Shown piece by piece: positions 1 to 64,000 of a stretch of 64,000 nt of DNA. The notes beneath the pieces were generated by a model, which did not search any database, was not told the DNA's origin, and saw only the letters and a program-made list of their open reading frames with translations. The stretch is from Acidimicrobiaceae bacterium. GTDB taxonomy: Bacteria; Actinomycetota; Acidimicrobiia; Acidimicrobiales; RAAP-2. How positions within the stretch are numbered: the first letter of the stretch is position 1; every line of letters starts with the position of its first letter. The DNA lies in the NCBI GenBank assembly GCA_003160635.1, contig PMLV01000325.1, positions 1-64,000 of the forward strand, in the 5' to 3' direction. Both the position numbers and the translations under genes were made by a program.

Positions 1-69
1 GGACTTTTGGTGGCCACCAGTGCGGGCCGCTCATGGCCATAAGTGCGGACTTTCTCGTGGCCATGGACA
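1..69. mobile_element. Terminal repeat region of an IS21-like insertion sequence (element mostly outside the window)
   Basis: The first 70 bases carry short direct repeats: a GGACTTT...GTGGCCA unit begins at 1 and again at 47, and a TGGCCA..AGTGCGG unit occurs at about 10 and 34. Read on the minus strand, the block begins TGTCCATGGCCACGAGAAAG. IS21-family ends typically start with TGT and contain several subterminal repeats, which fits. No transposase is visible because the body would lie left of the window. This is an inference from repeat layout only. Confidence 0.4.
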
Positions 70-468
70 AGCGCCCTAGCTCCAGATTGACGGGCTGTCG
101 CACCCCGAGAGGAGGCGCAATGCTGAGAGCAGCCCTCTCTACGATCCTCAACAACGATGATGAGAAGTCCTGCTCGTGAGGTGGCAGTGGAGTACGGCTG
201 TAATCAAAAAAGATGTAGTCGCTAACTGAACGGCCAGGTTACGCGATCGAGTACTCGACGCTGCATCGAACAAAATGAGCAGCATTGAACCCAGGTCTTC
301 GTATGGATCCGCGACTCCGGGACGCGCGACCGGCTTAGGCGACCGTCCGTTCTATTTGGGTTCCGCTCTGTGATTCTTCGGCTCGAAGAACTCGGCGGTA
401 CAGCATCGATTTCTGGTTTGGTGACGTGCGACCCCTCCTTAGAGGCATCCCGCTCGACCCAACGAGCA
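70..468. other. Intergenic region without a convincing gene
   Basis: The frames here are short, overlap one another on both strands and show no recognisable domain. The region lies between the putative IS end and the 3' end of the DUF3800 gene. I see no terminator with a T-run. Confidence 0.5.
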
Positions 469-1257
469 TCAAAAGACGGGCACTGTCGATGCGACAACCA
501 ATGTCCGATGACTCGCGCATGCGACACACTGGCACGTGCGGTGGCTCCTGTTCAGATGTGCGAGTCCATGCTGAATCCCTCCGTCACAGTCGAATCTCGC
601 ATTGATCGTCTGGATGAAGCGGGGGTTCTTATGTTCGTAATATTGAAACGTGGCCCATGCCACGAGATCTGACGCTTGAACAAGGCGAGAGTTTTTCGAG
701 TCAACGTACAGCGGAACCTCAACAAGGCTGTTCAGCTTCCCGATCCGCGATCCCGTGGTCTTCCACTTAGGAACAAGGGTCTGGACCAGCTTTTCGTAGC
801 TGGATTCGTCTGCGATCACAAGAGATCGATGTGAATCGCCCGAGAGGTGAAACCGCGTGAGGCAAGTATCAAATCGGGCGAAAATCTCCTCATGGGCCAG
901 CTCGAGAATGTCCCGACCCCTATGCGAGTCCTTATGTACAGCGACAGCGAAATATCGCGGAGCCCTTCCGCTAGCTGAAGTCCACGTACCAAGGTGACGG
1001 AACAGCTCCCCGAGTAATGCGTGCCGCTTGGCAGTCGGAATCCGGGCCCATTCACTGCGTCCAGACCACATCGGAGAAGCATGAATCTCGATACCCGGCT
1101 CGCTCGGGAGATGCCGTCGGCAAATCGACTCAAGGCTCCTAGCGAGTGGAAAACAGTCTTCCTCGTGAAGTGCCACCCCGGAAAGCACAAAGTACTTACT
1201 CGATCCTGGCTTGGTCCCTCTCGCTTGTCCGGATTCGTCTATGTAGAGAAGGTACAA
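469..1257 (-). CDS. DUF3800 domain-containing protein
   Basis: The 262-residue product begins with the hallmark YIDESG segment (residues 5-10), in which an acidic pair follows an N-terminal beta strand. It ends with a cysteine/histidine-rich tail (HLNRSHRTCQCVACASHR), as many DUF3800 proteins do. The family is predicted to have an RNase H-like fold and is common in phage-defence and mobile regions; its reaction is not established. The conserved acidic residues suggest a metal-dependent nuclease-like role, which is inference. The gene stands alone on the minus strand and diverges from the ribbon-helix-helix gene to its right. The ATG at 1257 is the only start that keeps the first beta strand. 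Confidence 0.85.
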   Translation of the reverse strand: MYLLYIDESGQARGTKPGSSKYFVLSGVALHEEDCFPLARSLESICRRHLPSEPGIEIHASPMWSGRSEWARIPTAKRHALLGELFRHLGTWTSASGRAPRYFAVAVHKDSHRGRDILELAHEEIFARFDTCLTRFHLSGDSHRSLVIADESSYEKLVQTLVPKWKTTGSRIGKLNSLVEVPLYVDSKNSRLVQASDLVAWATFQYYEHKNPRFIQTINARFDCDGGIQHGLAHLNRSHRTCQCVACASHRTLVVASTVPVF

Positions 1258-1480
1258 AGTCCACGAGCCCTAGAAAGAGGAAAGCAGCCAGGAGGACTGC
1301 CTAACGCAAGTCCCGGCCCTAGCTGCTGATCCCACTTGGAAAGATACAGATTCCCTGGCACCAAGTCAATGGTGTGACTGCCTCCGTATCGGAATCAGTG
1401 CGTCAGATCTCGCTTCCGCGCACAATACCCGCGACCAGGCAAAAGGTATTGCGCGGTCACATAATCGCGACGTCAACCGC
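1258..1480. other. Divergent intergenic region
   Basis: This stretch separates the DUF3800 gene (minus) from the plus-strand defence-like genes. No ORF with a ribosome binding site or recognisable domain is seen. A candidate plus-strand promoter lies at its right end. Confidence 0.4.
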
Positions 1481-1509
1481 TTGACTATGCGCGTAAATGA
1501 TGCAACTAT
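1481..1509 (+). promoter_or_regulatory. Candidate sigma-70-type promoter for the 1647-4306 genes
   Basis: TTGACT at 1481-1486 is followed after 17 bases by AACTAT at 1504-1509. The spacing is ideal and the hexamers are moderate matches to -35 and -10. It is the only such pair I noticed upstream of the ribbon-helix-helix gene. Confidence 0.35.
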
Positions 1510-1646
1510 GTGATGGACAAGCGACTTCAGGAGTCAGTCAATGCTTACTTACGAAGTGTTTATCCAGGTAAATAACGCATACAGCATACGATTGTGGCAA
1601 AAGTCCACGAGAGGCCATCGCCTCACGATTTGGAGGAGTTCATTCC

Positions 1647-1871
1647 ATGGCACGTCCCACCACTACCGCGAAGCGGGTTACCGCAAGCCTGCGCGACCCA
1701 GACGTTCAGAACCTCGAGGAAGTGGCCGAATCAACTCGCCTCTCCAGCAACGATGCCATTCGGAAGGCACTGGCCACCGAGGCGTTTGTGCAGCGAGTGA
1801 TAGCCAGCGGCGGAAAGATTCTTGTACAGAGCGAGGACGGAGAAGTCCGGGAGGTTGCATTCGTGAGTTAG
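1647..1871 (+). CDS. Small ribbon-helix-helix (CopG/Arc-like) DNA-binding protein
   Basis: The 74-residue protein has a basic N-terminal strand (KRVTASLRDPDVQNLE) followed by two helices (EEVAESTRLSSNDAIRKAL). This is the layout of ribbon-helix-helix regulators that act as antitoxins or local repressors. The start is supported by GGAGGAG about 10 bases upstream of the ATG. It is the first gene of a plus-strand set with a membrane protein, a TIR/NDT-like protein and an ImmA/IrrE peptidase. An autoregulator or antitoxin-like role is inferred; no cognate toxin of the usual families follows directly. Confidence 0.6.
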   Translation: MARPTTTAKRVTASLRDPDVQNLEEVAESTRLSSNDAIRKALATEAFVQRVIASGGKILVQSEDGEVREVAFVS

Positions 1872-1902
1872 TCAACACTCCGATTCAAAACAAGGCGTCG
1901 CC

Positions 1903-2214
1903 GTGACCACCGGCGACGATGACCTTCCTCCAGAGAGCCTGGGGCCCGCAAGCGCCAACGTGCTTCGACCCACTTTTGGTGTGCGATTCGATCCGGAGCC
2001 CCGGAGAGAGAGCGTAAGGGGAATCGTCGCACTTGGGTCAGTCGTGTTGTTCGCACTGGTAGTTCTCATTGTTCTCTGTTCTGTGTGTTTCGGCCATCAA
2101 CAATGGACACATCTTCAAGGAGTGACCGCCGCAATCCTGCCTGCGGTTACATCAGTGACGGGAAGCACCGTCGGCTTTTACTTCGGCACGCGAGACAAGG
2201 ATGACCATCGATGA
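1903..2214 (+). CDS. Small two-helix membrane protein
   Basis: The 103-residue product, starting at GTG, has an acidic N-terminal region of about 40 residues. A strong membrane helix follows at about 41-63 (GIVALGSVVLFALVVLIVL), then a second hydrophobic segment at about 74-95 and a short charged tail. It matches no family I recognise. Its stop overlaps the start of the next gene (2211), so the two are probably translationally coupled. Next to a putative NAD/nucleotide-acting protein and a protease, it could be a membrane anchor or effector. That role is inference from context only. Confidence 0.55.
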   Translation: MTTGDDDLPPESLGPASANVLRPTFGVRFDPEPRRESVRGIVALGSVVLFALVVLIVLCSVCFGHQQWTHLQGVTAAILPAVTSVTGSTVGFYFGTRDKDDHR

Positions 2215-3551
2215 CGTCTGCTCAGTTTCACATCTTTGCTCCAACACTGAAGCAAGTCGAAGAGGCAGTACGTCGAACGTTTCCGGATCGGCAGATCCCG
2301 GCCGATCTGTACGACAAGCGCTCAAGCGCAGCGTACGTTCGAACCGGAATCAAGGCTTCCACGAATTTTTCGGAGCCTCGCCTTGAGTCACAGCTTTGGA
2401 ACTCCGCAAAGTACGCACTTCTTGGGACGGCGGCGTACAACTTGACCTCCGATGTGAATCGAAACCTAAAGGTAGGACCACATCTCCTCGAAGTTTGGCT
2501 CGGCGAGCTCGACATCGGTTGGAGGTTCTCAGTATCTCGGCAAGAGATGCGAGATCTGGAATGTGTTCTCTCTCAAGTTCCGCCCGCCCCGCGCTGCGCT
2601 GAAGCACCGGTCCTTGACTGGGTCGGGAATTGGGTCCTAAACGCGTTGATGGACCCGCATCGCGGATCCCTCGGACAGGTGCTGGGCGTCGAAATTCAAT
2701 CAGAGCCAGTGCGGGCCTTCATCGCATGCGCCATGTCCGATCCTCCCGATGACGAAGTCGAACAGCTGTTGGGCGTTTCTGATTCCTTTGCTCGGATATT
2801 GAGTGCAGCCGGAATACTCTGCTATCAGCCGCTACTCACTCATGACCCTCGTAAAGATCGCGAGGCCGCTGATCATCCGAGCAACAGAACCCTAAATGAA
2901 CGCCAAATCGCGTCATGCGACCTGGTCATCGTCATTGCGGATCGTCCCGCATATGGGCTTGGCGTGGTGGATTCCTTCGCATTGAAGTACGGAGCCCACA
3001 TAGTGCTCGTTAGTGGAGGACTTCCTATTTCTCCAATGATTGTTGGAAGTGTCCCGCCTCCATTTCAAATCGCGCTCGGACCCGATGCGACATCTGAGTT
3101 CAAGGAATACCTGTCATCTAACATGATCGGGCTACGACACGAGTCCCTTGAACGTCGGGAAGCTCAGCGGCGCGCAAGAGTGGAGCTCAATGCCTACAGA
3201 GATCGCCTGGCAGGTCTGTCGATTGAACAGCTAGAGCGACACAGGAAGGTGCGCATGGCAAGAGAACGATTCAGGCAGCTCATTTCAGATGCCGACCTCT
3301 TCGACGGGATGAGCCATCGGGAATACCGGGTCTTGATGGACCTTGTGGATGACAACGTACCTTTGCCGGAACTGACATTTGATGAGCTGCGTGCCCTCTA
3401 TCGAGCGGAGTTCGAACTCGGATGGGACACATCTCTGACTCCCGAGATAGCCCGAATTGGCCGTGGGGTGCTGGTGTCAGGAAAACAGCGATTCGAACCT
3501 GAGAACTTTCAATTCTGGATCGAGATGTACCGGCGCCTCAAAGCTTCATGA
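2211..3551 (+). CDS. Protein with a nucleoside 2-deoxyribosyltransferase-like (TIR-like) domain
   Basis: The product has 446 residues. Residues 1-150 match nothing I know. From about residue 163 a Rossmann-like alpha/beta unit begins (VRAFIACAMSD), passes through an ILSAAGILCYQP segment and reaches a characteristic core (ASCDLVIVIADRP..GLGVVDSFALKYG..IVLV). This resembles the 'aDlvva..d....E.gyA...gkPv' signature of nucleoside deoxyribosyltransferases, a fold close to TIR-like NAD consumers in bacterial immunity. The usual catalytic glutamate position reads as Asp (VVDSFALKYG), so activity is uncertain. A charged helical segment and an all-helical C-terminal part follow. The gene overlaps its neighbours on both sides (ATGA with ImmA). 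Role in defence is inferred. Confidence 0.6.
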   Translation: MTSAQFHIFAPTLKQVEEAVRRTFPDRQIPADLYDKRSSAAYVRTGIKASTNFSEPRLESQLWNSAKYALLGTAAYNLTSDVNRNLKVGPHLLEVWLGELDIGWRFSVSRQEMRDLECVLSQVPPAPRCAEAPVLDWVGNWVLNALMDPHRGSLGQVLGVEIQSEPVRAFIACAMSDPPDDEVEQLLGVSDSFARILSAAGILCYQPLLTHDPRKDREAADHPSNRTLNERQIASCDLVIVIADRPAYGLGVVDSFALKYGAHIVLVSGGLPISPMIVGSVPPPFQIALGPDATSEFKEYLSSNMIGLRHESLERREAQRRARVELNAYRDRLAGLSIEQLERHRKVRMARERFRQLISDADLFDGMSHREYRVLMDLVDDNVPLPELTFDELRALYRAEFELGWDTSLTPEIARIGRGVLVSGKQRFEPENFQFWIEMYRRLKAS

Positions 3552-4306
3552 CTCTTCCTGAGTGGTCCGAGGCAGCGGCCGCTGGGTTCGCTAACCGACA
3601 CTCACTGCGCCCGCCGTTGTCACCTGAGCTGCTTGTAGGTGTTATTGAACGCCATCATCGGGTTTGCTTGGACCCAACCCTGATCGAGGACGGCCGCCTA
3701 GATCTCGACGGGGATGGTTGGAGGGTGTCAGTCAACCCCCGCCGTCCAAGATCACGTCAAACTTTCACTCTCGCTCATGAGATCGCGCACCTCCTTCTTG
3801 CTACCCACGGCGTGACTCAGGACGACGAGGAATTGTGGTGCAATGACTTTGCGGCAGAGCTTCTAATGCCCCGATCGTTGGTTGAAAGGATATGCCGCCC
3901 CTATTTTGAGGACATTGGCCAACTCCGGCATCTTTCACACGCCGCAGGAGTGAGTATGTCGGCTGCACTGATCCGGGTTCGAAATCTCTGCGAGTGGCGT
4001 TCCGGCTTACTGACGTTCGAGTTCCTCAAGCAGGAACGACGTTGGATTATTTCAGGAATCACAGCTTTTCCTTCAAACTTGAAAAATCGTATCTTTACCT
4101 CTGACTCATGCGGAGAGGTACTGCAACGGAGTTCAACTCTTCGCATCGCCCGATTGCCGATGACGATTGGAGCACGGCCGGTGTCAGTGCGCGTGCAGCT
4201 CAGCGGCGATGGTTCCCGCCGTTTCGCGTTAGTAAGTCCCAGCGAGATCAGTAAGGTAGCTGCCCAGCCCAACAGCAACTACGGTCGACCAATTGCTCCT
4301 GGGTAG
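3548..4306 (+). CDS. ImmA/IrrE-family zinc metallopeptidase
   Basis: The 252-residue product carries the gluzincin motif HEIAH at residues 77-81. It is followed by NDFAAELLMP (about residue 100), where the acidic third-ligand region and the family-typical FAAELLMP helix are clear. ImmA/IrrE peptidases cleave repressors or regulators, for example ImmR of ICEBs1 or DdrO in Deinococcus. No Xre domain is fused here. The C-terminal 130 residues have no feature I recognise and may sense a signal. The gene starts inside the previous one (ATGA at 3548-3551), showing tight coupling to the TIR/NDT-like protein. The ribbon-helix-helix protein at 1647 could be its substrate; that is inference. Confidence 0.85.
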   Translation: MTLPEWSEAAAAGFANRHSLRPPLSPELLVGVIERHHRVCLDPTLIEDGRLDLDGDGWRVSVNPRRPRSRQTFTLAHEIAHLLLATHGVTQDDEELWCNDFAAELLMPRSLVERICRPYFEDIGQLRHLSHAAGVSMSAALIRVRNLCEWRSGLLTFEFLKQERRWIISGITAFPSNLKNRIFTSDSCGEVLQRSSTLRIARLPMTIGARPVSVRVQLSGDGSRRFALVSPSEISKVAAQPNSNYGRPIAPG

Positions 4307-4408
4307 CCGACTTCGCCTACGGGGGTGGGTGCTCACGCGACCTCAGCTCTGTAACGTTTCAGGGCACTACATCTAGTCACCCTCTACGAACGACGGATCA
4401 ACCGAGAG

Positions 4409-4648
4409 CTAAACCGTCGATATGTCCGCCTGACCGGGCGGCCGCTTCAGTACAGGGTCGAACTCTTCAAGCCACAGATTGAATTCGACGCGATGATCCT
4501 CCATCCACTTAATCAAGTCTCCATATCGAAACGTCGGCGGTCCAAAGGGTCCCTCGGTTAGCACGACGCCAGAGCGGTCGAGTAGGACGTTGGCCGACTC
4601 CATCCCTACCATCGCCTCCAGGGCTATAGACGTGACGAGATGGAGCAC
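4409..4648 (-). CDS. Small hypothetical protein
   Basis: This 79-residue frame starts at GTG; a TGA seven codons upstream limits any extension. It has a mixed hydrophobic/acidic composition and ends just after the ImmA gene on the opposite strand. I do not recognise a domain. The aromatic-rich stretch IKWMEDHRVEFNLWLEEFDP looks protein-like rather than random. It could be the 3' remnant of a longer gene. Confidence 0.35.
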   Translation of the reverse strand: MLHLVTSIALEAMVGMESANVLLDRSGVVLTEGPFGPPTFRYGDLIKWMEDHRVEFNLWLEEFDPVLKRPPGQADISTV

Positions 4649-5081
4649 CGTCCCGTCAGGAATTCTTCAGTGGGATGGTTGAGCGGTACCCCCACCGGAT
4701 CAGTCCCTACATTGTCTGGCTGACTGCGGTGCGACTCTTCGGTGAATGAGTCACAGCGCCAGCGCTCGCGAGTTTGAATTTCCCGCCGCTCGAGATAGGT
4801 CGCCTGCGATAAGTATCGCTCGTTCTCGCTACTAACCGACCGACAGCTTGGGTTTAGCCAAACATATGTTCGACTAGATTAGGGACTCGTTGTGTTTCCC
4901 CCCGGCGGCCGCCTCGGTGTAGGTGATCCAGGGCATGTAACCGATTCTCCGAAACCACTCCATTACCGGGGCCCCTCGTTGTCGCCAGCGAGCAAGCCCA
5001 CCCTCGCGCCTAGCGCCTATCATGAGACTACGCGACGTCCGTACTGAGTGCTGAGTGCGGGCCCGCAGAGCTGTCCCCTGC
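4649..5081. other. Intergenic region downstream of the ubiquitin-like operon
   Basis: I see no gene in this stretch. It contains a small interrupted palindrome, TTGGGTTTAGCCAA at about 4850, and lies where transcripts of the 5082-11606 operon should end. No classical T-tailed hairpin is evident. Confidence 0.4.
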
Positions 5082-5504
5082 TTAGAGCCTGAGCCACCCC
5101 CGGAGCCGACGGCGGACGGGTCGGCACACCGACGCCGCTACTCCAGCTTCGGCCTCTTCTCGCTGAGTGAAGTAGGCCTCGCGGCCGCGGTCGTCACGCT
5201 TACGGCCGGCGACAACCTGCTCGTCGGTCCAAGCGCCGGACCACCGAATCTTATCTCGCTTGATCCAGTAATGAGACCTGCAAGGGAAGCCCCAGTTTCC
5301 TATCGAAGGTGTTAGCGACACCGTGTCTCCGTCGAACACCAGGTGCCAGTCGGCCGGCGTAATCGGGGTAACCACTTTGTTTCCACATCCGCAAGCGCAT
5401 CGGTGCACCGCTGTTGCGAAGGGAATGGAGACATAGAGAACACCCTCGGCAAGCTCGGACGGCACGTACTTCACGAATTCGTGCTTGATCGAGGTACGTT
5501 TCAC
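5082..5504 (-). CDS. DUF6527 family protein of a ubiquitin-like operon
   Basis: The 140-residue product has a Cys cluster C36-x-C38-x-C40 (CACGCG) and a second conserved block PCRSHYWI with Cys75 and His78. Together they look like a metal-binding site. This arrangement is typical of DUF6527 proteins, which are found beside multiubiquitin and ThiF/E1 genes in bacteria. A role as metal-dependent processing or de-conjugating enzyme has been suggested by context for such genes; here it is inference. The gene is the last of the operon and overlaps the E1-like gene by 4 bases (start 5504, previous stop 5501). The basic C-terminal 30 residues are poorly conserved in character. Confidence 0.8.
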   Translation of the reverse strand: MKRTSIKHEFVKYVPSELAEGVLYVSIPFATAVHRCACGCGNKVVTPITPADWHLVFDGDTVSLTPSIGNWGFPCRSHYWIKRDKIRWSGAWTDEQVVAGRKRDDRGREAYFTQREEAEAGVAASVCRPVRRRLRGWLRL

Positions 5505-6682
5505 GACGCCCTGTCATCATTAAGGAGGTGGTTCCCGTCGATGGTGTAGACCGAGAACAGCTCGTGCTCAAAATCGGCGTAGAAGCCATACAGCTTCTTC
5601 CATTTGAGTACCGCAAGAACCGCATTAAGGGCGTTTAGATCTGCGATTTGGATGTTGCTGTCGTACTCGTCGCCTTCAGCATCGGCGAAGGACAGCCGTT
5701 GACCCTCCCAGATGTGTCGTCGGTGGGACGGGATGCTGGAAGTTACTCGCACGATGCCAGCCAGCGCGTCACCGGTTCTGTATACGCCCATACCGGCATC
5801 GATGAACGGAAGGTCATACTCCTCGAGCTTCTCGACGACGAGCTTTTTCGACGGACCTGAGTCCATCGCCAAAAAGACGAACGTCATTTCCTTCAACTGG
5901 GCGACGTTGGTCTCGTCAATGTTCACCGAGTGGGCGACGATGCCACGACGCATTGCATCGTATTTGCGCTGGAAGTACTCCGCTTTTGACGGTGAGGTTT
6001 GCAGCTCTTCGAGCGAGGCGGCACCAGGGGCCCGGAACGCATTGTGAGTAAACAGCGTGTCTCCGTCGTAGAGATGGATCTCTTCGATCGGGGTCTTGGC
6101 AATGAGGTCGAGGATGTAGGAGCCGGTGCCGCCGAGACCGACAATCGCCACTTTGGTCAGGGCCAGCTTGCTGGTTAGGTGGCTGATCTGGGCCCGGCTC
6201 GACGCTGTGTCTAGATAGCGGAAGACCGAATCTTCTTCGCTGGCAGGCATGACTGGGAAGATCTTTGCCGTTGCCGCAGGGTCAATAGCCTGCGCCCAGC
6301 CGGAGACCATATTCACGTAGGCCGTGATCTTTGCGTGGTAGTCCGGGTAGCCCTCAGGCGGCTTGCTCGAAAAGACACAGTCGGCGATGAGCCCCTCGGC
6401 GACTGGCGTCCGACCCTTACTGTTGATGATGTTCGTGAGCTCAGACCCTCGGTTGTCGCAAGGGATGCCTCCAGCGAACGACACCACGTGAGTGCTCGGT
6501 CTGACCGTGGTGGTGCCGCTCGTCGAAAGCTCGGAGACAATGGTCCCGTACGCCACCTGACTGGCCGAGGTCACGTAGGGGACCCGCTTGACAAGGAGAT
6601 AGTTCGAGCGGATCTCGATGTCATAGCCCTCGTCCTGAAGGCGTTGGAGGTCGAGGCTATGACTTACCAGTTGGCGTGACAT
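5501..6682 (-). CDS. E1-like ThiF/MoeB-family adenylyltransferase with DUF6791-type N-terminal domain
   Basis: The 393-residue protein has two parts. Residues 1-170 form the DUF6791-type domain, with FSSKPPEGYPDYHAKIT at about 104-120 and cysteines at 75 and 102. Residues 175-393 form the ThiF/E1 Rossmann domain, with GLGGTG at 182-187, YDGD at 205-208 and HNAFRAPG at 213-220. The last two match the nucleotide-binding and Asn/Arg positions of E1 enzymes. Such proteins adenylate the C terminus of a ubiquitin-like protein, here presumably the product of the adjacent 6657-6938 gene. No separate E2 gene exists, so the N-terminal domain may supply transfer function (inference). The start was set at the ATG at 6682, overlapping the upstream gene by 26 bases; a frame extension to 6742 would overlap it far more. 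Confidence 0.88.
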   Translation of the reverse strand: MSRQLVSHSLDLQRLQDEGYDIEIRSNYLLVKRVPYVTSASQVAYGTIVSELSTSGTTTVRPSTHVVSFAGGIPCDNRGSELTNIINSKGRTPVAEGLIADCVFSSKPPEGYPDYHAKITAYVNMVSGWAQAIDPAATAKIFPVMPASEEDSVFRYLDTASSRAQISHLTSKLALTKVAIVGLGGTGSYILDLIAKTPIEEIHLYDGDTLFTHNAFRAPGAASLEELQTSPSKAEYFQRKYDAMRRGIVAHSVNIDETNVAQLKEMTFVFLAMDSGPSKKLVVEKLEEYDLPFIDAGMGVYRTGDALAGIVRVTSSIPSHRRHIWEGQRLSFADAEGDEYDSNIQIADLNALNAVLAVLKWKKLYGFYADFEHELFSVYTIDGNHLLNDDRAS

Positions 6683-6938
6683 TGAAGGTCGTGCCTTCCT
6701 GCTTGACGGTGACAAGTTCCCCCTCGACGAGGATCCCTTCATGCTTGGGGGCTTCGGCGTTGCGGTAAGTCACGGTGTAGGTCGTCCCTTGGTCGGGTCG
6801 AGTCGGGTAAGCGATAGCGACGACTTCGGTGTACGACACTTCCTGGTGCGGAACGACCGCCAACTCGCCATTGATGACGATGGCGTACTCAGTGTGGCGG
6901 GCTTCATCCTCGGGCGTCGAGGTAGCGGCTTCGCTCAT
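6657..6938 (-). CDS. Multiubiquitin-domain protein
   Basis: The 93-residue product has an acidic 20-residue leader followed by one beta-grasp unit that reads through the multiubiquitin family pattern: YAIVINGE, VSYTEVVAIAY, YTVTYRNA, EGILVEGELVTVKQEG, FNVTPTGKS. The protein lacks a C-terminal Gly-Gly and ends in GKS, as multiubiquitin proteins commonly do. It is likely the modifier or scaffold acted on by the E1-like enzyme encoded just downstream. The ATG at 6938 was chosen because AAAGGAG lies 7-8 bases upstream; a start at 6968 has no such site. A 146-base gap to the ATPase gene upstream could hold an internal promoter. Confidence 0.88.
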   Translation of the reverse strand: MSEAATSTPEDEARHTEYAIVINGELAVVPHQEVSYTEVVAIAYPTRPDQGTTYTVTYRNAEAPKHEGILVEGELVTVKQEGTTFNVTPTGKS

Positions 6939-7084
6939 GACAAAGCTCCTTTCTGTGGTTGCCGGCACGGCTGGAGGGCCAACTGCGCCTGTGCCCTCTT
7001 CGTACGTCGGACCGACATCGCGCGTCCGCTCGAAGTGGATTCCAGAGGACGATCTGCCAAGAAAGATGGCTGAACTACGCGCTC

Positions 7085-8848
7085 TCAGCTCACGTGCTCG
7101 GTCCGGAGGTACTCGACCCGGACGCGGCCCGGCTGGAACTCGGCGAGGCGGCGGGCAAGAGGCTCCTCGTAGGTGGTGACAAAGATCTGCTCCAGTCCCG
7201 ACGCTGTGCTGAGGTGCGCCAGCATCGAGCCGACAAGGTGGCGACTAGGAGGATCGAGATGCTCAAGGGGCTCATCGACCCAACAGAAGGGCACCTTTGT
7301 CGTGACGAGGAGCGTCGTCAACCGCATCATGAGCTTGGCGACCATCTTTTCGCCCGCACTGAACGCGGCAAAGGCGAGGACGGCTCCACCTGCGTCTCGT
7401 GACATGGTGCCGTCTGGCAGCACATTGAGATTCGGCCGATCCGGAAACACCGACTGCCAGCGACGGTTGACCTCCGATGTCAACGGAGCGAGTTGCTCAC
7501 CTAGGACAGAGCTGATCGTGGAGTTGAGGGCCTTCTCGGCAGCATCGAGAAGCGCCACCTCGCGATAGCGCCGCTTGAGGAGTTCCGCTTCCTCCAGTTC
7601 GCCCGAGATCTGCTCGATCCTCTCTTCGGCGCGTTGGGCAGCAATTTCCAGCTCGCGAAGCGCGGCCGCTGCACGTTCAAGGTCCGCCAGCGCAGTGGCT
7701 GCATCGATACCGAGAAGGTCGGATTCCTCAACAGATTCCACGCTTGGTCTCTCGCCGAGGGCCGCGACACGCCGCTCCAGCGTCTCAACGTCGTTGAGAC
7801 GCTGCACGAGGGGGTGGGGGTCTATGACTTCAAGCCGTTGACGGACATCCGCGAGGTCCTGCAAGTGGAGATGCTCAGCCCTCCCTCGGCTCTCGTCGTC
7901 CAGCTCGCGTAAGCAGACGGGGCACTCCCCTCCAGCTTCGTGCAGCCTCGCGATCGCCTCCTCGACAGCCTCCAATCGTGCCTTGAGCTGAGCCTGCTCT
8001 GCTCTTGCCGACTCCACGCCGTCGCGCACCGACTGCTTGACTTGGTTAAGCACCTGTTCCAGCGGTGCGTCTTGCGGCGGCATGCCAACCACTTCCTCGA
8101 CCTCGCGACGAAACGCGACGTTGCGATCGTCCCAAATGGCAGCAGCCGCTTGGAGGCGAGCCGCTGCTGAGGCACGTTCCGAGGCTCCTTGGGAGTCTGC
8201 AAGCCTTTGACGAGCCGCAGACACTGCGGATCGAGCTGATTCGAGGCGGTTCTCGACCGCTGCCCTTTCGTCCCGTGCGGTGATGAGTTGCTCACTAGTG
8301 GCCGTTAGTTCTGCTCGTGCCGCGCTGACGCCACGATTGGCTCGCCTAAGCGCGGGCCCGATTTCCTCGAGGGCTCGCTGTAACTCGTCGAGCGAATAGA
8401 CGCTGCAAAGATGAGATCTGAGGTCGGGTTCGTCCTCCTCAACGCGCAGGTCTTCAGTGAGAAATGCGGTCCTGGACACGAAGCGCAAGTCGGCGGACCA
8501 GGCTTCAGAAAGGATGCCGCGGACCTCCTCCTCCTGCAGCGTTTGGCCGTCGAGGACAGCACTGAATTTCGAGGTAGAGCGAGCGCCGCGCAGTGTGATC
8601 TCGCGCCGGACTTCGAGCTCACCACGTTCGCTGGTCAGAGTCACCGTTGCAGCGGCCGCAGTATGACCATTACGTACCACTGTTGGGTCATCGGCCATTG
8701 GTCCCGGCGCAAGCGCCCACCGGACGGCTTCGAGGAGTGAGCTCTTTCCTACGCCATTTGGGGCGACCAGGAATGTAACGCCAGGATCGACGTGCAAGTC
8801 CAGGTGCCGATACGCTCGCCAGTTCTCAAGGCGGACCCGGCGGATCAT
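7085..8848 (-). CDS. Rad50/SMC-like ATPase with zinc-hook motif
   Basis: The 587-residue product begins with an ABC-type head. Walker A is at residues 29-38 (APNGVGKSSL). Two long coiled-coil arms flank a CPVC hook at about residue 307, and the C-terminal half carries an FSAGEKMV signature and a Walker B CWVDEPLEHLDP. This order (head, coil, CxxC hook, coil, head) is that of Rad50 and small SMC-like ATPases. These bind DNA ends or tether DNA, often with a nuclease partner. No SbcD/Mre11 nuclease gene is adjacent; the nearest nuclease-like gene is at 12107-13798. The start overlaps the previous stop (ATGA at 8845-8848), so it is coupled to the ZAS-motif protein. It is short for Rad50, closer to defence-associated RecF/SMC-like proteins. 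Confidence 0.85.
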   Translation of the reverse strand: MIRRVRLENWRAYRHLDLHVDPGVTFLVAPNGVGKSSLLEAVRWALAPGPMADDPTVVRNGHTAAAATVTLTSERGELEVRREITLRGARSTSKFSAVLDGQTLQEEEVRGILSEAWSADLRFVSRTAFLTEDLRVEEDEPDLRSHLCSVYSLDELQRALEEIGPALRRANRGVSAARAELTATSEQLITARDERAAVENRLESARSAVSAARQRLADSQGASERASAAARLQAAAAIWDDRNVAFRREVEEVVGMPPQDAPLEQVLNQVKQSVRDGVESARAEQAQLKARLEAVEEAIARLHEAGGECPVCLRELDDESRGRAEHLHLQDLADVRQRLEVIDPHPLVQRLNDVETLERRVAALGERPSVESVEESDLLGIDAATALADLERAAAALRELEIAAQRAEERIEQISGELEEAELLKRRYREVALLDAAEKALNSTISSVLGEQLAPLTSEVNRRWQSVFPDRPNLNVLPDGTMSRDAGGAVLAFAAFSAGEKMVAKLMMRLTTLLVTTKVPFCWVDEPLEHLDPPSRHLVGSMLAHLSTASGLEQIFVTTYEEPLARRLAEFQPGRVRVEYLRTEHVS

Positions 8849-10200
8849 GAGTCGTTCCGATCAGCGAGGTTGGCAATCCGCTCCGCGACCGACTCGCCAG
8901 CGAGAGCGCCTCTCAACACGTCGTTCAACTCATGGCCGAGGTGCTCAGCCGATTCGTAGCCGGCGATCTTCGACGCGATCCTGGCTCGCCGCCCTTGCCG
9001 CGCCACTTCTTCCAGCGCTGAGGCTGCGGACCGTGAGAGGGTGGCAAGGACGTCGGAGGGAGATGCAGAACCGCGTGTCGTCCATGCGGTCTCCGACCAT
9101 GCTGAATTTTGGTCAAGGAACTTCGAGATCGCATCGACCGGCGCCAAACCAGAGACCATGGGGCTCGGCGGACTTGTCTCACCCGATGGCACACCAATTC
9201 CGTAGTTAAGAGAAGCGGCATCAAAGACTTCCGCGCTAGGGCTTAGCCCGGTCACTAGCACCACGAGCGCCGAAGCATTGAAGCGTGTCAGTACCGACAG
9301 TGCAGCGTTGAAATCGGCGTCATTCACGAGTCCAGACAAGGTATCGAACACAACAAGGATCGTTCCGAATTCATCGACCCTGGCGATCGGTGACCAACCC
9401 TTCGAATAGGCGAGAGTGTGCTCCTCCCATGAACCGAGCCTGTGGACCTTGCAGACTTCGCCACGTCGATCACGAAGCTCCGTCGCGAGATCTTGCGCCA
9501 GACGCTCAGGTTGAGGCGATGGCGCATCAGCGGCGGTATCTGGGTCGGGACTGACCTCTTCCAGGACAGCAAGGCTGTCCGCGAGGATCTGGCGAAATTC
9601 CAGCCGCGGGTCGGTCGGTCCGTTAATGGGTTCGCCACGCGACGTGCCAGAAAGCGAGCCTGCGAGTAGCAGATCGACCTCGGCGGGCATGACCAGCTCG
9701 GCAAAGAAGACAGCAAGCACTGACTCTGGCAGCTCCACCGCAAGCATCGGGTAGACGGCAAGCGATATGTCGAACGGTGATATCGCTTCATCGATCACCA
9801 CTGTCTCGTCGTCAGCAGAGAGAGCGTCAAAGGTGACTGGCGCCACGAAGACCCGATCCTCCGTCAGCCGGACAACAAGGAGCAGGATCCGCTCCTCGTC
9901 GCCGGTCGCCCAAAGTTGGCCAGGCAGCAATCGATCGACATCCACGGTCGCTACCCTCGGCGTAGGGAAATCGAGTCGCGGCCAGTCTCCGACCTTCTCG
10001 GCAGCCGCCGAAACGATTCCCTTTGGGCCGCCTGGGCTCACTTCTTCGCTGAGCGTATTGCGCAACCGGCGTAGTTTGATCCGGCACAGGAGACACTCAC
10101 GGAGATGTTGCTCCAGCTCATCCCTCTGCTCATCGTCGATCAGCCCGCTAGCGAAGTCAGCGAGATCTACATCAAGAGGGTGTTTGAATCCGTACCTCAT
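8845..10200 (-). CDS. Protein with N-terminal zinc anti-sigma (ZAS) motif and large unknown C-terminal region
   Basis: The 451-residue product carries H32-x3-C36-x2-C39 (EQHLRECLLC) preceded by an acidic helix. This is the zinc-binding anti-sigma signature of proteins that sequester ECF sigma factors. The remaining 400 residues match nothing I recognise. They contain a weak alpha/beta pattern with hydrophobic strands (TILVVFDTLSGL, ASALVVLVTGLSP), which may be a signal-receiving domain. The gene sits 10 bases after the sigma-like gene, as sigma/anti-sigma pairs do. The ATG at 10200 lacks a good ribosome site and probably depends on coupling; a longer frame to 10302 would overlap the upstream gene by 92 bases. 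No membrane helix is present, so regulation would be cytoplasmic. Confidence 0.65.
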   Translation of the reverse strand: MRYGFKHPLDVDLADFASGLIDDEQRDELEQHLRECLLCRIKLRRLRNTLSEEVSPGGPKGIVSAAAEKVGDWPRLDFPTPRVATVDVDRLLPGQLWATGDEERILLLVVRLTEDRVFVAPVTFDALSADDETVVIDEAISPFDISLAVYPMLAVELPESVLAVFFAELVMPAEVDLLLAGSLSGTSRGEPINGPTDPRLEFRQILADSLAVLEEVSPDPDTAADAPSPQPERLAQDLATELRDRRGEVCKVHRLGSWEEHTLAYSKGWSPIARVDEFGTILVVFDTLSGLVNDADFNAALSVLTRFNASALVVLVTGLSPSAEVFDAASLNYGIGVPSGETSPPSPMVSGLAPVDAISKFLDQNSAWSETAWTTRGSASPSDVLATLSRSAASALEEVARQGRRARIASKIAGYESAEHLGHELNDVLRGALAGESVAERIANLADRNDS

Positions 10201-10210
10201 CGCGCTGTCA

Positions 10211-11164
10211 TTACGTCGGACCTCCACTGTCTGTCCACTGTTCAGTCCATAATCGAGCAAGTTCAAGGACTTGTGCTGCGACGGCTTCGCCGTCGGAATC
10301 ATCGACGAGCTCTATCTTTAGGAGCTCCGTCGCCCCTTTCCGGATGACGTGCGCCTGTGACGGCCCAACGCCGAGTAGCGGCGCCAGCTCGCGTACGGGG
10401 TATTCCAACCACGCAAGGGCAAGGCGTTCGCGGTCGTTGAGGAGCGCAAAGATCTCCGTGGCCCTGGTTTCTCGAAGTGCCTCGTCCGCGGTCCCATCAA
10501 TCATTGATGAAACCGGCGACCATGCACCATCCAACGAGGTCGCGTCCAGGGACACAGGGGCTTGGCCGAGCCCGAGTCGAACCCCGATTGCGGAAGCCAT
10601 CATCCTAGACGTGAGCGAGCCGCCGGCTACCTCGAGCAATGCTTTGCAGAGAAGTGCAATCGTTTCCGCATCAGCGACCGGCGCGTCACGACGAGCGTCA
10701 TGACCCCACTTCGGCGTCAGGATCTCGTGGGGACGAATCCCTTCGGCCAGACGATCTAAGTCGGCAAGCCCAGGAGCGTTCGGGCCGTCGGCGAGCGACC
10801 AGCGACCGTCCATGCGGACGAATTCGGCACGCTTACCGAGCACATCATTGAGGCGGACCACCAGCTTGCCAATAGGCGTCCGCCGGCCGAGGTCGGCGAG
10901 AAAGTTCCTGACAGTTCCCTGGAGTCTGGCTTTCAGGGCTTGATCACTGCTGCAGGTGGTGGCGAGGTCCACAAGGCGACGTGGTGTCTGCGGATCGGCG
11001 ACGAACTCCGAAACAATCCGGCCGACAGCTTCACCGTCCCACTTCGTGAGGCCGTCAGGTGGGGGGAAGTTCCGGGTGACGGCCACGGCCCTGATCGTCT
11101 TATGCAGCAGCAAAACGAACTCGTCGCCGATCGATCCACCTCTGAGTTCGTCGAGGGGAGTCAC
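10211..11164 (-). CDS. Sigma-70 region-4-like DNA-binding protein
   Basis: The 317-residue product has a C-terminal helix-turn-helix with sigma region 4 character: LNDRERLALAWLEYPVRELA then LLGVGPSQAHVIRKGATELL. The first 230 residues are helical and lack a recognisable region 2, so it may be a divergent or partial sigma factor rather than a standard ECF member. It is followed directly by the ZAS-motif protein, which supports a sigma/anti-sigma pair. It overlaps the 11161-11514 gene by 4 bases. I infer that it drives expression of this operon in response to a cue. It could instead be an ordinary HTH activator. Confidence 0.6.
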   Translation of the reverse strand: MTPLDELRGGSIGDEFVLLLHKTIRAVAVTRNFPPPDGLTKWDGEAVGRIVSEFVADPQTPRRLVDLATTCSSDQALKARLQGTVRNFLADLGRRTPIGKLVVRLNDVLGKRAEFVRMDGRWSLADGPNAPGLADLDRLAEGIRPHEILTPKWGHDARRDAPVADAETIALLCKALLEVAGGSLTSRMMASAIGVRLGLGQAPVSLDATSLDGAWSPVSSMIDGTADEALRETRATEIFALLNDRERLALAWLEYPVRELAPLLGVGPSQAHVIRKGATELLKIELVDDSDGEAVAAQVLELARLWTEQWTDSGGPT

Positions 11165-11514
11165 AGGAACCTCGCGCAGACAGCTACGAAGGTGTCGTCG
11201 TCGAGCAGGCCGGTCGATGTCACGTTACCGAGCGTCCAAAGCTCGCAAAGGACGTTCGCTCGACGTGAGAACCACCCCTCCTTGCTCAAACCGAGGTTCT
11301 CCGACGGCGGGTGAGAGATGCCCCAGCGCTCCGTGCTCGAGCGCGTGGCTACTCGCACCGTCCCGGCGGTGGTCTCAGGTACCGCCATCACCACGACCGG
11401 CCGCTGCTCCTCCGGGTCGTCGGGTAGCAGGAGCGTCGTGTCGACCCAGTACACCACCTGGATGTCGGGTATGAACGGAGTTTCCTCGTAGAGCGGGATC
11501 ACAATCCTCGTCAT
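11161..11514 (-). CDS. Small protein with weak PemK/MazF-like features
   Basis: The 117-residue product has a beta-rich pattern with RPVVVMAVPE, RVATRSST and a GLSKEGWFSRRANVLCELWTL segment. This loosely follows the PemK/MazF barrel (RPvvvm..., R-S-T and a 'lskeG.f' loop). I am not sure of the family. It overlaps the sigma-like gene by 4 bases and its ATG overlaps the stop of a tiny upstream ORF. In this position it could be a toxin-like or accessory regulatory protein of the operon. Confidence 0.45.
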   Translation of the reverse strand: MTRIVIPLYEETPFIPDIQVVYWVDTTLLLPDDPEEQRPVVVMAVPETTAGTVRVATRSSTERWGISHPPSENLGLSKEGWFSRRANVLCELWTLGNVTSTGLLDDDTFVAVCARFL

Positions 11515-11606
11515 GGAGTGAAACCGCCTTGTGGCAAACTCCGGACGGCCGCCGCCACCGCTCGGGACCGGGCAATAAGATCGTGAGCGACGAGCGATAC
11601 CTCCAT
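11511..11606 (-). CDS. Putative 31-residue coupled leader ORF
   Basis: An ATG at 11606, directly preceded by GTAGGAGG, opens a 31-codon frame. It encodes a likely amphipathic helix (LVAHDLIARSRAVAAAVRSL), and its TGA overlaps the ATG of the next gene (TCAT at 11511-11514 on the plus strand). An in-frame TAG lies two codons upstream, so no longer form exists. It could be a real small protein or a coupling leader. The ribosome site is unusually close to the ATG, which lowers confidence. Confidence 0.35.
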   Translation of the reverse strand: MEVSLVAHDLIARSRAVAAAVRSLPQGGFTP

Positions 11607-11756
11607 CCTCCTACCCCTACGTCGGATCTCCCGACGGTGTCCGGCCACGGACCCAAGGGCCATCCCAAAACGCAGAGATCGGCACGTCTTCGCGCCGTAG
11701 AAGCTGAGTAGGGCACCGCGTGGGGCATGCGTAGTGCAGCGCGACGAATCATTGAA

Positions 11757-12035
11757 CTAATTGAACTCGAAGCACACGCCGCCCTTGCCAAGGCGATAGC
11801 CAGCCAGGAGCTCGGTCCGCAGCTCGATGACGCCGCCTTCGTCGGCCCAGAAGTCCCTGCGCCTGCGGTCGAGGCGATTGGGATTGAGCTCATCCAAGTA
11901 GCTGAGCATCTCCTCATAGGTGTCGCCGACCGCTTGCGAGGCAACTTCTGAGTGGTCGATCAGGAAGCGCAGGGGTGGCTGGGGGACGAAGGTTCGAGCC
12001 AACGAGCGAAGGTTGGCCACCGGTGGGTCACTCAT
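11757..12035 (-). CDS. Small hypothetical protein
   Basis: The 92-residue product is acidic and helical in its middle (DTYEEMLSYLDELNP) and ends KGGVCFEFN. I recognise no family. It lies 71 bases after the nuclease-like gene on the same strand and about 150 bases before the leader ORF of the ubiquitin-like operon. The ATG at 12035 is chosen over 12050 by position of the charged start; neither has a strong ribosome site. Confidence 0.5.
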   Translation of the reverse strand: MSDPPVANLRSLARTFVPQPPLRFLIDHSEVASQAVGDTYEEMLSYLDELNPNRLDRRRRDFWADEGGVIELRTELLAGYRLGKGGVCFEFN

Positions 12036-12106
12036 CCAGTGTGCCCACATTCAGAGGACCTTGCACGCCGCGCCACAAAGTCGGGCAGCTATGGAACTCC
12101 GTGCGA

Positions 12107-13798
12107 CTACCGGTCGGGTACGTACAGAGATTCCTTGCAGCGCGCCGCGGACAGCGTGACTCTCACCCGGTCTTCCGCCGATTCCGATCGAGTGATCTCC
12201 AGCCCGCTGATCTCATCACTGAGTGATCCGAAGGGGGCATCGACTCCGGCGATCGTCAAAAAGAGCGGCGCTACGGATCGCATCGGGTCTCCGCTAGCCA
12301 CAATCTGCTGGACCACTGCCAGCTGCTCGGACGACGTCGTCAACTCCACCTCGATCCGCTCGAATCCCAGCACCTCACCACGCAGGAGTCGGAGCACCCG
12401 ATGGCAGTCCTCCATCAGTTCGGCCGAAACGCTCTCAGGGAGTATCAGGGGTACCGAGGTGTAAGGCTGCAGCTCGGCCAACAGCTCGACGAATTGGAGC
12501 GACAGGTCATCCGCCGGCTCCTCGGTCTCGTCAAGCACCTCCTCTGCCCGTGCCCACACGGCGGGGCCACGGTAGAGCGTCACGAGAATCCTGTTCGGCG
12601 CCCTGAGCCCGTGGAGGAATCTGGCCGCCTGGAGTACCGATGCGGCCGCTTTTCCTGCGAACGTCTGCCGACTGACCCCCCAGGTCGCGGGAGCTTGGGG
12701 GCCTGCGCCATCGGGCTTGTCGATCCGGAGTTCGTACTCGAAGGCACCGGCCGCCTCCCGCCCTGACAGTTCGATTCCCCTGTTCCCGACTGTCACATCG
12801 GTCACGCGCACCGTCACCTGAGCGATCTTCAGATCCTGAGGCGACATCAGGGAGATCTCGACTCTGTCGGGGGCCCCGGCCGGCACGGTACGAGGACCGA
12901 GACGCGCTCTCCCGCCCTTGTGGTCGCCACTCAGACCGCCGGGTGCATTGATCTTGAAGCCCCCGAGCGCACCCTCGGGCACTTCCAACGCGCGCCCGTA
13001 GTCGACATGATCCCGGTACGCGTCGAGGATGTTCACCCCGCGCTCTTCGTCGACGACGACGACTGAAAACGAGCCGCTGATCGGACGATCGAGCAGCGCC
13101 TGGGGGTAGCGGGCGAAGACGTCGATCGTGACGAATCCCACGCCGTCGAAGCCACGCGTCTGACTGAGGATGGACCTCGGATTGGGTGAGTCGGGCGGCT
13201 CCCCCGTCACGGCGATGTCGTACCTGTAGTGGGGGTCCGCGTCGTTGACCTCGGATCGCAGCTCGAGGATGCTGGCGGCGGCGTCAGCGGGCCTTGGCGG
13301 GGTTTCCGGATCTGCGAGCAGTTGGGAAAGGGTCCTAACCCGGCCGAGCAGACGGGCCTTCTCATCCCTGAGGTAGTAATCGATAACCCCGGGATATTTC
13401 GAAGCCTCCGAATCCCAGAACACGCGCCCGCGCCAGTCGCAAGGAAACAGAGCAGACGCGGTCAGCGCGTTGAACCACTGCTCCTCCGTATCGGTCCGAT
13501 CCAGTGGAAGGACAAGGGACCAGGCGACGACTGGTCTGTCGAGCCGTGGGGCCGTGCACACCTCCTCGAAGGACCCTTTGATCTGCCGCTTCTGGTCGGG
13601 GGTGAGGCGCTCGGAGAACTTCTTGATCTGGAAGACGTGGTAGCCCCCCTCGACGGGATCCACGACGTCGACCCCGCCGTCGCCCTGCGAGGCCGCCCGC
13701 CGCCACGAGTTCGGCCGCTCCTGGTGGAGTAGGACCGCCATCACCAGCTCGAGCGTCTCACCCGGGTAAGAACCCCAGTTCACGGGTCCGATGGTCAC
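12107..13798 (-). CDS. Restriction-endonuclease-like (PD-(D/E)xK) protein with large unknown C-terminal part
   Basis: The 563-residue product has an N-terminal domain with GDGGVDVVDP at about residues 40-49 and YHVFQIKKF at about 53-61. This is the D...QxK pattern of Mrr-like and other PD-(D/E)xK nucleases. An alpha/beta region follows (VVAWSLVLPLDRTDTEEQW). Such N-terminal domains are seen in bacterial defence genes in front of variable sensor or effector modules. The remaining 400 residues are beta-rich and unrecognised. It is upstream of, and on the same strand as, the ubiquitin-like operon. A shared role is possible but the 242-base gap at 11515-11756 argues for separate transcription. 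Confidence 0.6.
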   Translation of the reverse strand: MTIGPVNWGSYPGETLELVMAVLLHQERPNSWRRAASQGDGGVDVVDPVEGGYHVFQIKKFSERLTPDQKRQIKGSFEEVCTAPRLDRPVVAWSLVLPLDRTDTEEQWFNALTASALFPCDWRGRVFWDSEASKYPGVIDYYLRDEKARLLGRVRTLSQLLADPETPPRPADAAASILELRSEVNDADPHYRYDIAVTGEPPDSPNPRSILSQTRGFDGVGFVTIDVFARYPQALLDRPISGSFSVVVVDEERGVNILDAYRDHVDYGRALEVPEGALGGFKINAPGGLSGDHKGGRARLGPRTVPAGAPDRVEISLMSPQDLKIAQVTVRVTDVTVGNRGIELSGREAAGAFEYELRIDKPDGAGPQAPATWGVSRQTFAGKAAASVLQAARFLHGLRAPNRILVTLYRGPAVWARAEEVLDETEEPADDLSLQFVELLAELQPYTSVPLILPESVSAELMEDCHRVLRLLRGEVLGFERIEVELTTSSEQLAVVQQIVASGDPMRSVAPLFLTIAGVDAPFGSLSDEISGLEITRSESAEDRVRVTLSAARCKESLYVPDR

Positions 13799-13832
13799 CC
13801 CCGAATCGTATGGGCTCCGTGTTCCATCGCAG

Positions 13833-14181
13833 TCATGGGGGCGTCACCAGCGGGGCGTCTGGGACGGGATCGGTCAGCGAAAGCCCGAAGTCGTGGAGGG
13901 TCACGGGCACATCGGGGAGAGCGTCACCGAGGTGAGCACGTCCGGCCGATAGGCGGCAGCCCAACGCTCCACTGATTCGGGGTGAGTTGTCCATTGCGGG
14001 ATCGGACCAGTAGCCGCGCATTGATCAGGGCCGACACCGAGACCGGATCGAGTCCGGTCACCGCACTGAAGTCCGAGATCTTCACGAACGGTCGCCGACG
14101 GGCGCTGCCTCGGCGGTGCAGTTCTAGGGACGTGGTGGACCCAGAGTCGTGCCGGAGATGTCCACAGAGGTAATCACACAT
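13833..14181 (-). pseudogene. Possible frameshifted small regulator gene
   Basis: From 14181 a frame encodes KISDFSAVTGLDPVSVSALI and a following RLLVRSRNGQLT, resembling a helix-turn-helix. At a CCCC run near 13983 the sensible continuation moves to another frame (PESVERWAAAYRPDVL), and the last part reads best in a third frame ending at 13833. I infer one or two frameshifts in a small helix-turn-helix-type gene, but the evidence is composition and flow only. Confidence 0.3.
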
Positions 14182-14248
14182 TTGCTTTTCGACGTCTCAG
14201 CACTGTCCACAACGACGGCAGTTCCTCGACTATGGACGATACGGCAGT

Positions 14249-14491
14249 TCAGTAAACGTAAATCTCGGCGATGTCTGATATGTCGATTGTCATCGGTTCC
14301 CCGGCGGGAGCTTCTTCACCATCGTCCCACCGCTCATAGACGATCGTCGTCCCGTTGTGCGAAATAAGGACTGCCCCGAACCGCTGACCACTCTGAGCGA
14401 CGAGCGACACAGCGAACGTGTCCCGACAAAGCGCGGTCAGGACGTCGTTGCGGAGGTCAGCAGCGTCGGCACTGAACACGACGCTGGTCAC
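14249..14491 (-). CDS. Small beta-rich hypothetical protein
   Basis: The 80-residue product reads as a helix followed by a small beta barrel (VSLVAQSGQRFGAVLISHNG, TTIVYERWDDGEE, ISDIAEIYVY). Its size and pattern recall Sm-like or KOW-like folds, but no family is recognised. It lies at the left border of the mobilisation module, on the same strand as the defence genes. Confidence 0.45.
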   Translation of the reverse strand: MTSVVFSADAADLRNDVLTALCRDTFAVSLVAQSGQRFGAVLISHNGTTIVYERWDDGEEAPAGEPMTIDISDIAEIYVY

Positions 14492-14601
14492 ATTCCTAAG
14501 GTAGTACGCGCTCGCATGTGTTCCACCGTCAATGTGTCCGGGTGCCCACCCCCATCAGGCACACTGTGGTGGATCTACCATGAAGCCCCGTAGGCTCGGA
14601 C

Positions 14602-15561
14602 ATGGACAGTGACGACTATCCCGGCCCCCGCATCGTCGGTCGCGGTGGGCGCGGGACGGGCGGCTGGGTCTGGGTCGCCCCCGGGATCGGGCAGCCGTTA
14701 CCAGAAGACCGGTCCGACAAACCATCACATCGGCAGCACGATTCAGCCACGAACGAGAACGGGTCGGATTCCGCCGTCCTTTTCGAAGAGGCAACCGCGC
14801 CGCCGTCTGAAGGAGAGCCCTCGTCGCCACTCCCCGAGGAGACACCGGCGGACCATGGGGTCCGTGTCAACGTCATCGGTCCCTTGGAGATCGAGTCGTG
14901 GGTAGACCCGCCGACGCGCCACAAGGTCACCGAGGCACTGTGCTTCTTGGCCCTCCACCGCAAACGACCGATGACCATGGAGGAGCTCCAGATCGCCCTT
15001 TCCAGTGACGGCGACGACGCTCCCGAGACGAGTGCGAAGAGCGTGCGCACCTACATGTCCGAGCTCCGCCGGTCATTGGGGGCGGAGCACGTTCCGTCGG
15101 CCCGTGGATCGGGCTATCGCCTGGCCGATTCGGTGAGCACCGACTGGGACGTGTTCCGGTCCCTCGTGGCGCTAAGACCCACGGAATTCGACGACCAGGT
15201 GCAGGCGCTCATCGACGCGCTGAACCTGGTGCGCGGTCGCCCCTTTGCCGGTACCGATTACGCGTGGGTTAACTCTGAGCTGTTGGTCTCTGAGATGGAG
15301 GTGGCGATCAGCGACGCCGCACGTCGATTGGGCAAGATCGCCATGGCCTCTAAGCGGAATCTCGAGGGCATCGCCTACTTCGCCGGCCGGCGCGCCGCTC
15401 TCGCCTGTCCCTACGACATCGGCCTGTGGGAGATGGCCATGGAGGCAGCTGCCGCCTTCGACCATGACGAGCTGGTCCGCACCTGGCGCGAGGCGCAGGC
15501 AACGCTCGGTGAGGATCCGACAGCCTTGCGCGACCTGGCCGAGCGGTTGGGCTTGGACTAA
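14602..15561 (+). CDS. AfsR/SARP-type transcriptional regulator (winged helix plus BTAD)
   Basis: The 319-residue protein has a low-complexity N terminus, then a winged-helix domain from about residue 88 (VNVIGPLEIE ... PMTMEELQIAL ... SVRTYMSELRRSLG ... GSGYRL). A BTAD helical domain follows (WDVFRSLVAL ... ALNLVRGRPFAG ... AACPYDIGLWEMAMEAA-like repeats). The order is that of SARP regulators, which activate nearby genes. It converges on the TraG gene with a 4-base overlap of stops (15558-15561). As the only plus-strand gene of the module it may control transfer genes; that is inference. Confidence 0.8.
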   Translation: MDSDDYPGPRIVGRGGRGTGGWVWVAPGIGQPLPEDRSDKPSHRQHDSATNENGSDSAVLFEEATAPPSEGEPSSPLPEETPADHGVRVNVIGPLEIESWVDPPTRHKVTEALCFLALHRKRPMTMEELQIALSSDGDDAPETSAKSVRTYMSELRRSLGAEHVPSARGSGYRLADSVSTDWDVFRSLVALRPTEFDDQVQALIDALNLVRGRPFAGTDYAWVNSELLVSEMEVAISDAARRLGKIAMASKRNLEGIAYFAGRRAALACPYDIGLWEMAMEAAAAFDHDELVRTWREAQATLGEDPTALRDLAERLGLD

Positions 15562-17000
15562 TCGAGCGGGGCGAAGCGGAGCAGCTCTTCGCGCACCGAG
15601 TCGGGAGGGAGAGCCAGTTCCCTCAGATCCGTGCGCTCCCACCACGGGCGAAGCCAGACCTCGCCGATGTGGGAACCGTTGATCAAGAGCCCGTGGCCGG
15701 GCCGGCCCCGGGCGATGGCATCGACCGGATAGCGGGGCAAGAACACGGTGCTCACCGAGGACGAGGCGTGGATGCGACCCCACTCGCCCACGTACTTACC
15801 GACCGTGGTCGTCGGCACCTCGACCTTGCCACCGAGCGCGCTGATCAGCTCGAGCGTGCGCTGGTCGGCTATCCCGGGAAAGATCACCTTGACCCCGAAG
15901 AGGGTGAAGAAGCCGTCGGCGGCCGAACCCCAGCGGGCCCGGGCCTGGGAGAGGTCCTGTAGGCAGGCGAGCGTCACCACTCCCTGGCCGCCCCCTTCGG
16001 ACGCCAAGGCGGGAAGGCCGGGCAGCGGCGCGATGTTGGCCACCTCGTCGAGGGCGAAGACGACCGGGGCGGCAAAGCTCGGCCGGGCGAAGGCGGCCGA
16101 GCTGATCTGGTCGAGGAGGGCCACGACGAGGGGAGCCAGCTGGTTCTGGTGCTCCGCCGGGGCGCAGATGTACAGGCTGTCGGTCGAGGCCACGAAGGCG
16201 GCGGGGTCGAAGTTCGGCCGGCTGGTAGAGGCCAGGACCTTCTCGGAGCGATAGGCGGCGAGCAGCCCCGCAGCGGTGGAAAAGACACCCGAGAGCTCCC
16301 GCTCGTCGGTGACGGCCAAGCCGGTCAGCGTTGCGCCAGCCATCTCCTGGCCGCTGGCCTCGACGATAGCCAGCGGCTCCCGCAGGTCACGGGCGAGGAC
16401 CCAGCGGAAGACCGACCGCATGTCGAGATCCCTGGAGGCCGCGGCGAAGAGCAACGGGGCGAGCAGGGCCTGGGCCCGCTCCACCCAGTGCGCCGAATCC
16501 GTGCCGGCTGACCCCGGCCGGGCCGCGGAGGCCAGGGCGTAGGAAACCGCGCTGGCCCGGTCGAAAGACTGGCACCCGAGCACCGGTGACCAGCGCAGCT
16601 CGTGCATGAACCAGGGCCGCTCGATCGTCTCGAAGGGGTCGAAGAGGAAGCACCGGCCGAGGCGACCCCGGTGCGCGGCGGTGGCGGTGAGCACATCGGG
16701 CTTGGTGGAGGTGGAGACCGTGGCGGCGGGTGCATCGAGGACGGTCGGGATGACGACGGTCGAGGTCTTGCCCGAACGGGGCGGGCCGATGACCAGCACG
16801 GCGTTCTCGGCCCCGGCGTAGACGGGCGCGGTGGAGCGGTATCCGTTCTCGGAGAGGGGATCCTGCCCGCCCGGGTGCTCGCCGACCGAGCAGCCCCACC
16901 AGGGACGCCCGGAGGTGCCCGGCGGCATTGGCGAGAGAGGTGACGAGCTCGACGGCGACGCCGAACTGTCGGCGGCCTTGCCCTTTCCTCTTCGCCTCAT
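15558..17000 (-). CDS. TraG/TraD/VirD4-family conjugation coupling ATPase
   Basis: The 480-residue protein has Walker A at residues 72-80 (GPPRSGKTS), Walker B in VVFALDEVANIAPLPGLP, and the downstream GVVTLACLQDLSQARARWG motif typical of T4CPs. There is no obvious N-terminal membrane helix, which fits the shorter, soluble actinobacterial form. It brings the relaxase-DNA complex to a secretion channel. It overlaps the relaxase stop by 4 bases (16997-17000), so the two are made together. Confidence 0.88.
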   Translation of the reverse strand: MRRRGKGKAADSSASPSSSSPLSPMPPGTSGRPWWGCSVGEHPGGQDPLSENGYRSTAPVYAGAENAVLVIGPPRSGKTSTVVIPTVLDAPAATVSTSTKPDVLTATAAHRGRLGRCFLFDPFETIERPWFMHELRWSPVLGCQSFDRASAVSYALASAARPGSAGTDSAHWVERAQALLAPLLFAAASRDLDMRSVFRWVLARDLREPLAIVEASGQEMAGATLTGLAVTDERELSGVFSTAAGLLAAYRSEKVLASTSRPNFDPAAFVASTDSLYICAPAEHQNQLAPLVVALLDQISSAAFARPSFAAPVVFALDEVANIAPLPGLPALASEGGGQGVVTLACLQDLSQARARWGSAADGFFTLFGVKVIFPGIADQRTLELISALGGKVEVPTTTVGKYVGEWGRIHASSSVSTVFLPRYPVDAIARGRPGHGLLINGSHIGEVWLRPWWERTDLRELALPPDSVREELLRFAPLD

Positions 17001-19891
17001 CGCCCCATCCCGAGCTCAGGCCCCTCTAGCTCGCGCCAGCGACGGCGCTCGTAGCGGGCGATCTCGGCTGCCACCGCGTCGTAGGCCAGGCGCGGGAATG
17101 TCTCGAAGGGTCGTGGCCCGAGCGGGTCGTCCCCTTCGACGAAATGGAGCGCCCGGTAGCGGTTGATGGACTGCGTGAGCTGATCGTAGCGACCCTGCTC
17201 GTCGACGAAGAACGGGCGGGGGCCGAGGGCGGCGACGATGTGGGCCGGGGGTTCCGGCCCGGTGAAGTCGGTGGCGGTGAAGTCGGTCCCGCTGAAGATG
17301 ACCATGGTCGGGCTCGCAGCTAGCGCATCGGCGGGCCCGGCGGCCCGAGCGTGAGGCAAGCCGTTCGCGGCGTTCCACCTCTGATCAGCGGGGGTCGCGA
17401 TGGTCGAAAGGTCGCCTGCCGGCAACGACCCCTCCTCGAGGTGGCTAGAGGCCAGAACCTTGGCGCGCGAGACGGCCAGGCGGCCGGCTGTGTGCGAGAG
17501 CGGCTCGACCTCTGCGACCTCGGGGCCGAGACCCTGCTCGAAGGAGCCCCCGCCGACGAACAGCTCGGTGCTGATCCGGGCCCGACTCATCGCCACATAC
17601 CCGGCCTCTTTGGTCAATGACTCGGTCGCCAACACGAACGCCCGGTCATAGGTCGCCCCCTGGGCCTTGTGGACGGTAGTGGCGTAGCCATAGTCGAGGT
17701 GGCCGGCGCACAGGTACTCCTTGGGCAACCTCCGATGAGCGTCTCCGACGCAAAAGACGAGGTCCGTACCGTCGAGCCGGACGACGGTGCCCCGGGTGCC
17801 GTTGATCACACCGAGCCGGCGCGCGTTGCGCAGGCATACCACCTCGTCCCCGGGCGCGAACGCCCTTCCGTTTGCGTCCAGCAGATCTGCCGCCACCGTG
17901 CCGCGACTTTGCAGTACGGCACGGGCCTGGTGGTTGAGGGCGCTGACATCGCGCCGGTTGACCGCCAGCATGAGGGCGTCAGCCCCCTCCTCGCGGGCCG
18001 CCAGCCAGCGACCGACCAGGTCGCTCCGCGCGCCGGCCATGGTGTCGGAGATGTGGATTCGTCCGTGCTGACCGTAGGCGCCCAGGGCACTTGCGACATC
18101 GCCCGAGCGCAGCTGGTCGAGAGCAGTCCGTTCCCACAGCTCGCGCTGTCGGCGGTTCTCGGTGAGCTCGAGGACTCCGGGGCGCGCCGCCAGGGCCGCG
18201 AAAGTGCCGCCGGCTGCGATCTCGGGGAGCTGGCGGGGATCGCCCACCAACACCAGCTTGGCTCCCGACGCTTGCGCCACCTCCACCAGTCGGGCCAGGG
18301 TCCGTGTCCCAACCATCCCGGCCTCGTCGACCACCACGACGTCACTTGCGGACAAGGTCCGGCGCCCCGACTCGAGCTCGCCCATGAACCGGGTCAAGGT
18401 CGCCGAAGCAATGCCCGCGCTCGCCTCGAGCTCCTCGGCCGCCCGGGCCGACAGGGCGGTGCTCGAGACCTCGAACCCCGCCCCTTCGAAGATCTCCCGG
18501 GCCAGCGACAGCGCCGTGGTCTTGCCCGCTCCGGCCTTTCCCACGACGACCTCGATGGGGCGTCCCGAGCAGACCAAGGATCCGACCATGGCGCGCTGTT
18601 CAACCGACAGCTCGGCTCGTCGGACCAGAACCTCCTCGGCCCGCGCCGGGGTGACGGCGGCTGAGGTTGGGCTCGGGGCCGCGGCACGCTCGAGGAGGTT
18701 CGCCTCGATGCCCAGGAGCTCACTGGTCGAGTACAAGGACTCGCCGGCCCGATCCGTGCCCCCGAGCGAGACAGTCTCGGGTCGGTCGAGGGTCTTCTCG
18801 ACCACCGCCTCGATGGCGTCGAGATGGGCGCCGTCGAGGAGCCTCTCGGCGACGGCACGGACGGCGTCGCGGCGCGAGAAGCTCGAGTCGTCGGCCGTGA
18901 GCCCAGTCGACCCGAGCAGTGCCCTCGACAGCAGACCGCTCGAGCGATCGCCGAGGGACACGGCTCGGGCCGGCCCGAAGTCGGGAAAGAGGAGATCGAC
19001 ATCCACGCCGTGCTCGGTGGCCATGAGCCGCCACTGGGCCCGCAGGTCGACGACGTGTTCGTCTGTGCCCGACCGTGGTTGCTTGGGCGTCCGGGTGGCC
19101 AGCGCCGCCAGTTCTGCCGTGCGCCCCGACGAGGGCCCACCATGGGCAAAGAGGTACTCCTCGATCTCGGCCCGGCGGGTGGAGAAGCGGCGCAGCACCG
19201 CAGCGTCGACGCCGTCGATCTCGGCTGCACCGCGGTGGACGGGACCGAAGGCGACGCCGAGGGACTCGACCAGACCGGCCCGCAAAGACGCCTGGTAGAC
19301 GAAGCCGGCGGTCCGGGCGTGGGCGTAGAGTCCGCGAGCGTCGGGGGCCGACCAGCGGCCGTCCTCGCCGAGCACGGCATTGGCCGCCAGGACGTGGGTG
19401 TGGAGTTGGGGATCGCCGTTGCGAGAGGTGCGATGCACGAAGGCAGCGGCCACCAACCCACCAGTGCGGATCCGGCGCAGGCCGTCGGTGCCCCGGCGGG
19501 CGAAGAGGGCGTGGCGCTCGAGGTAGGCCACGCCCTCGGTCACGGCCTGGTCGTGGGCGGCCCGGACCGCTCCGGAGTGCACCGGGGATCCGAGCGCATA
19601 GAGGAGGGAGACGGATTTGGGAGACGAGAAGGTCAGGTCGAAGCCACCCACCCGGGTGCCCGATCGCCGCGGCAAGCCGAGATCGGTTCCGGTGCGCGGC
19701 GAGAGGCCGGCCAAGATGGCGGCCAAGGCCTCGGGGCTGACCGGCCCGGCCAGGCCGAGATCGTCGGTCCCACCCCCGAGCCAGGTGCCCGGTGACTCGC
19801 CGGCTCCGCTGTAGTACTCCTCTTGGCCCTCGGCCACCATGGAGAGGTAGTAGTCCTCGGCCCCGGCGACCAGCTTGCCAATGGACAGCAT
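16997..19891 (-). CDS. MobF-family relaxase-helicase (TrwC/TraA-like)
   Basis: The 964-residue protein starts with the relaxase domain. Tyr pairs lie at residues 14-15 and 26-27, GFDLTFSSPKSVSLLYAL is at 83-100, and the metal triad region has His153, His164 and His166 (LHTH). A superfamily I helicase follows, with Walker A VGKAGAGKTT (about residue 450), DVVVVDEAGMVGT and YATTVHKAQGATYDRA. It nicks oriT and unwinds the transferred strand. The ATG at 19891 is chosen because family members begin with this MLSIGKL-like sequence. The frame stays open to 20446 but there it runs antisense and out of frame to other features. Confidence 0.9.
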   Translation of the reverse strand: MLSIGKLVAGAEDYYLSMVAEGQEEYYSGAGESPGTWLGGGTDDLGLAGPVSPEALAAILAGLSPRTGTDLGLPRRSGTRVGGFDLTFSSPKSVSLLYALGSPVHSGAVRAAHDQAVTEGVAYLERHALFARRGTDGLRRIRTGGLVAAAFVHRTSRNGDPQLHTHVLAANAVLGEDGRWSAPDARGLYAHARTAGFVYQASLRAGLVESLGVAFGPVHRGAAEIDGVDAAVLRRFSTRRAEIEEYLFAHGGPSSGRTAELAALATRTPKQPRSGTDEHVVDLRAQWRLMATEHGVDVDLLFPDFGPARAVSLGDRSSGLLSRALLGSTGLTADDSSFSRRDAVRAVAERLLDGAHLDAIEAVVEKTLDRPETVSLGGTDRAGESLYSTSELLGIEANLLERAAAPSPTSAAVTPARAEEVLVRRAELSVEQRAMVGSLVCSGRPIEVVVGKAGAGKTTALSLAREIFEGAGFEVSSTALSARAAEELEASAGIASATLTRFMGELESGRRTLSASDVVVVDEAGMVGTRTLARLVEVAQASGAKLVLVGDPRQLPEIAAGGTFAALAARPGVLELTENRRQRELWERTALDQLRSGDVASALGAYGQHGRIHISDTMAGARSDLVGRWLAAREEGADALMLAVNRRDVSALNHQARAVLQSRGTVAADLLDANGRAFAPGDEVVCLRNARRLGVINGTRGTVVRLDGTDLVFCVGDAHRRLPKEYLCAGHLDYGYATTVHKAQGATYDRAFVLATESLTKEAGYVAMSRARISTELFVGGGSFEQGLGPEVAEVEPLSHTAGRLAVSRAKVLASSHLEEGSLPAGDLSTIATPADQRWNAANGLPHARAAGPADALAASPTMVIFSGTDFTATDFTGPEPPAHIVAALGPRPFFVDEQGRYDQLTQSINRYRALHFVEGDDPLGPRPFETFPRLAYDAVAAEIARYERRRWRELEGPELGMGR

Positions 19892-19904
19892 CGGCGTGGA
19901 CGAC

Positions 19905-20132
19905 TTATCTGCCCGAGGGGGCAGAGGAGAGCATTTCGAGGAGAGCGGCCTTGGGGACGACGATGCGGCGCCCGAAACGAACCACGGGCAACTCCCCCCG
20001 GGCGACAAGCTCGTAGGCGAAGGCTCGGGAGAGGCCGAGGAGCGCACCGGCTTCGGCGACACTGAGCACCAGCCGGTCGTCGCCAAGTTGGTCGGAGATG
20101 GAGCGGGGATTGGGTGTATCGGTCGTGTGCAT
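19905..20132 (-). CDS. Excisionase-type helix-turn-helix protein
   Basis: The 75-residue protein contains the MerR/Xis-like unit LVLSVAEAGALLGLSRAFAYELVARGELPVVRFGRRIVVPKAALLEML. This is the standard 'excisionase DNA-binding domain' layout. It ends 13 bases before the relaxase ATG and probably leads the xis-mobF-traG operon. It may bind the 12-bp iterons just upstream. The ATG at 20132 is used because the residues before it (to 20177) look like non-coding sequence. Confidence 0.8.
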   Translation of the reverse strand: MHTTDTPNPRSISDQLGDDRLVLSVAEAGALLGLSRAFAYELVARGELPVVRFGRRIVVPKAALLEMLSSAPSGR

Positions 20133-20153
20133 GGCAGCATGGTGCACGGGCGA

Positions 20154-20295
20154 CGTCCACAGAAATGTCCACGCCAATGTCCACTGCGAACCGAATCAGG
20201 GCTCGAGCACCAAGATGCTGCGTGACGCATCGCCGACCAACGTCCCAGTTCAGCGGGCTTGCGACGACCCGCGTGGACATCGGCGTGGACATTGC
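20154..20295. repeat. 12-bp iterons in two opposed sets (candidate oriT or regulator-binding region)
   Basis: GTCCAC recurs at 20155, 20167 and 20179, exactly 12 bases apart, within units of the form AATGTCCACGCC. The reverse form GTGGAC recurs at 20273 and 20285, again 12 bases apart. The two sets face each other across about 90 bases that contain the short palindrome TGCGTGACGCA. Placement immediately upstream of an excisionase-like gene and a MobF relaxase suggests binding sites for one of them. Confidence 0.55.
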
Positions 20296-20330
20296 GCAAA
20301 AGAATTTCTCGGAACATCGAGGCCAGGACA

Positions 20331-20380
20331 GTCAAGGCCGGCGCAGCCGAGGGGGGCACGTGTGCCCACCGTGCCTTGAC
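20331..20380. repeat. Nested inverted repeats
   Basis: GTCAAGGC at 20331-20338 pairs with GCCTTGAC at 20373-20380. Inside them GGGCAC (20354-20359) pairs with GTGCCC (20362-20367). This adds to the structured non-coding block 20133-20642, which contains no gene I can support. Confidence 0.45.
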
Positions 20381-20413
20381 GGTCCGGACCCGCCCCGGAG
20401 ACACAATGGATTG

Positions 20414-20435
20414 GGCCGGCCGGTAACGGCCGGCC
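20414..20435. repeat. Perfect 9-bp hairpin with GTAA loop
   Basis: GGCCGGCCG (20414-20422) and CGGCCGGCC (20427-20435) flank the tetraloop GTAA. There is no T-run on either side, so a terminator role is less likely than a nicking-region or protein-binding structure. Confidence 0.5.
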
Positions 20436-20566
20436 TGGATGCGCATTGTCCATTTTCAAGCGGCCGGTTCCGCGTCGAGCCTCCCCCTGCGGGGACTCCC
20501 GGGAAGCCGGCGGGGTTGCCGTGCATGGAACCATGCAAATGTGTGACTCCTTTTGTGGACGTTGTC

Positions 20567-20624
20567 CGGGAGGGCGTGAGGGCGTGAGGGTGGGAGGGCG
20601 GGAGGGCGTGAGGGCGTGAGGGGC
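20567..20624 (+). repeat. G-rich short tandem repeats
   Basis: About 57 bases consist of repeated GGGAGGGCGTGA and GGGCGTGA units. They give many G-runs on the plus strand, compatible with a G-quadruplex. The stretch is directly upstream of TTGACA (20627-20632) and the start of the frameshifted gene at 20643. Confidence 0.6.
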
Positions 20625-20642
20625 AGTTGACAATGTGTTGGG

Positions 20643-21419
20643 GTGAACACCATCGTGGCGGCGGTGCAAGACCGCTATGCCGGCGACGTTGGAGACTTCA
20701 TGAAGTTCGGGCTCTTGCGGGCCCTCGTGGCCGGTGATCCATCACTCCGGCTTGGGGTGAACTGGTACCTGACTGGGGATGATTCCCACAACGCCGATGG
20801 CAAGCACATAGGCTACCTCGACCCTTGGACGACGCACCACGCCTCACTACGGTCCTGCGATGCCGATCTGATGGGACGACTCGGGCAGGTGGTGAGAACC
20901 GACCGCTCGGTGGCCGCTCTCGAAAGTTCCGGCGTGTTGCCTGAAGGGTCGCTGACCTATTGCCGCCAGGCTGCTTGACGACATGCGGGAGACCGGGCGT
21001 CGAACGTGGCACTCGGTGCACTCGAGGCCCTCGGTGATGCTGACGTGGTCTTCGTCGACCCCGACAACGGGATCCGTAGCTCCCGTTCGGGCACTAAGCC
21101 GTCCAAGTTCGTGTTCCTCGACGAACTGGCCGACTACAGCGCCCGGGGACAGAGCCTCGTGATCTACCACCACGCCGACCGCAGTGCCGGTGGAGTCGCT
21201 GCTCAGGTACCTCGGCGACTCGACGAGCTCGCCCTCGGCACCGCCATAGAACCCCTGGGTTCGGTGATCGCCCGGCGAGGCAGCACCCGCTACTTCTTCA
21301 TTGTGCCGGCACCCGCACACCGCGAATGGCTCCGCAATGCGGCACGGTCCCACTTGGCCCGATGGGAGCCCCATGTCGAGTTCGTGACCTATGTCGCACC
21401 GCCAGCGGTCCCTCAATAG
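20643..21419 (+). pseudogene. Hypothetical gene interrupted by two compensating frameshifts or a stop
   Basis: The frame opens at GTG 20643 with YAGDVGDFMKFGLLRAL, stops at TGA 20976-20978, and resumes in the same frame to 21419 with ALGDADVVFVDPDNGIR and LVIYHHADR. Between about 20960 and 21010 the +1 frame reads RLLDDMRETGRRTWHS, which fits the missing link. So one indel shifts the frame and a second restores it. The family is a conserved hypothetical of about 240-260 residues whose function I do not know. Either the gene is dead or the sequence has two small errors. Confidence 0.6.
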
Positions 21420-21596
21420 GTTCGTCGGGCCCGCACGAGGGCTCTTGGAGCCGCCCGGCGGGTGCGCTTTTTGTCTAAAATGTTGGTGGGTCAGCCGAAG
21501 CGACGGCTGGGCGCAGCGCTGAGGGTCTGAGTAGCTCGTGAGAGCCAAGGCCTCCTCTCCCCGAGAATGCAGTAGCTCACCAAGAAGGAGACCCAA

Positions 21597-21757
21597 GTGC
21601 AGACCCTGATCGACCTCACCAACATCGCGGATCTCGAGGGTTGGCGTGTTACGGTCCGAGACTGTCTGGCGAGTGCCAACGTGCGGCCGTGGACCCTGGC
21701 CACGGTACGCCTCGAGAATGGCCGCTCGTTCGACGGCAACAACCCTGGGCTTGGTTG
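21597..21757 (+). CDS. Short hypothetical ORF, probably the 5' end of a truncated gene
   Basis: GTG at 21597 follows AGAAGGAGAC with good spacing and opens a 53-codon frame (TLIDLTNIADLEGWRVTVRD ... WTLATVRLENGRSFDGNN). A sensible continuation (LGLVDANGDYLPDLQFLRL) exists in another frame before the helicase remnant begins. No family is recognised. Confidence 0.35.
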
Positions 21758-21759
21758 AC

Positions 21760-22260
21760 GCCAACGGCGACTACCTCCCTGACCTCCAGTTCCTCCGCCT
21801 CAGCGATCGCCCGACGCTTGTCGACCCGTTCGAGACGTCCGAGAAGCTCTCCCTTGGACTCCTTGTCCCGGCGCAGGTCATGGGCAACTCAGCCAGATTC
21901 AGCTTGCGCAGGGTCTCGTCACCTCGAGGGCCTTGTCCTTCTGAGAGGTGATCAGCACCGTCTTGCCCGATGCGGCCAGATGAGAGGCCAGATTGGCGAT
22001 GGTTAGGCTTTTGCCCGTCCCAGGAGGTCCTTCGACGCGGACCACGTTTGTTGTCTCGTCCTCGACGAGGAGCGCCACCTTGCGCTGGGCACTGTTGGCA
22101 GCTGGCCGACGCGGCGCGAAGCCGTTGTCGACATCACCAATGAGCAGATCGACTCAGCGCGCATCGTCCCCGACGATCAGCGGTACCAGCACACCAGCGC
22201 CGCCGCCCCCTGCCCATCGGCTACCCGCCAGAATCGGCGAACCGGCTACTGAGGTTTTCG
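21760..22260 (-). pseudogene. Decayed fragment of an AAA/DNA2-like helicase
   Basis: On the minus strand, translation from about 22155 to 21930 gives VDNGFAPRRPAANSAQRKVA, then VVRVEGPPGTGKSLTIANLA with a clear Walker A, then SGKTVLITSQKDKALEV. After a frameshift near 21920 the next frame reads DETLRKLNLAEL, and after another the next reads RLERVDKRRAIAEAEELE. A TGA at about 22157 interrupts the upstream side. Together these match the start of a superfamily I 'AAA domain' helicase broken by at least two frameshifts and a stop. None of the pieces could work. Confidence 0.6.
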
Positions 22261-22335
22261 TACACCCAGTAAGGTCCGCGCGTGAGCTGAGTTGGCCGGT
22301 CACCCTCCCTCGGAGCCCGACTCCGAGGAGGTGCA

Positions 22336-22690
22336 GTGCCCAGACCCCGTCTCGCCATACGAAAGGTCCGAGACATCCTGCGACTGGCCGAGGAGCAGGG
22401 ACTTTCACGCCGCCGGGTGGGCCAGGCGCTCGGCATCCCCTTCATCACGGTGGCCGACCACCTGCGCCGGGCCAAGGCGGCTGGGCCGATCTGGCCGCTT
22501 CCCGAGGGGCTCGACGCCGCCCTCAAGGCCCTGCTTTTGGCCAAGTTGCCCGCACCGCCCACCGAGGGCCACCCCTCGACGTGATCACGCGTCAAGAGGA
22601 CCGCGCCGGCGAGAAGCTCTTCGTCGACTTCCCCGGCCAGCGGCTCCCCATCTACGACCGGGCGATCCGGCGAGGTGGCCTCATGGCCGA
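22336..22690 (+). pseudogene. IstA-like (IS21 family) transposase remnant
   Basis: An 82-residue frame from 22336 carries the IstA N-terminal helix-turn-helix (VRDILRLAEEQGLSRRRVGQ ... PFITVADHLRRAKAAG ... WPLPEGLD) and ends at a stop near 22584. Shortly after, the in-frame piece DRAGEKLFVDFPGQRLPIYD matches the beginning of the IstA catalytic domain, so about 90 residues between the two blocks are missing. The element is dead. Confidence 0.65.
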
Positions 22691-22918
22691 GTTGTTCGTG
22701 GGCGTGTTCGGGGCCTTGGACATCCATCTCATCGCCGACAACTACGGCACCCACAAGACCCCGCGATCAAGCGCTGCCTGGCGCGTCACCCAAGATTCCA
22801 ACTGCACTTCGTCCCCACTCTGAGTTGACGACCAAGAAGATCAAGCACGGATCGCATCGCTCGGTTTCGAACTCGAACGCGACATCAAGGAATGGATCAA
22901 GACCGCAGACCAGATCTG
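22691..22918 (+). pseudogene. IS630-family transposase remnant
   Basis: Spread over three frames, this stretch gives DIHLIADNYGTHKT, IKRCLARHPRFQLHFVPT, ELTTKKIKHGSHRSV and ELERDIKEWIKTADQI. These are consecutive blocks of the IS630 DDE domain, including the DNYxTHK motif. The joining to IstA sequence at about 22690 and the frame changes show a nested or recombined, inactive element. Confidence 0.6.
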
Positions 22919-23013
22919 ATCCTTGCCTCCCTCGCCCGATATTGCATACGAATCTGAATTCGTATACCGGCCATCCGTAGATTCAAACTGACCCACTACC
23001 GATCTTGCTGAGT

Positions 23014-24123
23014 CTACGGCATGCCGTTAGGATAGACGACTGCCATCGTCGCGCCGTCGAGGGTAAGTGGGCGGTCTAGCGCAGCCTTGGTGTCCTCAAG
23101 CGCGTAGCTGGTCACCTTGGACGCAAGGTACGTCGCACATTCCGGTCGGTCAAGGCAGGTAGCCGCCCACTCAAGGTGCTGAAACTCATGCCCTTGGGCT
23201 CCGATGATGGAGACTTCCTTAGTCATCATGTTGTCGATGCCTTGCATAGGCCCGGGCACCTTCAGCGCCACTTGAACCAGGCGGCCCCTGTAGGCAAGAA
23301 CTTCCATAGCCAGCGCAGTGACGTCCAAAGCGTCACGCCGTGTGACATCGACGACGACAGACGCCATCCTGCCATTTGTGACTTCAGCGACAGCAGACGC
23401 AACTTCATCCTGTGAACCAGTGAACACGTGGTCAGCCCCGAGGTGTCGCATCTGTTCGATCCGTCCACTGCTTGAGCGCGCGACCGCTATGACGGGATAA
23501 GCACCAGCCATTTTCGCGACCGTCACGGCTGCCTGAGCGAGCGCACCCGTGCCCATAATCACGATTCGATCCCGTACGGTCAGCTGGCCGAGCTCAAGCA
23601 GCCAGTTGGCGGCGTCCGCGAAACGCTCGAGCAGCAGCACCGAGGCGGCATCTGGGCCCTCCGGAATCCGCACCATCTTGGTGTTGGGGTGCAGCATCAT
23701 GAACTTCGCCGCTCCACCCCAGAGGTAGGGAGGCGAGCCAAAGTCGAACCAAAGACCGTAGCCCTTAAGGTTCTCACAGGCGTGCAACTCCCCCCTCATG
23801 CATTCCGCGCAGTAGTTACACAGGACGTTGTACTGCAGAAGAACTCGGTCTCCCTCCTGCAGCTTCCAACGCTCGTGTGCGATCGACCCGAGCTTGTCAA
23901 TTCTCCCTGTGACGATGTGCCCAGGAATGAAGGGATAGGAGATGCGGACTGCCTCGGCGAAGGCGCCATCGTAGTCAGTGTAGAACTCGTAATCTGCCCC
24001 GACCAACCCAGTCGCCTCGACTCGAAGGAGCCCAGCATCGGCATCGACCGACGGCATGGGGAACTCATCGATCTCCAGTACACCCGGGGCCCGCATGAGT
24101 GCAGCCGGAACCATCTCAGCCAT
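23014..24123 (-). CDS. Medium-chain (zinc-type) alcohol dehydrogenase family protein
   Basis: The 369-residue protein has the MDR fold. The structural-zinc loop CNYCAECMRGELHAC (CxxCxxCx7C) lies at about residues 102-116. The NAD(P)-binding segment is VIMGTGALAQAAVTVAKMAG at about 200, and the C terminus ends LDGATMAVVYPNG. Two usual catalytic-zinc positions are changed: the Cys of the 'GxCGTD' region reads GLVGADYEF, and the Glu of 'GHE' reads GHI. So the active site is not that of a standard zinc alcohol dehydrogenase. A deleted second copy lies at 25618-25828. It sits apart from the main catabolic operons and may act on an alcohol intermediate. Confidence 0.8.
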   Translation of the reverse strand: MAEMVPAALMRAPGVLEIDEFPMPSVDADAGLLRVEATGLVGADYEFYTDYDGAFAEAVRISYPFIPGHIVTGRIDKLGSIAHERWKLQEGDRVLLQYNVLCNYCAECMRGELHACENLKGYGLWFDFGSPPYLWGGAAKFMMLHPNTKMVRIPEGPDAASVLLLERFADAANWLLELGQLTVRDRIVIMGTGALAQAAVTVAKMAGAYPVIAVARSSSGRIEQMRHLGADHVFTGSQDEVASAVAEVTNGRMASVVVDVTRRDALDVTALAMEVLAYRGRLVQVALKVPGPMQGIDNMMTKEVSIIGAQGHEFQHLEWAATCLDRPECATYLASKVTSYALEDTKAALDRPLTLDGATMAVVYPNGMP

Positions 24124-24514
24124 CAGTACCCTCCCATAAGTTGAAACAGCAGCACGCCGATATCGCGAGCCTCAGGCATCACCGCTCTCCGCCGCCGGCA
24201 TGTCGCCCGTTATTCCGACCTTCTCTGGTGCGAGGTTGAAGCGCAGCGTGAAATGCATCTGCTCGGTGAACATGTCGCGTGCCTTGCATATGTGCTCATG
24301 TGCATCGACGATGACGTTCGATGTGGAACCCCCATTCGCTAACGGCGAACCAATACTGAACGAGTCTTTTTGAATGAACCGTCACAAAAGTTAACATGGC
24401 ATGTGCTCTTCCGCAATTGATGTGGAACGGCATGTCAAGTAGGTACAACCAGGTTCCTTTTGGACGCGTCGAACCAGAGGTTCGGCGCATGGACGTGTTG
24501 GCAGGCGACGGGGT
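24124..24514. other. Intergenic region with a possible gene fragment
   Basis: On the minus strand 24310-24172 reads openly as VDAHEHICKARDMFTEQMHF ... RFNLAPEKVGITGDMPAAE and then stops. It looks like the C-terminal end of a lost gene, but I cannot place the family. The remainder shows no gene. Confidence 0.3.
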
Positions 24515-24577
24515 CCCCGACGTCAAGGTGTAGCAGCGCCCGGAGCGAAGCGAGGACGAACGACCTTGACGTCGGGG
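24515..24577. repeat. Perfect 15-bp inverted repeat with nested second arm
   Basis: CCCCGACGTCAAGGT (24515-24529) is matched by ACCTTGACGTCGGGG (24563-24577) around a 33-base loop. A second pair, GTAGCAGC (24530-24537) and GCTGCTAC (24583-24590), interleaves with it. This is downstream of the PEP mutase-family gene on the minus strand. No T-run follows, so it may be a mobile-element end or recombination structure rather than a terminator. Confidence 0.5.
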
Positions 24578-24658
24578 TGGCGGCTGCTACGCCTTGATGC
24601 CCCTCACTAGAAGCGCGTCCCGGAAGACGCAAAGTGAAGCCTCTTCCACGTCAGCTGT

Positions 24659-25516
24659 TCAGGGCTTCTCGTGCACCATCACCATCTCCGGCACGTCAAG
24701 TCGAGCAAAAATGCTCGTGGCATGAGGGACCGATGGTCCACCAATCTGGGCGCACGCTTGTCCGAGCCCGCGAATCGCTGCCGCATACCCATCGTATCCA
24801 GAGCCGAGGCCGTTCATGTAGATGAGTAATCGCAAGCCGCTTTCGACGAGTCGCTTATGTTCCACAGGGTCGTACCGGCCCTCTTCGAAATCGACGAGAC
24901 CGGTCAGCGGCACATCGAGCCCGGCGGCTTGCGATGCTGTGTCCGCATCGATCCCGATGATCATCACCATGTCCGCGCCGGCCGCGACATAGAGCTCGGA
25001 TCGGCGAAGTGCCTCATCCATCGATTGCGTGATGTACGCGTCGGTTCGGGCAATTACGACGGTGTCGGGATTTCGCCGCGCGTCGACTGCCGCCTTCACG
25101 AGGTCGGCCTGCGCTTCCGCCTCCCGCATCCGCTGGTGCTGGTAGTCCCATCCGACCGTCGTGCCCGACCAGCGCCAGCGGCCCAGGCAATCGATGTCCT
25201 CCATTACGAAGGCCGATGCGCCAGCGTCCTCGGCGGAGCGGACGTAACGTCGGACGTAGGGCGGAACACCCAACATGTCATCGAGATCGGCCATGATCGG
25301 CATATCGGTGGTCGCACGCACGCGCCGCACCTGCTCAATCACTTCGGCCGGCGTGATCAAGCCGTCCTGTACGGCATACTCGTGCAACGCCGAGACTCCG
25401 CCACCAACCTGCACACCGTCGTAACCGAGGTCTTCGGCAGCAAGCGCCTCAGCAGGCCCACTGACGAGTCCCACGTGGATGACGTCAGTCCCAGACAACA
25501 AATCGCGATAAGACAT
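24659..25516 (-). CDS. Isocitrate lyase/PEP mutase superfamily enzyme
   Basis: The 285-residue TIM-barrel protein shows LGYDGVQVGGGVSALHEY, MADLDDMLG (the acidic metal-binding loop), AFVMEDIDCLG and VVIARTDAYI. These are superfamily blocks. The KKCGH loop of isocitrate and methylisocitrate lyases is absent, so oxaloacetate decarboxylase-like or C-C lyase activity on another 2-oxo or 2-hydroxy acid is more likely. The ATG at 25516 has GGAGGAAGG upstream; the open frame beyond it belongs to a broken dehydrogenase. A close paralogue (SMDEALRRSELY, GIDADSASQAA, PLTGLVDLEEG) lies at 63619-64000. Confidence 0.82.
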   Translation of the reverse strand: MSYRDLLSGTDVIHVGLVSGPAEALAAEDLGYDGVQVGGGVSALHEYAVQDGLITPAEVIEQVRRVRATTDMPIMADLDDMLGVPPYVRRYVRSAEDAGASAFVMEDIDCLGRWRWSGTTVGWDYQHQRMREAEAQADLVKAAVDARRNPDTVVIARTDAYITQSMDEALRRSELYVAAGADMVMIIGIDADTASQAAGLDVPLTGLVDFEEGRYDPVEHKRLVESGLRLLIYMNGLGSGYDGYAAAIRGLGQACAQIGGPSVPHATSIFARLDVPEMVMVHEKP

Positions 25517-25617
25517 CGTGCAAGCCTTCCTCCGCATCATGCGGTCCTCGGTAACCTGACAGGGGTGTTCGATGCCACCTTGAACCGGGTCTCTTGACAC
25601 CGGACTTTCGCGGGTCA

Positions 25618-25828
25618 GCGCTTGCCGTTTGGATAGACAACTGCCATTATCGCCCCGTCCAGGCTCAGCGAGCTGTCGAGCGCGGACATGCTGTCCTCCC
25701 CACGGCCCGGTGGCCTCGACCCGGAGAAACCCAGCATCCGCATCCACCGATGGCATAGGGAAATCCTCGATCTCTAGCACGCCGGCACCCCGCATCACCG
25801 TGGCGGGAACTTCTCAGCCAGTCAGTAA
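25618..25828 (-). pseudogene. Internally deleted copy of the zinc alcohol dehydrogenase
   Basis: From about 25798 the minus strand encodes GVLEIEDFPMPSVDADAGFL and RVEATG, nearly identical to residues 14-39 of the intact gene at 23014-24123. After GPWG the frame that ends at 25620 reads ALDSSLSLDGAIMAVVYPNG, matching its last 28 residues. About 300 codons are missing between, and the two parts are in different frames. The start is also shifted (AEKFPP in another frame). It is a clear deletion remnant. Confidence 0.8.
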
Positions 25829-26234
25829 CCCCTAGTATTAAGATCCAGCAGTTTGAGTTGCACCGGTCTGGCGCTTCACTCTCCGCATCAAGTATCTCGT
25901 CGGTGATGGGCCGAAAATTAACATAACAAGTTGATGCGTACAACTCGTATTGGTATTGATCGATAAAAGCCCCGCCTTGTGGAACAAGCGAGGTGCGCTT
26001 CAGCGAACCCCATACAAGGTCTGATGAGTCGCATCCGCTATGAAGCGCGTACTAAACGAACTCCGGGTGCCGGAGGAAGTATCCGAGCCTTCGCGTGAAA
26101 TGGCTCGCTGACTCGCTGGGGAAGGCGCTCCTTCACATTGCTCGGTCGTTGGTAACCGCTGTCGTTTCATACGCTGGCGCGGATGACACATTTCGGCCCT
26201 GCGAGTCAATAAGGCCCGCGAACATTGGGCGGAT
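25829..26234. other. Intergenic region between the dehydrogenase remnant and IS30 remnant
   Basis: No gene is supported. The only structure seen is a GC hairpin near 25967-25993. Confidence 0.4.
25964..25993 (-). terminator. Possible rho-independent terminator (minus strand)
   Basis: On the minus strand CCTCGCTTGT, a TCC loop and ACAAGGCGGGG form a stem with one bulge, followed by CTTTTA. It could end transcripts coming from the IS30 remnant side. Confidence 0.35.
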
Positions 26235-26915
26235 TCAAGGGATGAGCGCAACGAACTCGGCGAACTTCTCCAATGGTGTTATGTAACCAAGTGTCTTGCG
26301 TGGTCGACCGTTGAGGCTCCGTTGGATTCGCGCCAAGTCCCTCGCCGTGTAGGTCGAGAGGTCGGTGTACTTGGGCATGTATTGGCGTAAGAGACCGTTG
26401 GTGTTCTCATTCGAACCTCGTTGCCAAGGCGAGTGAGGATCACAAAAATAGACCGGGACGCCGGTTGCCACCATGAAGCTCGCGTGGGTGGCCATCTCGG
26501 TTCCTTGGTCCCAGGTGACCGAGCGGGCGAGCTCGCTCGGAAGGGTGGCGATGGCTTTAGACATGGCGACTTCTACATTCTTGGCGCCCTGACCATTCGG
26601 GAGGTGCAAGAGCAGTACGAGGCGGGTTGAACGCTCGACCAATGTCCCGACCGCAGAGCGGCTGTTGGGCCCAACGATGAGGTCTCCTTCCCAGTGTCCC
26701 GGCACTGCCCGGTCTTCGGCTTCGGCCGGCCGTTCGCTCAACATGACCATGTCGGTGATCCGCGCTCCGCGTATGGCCCGTCCCTGGTGCCTACGGGCCG
26801 TGCGCCCTGAACGCAGGCTGCGGGTCAGCTCCCGGCGCGGGACTCGGTGCAGGAATTCGTCAGCAAGATGACGCTGCCCGCGCTTATGGCTGTCCCTATT
26901 CCAATACGCCTATTG
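26235..26915 (-). pseudogene. IS30-family transposase, 5'-truncated
   Basis: The frame ending at 26235 carries the IS30 DDE core: GHWEGDLIVGPNSRSAVGTL, VTWDQGTEMATH, VYFCDPHSPWQRGSNENTNG and GRPRKTLGYITPLEKF. The same frame continues upstream of the first ATG (26750) to about 26915 (ADEFLHRVPRRELTRSLRSG) and then meets a stop. The N-terminal third with the helix-turn-helix is absent. No flanking inverted repeats were identified. Confidence 0.75.
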
Positions 26916-27170
26916 GCTCGCTGAATTCGCACCGGCGATGCGAAGTAGTCCGCTGGCAACCGGCAGGTCAGGAGATCTCACACGTCGGCGCCTCGTCGAG
27001 GATGCAAATTATCCTGTCTCGAGGGGGTATTCCCGTTCTTGATCTCGATGGCGAAACCATAGGCCGCTCCTACGTGGCAGCACAGGCGCACAGCGTACCG
27101 GTCATCGCCTAGGCAATCGAGAAGATCCATGATGAAAGCAAGTCGCTGGTTGTCTACGGGTCCGAGTCGC
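26916..27170. other. Intergenic remnant zone
   Basis: No gene is supported here. The stretch links the truncated IS30 element to the broken CoA-transferase and is probably debris of both. Confidence 0.3.
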
Positions 27171-27939
27171 TTACCCTACTTTACGAGCACCCATTGAGGA
27201 GCATTGACTTGCCGAACGAACATGTTGTGCTTTCGGCGTTTGACCGCAGCCAAGGAATCCAGGTGTTGGAATCGCGCTGGCCTGTGGTCCGAAACCCACC
27301 AGATTGACGTCGACGAGCTGCCCGGACCCGCCGTTGAGATCGCGGTCGTAGAGTGTGATCATGACGGCGAACGTAGCGGACTGTTCCGCCACGCCGTCGG
27401 CCAGGAAGAAGGGTGGAAGCGTGGGCGGCCCATCCGGCTGACCGGTGATGTGGGCGAACCCGCTCATAGCCTCGGCCAGGGTGCCGAACCCCGGGCGGTC
27501 GCTCGCCGGCCCTCCTCGGCCGAAGCCGCTGATATGAAGCATCACAAGGCTCGGATGAGCCTTGTGCACCGATTCGTAGTGGAGGCCCCACTTGGCGAGG
27601 GCACTTGGGCGGTTGTTCACCACGAGCACGTCACTGATTGCGAGCAGTTGGTGGAATAGCTCCTGACCCGTCAGGGTTTCTGAGGTCAAGCGTGACACAG
27701 CGCTTGTTGCGGCTCATACTGTTCCAAAAAAGGCCGATGCGATCTTTGAGCGCGCCCCATGTGCGCAAGGGATCACCGACGACCGGCTGCTCGACTTTGA
27801 TGACGTCGGCGCCGAACTCGCCCAGTGCCGTGGCCACCATCGGCCCAGCAGCCAGCGTGGCGGCGTCAATGACGTGAACGCCCGTCAACGGCCGGCGTGG
27901 CTCAGCCATCGTGTGCACAAGGGGGGCGCTCGAGCCCAA
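27171..27939 (-). pseudogene. Frameshifted and truncated CaiB/BaiF (family III) CoA-transferase
   Basis: The start (27939) encodes LTGVHVIDAATLAAGPMVAT, EFGADVIKVEQP and NKRCVTLDLRNPDG. Then the frame shifts near 27665 and the next frame continues with GQELFHQLLAISDVLVVNNR and RPGFGTLAEAMSGFAHITGQ. The Asp preceding RPG corresponds to the catalytic Asp of the family. After GQLVDVNLVGF the normal sequence is lost at about 27290. Family members have about 400 residues, so the C-terminal third is missing. It was probably part of substrate activation by CoA transfer. Confidence 0.75.
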
Positions 27940-28230
27940 ACGTGACTACTATTGTGACTTTCGGGAGATCTCAAGAGGTTCTCGGACGCCCATCAGCGAT
28001 GTCAGCGGGGCTTATCGACCTTCGCTGCATAGCTCGACGTCGCGCTATCTGCGCTCGCTGACCGGTTGGGCACTTGCGCATAGTCCCAAGACCCGTTGGA
28101 ACCTCGGCCGCCACAACCGGGGCAGAACCGTAGTCCCAGAGCGTGAGTAGCTCGCCGAGGACCGGTTCGACGACCAAGTCGCGCCGGCCCTGGAGCAGGG
28201 GCATATCGCTTCTGCTCCGGGCACACTTGA

Positions 28231-28884
28231 TCACCCGTCGGTGAGCACGCGACCCAACTGCTTCATCGACATTGGGGGATGCGCCAGCTTCTGGTGGCGA
28301 TGCCGCAGGCCATCGAGGGCGAGCTCTAGAAACCGCCGAGAAGCACACGGGGCGTCGGCGTCGCAGAGGTCACCGAGACCCCGCACCGACATCAAGACTA
28401 TGACGAGATCGGTGGGAGCGATGTCGGGCCGGACCGTTCCCGCCCGCTGGCTGGCCTCGAGGATACGACCGATAAGAGGCATCAACGAACCTAGAGCCTG
28501 GTCGGCCTTTCCCCCGCTCCAGGGTCGCCGCGATGTAGCGGCCCGCCAACAGCTCGGGGTATCCACACATCGTCGAACGAATTCGAAGACCGCCTCGCCA
28601 GGAGCAACTTCCGAAAGGACGTCTTTGGCGATCTGGCGGTTTCGATCCGTCGCCGCGTCGACCACGGCAGCGAACAGATCGGCCTTGTTCGGGAAGCGCC
28701 GGTAGAGGGTCCCAATGCCGACCTCTGCCCGGGCGGCTACCTGTTCCATCGACGCGTCGTAGCCGTGCTCAGCGAAGACGTCACGGGCCGCCACGAGGAT
28801 CCGGCCCAGATTTAGTTCGGCATCCCGTCTCAACGGCCTCAGCCCAGTCACCCCTCGTACTTCATAGACGCTCCTCCCCTCCAT
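28231..28884 (-). CDS. TetR-family transcriptional regulator with an internal double frameshift
   Basis: The N-terminal helix-turn-helix is clear (RILVAARDVFAEHGYDASME, AEVGIGTLYRRFPNKADLF). In the ligand domain the frame gives an unnatural SCWRAATSRRPWSGG stretch. The next frame over the same bases (about 28520-28570) reads PELLAGRYIAATLERG, which fits TetR C-terminal helices. One indel out and one back, the second in a run of five Gs, would repair it. The protein may still fold, or the bases may contain two errors. The start is uncertain (28917 and 28884 are options). Target genes are unknown; it faces the broken CoA-transferase. Confidence 0.65.
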   Translation of the reverse strand: MEGRSVYEVRGVTGLRPLRRDAELNLGRILVAARDVFAEHGYDASMEQVAARAEVGIGTLYRRFPNKADLFAAVVDAATDRNRQIAKDVLSEVAPGEAVFEFVRRCVDTPSCWRAATSRRPWSGGKADQALGSLMPLIGRILEASQRAGTVRPDIAPTDLVIVLMSVRGLGDLCDADAPCASRRFLELALDGLRHRHQKLAHPPMSMKQLGRVLTDG

Positions 28885-29144
28885 TTCAATTGTCCGCAAC
28901 GTAGCTGGCTCCAACAACCTCCTCGACTCCGGAGGTCAGTGCCGAGAGCGACCCGCTAAGGGAAAGGGGGGGTCGGCTGCGAGTGGGCATCATGAGGACC
29001 GCGATCACCGCCACACGAGCGCGCCCGCGCTGGCGCTGAAGGCCGGAACAAAGCCGTGCTCCCTCTGTAGTCCTGGGCAGGCGTTCCGGTCACAATCAGG
29101 CTTATGGCTACCCCGGGTCGCCACTCCGGCGGAACTTTCCTCTA

Positions 29145-29915
29145 TCACTTTGGCGGCATCCGGATACCTCCGTCGACCCGCACGGTTTCGCCGTTCATGT
29201 AGTCGTTGGTTACCAGTTCGACAACCATCGACGCCAACTCGGCCGCCGAACCAAGCCGACGAGGAAAGAGGACATTGGACGCCAGATTGGCCTTGAACTG
29301 TTCTGCGCGCTCACCCTCCCCGTAGATGGGCGTGTCTATGAGGCCAGGGGCAATCGTGTTCACTCGAACACCGATGGAAGCCAGGTCGCGGGCCAAAGGC
29401 AGTGTCATGCTCACGATGCCGCCTTTGGAGGCAGCGTATGAAGCTTGCCCGATTTGCCCATCAAATGCCGCTACCGAAGCCATGTTAACAATGGCTCCTC
29501 GCTGACCATCGGGCTGTGTGGGATAGGTTTTCGCCATGGCGGCCGCAACCAGTCGAACGCAGTTGAACGTACCGACCAAATTGATCTGGATGACTCGCAG
29601 AAACTTTCCGAGCGGTAGCGGGTTCCCATCCCGGTCGACGGTGCGGCCGGGATTGCCAATGCCTGCTGCATTTATCAGGACTCGCAATGGTCCGGCTTCT
29701 ACTGCCGCCCCTACCGCTGTCTCGACATCGGTTTCGTCGGTGACATCGGTCTTGACGAAGATTCCCCCCAGTTCCTCGGCCACTTCTGGCCCACGTTCTT
29801 CGTTTCGATCTGCGATGATGCAGCGGGTACCTCTTTGAGAAAGCAGTCGCGCCGACGCTTCCCCTATGCCTGACGCCCCTCCGGTGACCAATGCTGAACA
29901 TCCTTCTATGTCCAT
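29145..29915 (-). CDS. Short-chain dehydrogenase, 3-hydroxyacyl-CoA dehydrogenase type-2 (HSD10)-like
   Basis: The 256-residue protein has the NAD motif TGGASGIG (about residues 10-17), NAAGIG, the Ser of MASVAAFDGQIGQ and the YAASK pair, followed by MTLPLARDLASIGVRVNTIA and GLIDTPIYG. The insertion GQRGAIVNMASVAAFDGQIG and the ending VDGGIRMPPK closely follow HSD10-type enzymes, which oxidise 3-hydroxyacyl-CoA. The ATG at 29915 is adjacent to the thiolase stop (29918), so thiolase and dehydrogenase form one operon for the last two steps of a beta-oxidation turn. Confidence 0.85.
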   Translation of the reverse strand: MDIEGCSALVTGGASGIGEASARLLSQRGTRCIIADRNEERGPEVAEELGGIFVKTDVTDETDVETAVGAAVEAGPLRVLINAAGIGNPGRTVDRDGNPLPLGKFLRVIQINLVGTFNCVRLVAAAMAKTYPTQPDGQRGAIVNMASVAAFDGQIGQASYAASKGGIVSMTLPLARDLASIGVRVNTIAPGLIDTPIYGEGERAEQFKANLASNVLFPRRLGSAAELASMVVELVTNDYMNGETVRVDGGIRMPPK

Positions 29916-29917
29916 AG

Positions 29918-31096
29918 TCAAATCCGCCGAATGAGAGTGCCAGTGCCGAGCCCGCCGCCGCAGCACATGGTGACGATCGCGTGTTCGCCATCAATCCGCT
30001 CGAGTTCGTGGCAAGCCTTGGTGATTAGTGCTGCCCCGGTGGCACCGAGTGGATGTCCGAGGGCTATTGCCCCTCCGTTGGGATTGACCCGCGCCGGATC
30101 AGGCTTTATCTCCGACTCGAACGCGAGCACCACCGCTGCGAATGCCTCGTTGACCTCGATCACGTCGATGTCGTCGATGATGAGGCCGTTGCCATTCAGC
30201 AATTTCTGCGTGGCCGGGATAGGACCCTCTAGCATTATCACTGGGTCACAGCCGACAAGACACACATCAACAATCTGGGCCATGGGAGTCACACCCAACT
30301 CTTGTGCCTTTTCCTTCGTCATCAACAACACCGCGGACGCCCCATCCGAGATTTGTGAGGAAGTGCCAGCGGTGTGAACTCCATCGGGCCGACCGGTTGG
30401 CTTTAGGCTTGCCAAGCCTTCTAGCGTTGTCTCACGCGGACACTCGTCGGTAGTGAGAATTACGGTCTCTTTCGAAGTGTTGGAGTCTTCACCCAATACA
30501 GGCACTTCGATCGAAACTATCTGTCCTTCGAATCTTCCCTCCTTCACAGCGACCGCTGCACGCTTTTGAGAACGCATGCCGAAGGCATCCGCGTCCGATC
30601 GTGATAAGGCCCAACGATCGGCCATCCGTTCGGCCGCTTCGAACTGCGTGGTGAACTCGTGTTGAGCCCAATAGTTCTTGTTGATCGACTTACCGACGTT
30701 GGGATCACGAGGAATACTCGACCCCATTGGAACGCGGGTCATAAGTTCGACGCCACAGCCGACAGCCATATCGACCACACCGCTGGCGACCAAAGAGTAG
30801 GCGAGGTTGACGGCGTGCTGGGCCGAACCGCACTGCGCGTCAATCGTCGACGCCGCCACCCTAGTCGGGAGTCCGGCGGTGAGCCATGCATTCCGGGTGA
30901 CATTCATGGCCTGCATCCCGACCTGGCCCACACAGCCGCCGACAACTTGTCCGACCTCGGATGGGTCGAGACCGCTTCGATCGAAGAGTGCCCGTTGAAT
31001 CTGAGCTAGTACGTCGACGCTGTGGGACGCCGAGAAGCCACCACCCCTTCGCCCGATTGGACTGCGGATGGCATCGACAATGACCACTTCACGCAT
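29918..31096 (-). CDS. Thiolase (acetyl-CoA acyltransferase, FadA-like)
   Basis: The 392-residue protein has the nucleophile Cys in DAQCGSAQH (about residue 90), the NEAFAAVV motif, GHPLGATG with the catalytic His, and CCGGGLGTGT with the second Cys near the C terminus. All thiolase active-site elements are present. It should cleave 3-ketoacyl-CoA to acetyl- or propionyl-CoA. It is transcribed ahead of the HSD10-like gene. A palindromic site at 31164-31178 lies 68 bases upstream of its ATG. A closely related thiolase is at 40173. Confidence 0.9.
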   Translation of the reverse strand: MREVVIVDAIRSPIGRRGGGFSASHSVDVLAQIQRALFDRSGLDPSEVGQVVGGCVGQVGMQAMNVTRNAWLTAGLPTRVAASTIDAQCGSAQHAVNLAYSLVASGVVDMAVGCGVELMTRVPMGSSIPRDPNVGKSINKNYWAQHEFTTQFEAAERMADRWALSRSDADAFGMRSQKRAAVAVKEGRFEGQIVSIEVPVLGEDSNTSKETVILTTDECPRETTLEGLASLKPTGRPDGVHTAGTSSQISDGASAVLLMTKEKAQELGVTPMAQIVDVCLVGCDPVIMLEGPIPATQKLLNGNGLIIDDIDVIEVNEAFAAVVLAFESEIKPDPARVNPNGGAIALGHPLGATGAALITKACHELERIDGEHAIVTMCCGGGLGTGTLIRRI

Positions 31097-31163
31097 TTCT
31101 CTCCCTTATCGCTCTCCCTAGGCGTCGAACTGTGGCCCCAGAGACGCAACACAGCACGTCTTT

Positions 31164-31178
31164 TGGATACAGGATCCA
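31164..31178. promoter_or_regulatory. Operator-like palindrome TGGATACAGGATCCA (proposed GntR/FCD site)
   Basis: It lies between the thiolase start (31096) and the acyl-CoA dehydrogenase stop (31214). It has two TGGATNC half-sites around a central A. The same pattern occurs at 36612, 36703, 39261, 44745 and 62799. Confidence 0.55.
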
Positions 31179-31213
31179 TAATAGCACCGGTGCGCGGGGG
31201 CGGTGCCTGCGGT

Positions 31214-32446
31214 TCAAGCGGTACTCGACGACGGCGTCTCAGTGCCCGCGAGCCGACGACGCTCCAACTGGCGAGCCATCACCAACCGATTGACATCGTT
31301 CGTCCCATCGTAGATCTGAGTCACCTTGGCATCGCGCATGAACCGCTCCACTTCATATTCACGCGTGTACCCGTAGCCACCGAGTACGTCCACACATCCG
31401 GTAGTCACTTCCATAGCGAGGTCCGAACAGTATGACTTTGCCATTGCTGATTCAATCGAATACTCCGGACGAGTACCTTGGTCAATCATGCGTGCGACTT
31501 GATACAGAAGTACCTGCGCGCTCGTCACCTTGGACAGCATCGTCATCAGACGAAGTTGTATCGCCTGAAATTCGAAAATCCGCTGACCAAACTGTTCCCG
31601 GCGAAGCGCGTATTCGTAGGCTCGAGCCCACGCACCGCGGCCCAAACCACAGGCCTGGGCCGCGGTGCTAATCCTGGCGTCGCCAAGTGCACCCATCACC
31701 ACCTTGAACCCTTCACCTTCTTGTCCAATACGTTGCTCATCGGGCACGAACACGTTGGAAAAGAAGATCTCGGCCGTGTCGGAGCCTCGGATTCCCATCT
31801 TCTCGAGAGGCTTACCGAACGATAGGCCAGGAGCGGATGACTCAACTAAGAGGATCGTCATTCCCTTGTGGCGTTCGTCACTCGTGCGGACGAACACGGA
31901 CATGATGTCCGATTCATTGCCGTTCGTGATGAAGATCTTGCTACCATTGATGAGGTAACCCCCATCAACCCTCTTGGCCCGCGTTCGTATCGATGCGAGA
32001 TCTGATCCTGCTGAAGGTTCCGTAAGGGCAATACTCATGACGCGATCTCCAAGAGCAGAGGCAGGGAGCCATCGTTCCTTCTGCGTCTCACTGCCCACCT
32101 GCAACAGCGGCAACATGCCATGGACCTGTGTCATATAGGTTGCCGCGGTGGCACCACACGCACTCGCTATCTCTTCGAGTACTAGGCAATACTGCAGCAT
32201 CGTTCCGCCAGAGCCACCATATTGCTCTGGCACGAGCAGGCCTATCAGACCCGTGGATCCGAGAGTGTGCAGCGCGGTTCGAGGAAACTCTTCATCCTCG
32301 TCTATGCGTCGAGCGATTGGAGCAATCTCCTTGTCGACAATCTCTCGCGCCAGATCCCTGATAGCGATGTCGTCTGGCGACAGGTCCAGGTAAACGAGAT
32401 CCCGAAGAGCCGATGCGCGACTAATAGCGGACGAGCTCATGGCCAT
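31214..32446 (-). CDS. Acyl-CoA dehydrogenase
   Basis: The 410-residue flavoprotein shows ALTEPSAGSDLASI, GSKIFITNGNESD, MGIRGSDTAEIFF and the C-terminal VLGGYGYTREYEVERFMRDA. It would introduce the alpha-beta double bond in an acyl-CoA. The residue of the usual catalytic Glu in 'YEGT' reads Asp here (IYDGTNDVN), which may lower or alter activity. The ATG at 32446 is preceded by AAGAAGGA; the longer frame to 32476 has no site. It follows the crotonase gene at 32486 by 39 bases in the same direction, forming part of the 34886-31214 operon. Confidence 0.88.
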   Translation of the reverse strand: MAMSSSAISRASALRDLVYLDLSPDDIAIRDLAREIVDKEIAPIARRIDEDEEFPRTALHTLGSTGLIGLLVPEQYGGSGGTMLQYCLVLEEIASACGATAATYMTQVHGMLPLLQVGSETQKERWLPASALGDRVMSIALTEPSAGSDLASIRTRAKRVDGGYLINGSKIFITNGNESDIMSVFVRTSDERHKGMTILLVESSAPGLSFGKPLEKMGIRGSDTAEIFFSNVFVPDEQRIGQEGEGFKVVMGALGDARISTAAQACGLGRGAWARAYEYALRREQFGQRIFEFQAIQLRLMTMLSKVTSAQVLLYQVARMIDQGTRPEYSIESAMAKSYCSDLAMEVTTGCVDVLGGYGYTREYEVERFMRDAKVTQIYDGTNDVNRLVMARQLERRRLAGTETPSSSTA

Positions 32447-32485
32447 ACGGAATTCCTTCTTAACGTCGTGAACCACATCGGGCCA

Positions 32486-33283
32486 TCACCGACCTGACCA
32501 CCGCGGGGCTCGCTTCTCGATGAACGCAGCTAGACCTTCGTGGATGTCCTCCGAGTCCATCATACGAGCGGTTCCCTCAGCTGACATCTGCCATCCAACG
32601 TAATCAGACTCGAATGTGGCATGCAGAACGATCTGTCGAGACGCTCTAACGGCCATCGGCCCATTCGCGCATATCCGCTCTGCAAGTGCCCTCGCGCTGG
32701 ACACGGCCTGACCAGGTTCACAGAGCTCACACACCAATCCGTGTAACAGGGCTCGGTCGGCTGACAAGGGGTCGCCGGTCAAAGCGCTCTCCATCGCAAC
32801 GCTCAAGGGCACCTTCCTCCCGAGGCGGAAGAGACCTCCAGCGGCTGCGACGAGGTTTCGCTTAACTTCCGGAATCCCGAACTTGGCCACGGTTGAGGCG
32901 ACAATCAAGTCACAGGCCAGACAGATCTCCAGTCCGCCCGCGAGAGCGGCACCTTCGACGGCCGCAATAATCGGCTTTTCACGTTCTCTCTGGACGAATC
33001 CCGCAAAACCGCCCCGCTCGGTCTCGAATTCGCTCGCTCGACCTTCGTTAATCAACTTGAGGTCGGCACCCGCGCAAAAGACAGGAGGCGAACCCGCGAG
33101 GATCCCTACCCATAACTCTTCGTCGGACTCGAGACGGTCGACGGCCATTTCCAGGCCTCTCGCCACGTCCCCGTTGACCGCATTACGTGCGTCGGGTCGG
33201 TCGATAGTGACGACCGCGATATGGCCATGAGATTCAAACAGTAAGGACTCTGTCAGTTGCAACGGAGGCACAGTACCCGTCAC
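32486..33283 (-). CDS. Enoyl-CoA hydratase/isomerase (crotonase) family protein
   Basis: The 265-residue crotonase has the oxyanion-hole segment AGSPPVFCAGADLKLI and AALAGGLEICLACDLIV, and a Glu in KFGIPEVKRNL. Both acidic positions of classical hydratases therefore appear to be kept, unlike the crotonases at 39345 and 41397. It should hydrate an enoyl-CoA produced by the adjacent acyl-CoA dehydrogenase. It starts at GTG 33283, overlapping the stop of the SDR gene (33280). Confidence 0.85.
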   Translation of the reverse strand: MTGTVPPLQLTESLLFESHGHIAVVTIDRPDARNAVNGDVARGLEMAVDRLESDEELWVGILAGSPPVFCAGADLKLINEGRASEFETERGGFAGFVQREREKPIIAAVEGAALAGGLEICLACDLIVASTVAKFGIPEVKRNLVAAAGGLFRLGRKVPLSVAMESALTGDPLSADRALLHGLVCELCEPGQAVSSARALAERICANGPMAVRASRQIVLHATFESDYVGWQMSAEGTARMMDSEDIHEGLAAFIEKRAPRWSGR

Positions 33284-34083
33284 CCCGCGGGCACAGTCGC
33301 GGAGAGTCCTCCGTCAACGACAAGCTCGGTACCCGTGACGTAACTCGCCTCGTCGCTAGCAAGAAAGACGCAGGCTGATGCAACTTCCCAAACTGTTCCC
33401 ATCCGCCCCATCGGGCAGGCGGCGTCGCGTTGGGCGGCCAGCAATTGCCGCTCGGCTTCCGTCGCTCCCGCCGAAAGGCCGGCGAATACCGTCGGAGTGT
33501 CGATGAACCCGAGGACTACGGCATTGCAACGGATCCGTTCCTTTGCGTACTCAATTGCGATGGCCTGAGTTAGTTGGTTAATCGCAGCTTTGCTTGATGC
33601 ATATGCCGCGAGTGACGTACCAGTCCATCGATGCGATGCTATCGAGGAGATGTTGATGATCGACCCACCTCCGCGCGACCTCATTATCGGTAGAACTTGA
33701 CGACAACCCAAGAACACGCTTTTGAGGTTCACTCGATAAATGAGATCCCACTCACTTTCGGTTATCTCGACAAAGTTACGAGGGATTCCGATCCCAACAT
33801 TGTTGTGGAGAATATCGATTGTGCCGTAGTGCCTGAGCGCCGCTTCGACGTAGGTCTCGACTCCAAGCTCCGTTGAAACGTCGACAACTACGGAGATCGC
33901 GCTACCCCCCTCTTGCTCTATGAAGTCACTCGTTTGTGCGACCACCTCCTCGTTTCGATCCACCAGCACGACCTGAGCCCCCTCACGGGCGTAGACCACC
34001 GCGCACGCCTTTCCATTACCCCACCCGTTTCCGATCGATCCTGCGCCCGTTACTACGGCTACTTTCCCAGCGAGACGAGCCAT
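33280..34083 (-). CDS. Short-chain dehydrogenase/reductase
   Basis: The 267-residue SDR carries VVTGAGSIGNGWG, where the glycine motif is lengthened, then HNNVGIG, Ser in NISSIASHRW and AYASSKAA with the Tyr/Lys pair. It ends VTGTELVVDGGLSA. It oxidises or reduces a hydroxyl/ketone on the degraded substrate; the exact step is unknown. GGAGGTCTA precedes the ATG at 34083. It is translationally coupled to the crotonase downstream. Confidence 0.85.
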   Translation of the reverse strand: MARLAGKVAVVTGAGSIGNGWGNGKACAVVYAREGAQVVLVDRNEEVVAQTSDFIEQEGGSAISVVVDVSTELGVETYVEAALRHYGTIDILHNNVGIGIPRNFVEITESEWDLIYRVNLKSVFLGCRQVLPIMRSRGGGSIINISSIASHRWTGTSLAAYASSKAAINQLTQAIAIEYAKERIRCNAVVLGFIDTPTVFAGLSAGATEAERQLLAAQRDAACPMGRMGTVWEVASACVFLASDEASYVTGTELVVDGGLSATVPAG

Positions 34084-34133
34084 TAGACCTCCGTCGTGAC
34101 TCCAAGGATTGGCACCGCTCTGACCCTTCCCGA

Positions 34134-34886
34134 CTAGGAGGACATCGTCAGGCCACCGCTGACGCTGATTGTCTGACCTGTTATGAAACTCGACGCATCG
34201 GACGCCAGGAAGACAGCGACGTTCGCTTGTTCACGGGGTGTGCCGATTCGCTTCATCGGCACGGCTTTAACCATACGCTCGACCACCATATCGTCCATCT
34301 GCCCTTGGAGAAGTGGTGTGTCAGTAGGACCGGGCGAAACGGCATTCACGCGGATGTTGTCTCGCGCCGTCTCACGTGCGATCGACTTCACGAAACCAAT
34401 GATTCCTGCCTTCGCTGCTGCGTAGACCGTCTCACCCATCGTCCCAACCTTTCCTGCATCGGAACTGGTGAGCACAATTGAGCCTGTCTTACGAGACGAC
34501 ATGTGCGGTAATGCCGCATGCACCAGAGTAAAAGCCGCAAAGAGATTGAGGTCTAAGACTTTTCGCCAGTATTCAGGAGTCTCTTCAGCGAAGAATGAGA
34601 TGTCGGTCCAACCCACGGTCGAGACCAGCGCGTCCAGCTGGCCGTACTCGTGAACCACGTTATCGATCAGGGATCTCGTAGCGTCGATGTCCGTGATGTC
34701 TACTGGTCGCGCCACACAGTTGGCTCCAGTGCCGACGACCCTGTTGACGGTCTCCTCGGCTCCGTCTGCATTGATGTCAGCCGCGACGATTGCCTGCGCT
34801 CCGTTCTCGGCAAAGACTTCCACGGTGGATCTCCCAATGCCGCTTCCCGCCCCAATGACAAGGACCGTCTTCCCATCGCATCGCAT
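34134..34886 (-). CDS. Short-chain dehydrogenase/reductase
   Basis: The 250-residue SDR has VIGAGSGIGRS, STVGWTD in place of the common NNAG, SSDAGKVG with the Ser, and YAAAKAG with the Tyr/Lys pair. It ends ITGQTISVSGGLTMSS. GGAGTGG lies upstream of the ATG. It heads the operon of two SDRs, crotonase and acyl-CoA dehydrogenase. It shares few details with the SDR at 33280, so it is probably a different step rather than a duplicate. Confidence 0.85.
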   Translation of the reverse strand: MRCDGKTVLVIGAGSGIGRSTVEVFAENGAQAIVAADINADGAEETVNRVVGTGANCVARPVDITDIDATRSLIDNVVHEYGQLDALVSTVGWTDISFFAEETPEYWRKVLDLNLFAAFTLVHAALPHMSSRKTGSIVLTSSDAGKVGTMGETVYAAAKAGIIGFVKSIARETARDNIRVNAVSPGPTDTPLLQGQMDDMVVERMVKAVPMKRIGTPREQANVAVFLASDASSFITGQTISVSGGLTMSS

Positions 34887-34944
34887 GTGAAACCACTCCG
34901 ATCTTGGGTTACTGAAGGATCAGGCAACCCATTCTTTTGACGAT

Positions 34945-35403
34945 TTATAGTTGCTGTCGAAATACAGGTGCCAGAACGCGCTTCTCATTGCCCGCCTGGG
35001 CACTGAGCTCTGTGAATTCCAACACCACCACATCACCGTGTGCAGGATCGCGCGATCCGGCACGCTCCGTTTCGATCCGTCCGAATATGCGGATGCCTTC
35101 ATCTAGATCTACGTACCCGACCCAGTACGGCGTGGGAAAGCCTGGGGGACCGAGCGCGACTCGGACAACTTCGTAGATCCGACCACGTCCGCCCAATCGC
35201 GCACACATCGCTGTCTCATTGTCTATGGGACAGAGTTCCTGAGGGGGAAATCGGAGATCGCCACACGATGGGCATCGACTGGCTACCAGAACAGGCGATC
35301 CTGTTTCGCCGACCCAGAAGATCGGTAGAAGTGTTACGTCCTCGCCAAGGAGGGAGAAGTCTCGACTCTGCGAATAGCCGTTAGGAGGCGCCTCTGTCGC
35401 CAT
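34945..35403 (-). CDS. Zn-ribbon/OB-fold (DUF35) acyl-CoA-binding partner protein
   Basis: The 152-residue protein has a rubredoxin-like zinc ribbon, SRCPSCGDLRFPPQELCPID, followed by an OB-fold (GRIYEVVRVALGPPGFPTPY, VGYVDLDEGIRIFGRI). In usual DUF35 proteins four Cys bind zinc. Here the fourth is missing because CPxC reads CPID. DUF35 proteins pair with SCP2-type thiolases, or with aldolases and hydratases in steroid degradation, and this gene directly follows such a thiolase. They very likely form a complex. Confidence 0.85.
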   Translation of the reverse strand: MATEAPPNGYSQSRDFSLLGEDVTLLPIFWVGETGSPVLVASRCPSCGDLRFPPQELCPIDNETAMCARLGGRGRIYEVVRVALGPPGFPTPYWVGYVDLDEGIRIFGRIETERAGSRDPAHGDVVVLEFTELSAQAGNEKRVLAPVFRQQL

Positions 35404-36603
35404 TCAGGTGGGGCTATCTACTCGTACGAGGACGGTTATGGCACTCGTGGCAAATCCACTGTTCTGAAACCCACCCGAGATCTGGGCAAGAGCCACGCGT
35501 GGATCTTGTACCTGTCGCGGCCCGCACCGCCCCCTGAGTTGATCCGTAAGCTCGACGATCTGGGCCACACCTGTCGCACCCAGCGGGTGCCCTCTCGTCA
35601 GCAGGCCGCCACTGGGACATACGGGAAGACGCCCTCCTAAGGCCGTCGTCCCATCCTCGACGAGTCGGCCGCCCTCGCCTGGACGACAGAAACCAAGATC
35701 TTCGTAGTGGATGATCTCGGCGATCGAAAATGAATCATGTACCTCGGCGACGTCTATGTCCGACGGACCAATGCCCGAACGCTCGTATGCACGGTTGGCT
35801 GTGACAACGTCCAGTTCGAAGGACGTAAGCGACGGCATGGGATCTCGATGTCTGCCGCTTCCGACCATGGAGGCCGCGATACGAACCTGTGGCGAGCTTC
35901 CGAACCTGCGCGCGCCCTCCTCACTCGCGATCACCGCAGCGGCACCTCCGTCACCGGTAGGACAACAGTCGAGCAGGTTAAGCATCCCTGCGACTGGCCG
36001 AGAATTCAGGACGTCGTCGATCGTGATCGGATTCCGGTATTGAGCTACCGGATTCAGAACAGCCGCTTGACGGTTCTTGACCGCCACCTGTGCGATCTGC
36101 TGTCGTGTCGTGCCATACTCCTCGACGTGTCGCTGGGCGGCCATCGAATAGAAGACAGGCGGTGCAAATCCATACAGTGTCTCAAGCTCCATGCCGTCTG
36201 AGATCAGCGCCTGACCCTTGCCACGACGACGTGACATTTGTTCAACGCCAACAACCAGCGCTACATCGTGGAAGCCGCCTGCAACCGCCATGTATGCCAC
36301 ATTAAAGGCCAGAGTTCCCGATGCGCAGTAGGCCTTCTCGTTGTAGATCGGTATTCCGTCGATACCGAGTTCCCAGCCGATGATCTGTCCGACCCCGCTC
36401 TCTCGACCTTGCAGTATGCCGCTTCTCGCCGACCCGCACGCAAGCAACTCCACGTCAGAGGCGGCTATCCCTGCATCCGCCAGCGCAGCCTTTGCAGCCT
36501 TTCGCCCTAGGGATTGAAGGCGCTCATTGTGGAACTTCCCGAAGGCCGTCATCCCAACTCCGAGGACATAGACGGGTCGAGCCCCTTGAGCATCGTGGGT
36601 CAT
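35404..36603 (-). CDS. SCP2-type thiolase (acetyl-CoA acetyltransferase-like)
   Basis: The 399-residue protein has the reactive Cys in NEKAYCASGTLAFN, DCCPTGDGGAAAV, EVHDSFSIAEIIHYEDLGF in place of NEAF, and RGHPLGATGVAQI. The second-Cys region reads ISGGFQNSG. These are hallmarks of the SCP-x/lipid-transfer thiolase branch, which works with DUF35 partners such as the next gene. The reactive Cys is present, so true thiolase chemistry is expected rather than the Ltp2-type retro-aldol reaction. The ATG at 36603 is used because an operator-like palindrome (36612-36626) overlaps the longer frame. Confidence 0.85.
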   Translation of the reverse strand: MTHDAQGARPVYVLGVGMTAFGKFHNERLQSLGRKAAKAALADAGIAASDVELLACGSARSGILQGRESGVGQIIGWELGIDGIPIYNEKAYCASGTLAFNVAYMAVAGGFHDVALVVGVEQMSRRRGKGQALISDGMELETLYGFAPPVFYSMAAQRHVEEYGTTRQQIAQVAVKNRQAAVLNPVAQYRNPITIDDVLNSRPVAGMLNLLDCCPTGDGGAAAVIASEEGARRFGSSPQVRIAASMVGSGRHRDPMPSLTSFELDVVTANRAYERSGIGPSDIDVAEVHDSFSIAEIIHYEDLGFCRPGEGGRLVEDGTTALGGRLPVCPSGGLLTRGHPLGATGVAQIVELTDQLRGRCGPRQVQDPRVALAQISGGFQNSGFATSAITVLVRVDSPT

Positions 36604-36611
36604 TCGAATAG

Positions 36612-36626
36612 TGTATCCTGTATCCC
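36612..36626. promoter_or_regulatory. Operator-like palindrome TGTATCCTGTATCCC (proposed GntR/FCD site)
   Basis: On the minus strand it reads GGGATACAGGATACA, matching the 31164 site in 12 of 15 positions. It begins 9 bases upstream of the SCP2-type thiolase ATG (36603), in the divergent region with the GntR gene. Confidence 0.5.
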
Positions 36627-36702
36627 GTACCTGGCAATTGAGATTGCAGCGCGGGGCGTGCGTCAACCCTCAAGGCTCGACACCACTTCGAGCGATTAGG
36701 CT

Positions 36703-36717
36703 CATATTCTGTATCCA
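36703..36717. promoter_or_regulatory. Second operator-like site CATATTCTGTATCCA before the GntR gene
   Basis: One half-site (GTATCCA) is perfect and the other is degenerate. It lies 25 bases upstream of the GntR start, fitting autoregulation. Confidence 0.4.
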
Positions 36718-36741
36718 AGCCCATGACCATTGTGAGGTAGA

Positions 36742-37446
36742 TTGGTGCAGCACCACCAAAGTGAGGTGACCAAGCTTACCCGCGCGCGCTTCGGCGCCCA
36801 GATCGCGGAGGCCCTGCGGAGCGACATCCTTTTCGGCCGTGTTGAGTCAGGCAAGCGCCTCAGCCAAATCGAACTCTGCGAGCGATTCGGCACGAGCCGG
36901 ATGCCCGTCCGTGACGCCTTGCGGCAGCTCACCTACGAGGGCTTCTTGATTGACGACGGCAAGGGACATGCAATCGTTGCGCCAGTCACCAAGGAAATCC
37001 TTGAGGAGATCTATTTGATCGCAGGAATGGTGTGTGGACTGGCCGCCAATCGGGCGGCGACCCAGATCGACCGCCATGAACTATCTGAGCTTCACGTTCT
37101 GCATGAACGCATGTGCGATGCTGCAGTTCGGGCCGATATGGCGGAAATGTCCGAGGCGAATTGGCTCTTTCACCGCCGTATCAATCAATTAGCGAAATCA
37201 CAGCGGATAATGGCGGTCCTGCGTGCCCACACCTCGATAATGCCCCGGTCATTTCTGGATGAGTTTCCGGAGTGGGCGGCGCCCGCCAATCACGAACATG
37301 CCGAGTTACTCGAAGCGTTCGCGCGACGGGATGGGGCCGCAGCGGAGAATTTGATGAAGGACCATATCGTTAAGGCTGGACACGACCTGATCCGCCAGAT
37401 GGAAGCTCAGCATGACCGAGATGCTCCCTCGCTCTCTGCGTCCTAG
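36742..37446 (+). CDS. GntR-family regulator with FCD effector domain
   Basis: The 234-residue protein has an N-terminal winged helix (IAEALRSDILFGRVESGKRL, FGTSRMPVRDALRQLTYEGF) and a helical FCD domain with the metal/ligand residues in ANWLFHRRIN and NHEHAELLEAF. Such regulators respond to carboxylates or CoA-type intermediates. It is divergent from the SCP2-thiolase operon, and two palindromes of the GGATAC type lie in the shared promoter region. I infer that it controls that operon and the others with the same site. The start is GTG 36742, behind GAGGT. Confidence 0.88.
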   Translation: MVQHHQSEVTKLTRARFGAQIAEALRSDILFGRVESGKRLSQIELCERFGTSRMPVRDALRQLTYEGFLIDDGKGHAIVAPVTKEILEEIYLIAGMVCGLAANRAATQIDRHELSELHVLHERMCDAAVRADMAEMSEANWLFHRRINQLAKSQRIMAVLRAHTSIMPRSFLDEFPEWAAPANHEHAELLEAFARRDGAAAENLMKDHIVKAGHDLIRQMEAQHDRDAPSLSAS

Positions 37447-37506
37447 TGACATCTGGCTCGCCACCTACTGCGCACGAATTCGCTGACTCCGGTCATTAGC
37501 CACCCA

Positions 37507-39198
37507 TCACCTTAAGAAGGTCCGCCGAGGATCGAAGCTTCGAATGGTTGCGAGATCGGCTTTCGATGGTGCCGGGATCCGCACCGGAGAGTCAAGTGCC
37601 TCGAGGCCCCATCCCGTCACGGAGCGAATCCTCCTAACAGCCTCCTCACTGGATTCCGCCCCCTTCTCGAAATAGCCGACCAGCACGAACTCGTTGTTAA
37701 TTCGCCTTAGTACTCCTTCGGTTGTCACGATCGTCGATACGTTCGAGCCAGGGCAGGTTATGTACGTCACCCTTTCGACAAGCCGCTCGGCGTCATGCTT
37801 TACCGTCACCAACACTTCGTCGGCTGCCGTCGCGATGTCGTTGGCACCCCCGGATCCGACTATGTAGTCTCCATCCGGCGTCCACGTGGAGTTCAGGTTT
37901 CCCTGCCGATCCACCTGGCCCGCGCCCAAGACACCGATACATCGGGTAGCAGGACCGCTCACGAATGTTCCAAGAACACTCAGAACATCAGTCAGTTCGA
38001 TACACGTGGGAAAATTCCGAATGGAAAAAATGAACGGATCCCCCGGACGAGGCGTGTAGCCGAACATGCCGATCTCCGCCATCAGCGCGACCTGGTGTCC
38101 GGCGGTATTCAGGTGCCGCTCGGCTAGCCAGGCAGCCAAATTGGCATAACCGACTCCCGCCAGAATCGCTTCGAGCCCTCCCACGTTGATGCGGTCGACG
38201 AGCTCCTCCGCCGCTGCGATGACCATCCTCTCCGTATCGAATGGTGATTCTGGAGCCTGTGGTTCCTCCTTCAACAACTCAACTTCCCAGTAAGCCGGAT
38301 CGGCTTCCGACCGCAAACGCGAAAGCGTTCGATACCCCACTCGTCTTAGATAGGCCTCGTGATCTTGCAGCTCCAAGACCCACTCGTCTATCCACTCGTT
38401 GAACGCATCCGAACTAGAAGATCTTTTCCGGACATCCACTAAAAAATCGTGGTCCGCGGCGTAGCTTGACACTCCCGGCACACCAGGGTTGTACAGCCCA
38501 TACGGATGCGAGCCAAACGGCACCTCGCAAACAGCGAGAACGACATGGCTTGGTACCTTTACCAAGTGGTTGAGAGCAATCAGTTCGTCCGAACTCAGCA
38601 CTCGCTCAACACTGGCGATAACTCCTTTCTTGGCCGCAAGCGATCCCCAAACTCCCTCGCCGTACGGTGGTGCGAGCACAACATTGCCCGCTGGATCAGC
38701 CGCCACGCCCTGGAGCAAGGTCACATCGGGGCGAAGCGCCCGCACAACTCCCACGAGTCCGTCACCAAAGGGGTTCTGGACTTCCGCAAACCCGTTCGGC
38801 TGAAGATCCTTTGCCATGTCACTTCCGGCCAAGGAACGGACTGGAAAGAAGTCCACACCGAGCGCTCCAGCCATCAGACGGGCGATGAGGCTATACATCG
38901 ACCAGCTCTCGACTTCAAGCTCCTTGTTGCCAATCGCGCGCCGAAAGGCTTCGTGCGGCGCGGGCGAAGGGTAGTTGTCACCAACAAACGATGCAATGAG
39001 ACGACGGACCAATCCCTTGGCCACCAGTGCATGTTGGACGCTGACCAGTCCAGCGGTCGACAGAGTGAAGTTGGGCGAGCGGCCGACAAACTGTCGCACG
39101 ATCTCGAGAAGTGCCGCATTCGGCCGAGCATCTGAGTATGCGACGTGAATGGAAGACGAGGGTTCGATGTACTGCGAGACAGCCTCGACCAGCGTCAT
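37507..39198 (-). CDS. Fused-subunit CoA-transferase (glutaconate CoA-transferase/IpdAB-like)
   Basis: The 563-residue protein looks like two family I CoA-transferase halves in one chain. The alpha-like half has AGSDMAKDLQPNGFAEVQNP and LLQGVAADPAGNVVLAPPYG. The beta-like half from about residue 320 has AAEELVDRINVGGLEAILAG, VALMAEIGMFGYTP and IVGSGGANDIATAADEVLVT. The acidic residue in AEIGMFG is where the beta subunit keeps its catalytic Glu. In IpdAB-type enzymes this fold hydrolyses a ring of a CoA thioester. Whether this protein transfers CoA or opens a ring is open. The ATG at 39198 is preferred because an operator-like site (39261-39275) overlaps the longer GTG start at 39276. Confidence 0.8.
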   Translation of the reverse strand: MTLVEAVSQYIEPSSSIHVAYSDARPNAALLEIVRQFVGRSPNFTLSTAGLVSVQHALVAKGLVRRLIASFVGDNYPSPAPHEAFRRAIGNKELEVESWSMYSLIARLMAGALGVDFFPVRSLAGSDMAKDLQPNGFAEVQNPFGDGLVGVVRALRPDVTLLQGVAADPAGNVVLAPPYGEGVWGSLAAKKGVIASVERVLSSDELIALNHLVKVPSHVVLAVCEVPFGSHPYGLYNPGVPGVSSYAADHDFLVDVRKRSSSSDAFNEWIDEWVLELQDHEAYLRRVGYRTLSRLRSEADPAYWEVELLKEEPQAPESPFDTERMVIAAAEELVDRINVGGLEAILAGVGYANLAAWLAERHLNTAGHQVALMAEIGMFGYTPRPGDPFIFSIRNFPTCIELTDVLSVLGTFVSGPATRCIGVLGAGQVDRQGNLNSTWTPDGDYIVGSGGANDIATAADEVLVTVKHDAERLVERVTYITCPGSNVSTIVTTEGVLRRINNEFVLVGYFEKGAESSEEAVRRIRSVTGWGLEALDSPVRIPAPSKADLATIRSFDPRRTFLR

Positions 39199-39260
39199 CA
39201 CCTTGGATCCGGCATCGACGCGCCGTTCTGCACCACTTGCCAACCCAGCCACTGGATGAC

Positions 39261-39275
39261 AGTATACGGAATCCA
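39261..39275. promoter_or_regulatory. Operator-like palindrome AGTATACGGAATCCA (proposed GntR/FCD site)
   Basis: It matches the TGGATAC-W-GGATCCA pattern in most positions. It lies between the divergent CoA-transferase (39198) and crotonase (39345) starts, so it could control both. Confidence 0.4.
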
Positions 39276-39344
39276 CAATGCAATGGTGTGCTCGTCCATC
39301 AGTTGAAAAGGGGGGGCCTTGATTGAGTGACGCGTGAGAGGACT

Positions 39345-40133
39345 ATGGACTATTCCGACTACAAGAGGCTCCTGTTTGAACGGCGTGATAACGGAGTGCT
39401 GCTTGTCACCATCAACCGTCCAGAGAAGCTGAATGCTGCCGATGCGGACATGCTTAGAGAATTCACAGAAGTGTGGGCCGATATCCAGCGAGACGACCAA
39501 ACACGCGTGGTGGTCATTACCGGTGCGGGCAAAGCGTTCTCAGCCGGCGGTGACATGGAACTGGATCGTCAAGCCCTCGGTGATTTTTCCAAAATCACGT
39601 CTGTCATGCAGGAGGCACGAGAACTCGTCAGCAACATCCTGGCCTGCGACAAGGCAATCATCTCGGCGATCAATGGAGTTGCGGTCGGAGCCGGATTGGC
39701 GGTCGCCCTTTTGGCAGACATCAGCATTATCGGCGAGGACGTACGACTGACGGACGGACACGCCCGAATCGGCCTAGCGGCAGGCGACCACGCCACGATC
39801 CTGTGGCCATTGCTCTGTGGGATCGCCAAGGCGAAGTACTATTTGATGACGGGAGACTTCCTCGACGGCCGCGAAGCCGAACGAATAGGGCTCGTCACGA
39901 AGGCACTTCCACAGGACCAGGTTGTCCCTCACGCGATGGAAATTGCGGATCGGCTCGCTATCGGGCCTCGGTTCGCGATCGAATGGACCAAACGCTCGCT
40001 GAACCACTGGATTCGAAACGCACAGCCCATTTTCGAGGCATCGCTGGCTCTCGAAATGCTGACCTTCTTTAGTCCGGATGCCGCCGAAGGGTTCTCTGCC
40101 TTCCTCGAAAAGCGAAGCTCGACTTTCGATTGA
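39345..40133 (+). CDS. Crotonase-family protein lacking the usual hydratase glutamates
   Basis: The 262-residue protein has NRPEKLNAADADM, ITGAGKAFSAGGDMEL and NGVAVGAGLAVALLADI, so the crotonase fold is clear. The first catalytic Glu position falls in GLAVAL and the second in DGHARIGLAAGDHA, so neither Glu is present. An Asp and His occur nearby (TDGHARIGLAAGD). The protein at 41397 shares this D.H...G.AAGD pattern. Hydrolase or C-C cleaving chemistry is likelier than simple hydration. The ATG at 39345 has GAGAGG upstream. It begins a two-gene operon with the thiolase at 40173. Confidence 0.82.
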   Translation: MDYSDYKRLLFERRDNGVLLVTINRPEKLNAADADMLREFTEVWADIQRDDQTRVVVITGAGKAFSAGGDMELDRQALGDFSKITSVMQEARELVSNILACDKAIISAINGVAVGAGLAVALLADISIIGEDVRLTDGHARIGLAAGDHATILWPLLCGIAKAKYYLMTGDFLDGREAERIGLVTKALPQDQVVPHAMEIADRLAIGPRFAIEWTKRSLNHWIRNAQPIFEASLALEMLTFFSPDAAEGFSAFLEKRSSTFD

Positions 40134-40172
40134 ACATCCGAGCCGGTTTGAGCGTCCGAACAGGAGGATCGC

Positions 40173-41363
40173 GTGTTCGCCCGTGACGTAGTGGTTGTGA
40201 TGGCAGGACGGTCGCCGATCGGGCGAAAGAACGGGTCTCTGGCAGCCGCTCATCCGGCGGATGTCCTTGGACCAGTCCAGATGGAAGTCATTCGACGCGC
40301 GGGAGTCGAGCCTGGAGCAGTGGACCAGGTGGTGGGTGGTTGCATCAACAAGATCGGCGCCCAGGCGATGAATGTCACTCGAACCGCATGGCTGTCGCAC
40401 GGCGGTCCACCCGAGGTGGCATGCTCCACCGTCGACTCGCAATGCGGTTCCTCTCAGTACGCAGTGAACCTTGCAGCAAGTCTCATCGCATCAGGAGCTG
40501 AGGACGTGGTCCTGGCGTGCGGCGTGGAGAACATGAGCCGATTGCCGATTGGTTCTGACGCCACGGCCGGAGCGGCTTCTGGCCTGGGGAAGCCGGTTTC
40601 GCGTAGTTACTTCCAATACTACGAGTGGGCGTCGCAATTCGAGGGAGCGGAGCGCATCGCCGTCAAGTACGGGATCACCCGCGCTGAAACTGATGCGTTG
40701 GGTCTGGAGTCGCAACTTCGAGCGGCGCGAGCTATCGCGGAAGGCCGATTCGAGAGTCAGATGATTCCAGTTTCCGTCGATATCTTTGACAACGACGGTA
40801 CGCGCACAGGGGAGCAGGTAACGGTAACGCGCGACGAGGTCCCCCGGAACACCTCGCTTGACAAACTTGCTCAACTGAAGCCCGTGGCTCGGCCCGACGG
40901 TGTGCACACCGCTGGCTCGTCATCTCAGATTGCTGACGCCGCAGCCGCGGTTCTGCTCATGTCGGCAGATCGGGCGCAGGATCTCGGTGTTACGCCCCTG
41001 GCGCGTATCGTCGGGACGGCGTTGGTTGGTTGCGACCCAGTGTTGATGCTAGAGGGGCCAATTCCTGCCGCCCACAAAGTGCTGTCTCAAGTGGGGCTAT
41101 CGATGGACGACGTCGACGTCGTTGAGATCAACGAGGCTTTTGCTTCCGTGGTATTGGCGTTCGCCCAGTCGCTAAAGCCTGACATGGGGCGGGTAAACCC
41201 TAACGGCGGCGCCATTGCACTCGGTCACCCACTGGGCGCCACTGGATGCCTCCTCGTAACTAAAGCGGTATACGAGTTAGAGCGGACGGGGGGGCGCTTT
41301 GCTTTAGTTGCAATGTGCTGTGGAGGCGGACTCGGCACCGGAACGCTTTTGGAACATCTGTGA
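40173..41363 (+). CDS. Thiolase (acetyl-CoA acyltransferase), paralogue of 29918-31096
   Basis: The 396-residue protein starts at GTG behind AGGAGGATCGC. It keeps the reactive Cys (DSQCGSSQYA), NEAFASVVLAF, GHPLGATG and CCGGGLGTGT. It is similar throughout to the thiolase at 29918 (for example MNVTR.AWL, GVHTAG.SSQI.D, LVGCDP..MLEGPIPA), pointing to duplication within the island. It follows a crotonase-family gene by 39 bases and presumably handles a different chain-length or ring-derived 3-ketoacyl-CoA. Confidence 0.9.
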   Translation: MFARDVVVVMAGRSPIGRKNGSLAAAHPADVLGPVQMEVIRRAGVEPGAVDQVVGGCINKIGAQAMNVTRTAWLSHGGPPEVACSTVDSQCGSSQYAVNLAASLIASGAEDVVLACGVENMSRLPIGSDATAGAASGLGKPVSRSYFQYYEWASQFEGAERIAVKYGITRAETDALGLESQLRAARAIAEGRFESQMIPVSVDIFDNDGTRTGEQVTVTRDEVPRNTSLDKLAQLKPVARPDGVHTAGSSSQIADAAAAVLLMSADRAQDLGVTPLARIVGTALVGCDPVLMLEGPIPAAHKVLSQVGLSMDDVDVVEINEAFASVVLAFAQSLKPDMGRVNPNGGAIALGHPLGATGCLLVTKAVYELERTGGRFALVAMCCGGGLGTGTLLEHL

Positions 41364-41396
41364 TCGGTACGGCCGATTGATGTAGTACTTGTGGGC

Positions 41397-42158
41397 CTAG
41401 CCACGCATTCCTCGGATCTTTTCCACCATCTCTGGCATTGAGAAATGTTCGCTCTCGGCCGCGAGTGCGAAGTCGATAATCCCGACTGCCGACCTCTCGA
41501 CTTGAAGGTTCAGAGTCTTTTTGGTCGCCCGGAATGCATACTTCGGTAGTGCGCCAAGCCTCTGTGCGAGCGCAGCAGCTTCGGTCATGATATTCTCCGG
41601 AGACACAACACGGTTGACCAGCCCCAATCGGTACGCCTCGTCCGCGGGAATCCGATCGCCGAGCAAGATATATTCCTTGGCCCGTTGCATCCCGATCGTG
41701 CCGGGCCAAGTTGCAGCAACACCGTCTCCAGCTGCTACACCGAGCATTGTGTGCGTATCGGAGAAGAAGGCCTCCTCTGACATAACAACCATGTCGCACA
41801 GCGATGCGATACTGGCGCCAAGTCCGACTGCGGGCCCGTTGACCGCAGCAACAACTGGAAGCGGGAAGCGGAGCATCTCCCGCGCCAGGCGCCCACCTTC
41901 ATCGATCGCTCTCCAGCGCACCTCAGGATCAGTAGCGATTTGTTCAAGCCATTCCGCATCGCCGCCTGCGCTGAAGGCTCGGCCAGAGCCGGTCACGATT
42001 ACGGCCCGCGCCTCCGGGTCCCGCATCAGCCGGGCCCAGATGCCAGTGAGAGCTGCATGCAGTTCTTCACTGATGGCGTTGAGTTTGTCGGGCCGGTTCA
42101 TGGTCACGATTCTGGTGGATCCGTCACTGGTCACCAGGAGCGGTTCGTCTGTCGTCAC
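41397..42158 (-). CDS. Crotonase-family protein lacking the usual hydratase glutamates
   Basis: The 253-residue protein has MNRPDKLNAISEE, VTGSGRAFSAGGDAEWL and AAVNGPAVGLGASIASLCDM. As in the 39345 protein, no Glu occupies the catalytic positions, and FSDTHTMLGVAAGDGVAATW parallels its DGHARIGLAAGD segment. They are probably paralogues with the same unusual chemistry. GTG 42158 with GAGGA five bases upstream is chosen over ATG 42200; the longer frame adds 14 residues of non-typical sequence. It converges with the thiolase at 40173. Confidence 0.82.
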   Translation of the reverse strand: MTTDEPLLVTSDGSTRIVTMNRPDKLNAISEELHAALTGIWARLMRDPEARAVIVTGSGRAFSAGGDAEWLEQIATDPEVRWRAIDEGGRLAREMLRFPLPVVAAVNGPAVGLGASIASLCDMVVMSEEAFFSDTHTMLGVAAGDGVAATWPGTIGMQRAKEYILLGDRIPADEAYRLGLVNRVVSPENIMTEAAALAQRLGALPKYAFRATKKTLNLQVERSAVGIIDFALAAESEHFSMPEMVEKIRGMRG

Positions 42159-42295
42159 GGGGTTCCTCACATTTCGGGTATGTCCTGGTGAACCGGCCAT
42201 TCCGGCTGGTCCGATCCTACCGGATCAGATGCAACACCTGACTGTGCTTTGCGTTAGCTGGCAAGTCACAGAATGAGATCGAAGAACTCAAGTCT

Positions 42296-42320
42296 CGAAG
42301 CCGGCGACGCACCGGCTTCG
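42296..42320. repeat. Perfect 9-bp hairpin
   Basis: CGAAGCCGG (42296-42304) and CCGGCTTCG (42312-42320) enclose a 7-base loop. It is located just beyond the stop of the TIM-barrel isomerase gene (42364) on the minus strand. It lacks a T-run but may still act as a terminator or mRNA-end structure. Confidence 0.4.
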
Positions 42321-42363
42321 CTCCGAGTACCTCAACATCGACGACGCTTCAGGTCGATATCCT

Positions 42364-43269
42364 TCAGGTCGGATTATTAGTGCTAGCGGGGGGTGACTCC
42401 TGTCGACTTCGCAGTAAGACGTCTTGAGCGGCGACGTATTGTCGCCGCGCGTTCTCGAATGCCCCGAGGGTTCTCAAAGAAGAGGAGAACACTTCGGAAG
42501 CAACCATTGGTGTCGCGCCGATGTCGTCAATCAAGTTGACAAGATCGACAATGTCGACCGCTCCCTCCCCGGGAAGCAAGCGAGCCGTACCGGACTCCAT
42601 CATGAGGTCCGGCGGGGGTTCAGAAGAGGCATCGTCGAGATGCAGAACATGGATCCGCTCAGGGGGGACGCTTCGCAGCGTGGCAAGGTCCGGTCCTCCG
42701 GGTTGGCGGAACCAGTGCCACGCATCAATCACCAGACCCAGATTGTCGCGATCGACAGCATCGATAAGCCGCACTGCACTTGCCACGGTGGGTACCGCCG
42801 TCCACGGCAAGAATTCGAAACTAATCAATAGTCCCCGGTCAGCAGCCAAATCGCAAAGGTGTTGCAACCAAATCGCTGCCTCGCTCAATGGCGGCAATCC
42901 GGACGCGAGGGTGGCGGTGATCACGGTGCGAGCGCCCGAACGTGCCGCTATGTCCAATACATGGATGTTGGCTTCCTCGACGGCTTCTCGATCCGCGTTC
43001 GTCCACCCAAGAATCACCTCGGCGGCAGGGATCGCCAGACCGCGTTCGTGATGGTACTCAAGGAAGGAATCGGACGTCATATCATCGGCGACCGCCCAGT
43101 CGTGCTGATCAATCGAGATCGATAGGCCGTCAAAGCCAGCGGCCGACGCAGCATCAACGACCTCGCGAACGCTGGCAGCGCTCATCGGAAGGAAGTTCGG
43201 CGCAAGCGCTACTGCAGCTACGGCCAAGGGACGTGTGCTCCTGATTGTTGATCCACTTTGCGTCATCAA
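42364..43269 (-). CDS. Sugar phosphate isomerase/epimerase-like TIM-barrel protein (AP-endonuclease 2 fold)
   Basis: The 301-residue protein has VVDAASAAGFDGLSISI, ISFEFLPW, LGLVIDAWHWFRQPG and RIHVLHLDDASSEPP. The acidic and histidine residues in these blocks (Glu, Asp-x-x-His, His-x-Asp) are the metal ligands of the family. Members include inosose dehydratases, hydroxypyruvate isomerases and dehydroshikimate dehydratases. With a ribose-type importer in the same island, sugar or cyclitol processing is possible. The precise reaction cannot be read from the sequence. It follows the amidohydrolase at 43330 on the same strand. Confidence 0.78.
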   Translation of the reverse strand: MMTQSGSTIRSTRPLAVAAVALAPNFLPMSAASVREVVDAASAAGFDGLSISIDQHDWAVADDMTSDSFLEYHHERGLAIPAAEVILGWTNADREAVEEANIHVLDIAARSGARTVITATLASGLPPLSEAAIWLQHLCDLAADRGLLISFEFLPWTAVPTVASAVRLIDAVDRDNLGLVIDAWHWFRQPGGPDLATLRSVPPERIHVLHLDDASSEPPPDLMMESGTARLLPGEGAVDIVDLVNLIDDIGATPMVASEVFSSSLRTLGAFENARRQYVAAQDVLLRSRQESPPASTNNPT

Positions 43270-43329
43270 ACATCCTTGAGTGATACAGCTTTCGAATGAC
43301 CGAAGCTGTGGTCCGCAGTTCGCCTAGGC

Positions 43330-44571
43330 CTAGATCGTGTCTTGTGATACGAGTACTTCGCCATTGCTTATGACAACGTGAATGTTTCTTCTGTCAGCGA
43401 GGACAGAAATATCCGTGGACGGGTCGCCCTGGACAACGAGAACATCGGCGATTGCCCCTTCTTCGATACGACCCAAGTTGTCCAGGCCAACGAGCGCTCC
43501 TCCATTTACCGTTGCCCAGCGCAACACCTCGAGGGCCGGAATCGACGCCGCCTCAACGTAGACCTGCAACTCGCGGCCATACTCCCCGTGCGGAATGAGA
43601 AAGGAACCGTAGTCGTCGCCAAGGCAGACGCGCACACCTGCTTCAACAGCTGTGGGAAGTACGTCAATCATGGACTTCAGGTTTCGAGCAAGTTCAGAGC
43701 TCGTCCCAAGTACCGGGTCTGTAGCATCAGCGCTGTTGACCAGCAGATAGTGGGAAAACAGGCTGGGGATTACGATGGTTCCCGCCTCGGCACACGCCCG
43801 GAGGCACTCCTCATCGAGTCCGTCAGCATGGTCGAGGACATCGACCCCGACTTCTAAACAGGTCATAATCGCTCGTTTTGAAGCAACATGGGCTCGCACC
43901 CGCTTACCCAACGAGTGGGCTGCCTCTACAGCAGCTTGGAACTCACTTCGCGTAATGCTCGAGGTATCGGAGGACAACCGAACGCCATGTCCACCCGTTG
44001 CAAACATCTTGATGATTTCCGCGCCGCGTTTCACCTCTTCGCGCACAGCTCTACGAAACTCGTCAGGCCCGTTGCAGATTCGTACACCGCCCAATGCACG
44101 TGCTTCATACCACCAGGGAACGATGTCATTGCTGTCGGCTGAGGTGATCAGTTCTCTGCTTCCGGCCACCACACGAGGACCAAGGACCAGGCGCTCCTCA
44201 ACCGCTCGAGCCAATGAGGGGTCGATGTCCCAGGCTTCGTTTGCTCCCACTACCGACGTGAAGCCACAGACAAGCGCAATCCGGACGTTTTCTGCGGCGA
44301 CGTATGCCTGATATGCGGGAGGATTCTCAAGGCCGAGCGGGGGCGTCAACTGAGCAGTGACACCCCTGTACGTCGAGTGATAGTGGCCCTGAACCATTCC
44401 GGGCATCACGCTGCGCCCCGTGCAATCAATGACTTGATCGTCCGCAGCTTGCTCTATTAATACCGGGTCCACCCCACTGATGCGGCCCTCCTCGATTACA
44501 ACCGTCGAATCGGGTTTCGCTGGGTGCTCGCCATCAAGAAGGTTGGCATGGGTCAGAATGATTCGACTCAT
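43330..44571 (-). CDS. Imidazolonepropionase-like amidohydrolase (copy 1)
   Basis: The 413-residue protein has the metal motif H63-Y-H65 (GHYHST), Lys in AEIIKMFATGGHG, HVASK, VLDHADGLDEEC and VCLGDDYGS. Together these cover the binuclear-centre ligands of subtype I amidohydrolases. Related enzymes are prolidase-like or act on cyclic amides, lactones and esters. The gene at 45125 is a similar copy in the same direction, and both begin with an ANLLDGE segment and end IEEG..AD..VV.GDPSTDI. GAAGGGAA precedes the ATG. Confidence 0.85.
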   Translation of the reverse strand: MSRIILTHANLLDGEHPAKPDSTVVIEEGRISGVDPVLIEQAADDQVIDCTGRSVMPGMVQGHYHSTYRGVTAQLTPPLGLENPPAYQAYVAAENVRIALVCGFTSVVGANEAWDIDPSLARAVEERLVLGPRVVAGSRELITSADSNDIVPWWYEARALGGVRICNGPDEFRRAVREEVKRGAEIIKMFATGGHGVRLSSDTSSITRSEFQAAVEAAHSLGKRVRAHVASKRAIMTCLEVGVDVLDHADGLDEECLRACAEAGTIVIPSLFSHYLLVNSADATDPVLGTSSELARNLKSMIDVLPTAVEAGVRVCLGDDYGSFLIPHGEYGRELQVYVEAASIPALEVLRWATVNGGALVGLDNLGRIEEGAIADVLVVQGDPSTDISVLADRRNIHVVISNGEVLVSQDTI

Positions 44572-44744
44572 ATCGCTTCGTTCCCTTCTCGCCCATCAGG
44601 AAATCGATCGGAAATTGGCTGCCACACTTCAGTAGTGAGACAGAAACTGATTTGCAACAAGCCGGGTGTATTGGCCAACTGGACTGCTCCCTAAGGTGAC
44701 GTTCTCGTCGCTGATGTCACCAAGACTTCGTTCCTTCAGAATTC

Positions 44745-44759
44745 TGCATACTGGATACC
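44745..44759. promoter_or_regulatory. Operator-like palindrome TGCATACTGGATACC (proposed GntR/FCD site)
   Basis: It matches 12 of 15 positions of the TGGATAC-W-GGATCCA pattern. It lies about 175 bases upstream of the amidohydrolase start at 44571. Confidence 0.4.
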
Positions 44760-44771
44760 TATTGATACCTC

Positions 44772-45124
44772 GTGTGTAGCCGCAGGTCAAGCGAAGTGCG
44801 GTGACGAATGACTTGGCCGTGCCAGCCGAGCGCCTGCGGCACCCGTCGACCACGTGCTCGGTAACACCGGGCGCCGTAGGGGTGCCCAGGTCGAGCCCAG
44901 CCGGTTATTGGCAAGCGGCCAGTAGCTCAGCGGCCACCCGGGTGTTGCGAACCACGGCTGCGGTAAGGCCCGCTCGACCACTGGTGGCGGTAGTCCTCGA
45001 TCACCCGCTCGGCTGCAGTCTTGGGTTCAGCTACTTCGGGGGTTCAGCGCTACGCATGAGCCAGGATCGAGCACCAACGATCACTGGCGCGAACACCGCC
45101 TCGTCGGGCTCGTCCGACCACCCG
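44772..45124. other. Intergenic block without a recognised gene
   Basis: The stretch between the two amidohydrolase genes has short frames on both strands with no domain or ribosome site. Its base composition looks richer in GC than the flanking genes, which suggests an inserted or decayed segment. I cannot identify a source. Confidence 0.35.
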
Positions 45125-46381
45125 TCAGAGATTGTTGATCAAGAGTTCGCCGTCGCGCATCACCGCACAGATCCCTTCGGTGCTGCCCAGAACCGTAATA
45201 TCCGTCGACGGATCACCGTCAACGACAACAAGGTCAGCCAAATACCCCTCTTCAATCCGACCCAGATCGCTCAGGCCTACAAGGACTCCACCATTGACCG
45301 TTGCCCAACGAAGAACCTCGAGAGTTGGTATTGAGGCATGCTCGATATACAGCGCTGGCTCATCGCCGTACATGCCATGTGGGAGAACGTCACTTCCGTA
45401 GTCATCGCCAAGGCATATGCACACTCCGGCCTCAACCGCTGCAGGAAGCATCTCGCACATCCGGCGCATGGCATCTACTCTCTGCTCGACCTTCCGGTCA
45501 AGCTCCGTGTTGTCATCACCCTCTCTTCGCATTGCCCGGAGCGTCTTAATCATGTGATAGGGCCCGTGGAGGCTTGGGATAAGGATGGCTCCAACTTCAG
45601 CAATCGCCTGGACACACTCCTCATCCATTCCGTCGCCGTGGTCGAGCACGTCCACACCCGCCTCGATGCAGCGCATTATTCCGGCCTTGGAGGCAACGTG
45701 CGCACGGGCCCTCATGCCTAATCCGTGAGCAGCCTCCACCGCAGCAGACAATTCCGCTTTGGTCATACTCATAGTGGTGCCCGACAAGCGGATTCCATGC
45801 CCGCCAGTGGCAAACAGCTTGACGATCTCAGCCCCTCGTCGAATCTCGTCACGCACTGCCTTGCGGAACTCCTTTGGGCCGTCACAAAGTCGCACGCCGG
45901 CGAGAACATTCGAATCCCAGTACCACGGTGTTGTGTCATTGCTGTCGGCTGTTGTGATTAAGTCACGGCTCCCAGGCACGACGCGAGGTCCGACGATCAA
46001 ACCCTCCAGGATTGCGTCGCGCAAGGAGGGATCTATGTCAAATGGCGAGTTGGCACCAACTACCGAAGTCACCCCTGACTGAATGGCGATGCCGGCGTGG
46101 TAGGCGGCAACATAGGCGTGCATTGCGGGTGCCCGCTCCATCCCCAGTGGCGGCATCAGCGAATTGCCCACATTTCTATACGTCGGGTGAAAGTGTCCCG
46201 ACACCATTCCCGGCATGAGGGTGCGTTGCCCGCAGTCGATCACCTGGTCACCGGGCGCAGGTGCCACGGGTCCATTGGTAATCGAGACGATCCGATTCCC
46301 TTCAATGGTGATGGCGGAGGCCGGCTTGATCGGGTTCTCCCCGTCGAGCAGATTCGCATTGACAAAGTAAGTCCTAGCCAT
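45125..46381 (-). CDS. Imidazolonepropionase-like amidohydrolase (copy 2)
   Basis: The 418-residue protein has H63-F-H65 (GHFHPT), AEIVKLFATGGHGIRLS, RAHVASK, VLDHGDGMDEECV and CICLGDDYGSD. It is clearly a paralogue of the 43330 protein with the same ligand set. The two may act on related cyclic substrates or successive intermediates. AAAGGAG lies before the ATG at 46381, which is preferred to the start at 46423. A TetR-type palindrome at 46461-46476 lies 80 bases upstream. Confidence 0.85.
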   Translation of the reverse strand: MARTYFVNANLLDGENPIKPASAITIEGNRIVSITNGPVAPAPGDQVIDCGQRTLMPGMVSGHFHPTYRNVGNSLMPPLGMERAPAMHAYVAAYHAGIAIQSGVTSVVGANSPFDIDPSLRDAILEGLIVGPRVVPGSRDLITTADSNDTTPWYWDSNVLAGVRLCDGPKEFRKAVRDEIRRGAEIVKLFATGGHGIRLSGTTMSMTKAELSAAVEAAHGLGMRARAHVASKAGIMRCIEAGVDVLDHGDGMDEECVQAIAEVGAILIPSLHGPYHMIKTLRAMRREGDDNTELDRKVEQRVDAMRRMCEMLPAAVEAGVCICLGDDYGSDVLPHGMYGDEPALYIEHASIPTLEVLRWATVNGGVLVGLSDLGRIEEGYLADLVVVDGDPSTDITVLGSTEGICAVMRDGELLINNL

Positions 46382-46460
46382 GACAAGGCTCCTTTCGGTG
46401 AACCCGGACGGAGTAAAGCACACCTCACTCGGGCGTCCGCCTCTGGTTGTTCGAGGTGCT

Positions 46461-46476
46461 TACCAACTAGTCGGAA
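46461..46476. promoter_or_regulatory. Operator-like palindrome TACCAACTAGTCGGAA (proposed TetR site)
   Basis: It is one of four sites of the form TACCRACYNGYCGGAA; the others are at 51465, 52287 and 52409. It is upstream of the second amidohydrolase. Confidence 0.5.
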
Positions 46477-46685
46477 CGTACAGCTTGACCCGCGCTCCAT
46501 TAGGTCCTGCAAACCGTGGGCGAGGTGACCGCAAGATGCGCATAGCGATAAGGCAGAGCATTCTCTTCCGAGACGTTGGGACGACTGTCATCTGCTCCCT
46601 TACGAGAGGTTATGAGATCGCTCGAAATGCAGTCGCACACGAGCTTCGCTCGGGTTACCGGTTCACGCACGTCTGCGCATCGAGG

Positions 46686-47297
46686 CTATTCCCGGTCAAT
46701 TTCCCTCGCTCCGGACCCGGTCCCGCGCTGAGAGGGGACGAATAGAGAGGCGTAGTCGAACATCGAGATGAGCTCGCCTTCCGGCTGAATGTTGAGAGAC
46801 CTGGCGAAATAGGCCAACATCCAGTAGAAGCCAACCAACACGACAATCTCAACCAGCTCCGCGTCTGAATATGATTCACGCAGAATGTGCCATGTCGAAT
46901 CACTGATGGCACCTTCGCTTCCGAATTCTTCTGTCGCTCGAAGTAGGGCCGCCTCTGTTGCGGTCCAAGTTGGAGCAGTTGATCCCAATCGTATGGAAAG
47001 TAACTCCTGATCTTCCAGCACCCCACTCGATTCCACCACTAACGCATGATTTCCCCACTCATATTCACTTTGCGTCAACCACGCTGTCCTCAGAATTACG
47101 AGTTCCCGATCGCGTAGCGAGATCGTTTCAGAAGAATTCAGGTACCGAGCGAGAGGCCTCCAAGCCTCATAGACGGACGGATTCTGGAGCATCGTGGCCA
47201 TCAGATTGATGCCTTTGGCACCCTTGGCTGCTATGGGACCGATTGCCCCAACCGCCGGAGAATCCGGGGGAAGTGGAGGTATTCGTGGATCCGTCAT
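46686..47297 (-). CDS. Carboxymuconolactone decarboxylase/AhpD-like protein
   Basis: The 203-residue helical protein has RDRELVILRTAWLTQSEYEW, ALVVESSGV and ELVEIVVLVGFYWMLAYFA, which is the carboxymuconolactone decarboxylase-like fold. It lacks the CxxC pair of AhpD (the region reads LTQSEYEWGNH). It is therefore more likely a lactone- or ring-acting member than a peroxidase. GAGAGG precedes the ATG at 47297. It lies downstream of the VOC gene and IOR gene on the same strand and may be in their operon. Confidence 0.75.
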   Translation of the reverse strand: MTDPRIPPLPPDSPAVGAIGPIAAKGAKGINLMATMLQNPSVYEAWRPLARYLNSSETISLRDRELVILRTAWLTQSEYEWGNHALVVESSGVLEDQELLSIRLGSTAPTWTATEAALLRATEEFGSEGAISDSTWHILRESYSDAELVEIVVLVGFYWMLAYFARSLNIQPEGELISMFDYASLFVPSQRGTGSGAREIDRE

Positions 47298-47435
47298 GCT
47301 GATTGGTCCTCTCTGCTCAATGTGGCGATACTCAGAATGCTCACTTGCTCTCACTGACAGTTCGACTTCGTACGGCAGCGAAGGGCGGCATCAGGGGGTG
47401 ACACACGAGAAATCGTCCGCTCTGAATGAATGCGC

Positions 47436-47855
47436 TCACGAAAGATGGTGATCCATATTCCAAACCAGATATCGGGCGTCGGCGACGTCTATCTCAGTTC
47501 CATTCAGATCCCGGAATTTTGCTACTGGTTGGCCTTCAACCTCCACGACCTCGATGCCCTCGACACCCTCTTCCCTTAGTTGAGCGAGCGTGACCTCGAG
47601 ATCATCAACCGCGAAGCCGATATGGTTGACGCCCCAAGTTTCATAGCGCCACTCTCGGTACCGGTCTACGTCATCAGGCTGAATCATTGTGATGGCATGC
47701 CCAGCGTCGTCGGTGACATTGACAGCTCGCATTTTGAATTCAGCTGGAGGCTCAACCTCCACAACGCGCTTCAAGCCAAACACTCGACCATAGAAATCCG
47801 CTGTTGCATCGACATCCTTGACGAACATAGCAATATGCTTAATCTGGACGGTCAT
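47436..47855 (-). CDS. VOC (glyoxalase/dioxygenase) superfamily protein
   Basis: The 139-residue protein is a two-unit VOC fold: IKHIAMFVKDVDATADFYGR ... FGLKRVVEVE and WGVNHIGFAVDDLEVTLAQL ... PVAKFRDLNGTEIDVAD. Candidate metal ligands are His7, His77 and Glu in the GTEIDV segment. VOC proteins act as lyases, epimerases or ring-cleaving dioxygenases; the short single-module size suits an epimerase or lyase. It sits 36 bases after the IOR-like gene. Confidence 0.82.
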   Translation of the reverse strand: MTVQIKHIAMFVKDVDATADFYGRVFGLKRVVEVEPPAEFKMRAVNVTDDAGHAITMIQPDDVDRYREWRYETWGVNHIGFAVDDLEVTLAQLREEGVEGIEVVEVEGQPVAKFRDLNGTEIDVADARYLVWNMDHHLS

Positions 47856-47891
47856 AGAACTCCCATCTATTGGCGCTACGGGGTCGTAAAT

Positions 47892-50800
47892 CTAAGAAAG
47901 CGGACTCGAGGGCGCGAGTGCTGTTGCCGAGTCCTTTACGAGAAGCTCCTCTTTTATCTGGGCCCTTATTCGAGCGGCCCGTTCGATGCTCTTGTCCTTC
48001 ACGTCTCCGAAACCTCTGATCTCTTGCGGAACAGCGGCGAGTCGAACCACAATTTCGTATCGCTCAGGTGTCAATCGATCACACTCACTCACAATGTCCG
48101 ATAGGTACTCATCAATCAAGAGTCGCTCACGTTTGCGATGGGCGGTGCGTCCGAACGGGTCATACCAGTGCCCACGTAGGAATTTCAATCTCTTCAAGAT
48201 CCGGAGTAGGAGAATCACACTAGGTCCAAAGAGAATCTTTCTAGGTCGCCCAGTGAGCGGATCGCGAGGCGAGAAGCGCTGCGGCGCCAGACTAAGCCTT
48301 ACCGAATAGTCGCCTTCAAACAATGACTCCACTTGTCGAGAGAAAGTTCCGTCTGTGTACAGACGCGCCACTTCGTACTCATCCTTGTATGCCATCAATT
48401 TGAAGAGATTCTCGATGACAGTGTCCGACAGAACGAAACTGTCCATGAGGCCTCTCTCAGCCATTTTCACGTTCGATACTGCCGCTTCGTACCTCCGGGC
48501 ATACGCGTCATTTTGAAAATGCCTTAGGAACTCAATGCGCTTTTGCAAAGGATCGTTGCCGCGTTCACTCTCATCTGTAGAGCGGTGTGCCGCATCAAGG
48601 ACCAAGTGCGGGTCGAATGCCGCGATCCGTCCCCACTGGAGTGCTGCGAGATTCAGCTCTACTGCCACGCCATTCAAGGCTATCGCCCTCTCGATGGCAG
48701 CAATAGAGACGGGAAGGAGTCCCTTCTGAGCGGCATACCCAACGAGCAATAGATTGGTTCCCACCTCATCAGCCAGGAACTCCTGCGCGAGTTGACGCGC
48801 GTGCACTGCGTTTACACTTTCGTCACGGAGATACCTCGTTAGCTGAGCCAGCAACGGCTCCGCGTCGAACCGCAGCGAGGGGTCTAGTGCGAAGTCAGCT
48901 GTCGGTACAACGTCTAGATTGATTACCGCCTTCGTTCGCGACGCATTAAACGTGTCCAAATGTCGCTGTTCCGTCGCAACCACAATGTCGGCGCCGATCA
49001 GGAGATCGAGTACCGGCGTGGAAATACGGGGTGTCCGACTTGTGGAATGAGCCGATACGCGAAGGTGGCTAGTCACTGACCCGTTCTTCTGAGCGAGACC
49101 GGTGACGTCGAGTTGTGTGACCGACTTTCCGTCAAGATGTGCGGCCATCGCGATGATCGAGCCAACGGTCGCGACTCCAGTTCCACCAATGCCCCCCACC
49201 AAAATGTTGTAGATGTCGCGGATCGGAGCGATTATCGGCGTAGGCAACGAGGCTATGGCATCAGCGGACGGCAACACGCGATCACGTCGACGGAGTTGCC
49301 CCCCACTGACCACGGCAAAACTTGGGCAATACCCTTTTAGGCACGAGAAGTCCTTGTTGCAGGCGTTCTGATTGATCTCGCGCTTGCGTCCAAACTCGGT
49401 TTCCAGTGGTTCAATGGCGATGCAGTTTGAAACGACGTTGCAGTCACCACATCCCTCGCAGACCAACTCGTTGATAAGGATCCGCCGGTCAGGATCCGTA
49501 AATTCGGATCGTTTCCGAAGTCGGCGGGCCTCTGCCGCACAGGTCTGGTCATACACGAGTACCGACACCCCGGGGGTGGTGCTCACACGCTGTTGCTCCG
49601 CCGCCAAGTGAACTCGATCGAGAACGCGCACGGATCGGGGCAAGTCCTTGCGTTTGTACGCCCGAGGCTTGTCGCTCATGACCACAACTTCGGTCACACC
49701 CTCAGCAAGAACCTGCTGCACAATGTCTCGGACAAGATGCGTGGCCTCTACGGAGTGACCCTCGATCGATTGCCCACCGGTCATGGCAACCGCACCATTG
49801 ACCAAGAGTTTGTACGTAATGTTGACCTTCGCAACGACTGCCGCTCGAATGGCCAGGATTCCAGAATGGAAGTACGTACCGTCTCCCATGTTCTGATACA
49901 CATGGTCCGTCTCGGTGAACGGGTCGATACCAATCCAGTTAGCACCCTCTGCACCCATATGCGTCAAGGCCAGGGTATTGCGCTCTGGCATATAGGTCGC
50001 CATTCCGTGGCATCCAATTCCGCCTAAAGCAAAGCTGCCTTCAGGGACAACGGTCGAAGCATTGTGGGGACAACCCGAACAGAATGCCGGCTTCCGCACA
50101 AGCGAATGCAATGCGATCCGCGCTCTGGGCCGCTTCTGATTATCGGCCCTCGCGATGCCAAGCCATTCGGCGAGCTTCGGGCCGAGTGAGGCGCTGGTCA
50201 ACTCCCCAATCGACGGCAGGAAGGGAGTCCCATCGCTTCGAGACTTTCCTTCGAGGAGAGGCGCTGATGGCCTGCCATAGAGCAAGGCCGCCATTTGGTG
50301 CTCGATCAGCGGACGTTTTTCTTCAACCACCAGCAAGCGCTCGAACGACCGCCCGAACTCGACGATACCGGTGGGTTCGAGCGGCCACGCCAGGGCGACT
50401 TTATAAACGCCAAGACCGATGGATTGGGCCTGCGCTTGATCGATCCCTAGGTCATGAAGAGCGTCACACACATCAAGGTAGCTCTTCCCTCCGGTGACGA
50501 TTCCATAGCGTCCCGAGGTTGCACCGAAGACAACTGAGTCGAGATGATTTGCTCGAACGAATGACTGGACGGCAGGCAGTCGAACGTCCACCACAAGCCG
50601 CTCCTGTTCGAGCGCTGGTCTCGCCCAGGAAATGAAGCGATCCTCGTCGAGTTGCTCCTCGGGGATTTTCCACCTCCGAGTGACCGCGTCCAAGTCAACA
50701 GTGCCAGCGCTGTCGACAAGGTCTGTCGGACAACGCAAAGAGATCCATGATCCGGAATACCGGGATGCAGCCCAACCGGCCAGGCCGAAGGTAATGAACT

Positions 50801-51335
50801 CCTGGTGGCTTGAAGGACTGAAGACGGGAATCCCACAATGCGCGAGTACAGGTTCACTCTGGTGTGCGAGTGACGACGACTTTGCCCCGGGATCATCGCC
50901 TGCTATAAGAACGATGCCACCTCGGGGAGCCACTCCCGCAAAATTTGCGTGCTTCAAGGCATCCGTGGATCGATCTACGCCTGGACCCTTTCCATACCAG
51001 AGCCCAAATACGCCAGCCACGGTCGCGTCAGGCATCAGAGACGACTGCTGAGTGCCCCACAGTGCGGTAGCCGCGAGATCCTCGTTGAGGCCCGGTTCGA
51101 ACTGAACATTCGCTCGCTCGATTTCGTGGCGCGCTCGCGACAATGCTAAATCGAACGTGCCGAGTGGTGATCCTCGATACCCCGTAACAAAACCTGCTGT
51201 GTTGGCGCCGGAGCGCTGGTCGCACCTGCCTTGCTCAAGACAAAGACGTACGAGGGCATCCGTACCAGTGAGGTAGACCCTCCCCTCTTCTCGCTTGAAT
51301 CGATCATTCAGCTGATACTCGAGGTCTAGGACCAT
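47892..51335 (-). CDS. Indolepyruvate ferredoxin oxidoreductase-like protein (fused alpha-gamma type)
   Basis: The 1147-residue protein starts with a pyrimidine-binding domain (GFVTGYRGSPLGTFDLAL). It continues with the TPP-binding core (MGDGTYFHSGILAIRAAVVA, VNGAVAMTGGQS), a Cys-rich 4Fe-4S segment (LVCEGCGDCNVVSNC ... CLKGYCPSF) and a gamma domain (GGIGGTGVATVGSIIAMA, VTGLAQKNGSVTSHL). This single-chain form oxidises aryl- or branched 2-oxoacids to acyl-CoA with ferredoxin. It may activate a 2-oxoacid made by the lyase or dioxygenase steps of this island. GGGGAGC precedes the ATG. A TetR-type palindrome at 51465-51480 is 130 bases upstream. Confidence 0.88.
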   Translation of the reverse strand: MVLDLEYQLNDRFKREEGRVYLTGTDALVRLCLEQGRCDQRSGANTAGFVTGYRGSPLGTFDLALSRARHEIERANVQFEPGLNEDLAATALWGTQQSSLMPDATVAGVFGLWYGKGPGVDRSTDALKHANFAGVAPRGGIVLIAGDDPGAKSSSLAHQSEPVLAHCGIPVFSPSSHQEFITFGLAGWAASRYSGSWISLRCPTDLVDSAGTVDLDAVTRRWKIPEEQLDEDRFISWARPALEQERLVVDVRLPAVQSFVRANHLDSVVFGATSGRYGIVTGGKSYLDVCDALHDLGIDQAQAQSIGLGVYKVALAWPLEPTGIVEFGRSFERLLVVEEKRPLIEHQMAALLYGRPSAPLLEGKSRSDGTPFLPSIGELTSASLGPKLAEWLGIARADNQKRPRARIALHSLVRKPAFCSGCPHNASTVVPEGSFALGGIGCHGMATYMPERNTLALTHMGAEGANWIGIDPFTETDHVYQNMGDGTYFHSGILAIRAAVVAKVNITYKLLVNGAVAMTGGQSIEGHSVEATHLVRDIVQQVLAEGVTEVVVMSDKPRAYKRKDLPRSVRVLDRVHLAAEQQRVSTTPGVSVLVYDQTCAAEARRLRKRSEFTDPDRRILINELVCEGCGDCNVVSNCIAIEPLETEFGRKREINQNACNKDFSCLKGYCPSFAVVSGGQLRRRDRVLPSADAIASLPTPIIAPIRDIYNILVGGIGGTGVATVGSIIAMAAHLDGKSVTQLDVTGLAQKNGSVTSHLRVSAHSTSRTPRISTPVLDLLIGADIVVATEQRHLDTFNASRTKAVINLDVVPTADFALDPSLRFDAEPLLAQLTRYLRDESVNAVHARQLAQEFLADEVGTNLLLVGYAAQKGLLPVSIAAIERAIALNGVAVELNLAALQWGRIAAFDPHLVLDAAHRSTDESERGNDPLQKRIEFLRHFQNDAYARRYEAAVSNVKMAERGLMDSFVLSDTVIENLFKLMAYKDEYEVARLYTDGTFSRQVESLFEGDYSVRLSLAPQRFSPRDPLTGRPRKILFGPSVILLLRILKRLKFLRGHWYDPFGRTAHRKRERLLIDEYLSDIVSECDRLTPERYEIVVRLAAVPQEIRGFGDVKDKSIERAARIRAQIKEELLVKDSATALAPSSPLS

Positions 51336-51464
51336 TGCTCCCCACCCTCACGAACCCTGGACACTCGCTCAACGGAAGAGACGTTGGACATTCTCGACTC
51401 TGGAGGTGCCGTCGCCTTCCTCCTACCCCTCACGCATTCTGAGACTCTTGCTGACCCATTGTCA

Positions 51465-51480
51465 TACCGACCAGTCGGAA
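51465..51480. promoter_or_regulatory. Operator-like palindrome TACCGACCAGTCGGAA (proposed TetR site)
   Basis: It lies between the IOR-like gene (start 51335) and the TetR stop (51597). It is the closest to a perfect palindrome of the four sites. Confidence 0.55.
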
Positions 51481-51596
51481 TATATCGCCCGATTCGATCG
51501 GCTGTCAATCGGCTTGAGAGGAGAACCGATTTCATTGGCACCCCGGGCCTCTGACGTCACCTGGGGTGCTTACCGGGGAACGCATTCCCCCGGTCC

Positions 51597-52266
51597 TCAC
51601 TCGTTCCGAATCGCAGCATCGCGGTCGACCCGAAGACCATCAAGGAAGATGCTCGCGAAGCAGGAGCCCAGTTCGTCGGCCGACATTGGCTCGTTCGGCC
51701 GCCACCAGACTCTGGGATGGGTCGCCAATCCGAAAATGGAGAAGGCAAGGATGCGTGGAGAAGCGATTGGACGAAACTCACCCGCCCGGATGCCTCTTTC
51801 AATTATTCCTTCAATGATCTGTTCGTACTCATCGCGACGTCTTTGAGCAGGAAGTAGTTCAGGGCTTTCACCGCGATGCCATTCGTCGAGGAATAGGTTT
51901 ACCTCCCGTCGAAAGACTTCGACGTTTCGCACGACCTCGCGAAAGATTCTGGTGATCGCTTCAGTCGCGGAGATATCAAGCCCGGCAATGTAGCGAGCAG
52001 GAGGAATGGTTAAATCGAGTGCGCGACTGGTACACACGCGTAATAGGTATGCCTTGGACGGTAAATAGTGGTAGAACGCGCCCTTGGTCAATCCTGCCAT
52101 CGCAACAACATCCGCCACTGAGGTCTCGGCGTATCCGTTGCGCGTGAACAGTTCCAATGCCGCGTCGTAAAATCGCCAGCTTCGCTGGCGACCACTCGCT
52201 CGGCTCCTGAGTCTCGCGATTGTTCCCGTTGTAGCTCCGCCGCCCAGTCGGAGTACCAGTAGCCAT
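51597..52266 (-). CDS. TetR-family regulator, N terminus probably frameshifted
   Basis: The helix-turn-helix is intact (ALELFTRNGYAETSVADVVA, TKGAFYHYLPSKAYL), followed by an all-helical ligand domain to 51597. In the in-frame reading the first 30 residues come only from a TTG start (52271) and look unnatural. From ATG 52266 another frame gives MATGTPTGRRSYNGNN ... SEWSPAKLAIL, which joins smoothly to DAALELF if one base is removed near 52173. TATACT sits 11 bases upstream of that ATG, so a leaderless transcript is possible. Its proposed operators are at 52287, 52409, 51465 and 46461. Confidence 0.78.
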
Positions 52267-52286
52267 GACAAAGGCAGTATAACGAG

Positions 52287-52302
52287 GTCCGACCGGTTGG
52301 TA
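52287..52302. promoter_or_regulatory. Operator-like palindrome GTCCGACCGGTTGGTA (proposed TetR site)
   Basis: Reverse complement TACCAACCGGTCGGAC. It begins 20 bases upstream of the TetR ATG, next to a TATACT box, which fits autorepression. Confidence 0.55.
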
Positions 52303-52408
52303 CGCCACGGCGCTGCTGGATATCAACTCTGCTTGCTGGACTTTTGCAGGCATTTCGGCATTCAGCGAAGGCCTCTCCCCGCTTGACATCTCCTCGAAGA
52401 GCTCTACG

Positions 52409-52424
52409 TTCCGGCCAGTCGGTA
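52409..52424. promoter_or_regulatory. Operator-like palindrome TTCCGGCCAGTCGGTA (proposed TetR site)
   Basis: Reverse complement TACCGACTGGCCGGAA. It lies 74 bases upstream of the chosen PhyH start (52499) and overlaps the alternative ATG at 52424, arguing for the later start. Confidence 0.5.
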
Positions 52425-52498
52425 TGCAGACATGCCTCACCACGAATAGACTGGGATCGAAGGCAATCAAGACCGCAGACGGGGAGGAAGTGCGTCCC

Positions 52499-53293
52499 AT
52501 GGGTGAGCAACCGTTTGGGCTGGAAGATGAGTATCCCGTCACCGATGAACAGGTGGCGAGTCTCCACGAGCAGGGTTGGGCGTCGCTACCCAACCTGCTC
52601 ACTAAAGATGCAGTCGAAACTATACGCAGTCGCCTCGCCGCGCAGGAGCTTCGAGGGCGCAATAGCGGCCCCAGTGATGGCCCTGAGAACCCAAACTACA
52701 ACCATGAAGCCATGGCGTGGCGTGATCCAGTTTTCCGCGACATCGCGACGTCACGGCGCATAGCGAGCGCGGCCACCCGGCTCATGAAACAAGAGACGGT
52801 TCTCTTCGTGCAGGACTTGAGTTTCTTCAAGCCGGCCCATGGTTCGCTGTCGGGTTACCACCAGGATTACTCCTACTGGCCATTCGACCGTAAGGGCACG
52901 ATCACCGTGTGGGTTGCATTGGTCGACGTGTCGGAAGACATGGGACCCTTGCGCTACCTCGAAGGTTCACACCTAGAGGGTCCTCTGGGATTCGACGACG
53001 GAAGAGACATCCTAGAGACGTATCCTCAACTTCGAAACCGAAGGGTTGTCGGAGGAATACCACTTTCTGCCGGCGATGCCCGAGTTCACTGGGACCTCAC
53101 GATTCACGGCGCAGGACCGAACAAGAGCGATACCGTGCGCGAGGCCTACAGTCTCCGTTACGTCCGGACTGACACGGTCTACACGGGTATGAGCCATCCG
53201 CACTTCGACACATTTGAGTTGGCTTCGGGGCGCCCCTTCAGAGAAAGCGGAGCTTTTCCTCTCGTTGGCGCAAATGGACGCATAGAGTCCTAA
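52499..53293 (+). CDS. Phytanoyl-CoA dioxygenase (PhyH)-family Fe(II)/2-oxoglutarate oxygenase
   Basis: The 264-residue protein has the iron triad H121-x-D123 (GYHQDYSYW) and H203 (TIHGAGPNKS), with LSAGDARVHWDL preceding it. The N-terminal 'G...lpnll.....' beta strand is normal. PhyH enzymes hydroxylate an unactivated carbon, often next to a carboxyl or CoA group. GGAGGAAG precedes ATG 52499. It diverges from the TetR gene, is followed 20 bases later by a metal-dependent hydrolase gene, and probably starts the TetR-controlled operon. Confidence 0.85.
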   Translation: MGEQPFGLEDEYPVTDEQVASLHEQGWASLPNLLTKDAVETIRSRLAAQELRGRNSGPSDGPENPNYNHEAMAWRDPVFRDIATSRRIASAATRLMKQETVLFVQDLSFFKPAHGSLSGYHQDYSYWPFDRKGTITVWVALVDVSEDMGPLRYLEGSHLEGPLGFDDGRDILETYPQLRNRRVVGGIPLSAGDARVHWDLTIHGAGPNKSDTVREAYSLRYVRTDTVYTGMSHPHFDTFELASGRPFRESGAFPLVGANGRIES

Positions 53294-53313
53294 ACCAGCA
53301 CCCGCCCACTGTC

Positions 53314-54291
53314 ATGGAGGGAGCCATAGAACCCGAGCTTCCAATATCCGATGCACATCACCACCTATGGTACGACCCGTTGTATGATTCTCCATATTTC
53401 GTCGAGGATTTCGTCGCTGATGCCAATCGGGGCCACAACATCGTACGAAGCGTGTTTGTGGAGTGTGGAGACTCGTACCGCACGGAAGGCCCAGATTTTC
53501 TGAAGTCCGTTGGAGAGACCGAGCGCATAGCACGTCTTGCCCCACGGAGCACGGCTCTCGGCGGACCGACTATTGCGGGCATCGTGGCATCTGTTGATCT
53601 TCGTCTTGGTGACAGCCTCGACGAGGCAATCGATATGCACGCATTAGCCGCAGCTGGGAGCCTGCGCGGGGTCCGAGTTCGGGTGGGCTATGACCCGACC
53701 GGCACTGTTCCGGCCGGATACGGTGAGAGATACATCCCAGACCAACTCGCTGATGAGCGATTCCGCGCTGGCGTCCGTACATTGGGCCAACGCGGCCTCA
53801 GTCTTGACGTATTTGCTTATCATCTCCAGCTCCAAGATGTCCTTGGGCTGGCACGGGCCGTACCCAACACGACGATTGTGATCAACCACCTCGGATGTCC
53901 CCTTGGAGTAGGCAGTTATGGGGCTGGGGATCATCAAACCGAGGTACTTCGCATTTGGCGAGGGTCAATAACCGAACTGTCCAGCACCTCCAACGTTGTC
54001 ATCAAACTTGGTGGACTCGGAATGCGACGGATCATATATGAATGGCCGGAAACACCTGCCGTCTCGTCGAATGACATCGCGTACATCATGTCCGACACCG
54101 TGCGATTCGTCATCGATACATTTGGGCCGAACCGCTGCATGTTCGAATCAAATTTCCCTGTCGATCGACAGTCATTCGACTACGTCACTATCTGGAATGC
54201 GTTTAAGAAAATGACCCTCAAGTATGCACCTGCCGAACGTGAATCGCTCTTTCAAGGCACGGCCGATCTGACTTACAATCTCCTCGGATAA
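53314..54291 (+). CDS. Amidohydrolase_2-type TIM-barrel metal-dependent hydrolase
   Basis: The 325-residue protein has DAHHHLWYDPLYD near the N terminus, VINHLGCPLG in the middle and CMFESNFPVDRQSF near the C terminus. These are the His and Asp ligands of the amidohydrolase 2 family, which includes lactonases and decarboxylases of aromatic degradation such as 2-pyrone-4,6-dicarboxylate lactonase. It likely opens a lactone or removes a carboxyl group. It follows the PhyH gene on the plus strand. Its 3' end faces the broken aldehyde dehydrogenase. Confidence 0.85.
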   Translation: MEGAIEPELPISDAHHHLWYDPLYDSPYFVEDFVADANRGHNIVRSVFVECGDSYRTEGPDFLKSVGETERIARLAPRSTALGGPTIAGIVASVDLRLGDSLDEAIDMHALAAAGSLRGVRVRVGYDPTGTVPAGYGERYIPDQLADERFRAGVRTLGQRGLSLDVFAYHLQLQDVLGLARAVPNTTIVINHLGCPLGVGSYGAGDHQTEVLRIWRGSITELSSTSNVVIKLGGLGMRRIIYEWPETPAVSSNDIAYIMSDTVRFVIDTFGPNRCMFESNFPVDRQSFDYVTIWNAFKKMTLKYAPAERESLFQGTADLTYNLLG

Positions 54292-54449
54292 CCTTGTAAG
54301 TCCGCGAAGTCGCGGAATACGCGGCGTTCCGCGCATGCAGCTCCGATCGGTGGACTGGGACAGGTGATTAGCTCGTGTGCGCGGGTACCTGCCTGATGTG
54401 AGCAGTGGCAGGCATCGGTCAAAATCACTCGAGCTGACCGCACACACTG

Positions 54450-55468
54450 GCATAACTGCACTATGACCGTCTTGGTAGCCGTGTAGGAATCTAGCGCCTC
54501 GATACCCCTTCTCCCGCCCATATCCCGACCGGAAGCCTCCGAAGGGCAGCTCGACACTGCCACCCGCACCGTAGGTGTTCACGTAGACTTGGGAGGCGGA
54601 ATTTTCCTTCGCTAAGCGATGGGCCCGAGAGAGATCACTAGTCCACTCTGCCGCGAGAAGCGCATAGTCCGTGCCGTTAGCTATGAGAATTGCCTCATCC
54701 TCGGTGTTGAAGGGCACCACTGCGAGTACGGGACCGAAGACGTCCTCTCGAGCAATTGGCGATGTTGGTTGGACTCCGGTTATGAGAGCGAGCTCAAAAT
54801 ACCCACCTCCTGAGATACCGGCGGGCTCGGCAATGTTGCCACCGAACACAATTTCTCCGGATGTAATCGTTTCCACATAATGCCTGACTCGTTGCTGCTG
54901 CTTGCGAGAGATCAACGGTCCAAGGTCATGATCATCGATGCCCGGGCCAATTGACACGGTCGCAATAATTTCAGCGATTCGCTCGATGAGTTCATGCAGC
55001 ATGCTCTCATGAACGAGTAGTCGTGGTCCTGCCGAAAAGGTCTGGCCGGCGTTCTGAAGGATGGCACTCGCCGCTGCCGTCGCCACCTTCTCCATGTCAG
55101 CGTCTTCGAAGACCACCCGAGCAGATTTGCCACCAAGTTCGAGGACGACTGGCGACACGCGTCGCGCAGCAGCTGTCGCTATAAGGCTCCCCACATGTGT
55201 TGAGCCTATAAATCCCAGATGATCGACATCTGGGTGGACGGCAAGGGCAGTCCCGGCCCCCGGTCCTAAGCCCCTCACGACGTTGAGGACCCCGGCCGGA
55301 ATACCAGCCTGAACGGCCGATTGTGCTACACGTACCGCGGTTCGGGGTGTTTCGTCCGCTGGCTTGACGACAGAACAATTTCCAGTCGCGATGGCGGGAG
55401 CGAATCCCCGAGCGAGAAGTTGCAACGGGCAATTCCACGCGAGGATGTGGCCACAACCCCCGTGAAGT
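54450..55468 (-). pseudogene. Aldehyde dehydrogenase pseudogene
   Basis: Directly after the stop of the FAD dehydrogenase gene the frame enters in mid-protein at HILAWNCPLQLL, then reads VVKPADETPRTA, LELGGKSARVVFEDAD and REDVFGPVLAVVPF. About 130 N-terminal residues are absent. The catalytic Cys of GQTCSAG reads Phe (GQTFSAG). Near 54515 a frameshift moves the true C terminus (GIEALDSYTATKTVIVQL) into another frame. The open frame runs on to 54172 but is not aldehyde dehydrogenase there. Three lesions make this clearly non-functional. Confidence 0.85.
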
Positions 55469-55473
55469 TCAAG

Positions 55474-57159
55474 TCAGACCCTGACATTTATTGGACGCTT
55501 GATCCCCTCCCCTGCGGCGCAGCGTCCTGCCAGGTAGCCGAAAACCAGCGCAAGACCCAGCGTGCCGCCTCCCCCTGGATAAGCCTGACCCAGGGGGGAG
55601 GCGATGCAATTACCTGCCCCATACAGGCCAGGTATGGGACTTCCAGCACCATTTAGGATCTGTCCGCAAGCGTTGATGCGTGGCCCACCATTGGTATCAA
55701 GAGCTCCAGCCCCTAAGATCATCGCGTAGAGGGGGCCCGAAATGTCGATCGGGGCCATACAGGGGTTCTTCAATCCCGGTCTTGATGGACCTTGCCAAAC
55801 ACGCTGGATGGGACTCTCACCTCTGCCGAACTCTGGGTCCTGGCCAGCTTCGGCATAGCGGTTGAACCGAGCAACGGTTTCGCGAGCGTTTGATATGAAA
55901 TTCTGATCGAGGTGAAAGCCACCCGTAACGGGAGCCAGCGTCTTCAGACGACTGTCGATCTTTGCGGCTAAATCCTCCAGGTTCTCAGCCTCAATCACAT
56001 AATCTGCATGTTCTCCTGGCCTCGGCATTAGACGTCGAAATATTGATGAATCGGTGTTCGCTGCCACTGCTTCATCCCAAATTTGGAAGAGCAGAAGGTT
56101 CGAATATTCCTTCTTGTCAGCATTCCAATGAAAATGAACCTGGCCTCTTTCGTTATAGACCTGCTTCTCATTCACAACTCGCAGGCCGTATTTGTTGACC
56201 TGTATCATGCTGTCACCGAAGGGGAAGAAGATATCCTCCGCAGTGGATGGAACTCTTATCGCCACTTCGACAACGCACTGGTCCCACCATGCCTGCCCCA
56301 TATTGGCCAGCTGCGCACCAACCTCACCGGCAATATCAATAAGATCACCACTATTAGTCTCGACAGCTGTGCCCCCAAAAACCGGACCTCGCAGGAACTG
56401 TCGCGCTCGATCCCGGTTATTCAGGAATCCCCCGGAACCGAATATCACGCCGCGACGCGACCCAATCAGGACGGTTCGTAATCCCGTCTCAGCCTGGACC
56501 CCAACAACCTCATTATTTTCGTTTCGGAGGAGGTGGACTACGCGATGACCAAGGCGCATGTTGACGAGCTGGCGCTCGGCGGCACGGCGCATGAAGTCAA
56601 CGAGGATCAAGCCTCCTACATAGTCATTGCGGCCACCACCCATAAGCTCGGAAGGTGCTTGCTCCCCTGGTGGAACGGTTGGTCGGAGGCTTCGACCCTG
56701 TATGCCCGCATTTTCGGGAAGATCCGCGTGGTAGTCAGGCATGCCCTCACTGCCTCCGACAAGCTCGGGATAGATTGCTCCGAGGCCACTGAGCTCGTCT
56801 AAAACTCCAGGTCCCTTGTCGTAGAATGTTGTGAGCAGCTCATACTCGTTCGACGAGAGCCCCAGGTTTGTCGTCTCGGGGTTATACCTCGTAGGATAAC
56901 CGAGTCGTGCGAGATACCGAAGAGCGTCATCTCGACAATCGCTGAGCCCTGCAGCCCGCATGAGCGAATTGTTCGGAACCCACACGCCACCACCCGATTT
57001 GGCTGTCGTCCCACCGAGGGTATCCGCTCGCTCCAAAACGGTTACCTTCAAGCCCTCTCTCGATGCCGCCAACGCCGCCGCTAACCCTGCTGCCCCGCTA
57101 CCCACAACTATGACATCAACAACCTCATCCCACTCCGTCCCCCAGTCGTCATCTTGCAT
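55474..57159 (-). CDS. FAD-dependent dehydrogenase of the 3-ketosteroid-1-dehydrogenase/fumarate reductase family
   Basis: The 561-residue protein has the dinucleotide motif VVGSGAAGLAAALAA at residues 18-32, LERADTLGGTTAKSGGGVWV, VIFGSGGFLNN and a C-terminal AGNCIASPLGQAYPGGGGTL. The GGTTAKSGGGVW and YPGGGGTLG segments match flavin-binding parts of ketosteroid dehydrogenases, which introduce a double bond into a cyclic ketone. Its substrate here is unknown, but a ring ketone is plausible. GGAGGGATT precedes ATG 57159, preferred to 57195. The downstream neighbour is a truncated aldehyde dehydrogenase. Confidence 0.87.
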   Translation of the reverse strand: MQDDDWGTEWDEVVDVIVVGSGAAGLAAALAASREGLKVTVLERADTLGGTTAKSGGGVWVPNNSLMRAAGLSDCRDDALRYLARLGYPTRYNPETTNLGLSSNEYELLTTFYDKGPGVLDELSGLGAIYPELVGGSEGMPDYHADLPENAGIQGRSLRPTVPPGEQAPSELMGGGRNDYVGGLILVDFMRRAAERQLVNMRLGHRVVHLLRNENNEVVGVQAETGLRTVLIGSRRGVIFGSGGFLNNRDRARQFLRGPVFGGTAVETNSGDLIDIAGEVGAQLANMGQAWWDQCVVEVAIRVPSTAEDIFFPFGDSMIQVNKYGLRVVNEKQVYNERGQVHFHWNADKKEYSNLLLFQIWDEAVAANTDSSIFRRLMPRPGEHADYVIEAENLEDLAAKIDSRLKTLAPVTGGFHLDQNFISNARETVARFNRYAEAGQDPEFGRGESPIQRVWQGPSRPGLKNPCMAPIDISGPLYAMILGAGALDTNGGPRINACGQILNGAGSPIPGLYGAGNCIASPLGQAYPGGGGTLGLALVFGYLAGRCAAGEGIKRPINVRV

Positions 57160-57325
57160 AATCCCTCCATTCGACCCGAGCGACTTCTCCATCAACCCTG
57201 ACGAACTCAGTCCCCTTGCTTCAGGTCAAAGCAAAATGCTGCCGCATCTCGGGGCCCGTAGGCATTTGCCCAAGCTACCCGTTCGGCTGATCCCTCAAGG
57301 CTTCGATATATCACTTCTTCAATCG

Positions 57326-57780
57326 ACGGCTACCGGCGTGCCAGTCTTCTTGGATACCGATCCAGTCAGGTTGGAGGCCGAAGCTAGCCAACTGGGGCGC
57401 TCCCTTAGGCTGCGCTTGAGCTCGGCAAAGCCGGGAAAGGCGGCAAGCCCGATAACACGGTCCCAGAGTTCCGTTGCGGCGCGGGCCGTCGGCCTCACGA
57501 CCGTAATCGCCCCAGGATCGAGCGGCGACGCGTAGCAGGCGCAGGGCCGCCATTATGTCTGGATTCATACCAGGCAGGGAAGGGAGTGTCGTAGTCGACG
57601 TGGGCATTGAGCATGCGCAGAGAGATGAACCGCCAGTCAACGCGGTAGTCACGCTTAGAGATGACGATGCGGAGCCTTATGCTGGTCATCCAGGCAAATA
57701 GGACACAGCGGATCGAAGTTGGAGCGAAGATTTGCAACAGACTTGGTTAGGGCGTCTTCCTTCCGCTGGAAACTTCGACT
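57326..57780 (-). pseudogene. Broken DsbA-fold gene resembling mycothiol-dependent nitroreductase, plus another gene end
   Basis: Around 57745-57590 the minus strand reads ANLRSNFDPLCP in one frame and then FAWMTSIRLRI ... DYRVDWRFISLRMLNAHVDY in another. Together these resemble the start of Rv2466c-like DsbA-fold proteins (FDPLCPWAW...; ...F..MSLA.LN). Further on, a third frame gives RAATELWDRVIGLAAFPGF and AELKRSLRERPSWLAS before a stop at about 57326. I cannot assign that part. Several frameshifts or a fusion of remnants explain the pattern. Confidence 0.45.
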
Positions 57781-57863
57781 AGAGGATACGTTACGCAGGA
57801 TCGTCAAGCCGTTCTCCCGAGATGTCGAGAACCACGGCGACGTAAACATATTGCTTGCTGTGA

Positions 57864-58331
57864 TCAACTCATGTGACTCCAAGCCGTAACACGCTGGCCC
57901 GTGACTTGGAAGTCGTCGTTGTCATACAAATTCAGGGTCGCTGCCAATCGGCCGAACCCCACCCACCATGCCACATTGATAGCGAGTTCGGTGATCTCTT
58001 CCTCTGTAAAGCACTCTCGCAGAGCGTCATAGGTCTCGTCGTCGATCGACAGGTGATCGGTTGCCATGAGATCTGCATATGCGATAGCGACACGTTCTGC
58101 GCGCGTAAGATCCTGCGCTTCCTGAGGTCGTTCGAGCGAGCATACCAACTTTTCAGTCAACCCGTCCGCGAGGGTCGGCAACTCGCGAGCCGCCATACAC
58201 GCGCGGCACTGATTCCAAAAAGCAATTCGCAATCGTACGAGTTCAAGCAGACGATTGCTCAGGATTCGATCAGTTTGGAGAGCGGAATGAAGCTTCTCGA
58301 GCATAACTGCTAGCAAGGGCACGATTGGCAA
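57864..58331 (-). CDS. AhpD-like carboxymuconolactone decarboxylase-family protein with CxxC
   Basis: The 155-residue protein has LLELVRLRIAFWNQCRACMAAR with C42-x-x-C45, then LTRAERVAIAYADLMA and ITELAINVAWWVGFGRLAATL. This is the AhpD core with its redox CxxC and a following acidic/helical proton-relay region. Function as a peroxidase-linked or lactone-acting protein is possible. The frame begins at TTG 58331 with AAGAG upstream; ATG 58304 is an alternative. It differs from the AhpD-like gene at 46686, which lacks the Cys pair. Confidence 0.78.
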   Translation of the reverse strand: MPIVPLLAVMLEKLHSALQTDRILSNRLLELVRLRIAFWNQCRACMAARELPTLADGLTEKLVCSLERPQEAQDLTRAERVAIAYADLMATDHLSIDDETYDALRECFTEEEITELAINVAWWVGFGRLAATLNLYDNDDFQVTGQRVTAWSHMS

Positions 58332-58548
58332 GGACTCTTAGGCACGGGTAAGGAGATGTTCCAAACAGAGGCTCGTACGTTCCGGAGATGATTCTCTGAC
58401 GCGGGGCATATCAATACTTACCCTGCCTTTGTCTCAAACTTTGCTCGTAGATGAACTTTCGGCTCCTGGTGAGCTCTGGCGTGTCACTGTCGCCGCAGTC
58501 GATAGTCCCCTGCTGTGCCCACAAGCTGAGCAAGGTCGAGTGCAGCAG

Positions 58549-58583
58549 GTTGGGCCCGAGCCCCGAACGGGCTCGGGCCCAAC
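58549..58583. terminator. Perfect 15-bp hairpin after the substrate-binding protein gene
   Basis: GTTGGGCCCGAGCCC (58549-58563) and GGGCTCGGGCCCAAC (58569-58583) enclose CGAAC. It lies 19 bases beyond the stop of the binding-protein gene on the minus strand. No T-run follows, so it may be a terminator of the actinobacterial U-less type or an mRNA-stabilising structure. Confidence 0.55.
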
Positions 58584-58602
58584 AGCTAACTATGCGGGTA
58601 TC

Positions 58603-59760
58603 TCAGCCCTTGCCCCACAGAATCTTGTAATCCTTGATGGGATTCGGAACTACAGACAGGTTCTTGTACTGACCGACGTTCTTTTGGGTGATGATCCAAC
58701 TTGGATACACCGAGGGCGCAGGCACCCGTACCTTAGCGACATGTCGTACAATGGAGTCGACGAGTGAGAGCGCCTGTTGCCCATAGTCGTTGGCGATCGA
58801 CGCTGTCTGGACGCCGGACTGGATATCGGTGACGTTGGCAGATGTAGGTGCGTCGCCCACGGTATCCACCGTCAGACCGGCACTCTTGATGGCTTGCGCC
58901 AAACCTACAAAGAAACCATCGGTCGCGTACATGACGTACTTCGTATTGGGATTCGCCCGGAGGTAACTAATGGTCTGCGTAGGTGCCTGTTGGAGACTGG
59001 CCACCGAGACGTTGAGAGTCCCTGCGTTTATGCCGGGGCACAGCGACTTCAGCGTCGACTGGTACGCGTTGTATTCGGTGGCGAACTCGGGTATCTCGGG
59101 TACGTCTAGGAACACCGAACCCGCGTTCGTCTGACCAGTCGTATTGATGTTATTCGCAACCCAGTAGGCGTCAGCCTTGCCAATAAGAGCATCGGTTTGT
59201 GCCGCCGGCGCTATGTAGATGAGACCCGGGTACAGTGTTCCCGTCGCCGCAGCCGTGACTGTGCCTTGGGCCTTCGCCTGGTTCACGTAGGTCGAGAAGT
59301 CCGAGTACGGAAGAATCGGCTCGATCATGACCCCCGCTGGCTTTTGCCGGAGTATTTGCTCCCAGGCATTCTGAAGCTGTTGAGCAGTGCCGTCGGTAGA
59401 CAGAACGTCGAGATGCCAGCCCAAGGCTTTTGCAGCCTGCTTGTAAAATGAAATGTAAACCTGATCGTTGGGTGTGCCCGAGGTAATCGTGTCTATGGTC
59501 AACCCGGTCGGGATCTTCTTGTTGATCGACTTGGCATAAAGCAGCTTCTTAGGCTCTTTTTCTGCAGCCTTGACGAAGTTCGAAATGCTCGTTGCGGACT
59601 TCCCATTGCATGCGGCTGCGCCCGATGCTCTTTCAGCCTGCGTTGAAGCTCCGGCCTGGCCAATGCCCCCCACTACAGCTGTACATGCCATAGCGATGAA
59701 GGCTGCGCTCGCAACTGCAACGCGGGCGGTTCGCCTTCCCCTGCTTTTCACCGTTTTCAT
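58603..59760 (-). CDS. Ribose-type ABC transporter periplasmic substrate-binding protein
   Basis: The 385-residue protein has an N-terminal signal (basic start, then VAVASAAFIAMACTAVVGGI to about residue 39). The periplasmic-binding fold follows: LTIDTITSGTPNDQVYISFY, QAAKALGWHLDVLSTDGTAQ, ILRQKPAGVMIEPI and DGFFVGLAQAIKSAGL. It belongs to the sugar-binding (type 1) class that delivers substrate to RbsC/RbsA-type partners encoded just upstream. AGAAAGGAC lies before the ATG. Two 25-bp direct repeats stand between it and the permease gene. The ligand could be a sugar, cyclitol or another small polar compound. Confidence 0.87.
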   Translation of the reverse strand: MKTVKSRGRRTARVAVASAAFIAMACTAVVGGIGQAGASTQAERASGAAACNGKSATSISNFVKAAEKEPKKLLYAKSINKKIPTGLTIDTITSGTPNDQVYISFYKQAAKALGWHLDVLSTDGTAQQLQNAWEQILRQKPAGVMIEPILPYSDFSTYVNQAKAQGTVTAAATGTLYPGLIYIAPAAQTDALIGKADAYWVANNINTTGQTNAGSVFLDVPEIPEFATEYNAYQSTLKSLCPGINAGTLNVSVASLQQAPTQTISYLRANPNTKYVMYATDGFFVGLAQAIKSAGLTVDTVGDAPTSANVTDIQSGVQTASIANDYGQQALSLVDSIVRHVAKVRVPAPSVYPSWIITQKNVGQYKNLSVVPNPIKDYKILWGKG

Positions 59761-59767
59761 GTTGTCC

Positions 59768-59821
59768 TTTCTGGTTTCATGAGGTCCCCCCTCTCGTTTC
59801 TGGTTTCATGAGGTCCCCCCT
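59768..59821 (-). repeat. Two identical 25-bp direct repeats before the binding-protein gene
   Basis: The 25-mer from 59768 to 59792 (TTTCTGGTTTCATGAG, then GTCCCCCCT) recurs exactly at 59797-59821, a period of 29 bases. On the coding strand each copy contains GGGGGGACCTCATGAAACCA, a ribosome-site-like G-run with an ATG. The copy nearer the gene adjoins its true ribosome site. Confidence 0.75.
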
Positions 59822-59829
59822 GTACGTGC

Positions 59830-60918
59830 TTAGGTTGCGACTGATGTAGCGGCTATATCGTTCCTTTCACTACGTTCATCTGGCGCCGATTCGATGTCAC
59901 CCTGACCACCGGTCGGTCTTTTGCGGGTTCCCGCTCGGCGAACTTCGAGACCGGTCAACCCCAAGGCTGCTATCAGCACGATTCCCGAGACCAACTGCTG
60001 GACCCACTGTGGTGAGCCGGCAAGTCCCAAGCCTGTGATGATGGTCCCCAATAGGACGGTCGCTAAAATCGTGCCCCAAGCATTGAAGTGGCCCGGCTTG
60101 AACTGCGTGGCCCCAACGAATACCGCGGCGAACGCGGGCAGCAGATACGGGCTACCAGCGGTGGGAGAGCCCGACCCGATCTGTGCCGCAAGGACAACCC
60201 CCACGATCCCGGCGAGAGTGGCGCATGCGACAAGTGCCAGAAACCGGACTCGTGGCGTTCTGACTCCTGCGAGTCGGGCGGCATCAACGTTGAAGCCAGT
60301 AGCGTACATGCGCCGCCCGGTCGAGGTTCGTTCGAGCAACAGCCATATGACGAAGGCCAACACGACGCAGTAAAACACGGGAAGGGTCAGGCCAAACAAC
60401 CACTGATTGTCGGCGATCTTGTTGAGTGAAGTCAGCTGGGAACCACTGATGAGTTGGTCTTGGCTGCGCCAGAGTATTACAGCTTGAATAACGAACCCAG
60501 TGGCGAGCGTTCCGATCAACGCGTCGATCTTGGCCACCACAACGACAATTCCGTTTACAACGCCGACCAGCATCGCTACGACGATCGCCAATATTATTGA
60601 CGGCACCACTGGCCAACCCGAGTTCACAATCAAATACGTGGTAAAGATCCCCGAAAGGGTCATCGTGTATGGCACGGAGATGTCAAAGACCCCAGATGCC
60701 AGGGGTATGACCAGCGTTAGGGCGGCCATCGCCGTCACGGAGTTGCTTTCAAAAACCTGTTTCGCTGTCGCCCACTTGGGAAAGGTTTGCGGAACCCAAA
60801 TGGAGAAGACGATGCAAACCGCTATGAGGACATAGACAGCTCCGATCCGCCCTGGCGAGAGGACGGAGTATATGTGGCTCCACTTGGACCGGACCGGGGC
60901 GTTATCGTCCGAAAGCAT
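59830..60918 (-). CDS. Ribose-type ABC transporter permease (RbsC-like)
   Basis: The 362-residue protein has about eight to ten hydrophobic helices, including VYVLIAVCIVFSIWV and AALTLVIPLASGVFDISVPY. It has the family segments ALIGTLATGFVIQAVIL, GRRMYATGFNVDAARLAGVR and LPAFAAVFVGATQFKPGHFN. These mark the BPD_transp_2 family that moves ribose, xylose or related compounds. The ATG at 60918 was chosen because it lies just after the ATPase stop (60953). The frame open to 61029 would overlap the ATPase gene by 77 bases. Confidence 0.87.
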   Translation of the reverse strand: MLSDDNAPVRSKWSHIYSVLSPGRIGAVYVLIAVCIVFSIWVPQTFPKWATAKQVFESNSVTAMAALTLVIPLASGVFDISVPYTMTLSGIFTTYLIVNSGWPVVPSIILAIVVAMLVGVVNGIVVVVAKIDALIGTLATGFVIQAVILWRSQDQLISGSQLTSLNKIADNQWLFGLTLPVFYCVVLAFVIWLLLERTSTGRRMYATGFNVDAARLAGVRTPRVRFLALVACATLAGIVGVVLAAQIGSGSPTAGSPYLLPAFAAVFVGATQFKPGHFNAWGTILATVLLGTIITGLGLAGSPQWVQQLVSGIVLIAALGLTGLEVRRAGTRKRPTGGQGDIESAPDERSERNDIAATSVAT

Positions 60919-60952
60919 CGTCCCCGCCCCTGAAGGCTGCCGGGCTGCCTGT

Positions 60953-62674
60953 TCAACTGGCACGCTGAACTCCCCCGCCGTCTTTTGCCATCGCCTGAAC
61001 GAGGTTGTATTCGTTGAGAGCCTCTCCACTCAGCTCATCGACGATCAAACCATTGTGTAGAACCATCACTCTCGTACACAGTGCAACGAGATCATCCATG
61101 TCCGACGACACAATGAGAACAGCCAAGCCGTCGCGCGCAACGCTTCGAACCATCTCATAAATGAGTTGACGCGCACCAACGTCGACGCCGGCTGTCGGCT
61201 CGCACATGACGAGAACCTCGGGGCCCATAGCGATAGCGCGCGCGATCAGCACCTTCTGCTGATTCCCACCACTGAGCGTCTGTAGCGGAGCGTGGGGACC
61301 TGCACAGCGAATATCGAGATGCTCAATCCAATGTTGCGCTGATTGCTCGAGGGCTTTCTTGTGTAGGAAGAACCGCGACTTCGACGCACCCATCGAGGCG
61401 AGGTTCAGATTTTCCTCGACCGTCATCGGCCCTATGACTCCCTCGCGAAGGCGGTCCGGAGGGATGAGCACCATCTCATTTCCCTTCCAGCGGGCGATTT
61501 GCTGCCACTTTCCACTGCCGCCCGTCCTAAATTCGCCTGAGACAGCATCTCGTCGACGATCGGTAAGAATCCTCGGCAATTCGTCGCGGCCTGAATCTGG
61601 ATAGCCAGCGACGCCGATGACCTCTCCCTTTCCTAGGGCAAAGCAGATCCCTCGAAGATCGAGGCCAGCGAGATCTCGTATCTCCAGTGCTGTGTCGCTG
61701 TCTGACTGCGGACCCGAACTGGCTGGGGTCAGCGCTGCCATACCCTCACCGCCCAACATCAATCTGATAACCGAGTCTCGCGTGACGTCTTCCATAGAGG
61801 AGGTCCCCAGACACTCCCCATTGCGAAGCACGGTGACTCGGTGGGCGAGAGAAAAGATCTCTTCGAGACGGTGCGACACGTAAAGGATCCCAGCCCCGCG
61901 CTGCAGCAACACATGGATCGTCTCGAATAGTCGGTCCACCTCGGTTGGCGGCAGAGTGGCGGTCGGTTCATCGAGTACGAGCACGCCACGTTCGCTGTCC
62001 CAATCCTGGAGCGCGGCAGCGATTGCAACAATTGTTCGTTCAACCGATGAGAGCCGCGAGACGGGAATCGTCAAATCCAAGGCAGCTGCGAAGGGTCGGG
62101 TCAGTTCCTTCGTCTGTTCGGCCTGTTGGCGTCGTCGAGTCTTGCTCAACAGCATCCCATCCTGGTGCTTTCGCATCGCAAGGTTGTCGATTGCGTTGAA
62201 CTCCATGATCAGACCTGGATCCTGATGGACAAAGCTGAGCCGCCCTAGCCCGCCGCTCGTATCGCGACTGAGTTCTGTCTGCTTCACCTCGCGGCCATCA
62301 AGCCAAAACCTTGCGCCCTCGTCAGGAGAGTGATATCCCGAAAGAATTTTGATCAGGGTCGACTTGCCCGACCCGTTCGCGCCAACCAACGCGTGCAATT
62401 CTCCCCCGCGAACGTCTATGTCCACGTTCGATAAGGCTCGAGTACCCACGAACGTCTTCGAGAGGTTCTCCACCCGTAGGATCGGTTGTTGAATCACCTC
62501 AATCATGGAACTCTGCAAATCCGGCTGGCCTAACGCGTCGACGGAAGAAGAAGTAGCGAACTCATGGAGGGGTCCGCCACTAGCAGTCTCGGTCTTCGAC
62601 ACAGATTGCTTTCTGCGAGCTATGAGCGTTCTCCGCATGTGCTTACCGAGGTCCTGGCGGGGACGTTTGCCCAT
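60953..62674 (-). CDS. Ribose-type ABC transporter ATP-binding protein (RbsA-like, two domains)
   Basis: The 573-residue protein has two ABC domains. The first holds Walker A VGANGSGKST (residues 97-106), signature VSRLSSVERTIVAIAAALQD and Walker B VLVLDEPTATL. The second lacks Walker A, keeps LSGGNQQKVLIARAIAM, and has VLVMCEPTAGVDVGA with Cys in place of the Walker B Asp. A degenerate second domain is usual for this family. The start is uncertain; an ATG at 62506 (MIEVIQQPILRVENLSK) would give the usual N terminus, and the 56 residues before it look unconserved. It is the first gene of the importer operon. Confidence 0.85.
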   Translation of the reverse strand: MGKRPRQDLGKHMRRTLIARRKQSVSKTETASGGPLHEFATSSSVDALGQPDLQSSMIEVIQQPILRVENLSKTFVGTRALSNVDIDVRGGELHALVGANGSGKSTLIKILSGYHSPDEGARFWLDGREVKQTELSRDTSGGLGRLSFVHQDPGLIMEFNAIDNLAMRKHQDGMLLSKTRRRQQAEQTKELTRPFAAALDLTIPVSRLSSVERTIVAIAAALQDWDSERGVLVLDEPTATLPPTEVDRLFETIHVLLQRGAGILYVSHRLEEIFSLAHRVTVLRNGECLGTSSMEDVTRDSVIRLMLGGEGMAALTPASSGPQSDSDTALEIRDLAGLDLRGICFALGKGEVIGVAGYPDSGRDELPRILTDRRRDAVSGEFRTGGSGKWQQIARWKGNEMVLIPPDRLREGVIGPMTVEENLNLASMGASKSRFFLHKKALEQSAQHWIEHLDIRCAGPHAPLQTLSGGNQQKVLIARAIAMGPEVLVMCEPTAGVDVGARQLIYEMVRSVARDGLAVLIVSSDMDDLVALCTRVMVLHNGLIVDELSGEALNEYNLVQAMAKDGGGVQRAS

Positions 62675-62798
62675 AAAATTTGGGCTCTTTTGGATGGAAG
62701 CCTTCGCGGTCCACGATCTCTTGTTCGCCTCTGACCTAGACCTGATTGCCCAGCCTAAGAATCAAATTCACAGACACTCCACCCCCCCATTTCATTTC

Positions 62799-62813
62799 TG
62801 GATACCGGATCCA
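62799..62813. promoter_or_regulatory. Operator-like palindrome TGGATACCGGATCCA (proposed GntR/FCD site)
   Basis: It differs from the 31164 site only at the central base. It lies 125 bases upstream of the importer ATPase start (62674). Confidence 0.55.
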
Positions 62814-62857
62814 GTCCCAGTTTTACCTTGCTCCGTGAGCGCTGTCAAGGCACGTAG

Positions 62858-63622
62858 TCAATCGACCATTGTGAAGCCGCCGTTGACGCTCAGAACTTGT
62901 CCAGTGACCCAGTCACTCATGTCCGAGCACAGGAAGAGAATGGCGTTTGCCTGATCGATTGGTTCCCCGAGACGCCGCAACGGATACGACTTGACGATCC
63001 GATCCTCACCTCCCCAATGGTCGATGACGGGTGTGGCGCCAGGCGTCTTCGTTGTGCCCGGCGATACCGCGTTCACTCGGATGCCGTACCGCGCTGCCTC
63101 GAGCGCGAAGCCTTTTGTAAATCCGACGACGCCGGCCTTCGCCGCCCCATAAGCGACGAGGTACCGCTCGCCAACGCGTCCACTGTCGGAGATGAGGTTG
63201 ACCACGACTCCGCGGTGTTGGGCGCGCATTATGTCGTAAGCTGCCCGAGACATCGTCATCGTGCCGATAAGGGACACTCCAATGTCGCGGTCATAGTCTT
63301 CGGTCGTCAGCTCGTCGAATGGCTTGACCGTCCAAGCTGCGGCGCTGTTCACCAATATATCCACGCTTCCAAAGCGGTCAGCAGTCGACGTCACAGCTCT
63401 CTCAGCTGCCGCAGCGTCTCGAATATCCACCTCGGTGGCAAAGCTCTCCGCTCCAATCGCCCGTATCTCGGCGGATACGGACTCGGCTCCGTGCTGGTGA
63501 ATATCCGCTACGCACACCCGAGCCCCAGCGCGAGCTAACTGCAGCGCGGTCTCTCGGCCAATGCCGCTTGCGCCGCCGGTCACGATTGCGGTGCGTCCAC
63601 TGAGATCAATGGATACCGTCAC
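62858..63622 (-). CDS. Short-chain dehydrogenase/reductase
   Basis: The 254-residue SDR has VTGGASGIGRET (residues 14-25), LVNSAAAWTV, LISDSGRVGERYLVAYGAAK with Ser and Tyr/Lys, and ends WVTGQVLSVNGGFTMVD. It acts on a hydroxyl/ketone of unknown substrate. It begins at GTG 63622, overlapping the stop of the PEP mutase-family gene upstream (63619). The two are therefore co-translated, and their products likely act in sequence. Confidence 0.86.
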   Translation of the reverse strand: MTVSIDLSGRTAIVTGGASGIGRETALQLARAGARVCVADIHQHGAESVSAEIRAIGAESFATEVDIRDAAAAERAVTSTADRFGSVDILVNSAAAWTVKPFDELTTEDYDRDIGVSLIGTMTMSRAAYDIMRAQHRGVVVNLISDSGRVGERYLVAYGAAKAGVVGFTKGFALEAARYGIRVNAVSPGTTKTPGATPVIDHWGGEDRIVKSYPLRRLGEPIDQANAILFLCSDMSDWVTGQVLSVNGGFTMVD

Positions 63623-64000
63623 TCGTTCGGGGGCTTGTCGTGCACCATCTCAGGCACGCCGAGGCGAGCGAAGAGACTCGCGGCAGGAGCGGCCCGTCGT
63701 GGGCCGATCAAGGAGGACGCTTGTCCGAGCCCGTCTATAGCTGCCTGATATTGATCGCCGAGCCCTTTCATATAGATAAGTAAACGCAAACCGCTAGCGA
63801 GAAGACGTTCGTGCTCTACCGGGTCGTACTTGCCCTCCTCGAGATCCACGAGGCCGGTCAAGGGAACGTTCAGATGCGCGGCTTGCGAGGCCGAGTCCGC
63901 ATCAATACCGATGATCATTATCATGTCTGCGCCGGCCGCGATATAGAGCTCGGAGCGGCGAAGCGCCTCATCCATTGACTGGGTGATGAACGCGTCGGTG
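63619..64000 (-). CDS. Isocitrate lyase/PEP mutase superfamily enzyme, 5' end beyond the window
   Basis: Only the last 126 codons or so are in the window; the frame remains open at 64000 (TDAFITQSMDEALRRSELY). It parallels the 24659 protein block by block: AAGADMIMIIGIDADSASQA, PLTGLVDLEEGKYDPVEHER, LRLLIYMKGLG and FARLGVPEM. It is thus a paralogue in a second location and still intact here. Its stop overlaps the SDR start. I cannot check the active site because it lies outside the window. Confidence 0.8.
   Translation of the reverse strand, partial: TDAFITQSMDEALRRSELYIAAGADMIMIIGIDADSASQAAHLNVPLTGLVDLEEGKYDPVEHERLLASGLRLLIYMKGLGDQYQAAIDGLGQASSLIGPRRAAPAASLFARLGVPEMVHDKPPNE

Follow-up and report, generated by a model that had tools for sequence, protein, structure and literature searches.

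Opposed 12-bp repeats as a probable control region of an actinobacterial MobF relaxase operon, separate from a predicted oriT core

The MobF transfer locus and its intergenic region

The window, meaning the whole 64-kb stretch of DNA analysed here, belongs to a 6.9-Mb metagenome assembly, assigned to the actinobacteria on the strength of its relatives and of the first-pass annotation, in which the transfer region is present as a single copy. It encodes a MobF/TrwC relaxase, a VirD4/TraG-like coupling protein and an HTH_17 or "excisionase" (xis) ORF, at the positions reported in the first-pass annotation, an earlier reading of the same DNA. The relaxase (PF08751, 1.1e-79; AAA_30; NCBIfam MobF, 245 bits against a cut-off of 100) has the TrwC-type relaxase domain fused to a helicase that characterises the MOBF family. 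The features of the locus are as follows:

14602-15561, + strand: SARP-like regulator with a PhoB-type winged helix-turn-helix and an AfsR/EmbR-like helical domain, convergent with the coupling-protein gene
15558-17000, - strand: VirD4/TraG-like coupling protein
16997-19891, - strand: MobF/TrwC relaxase-helicase (TrwC 1e-79; NCBIfam MobF above cut-off)
19905-20132, - strand: HTH_17/excisionase-family ORF, first gene of the operon
20139-20144, - strand: CACCAT, a -10-like hexamer separated from the last repeat by exactly 10 nt
20155-20184, - strand: three direct repeats at 12-bp steps (GTGGAC attggc GTGGAC atttct GTGGAC), the proposed box for a SARP-like activator at the relaxase-operon promoter
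20273-20290, + strand: two inverted copies of the same hexamer (GTGGAC atcggc GTGGAC), a proposed auxiliary operator
20321-20390, no strand assigned: long imperfect hairpin, arms TCAAGGC/GCCTTGA (20321-20338 and 20373-20390), similar in loci L062, L064 and L083
20414-20435, no strand assigned: GC-rich GTAA-type hairpin, similar in L062 and L064
20523-20545, + strand: predicted oriT core, hairpin GCATGGAACCATGC (GCATG-GAAC-CATGC) with single-strand tail AAATGTGTG, the best match in 64 kb
20567-20622, + strand: G-rich 8-bp tandem array directly past the oriT core, also delimited as 20570-20622

The GTAA hairpin, the nested inverted repeat and the G-rich tandem array, all listed in the first-pass annotation, are all present; the first two fold better than shuffled sequence (z about -3.5), and the G-rich array has no counterpart among the relatives examined. 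The long hairpin, with arms of the form (C)GTCAAG../..CTTGAC, recurs between the oriT core and the repeat array in the window, L062, L064 and L083. Bases next to the core have changed yet still pair, and the arms of this hairpin contain GTCAAG, the hexamer that acts as the box in other elements. The Rfam scan of the window returned no match.

Beyond the G-rich array, the ORF at 20643-21419 (+ strand) has an in-frame stop near 20976 and is apparently a broken gene. An SMC/Rad50-like ATPase and a ThiF/DUF6791 protein (7085-8848 and 5501-6742, - strand) share the contig arm with the transfer genes and are possibly cargo.

Repeat architecture and promoter geometry

On the + strand, three GTCCAC units (20155, 20167 and 20179) and two inverted GTGGAC units (20273 and 20285) lie at steps of exactly 12 bp and face each other across 88 bp, where the first-pass annotation had placed them. 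This arrangement is beyond chance: among 3000 dinucleotide-shuffled versions of the region, 0.13% contained an identical hexamer triple at equal spacing and none a triple with an equally spaced inverted pair. An additional lone GTGGAC is present at 20555, and no second array was found within the 64-kb window.

A peptide-pattern scan of the genome collection with the relaxase returned no relative, and a different genome search was used instead. The GTGGAC array itself was not found upstream of the related relaxases, its sequence not being conserved. A sequence-free test for any hexamer occurring three times at equal spacing (periods 7-30), run on the 800-nt upstream regions of 60 MobF relaxases, peaked sharply at 12 bp, with 8-11 loci versus 0-3 for every other period. 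In eight loci, the window and its closest relatives, two inverted and three direct repeats occur at 12-bp steps with a locus-specific hexamer: GGGGAA in L062, GGGGAC in L063, GTCAAG in L085, L140, L163 and L167, and GTCAAC/G in L166. In these loci the start of the opposed pair precedes the triple by 74-106 bp, and the first gene comes after the triple. Direct repeats without a clear inverted pair are present in L082, L083, L129 and L064 (two repeats in L064). In the MobF loci of Corynebacterium plasmids (about 35-40% identity), the upstream regions carry no recognisable array or oriT core. What is conserved upstream of these operons is the architecture, which is kept in the eight loci, and not the hexamer. 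The lack of iteron conservation that the first-pass annotation named as counting against its reading is therefore not what is observed.

The position of the repeats relative to the first gene is strictly kept. Every one of the 12 direct-repeat loci has exactly 10 nt between its last direct hexamer and an xA....T hexamer, and 6-7 nt more before the ATG that opens the first gene; the last repeat and the ATG are thus separated by 22-23 nt. The hexamer in the window is CACCAT, with the ATG of the HTH_17 ORF 6 nt past it. A leaderless transcript of the first gene is likely, since the -10-like hexamer is only 6-7 nt from the ATG in every one of these loci. Scanning the loci for the combination of triple, hexamer and start codon returned the array sites and a few matches lacking the inverted pair.

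The same geometry precedes different genes. In L082 (G381), a second near-identical direct array and -10-like hexamer precede an N6_N4 DNA methylase gene (2517-3269, - strand) rather than an oriT, and the L082 box seems to control this second gene. The first gene of the relaxase operon is the HTH_17 ORF in the window, L062, L063, L082 and L083. In L140, L163, L166, L167 and L085 its place is taken by an unrelated ORF of 235-256 aa; the L129 operon starts with a very short ORF, and that of L064 with the relaxase. The C-terminus of the 235-256-aa protein resembles by eye a sigma-region-4-type helix-turn-helix, and its L167 copy has no Pfam match.

Small MerR-like helix-turn-helix proteins can bind head-to-tail repeats, and in the five loci where the HTH_17 ORF comes first the repeats lie directly upstream of its start codon, as would be expected if this protein bound them to repress its own operon. 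This is very improbable, as the same array is found before the unrelated first genes of L140, L163, L166, L167 and L085 and before the relaxase of L064, and as changes in repeat sequence are already explained by covariation with the SARP-like protein described below. In seven of the 12 array loci xis is not first or was not found in the operon. With xis missing from about half of these operons, the HTH_17 protein was set aside as the binder of the repeats, and sites for a co-encoded xis accessory protein are likewise improbable.

Short head-to-tail repeats in non-coding DNA are also typical of Rep and Par sites, which would make the array a set of plasmid replication or partition iterons. This explanation is extremely doubtful, given that the subset of window ORFs scanned contains no Rep-family match, that the remaining contig carries metabolic genes and that the promoter geometry is strict in 12 loci. 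A divergent promoter at the inverted pair was also considered and dropped: an A/T-rich patch is present in the window, L062, L063 and L163 at variable spacing and absent elsewhere, and no consistent promoter was found there.

The SARP-like regulator and its pairing with the repeats

The 319-aa regulator has an OmpR/PhoB-type DNA-binding domain (Trans_reg_C above cut-off) followed by a BTAD-type helical domain, the order found in SARPs. BTAD gave no Pfam match in this protein at E 0.01, and is matched in its relatives of L167 and L064. In a structure search with the model of the regulator (mean pLDDT 88), the sole matches at E ≤ 0.001 were EmbR and AfsR in transcription complexes (8k60 and 8hvr, in which AfsR is bound to DNA and RNAP).

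Many of these elements encode a relative of the regulator next to their coupling-protein gene. Seven loci have the SARP-like gene beside a complete relaxase operon (window, L063, L140, L166, L167, L120/L085 and L064), and all seven carry direct repeats, six as full opposed arrays and L064 as two direct repeats. In L163, which has the array, no SARP-like gene occurs in the roughly 10 kb that follow. Co-occurrence alone is weak evidence, since the array and the regulator have been inherited together within a single clade.

Covariation between protein and repeat was examined by pairing eight regulators with their repeats, two of the pairs (L203/L062 and L208/L082) being joined across contigs of one MAG, and scoring 206 windows of seven residues with correction for overall relatedness. 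The recognition helix ranked first of the 206 for covariation with the repeat hexamer (partial r 0.74-0.83), and exact permutation gave 2/40320 (p = 5e-5, on a small sample of n = 8). Regulators with K[ST][VL][RH][NT] pair with the G-rich boxes GTGGAC, GGGGAC, GGGGAA and CGGGAC, and those with [ED]TVxQ with GTCAAG/C boxes; this pattern was noticed by eye and afterwards ranked against all other windows. Attempts to match further regulators with promoters (G021 and G355) gave no array in the stretches examined. The SARP-like (AfsR-fold) protein of 14602-15561 is thus the likely binder of the repeats.

By simple hydropathy, nine of the 12 regulator ORFs examined (L167, L166, L120, L064, L063, L140, L202, L203 and L205) have a hydrophobic, membrane-like stretch on the N-terminal side of the SARP domain, and the window regulator has none. 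As a tentative lead, the regulators with such a stretch may be membrane-anchored sensors. They resemble ToxR/CadC-type transmembrane winged-helix activators in joining a predicted membrane segment to a PhoB-type DNA-binding domain, as most relatives of the regulator do, and differ in the SARP/BTAD fold, in the membrane segment being N-terminal to the DNA-binding domain and in the window protein having no predicted segment.

The closest likeness is to the SARP promoters of Streptomyces (AfsR/afsS and the PimR, DnrI and ActII-ORF4 boxes), in which two or three direct repeats overlap the -35/spacer region before a poor -10, and whose activators share the OmpR/PhoB-type winged helix-turn-helix and BTAD-type fold matched by our model in 8k60 and 8hvr. 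Published SARP boxes have direct repeats at 11 or 22 bp, the last of them 8 bp from a poor -10, which is CACTGT in afsS (PMC10936776), and boxes of three heptamers exist (PMC10972967). The step here is exactly 12 bp in 12 loci and not 11 or 22, so that the published spacing is not reproduced; the distance from the last conserved hexamer to the -10-like hexamer is 10 nt, or 8 if the unit is taken as the 8 bp contacted by AfsR. Unlike the Streptomyces systems, the present loci have an extra inverted pair upstream, target a MobF relaxase operon rather than an antibiotic cluster, and encode regulators whose DNA-binding domain lies towards the C-terminal side, behind a predicted membrane segment in most relatives.

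The predicted oriT core and probable control of the relaxase operon

Most MobF relaxases of the order have, upstream and antisense to the gene, a hairpin GCAYN-loop-NRTGC followed by a AAGTGTGTG-like sequence. This feature was modelled as a hairpin with a weight matrix from 23 training loci, excluding the window and its two nearest relatives; a covariance model was not used, because stem gaps were misplaced in the alignment. Over both strands of the 64 kb, the best match is at 20523 (+ strand, 24.6 bits), the next scoring 12.0 and the maximum over 40 Markov-shuffled windows being 20.0. In about 24 of 40 loci, counted without near-identical members and with training and test loci otherwise overlapping, the best match (above 14 bits) is antisense and upstream of the relaxase.

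The window has, at 20523-20545, the hairpin and specific tail on the antisense strand upstream of the relaxase operon that are found at MOBF origins. The hairpin resembles the IR2-type hairpin of R388 (GCACC-GAAA-GGTGC versus GCATG-GAAC-CATGC in the window), and as in the nic regions of R388 and F, about 9 nt separate the stem from the predicted nick, and the strand predicted to be nicked is antisense to, and upstream of, the transfer operon. The tail differs, being AAATGTGTG in the window versus GTATTGTCT in R388 and GTGGGGTGT in F. When applied to R388 and F, the model did not place the true nic among its best matches, indicating that the window core is a lineage-specific version. The R388 hairpin has its arms at nt 3-7 and 12-16, and R388 is nicked after nt 25, before a purine (PMC4176350). 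Counted in this way, the window nick is predicted at 20545/20546, and overall at about 20544-20546. The F pattern would place it one base earlier.

The first-pass annotation had read the whole structured region as an oriT with accessory-protein sites. An oriT very probably does lie inside 20133-20642, but its core would be the 20523-20545 hairpin with its TGTGTG tail, which was not among the structures listed there, and the iterons are probably not its accessory sites. If they were, a relaxosome protein such as the HTH_17 protein would bind them to open or bend the origin, and several observations agree with this: the iterons are no more than about 400 bp from the predicted nick, hairpins abound in the intergenic region, and MobF origins usually carry direct or inverted repeats that bind the relaxase or accessory proteins (PMC4853378). 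This role is nevertheless unlikely, because the HTH_17 gene is not first in the repeat-bearing loci L140, L163, L166, L167, L085 and L064, a second direct array fronts the methylase gene, and the oriT core, about 230 bases beyond the facing repeats in the window, is separated from the array by about 230 to about 820 bp across loci, in contrast to the fixed distance to the -10-like hexamer and ATG. Together with the helix covariation, these observations tie the iterons to the promoter and the SARP-like regulator.

The opposed iterons thus probably form the regulatory region of the xis-relaxase-coupling protein operon promoter, acted on by a SARP-like activator, with a separate oriT core. This transcriptional reading is preferred because the distance of the repeats to the -10-like hexamer and ATG is fixed in 12 of 12 loci. 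The three direct repeats would lie where the -35 element, missing from this leaderless promoter, would be expected, and the SARP-like activator, encoded at the far end of the operon, would bind them head-to-tail and bring RNA polymerase to CACCAT, a poor -10 hexamer. The two upstream inverted repeats would bind the same protein and probably modulate its action, as a second operator or through a loop. The relaxase made from the operon would then nick the separate oriT core near 20545, and delivery of the DNA would fall to the coupling protein.

SARPs are familiar as regulators that switch antibiotic clusters; at this locus a SARP appears to control conjugation, and no paper linking SARPs to relaxases was found in the open-licence literature searched. 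The diverging protein and box pairs would show which recognition-helix residues read which bases, and the conserved oriT core of actinobacterial MobF elements would allow mobilisable elements to be recognised in genomes without an annotated origin. More tentatively, actinobacterial MobF elements may form a family in which a SARP-type activator, mostly membrane-anchored, couples an outside signal directly to expression from the relaxase operon, each element having its own pair of activator and 12-bp box, and the inverted boxes may also link this activator with the relaxosome at the oriT close by.
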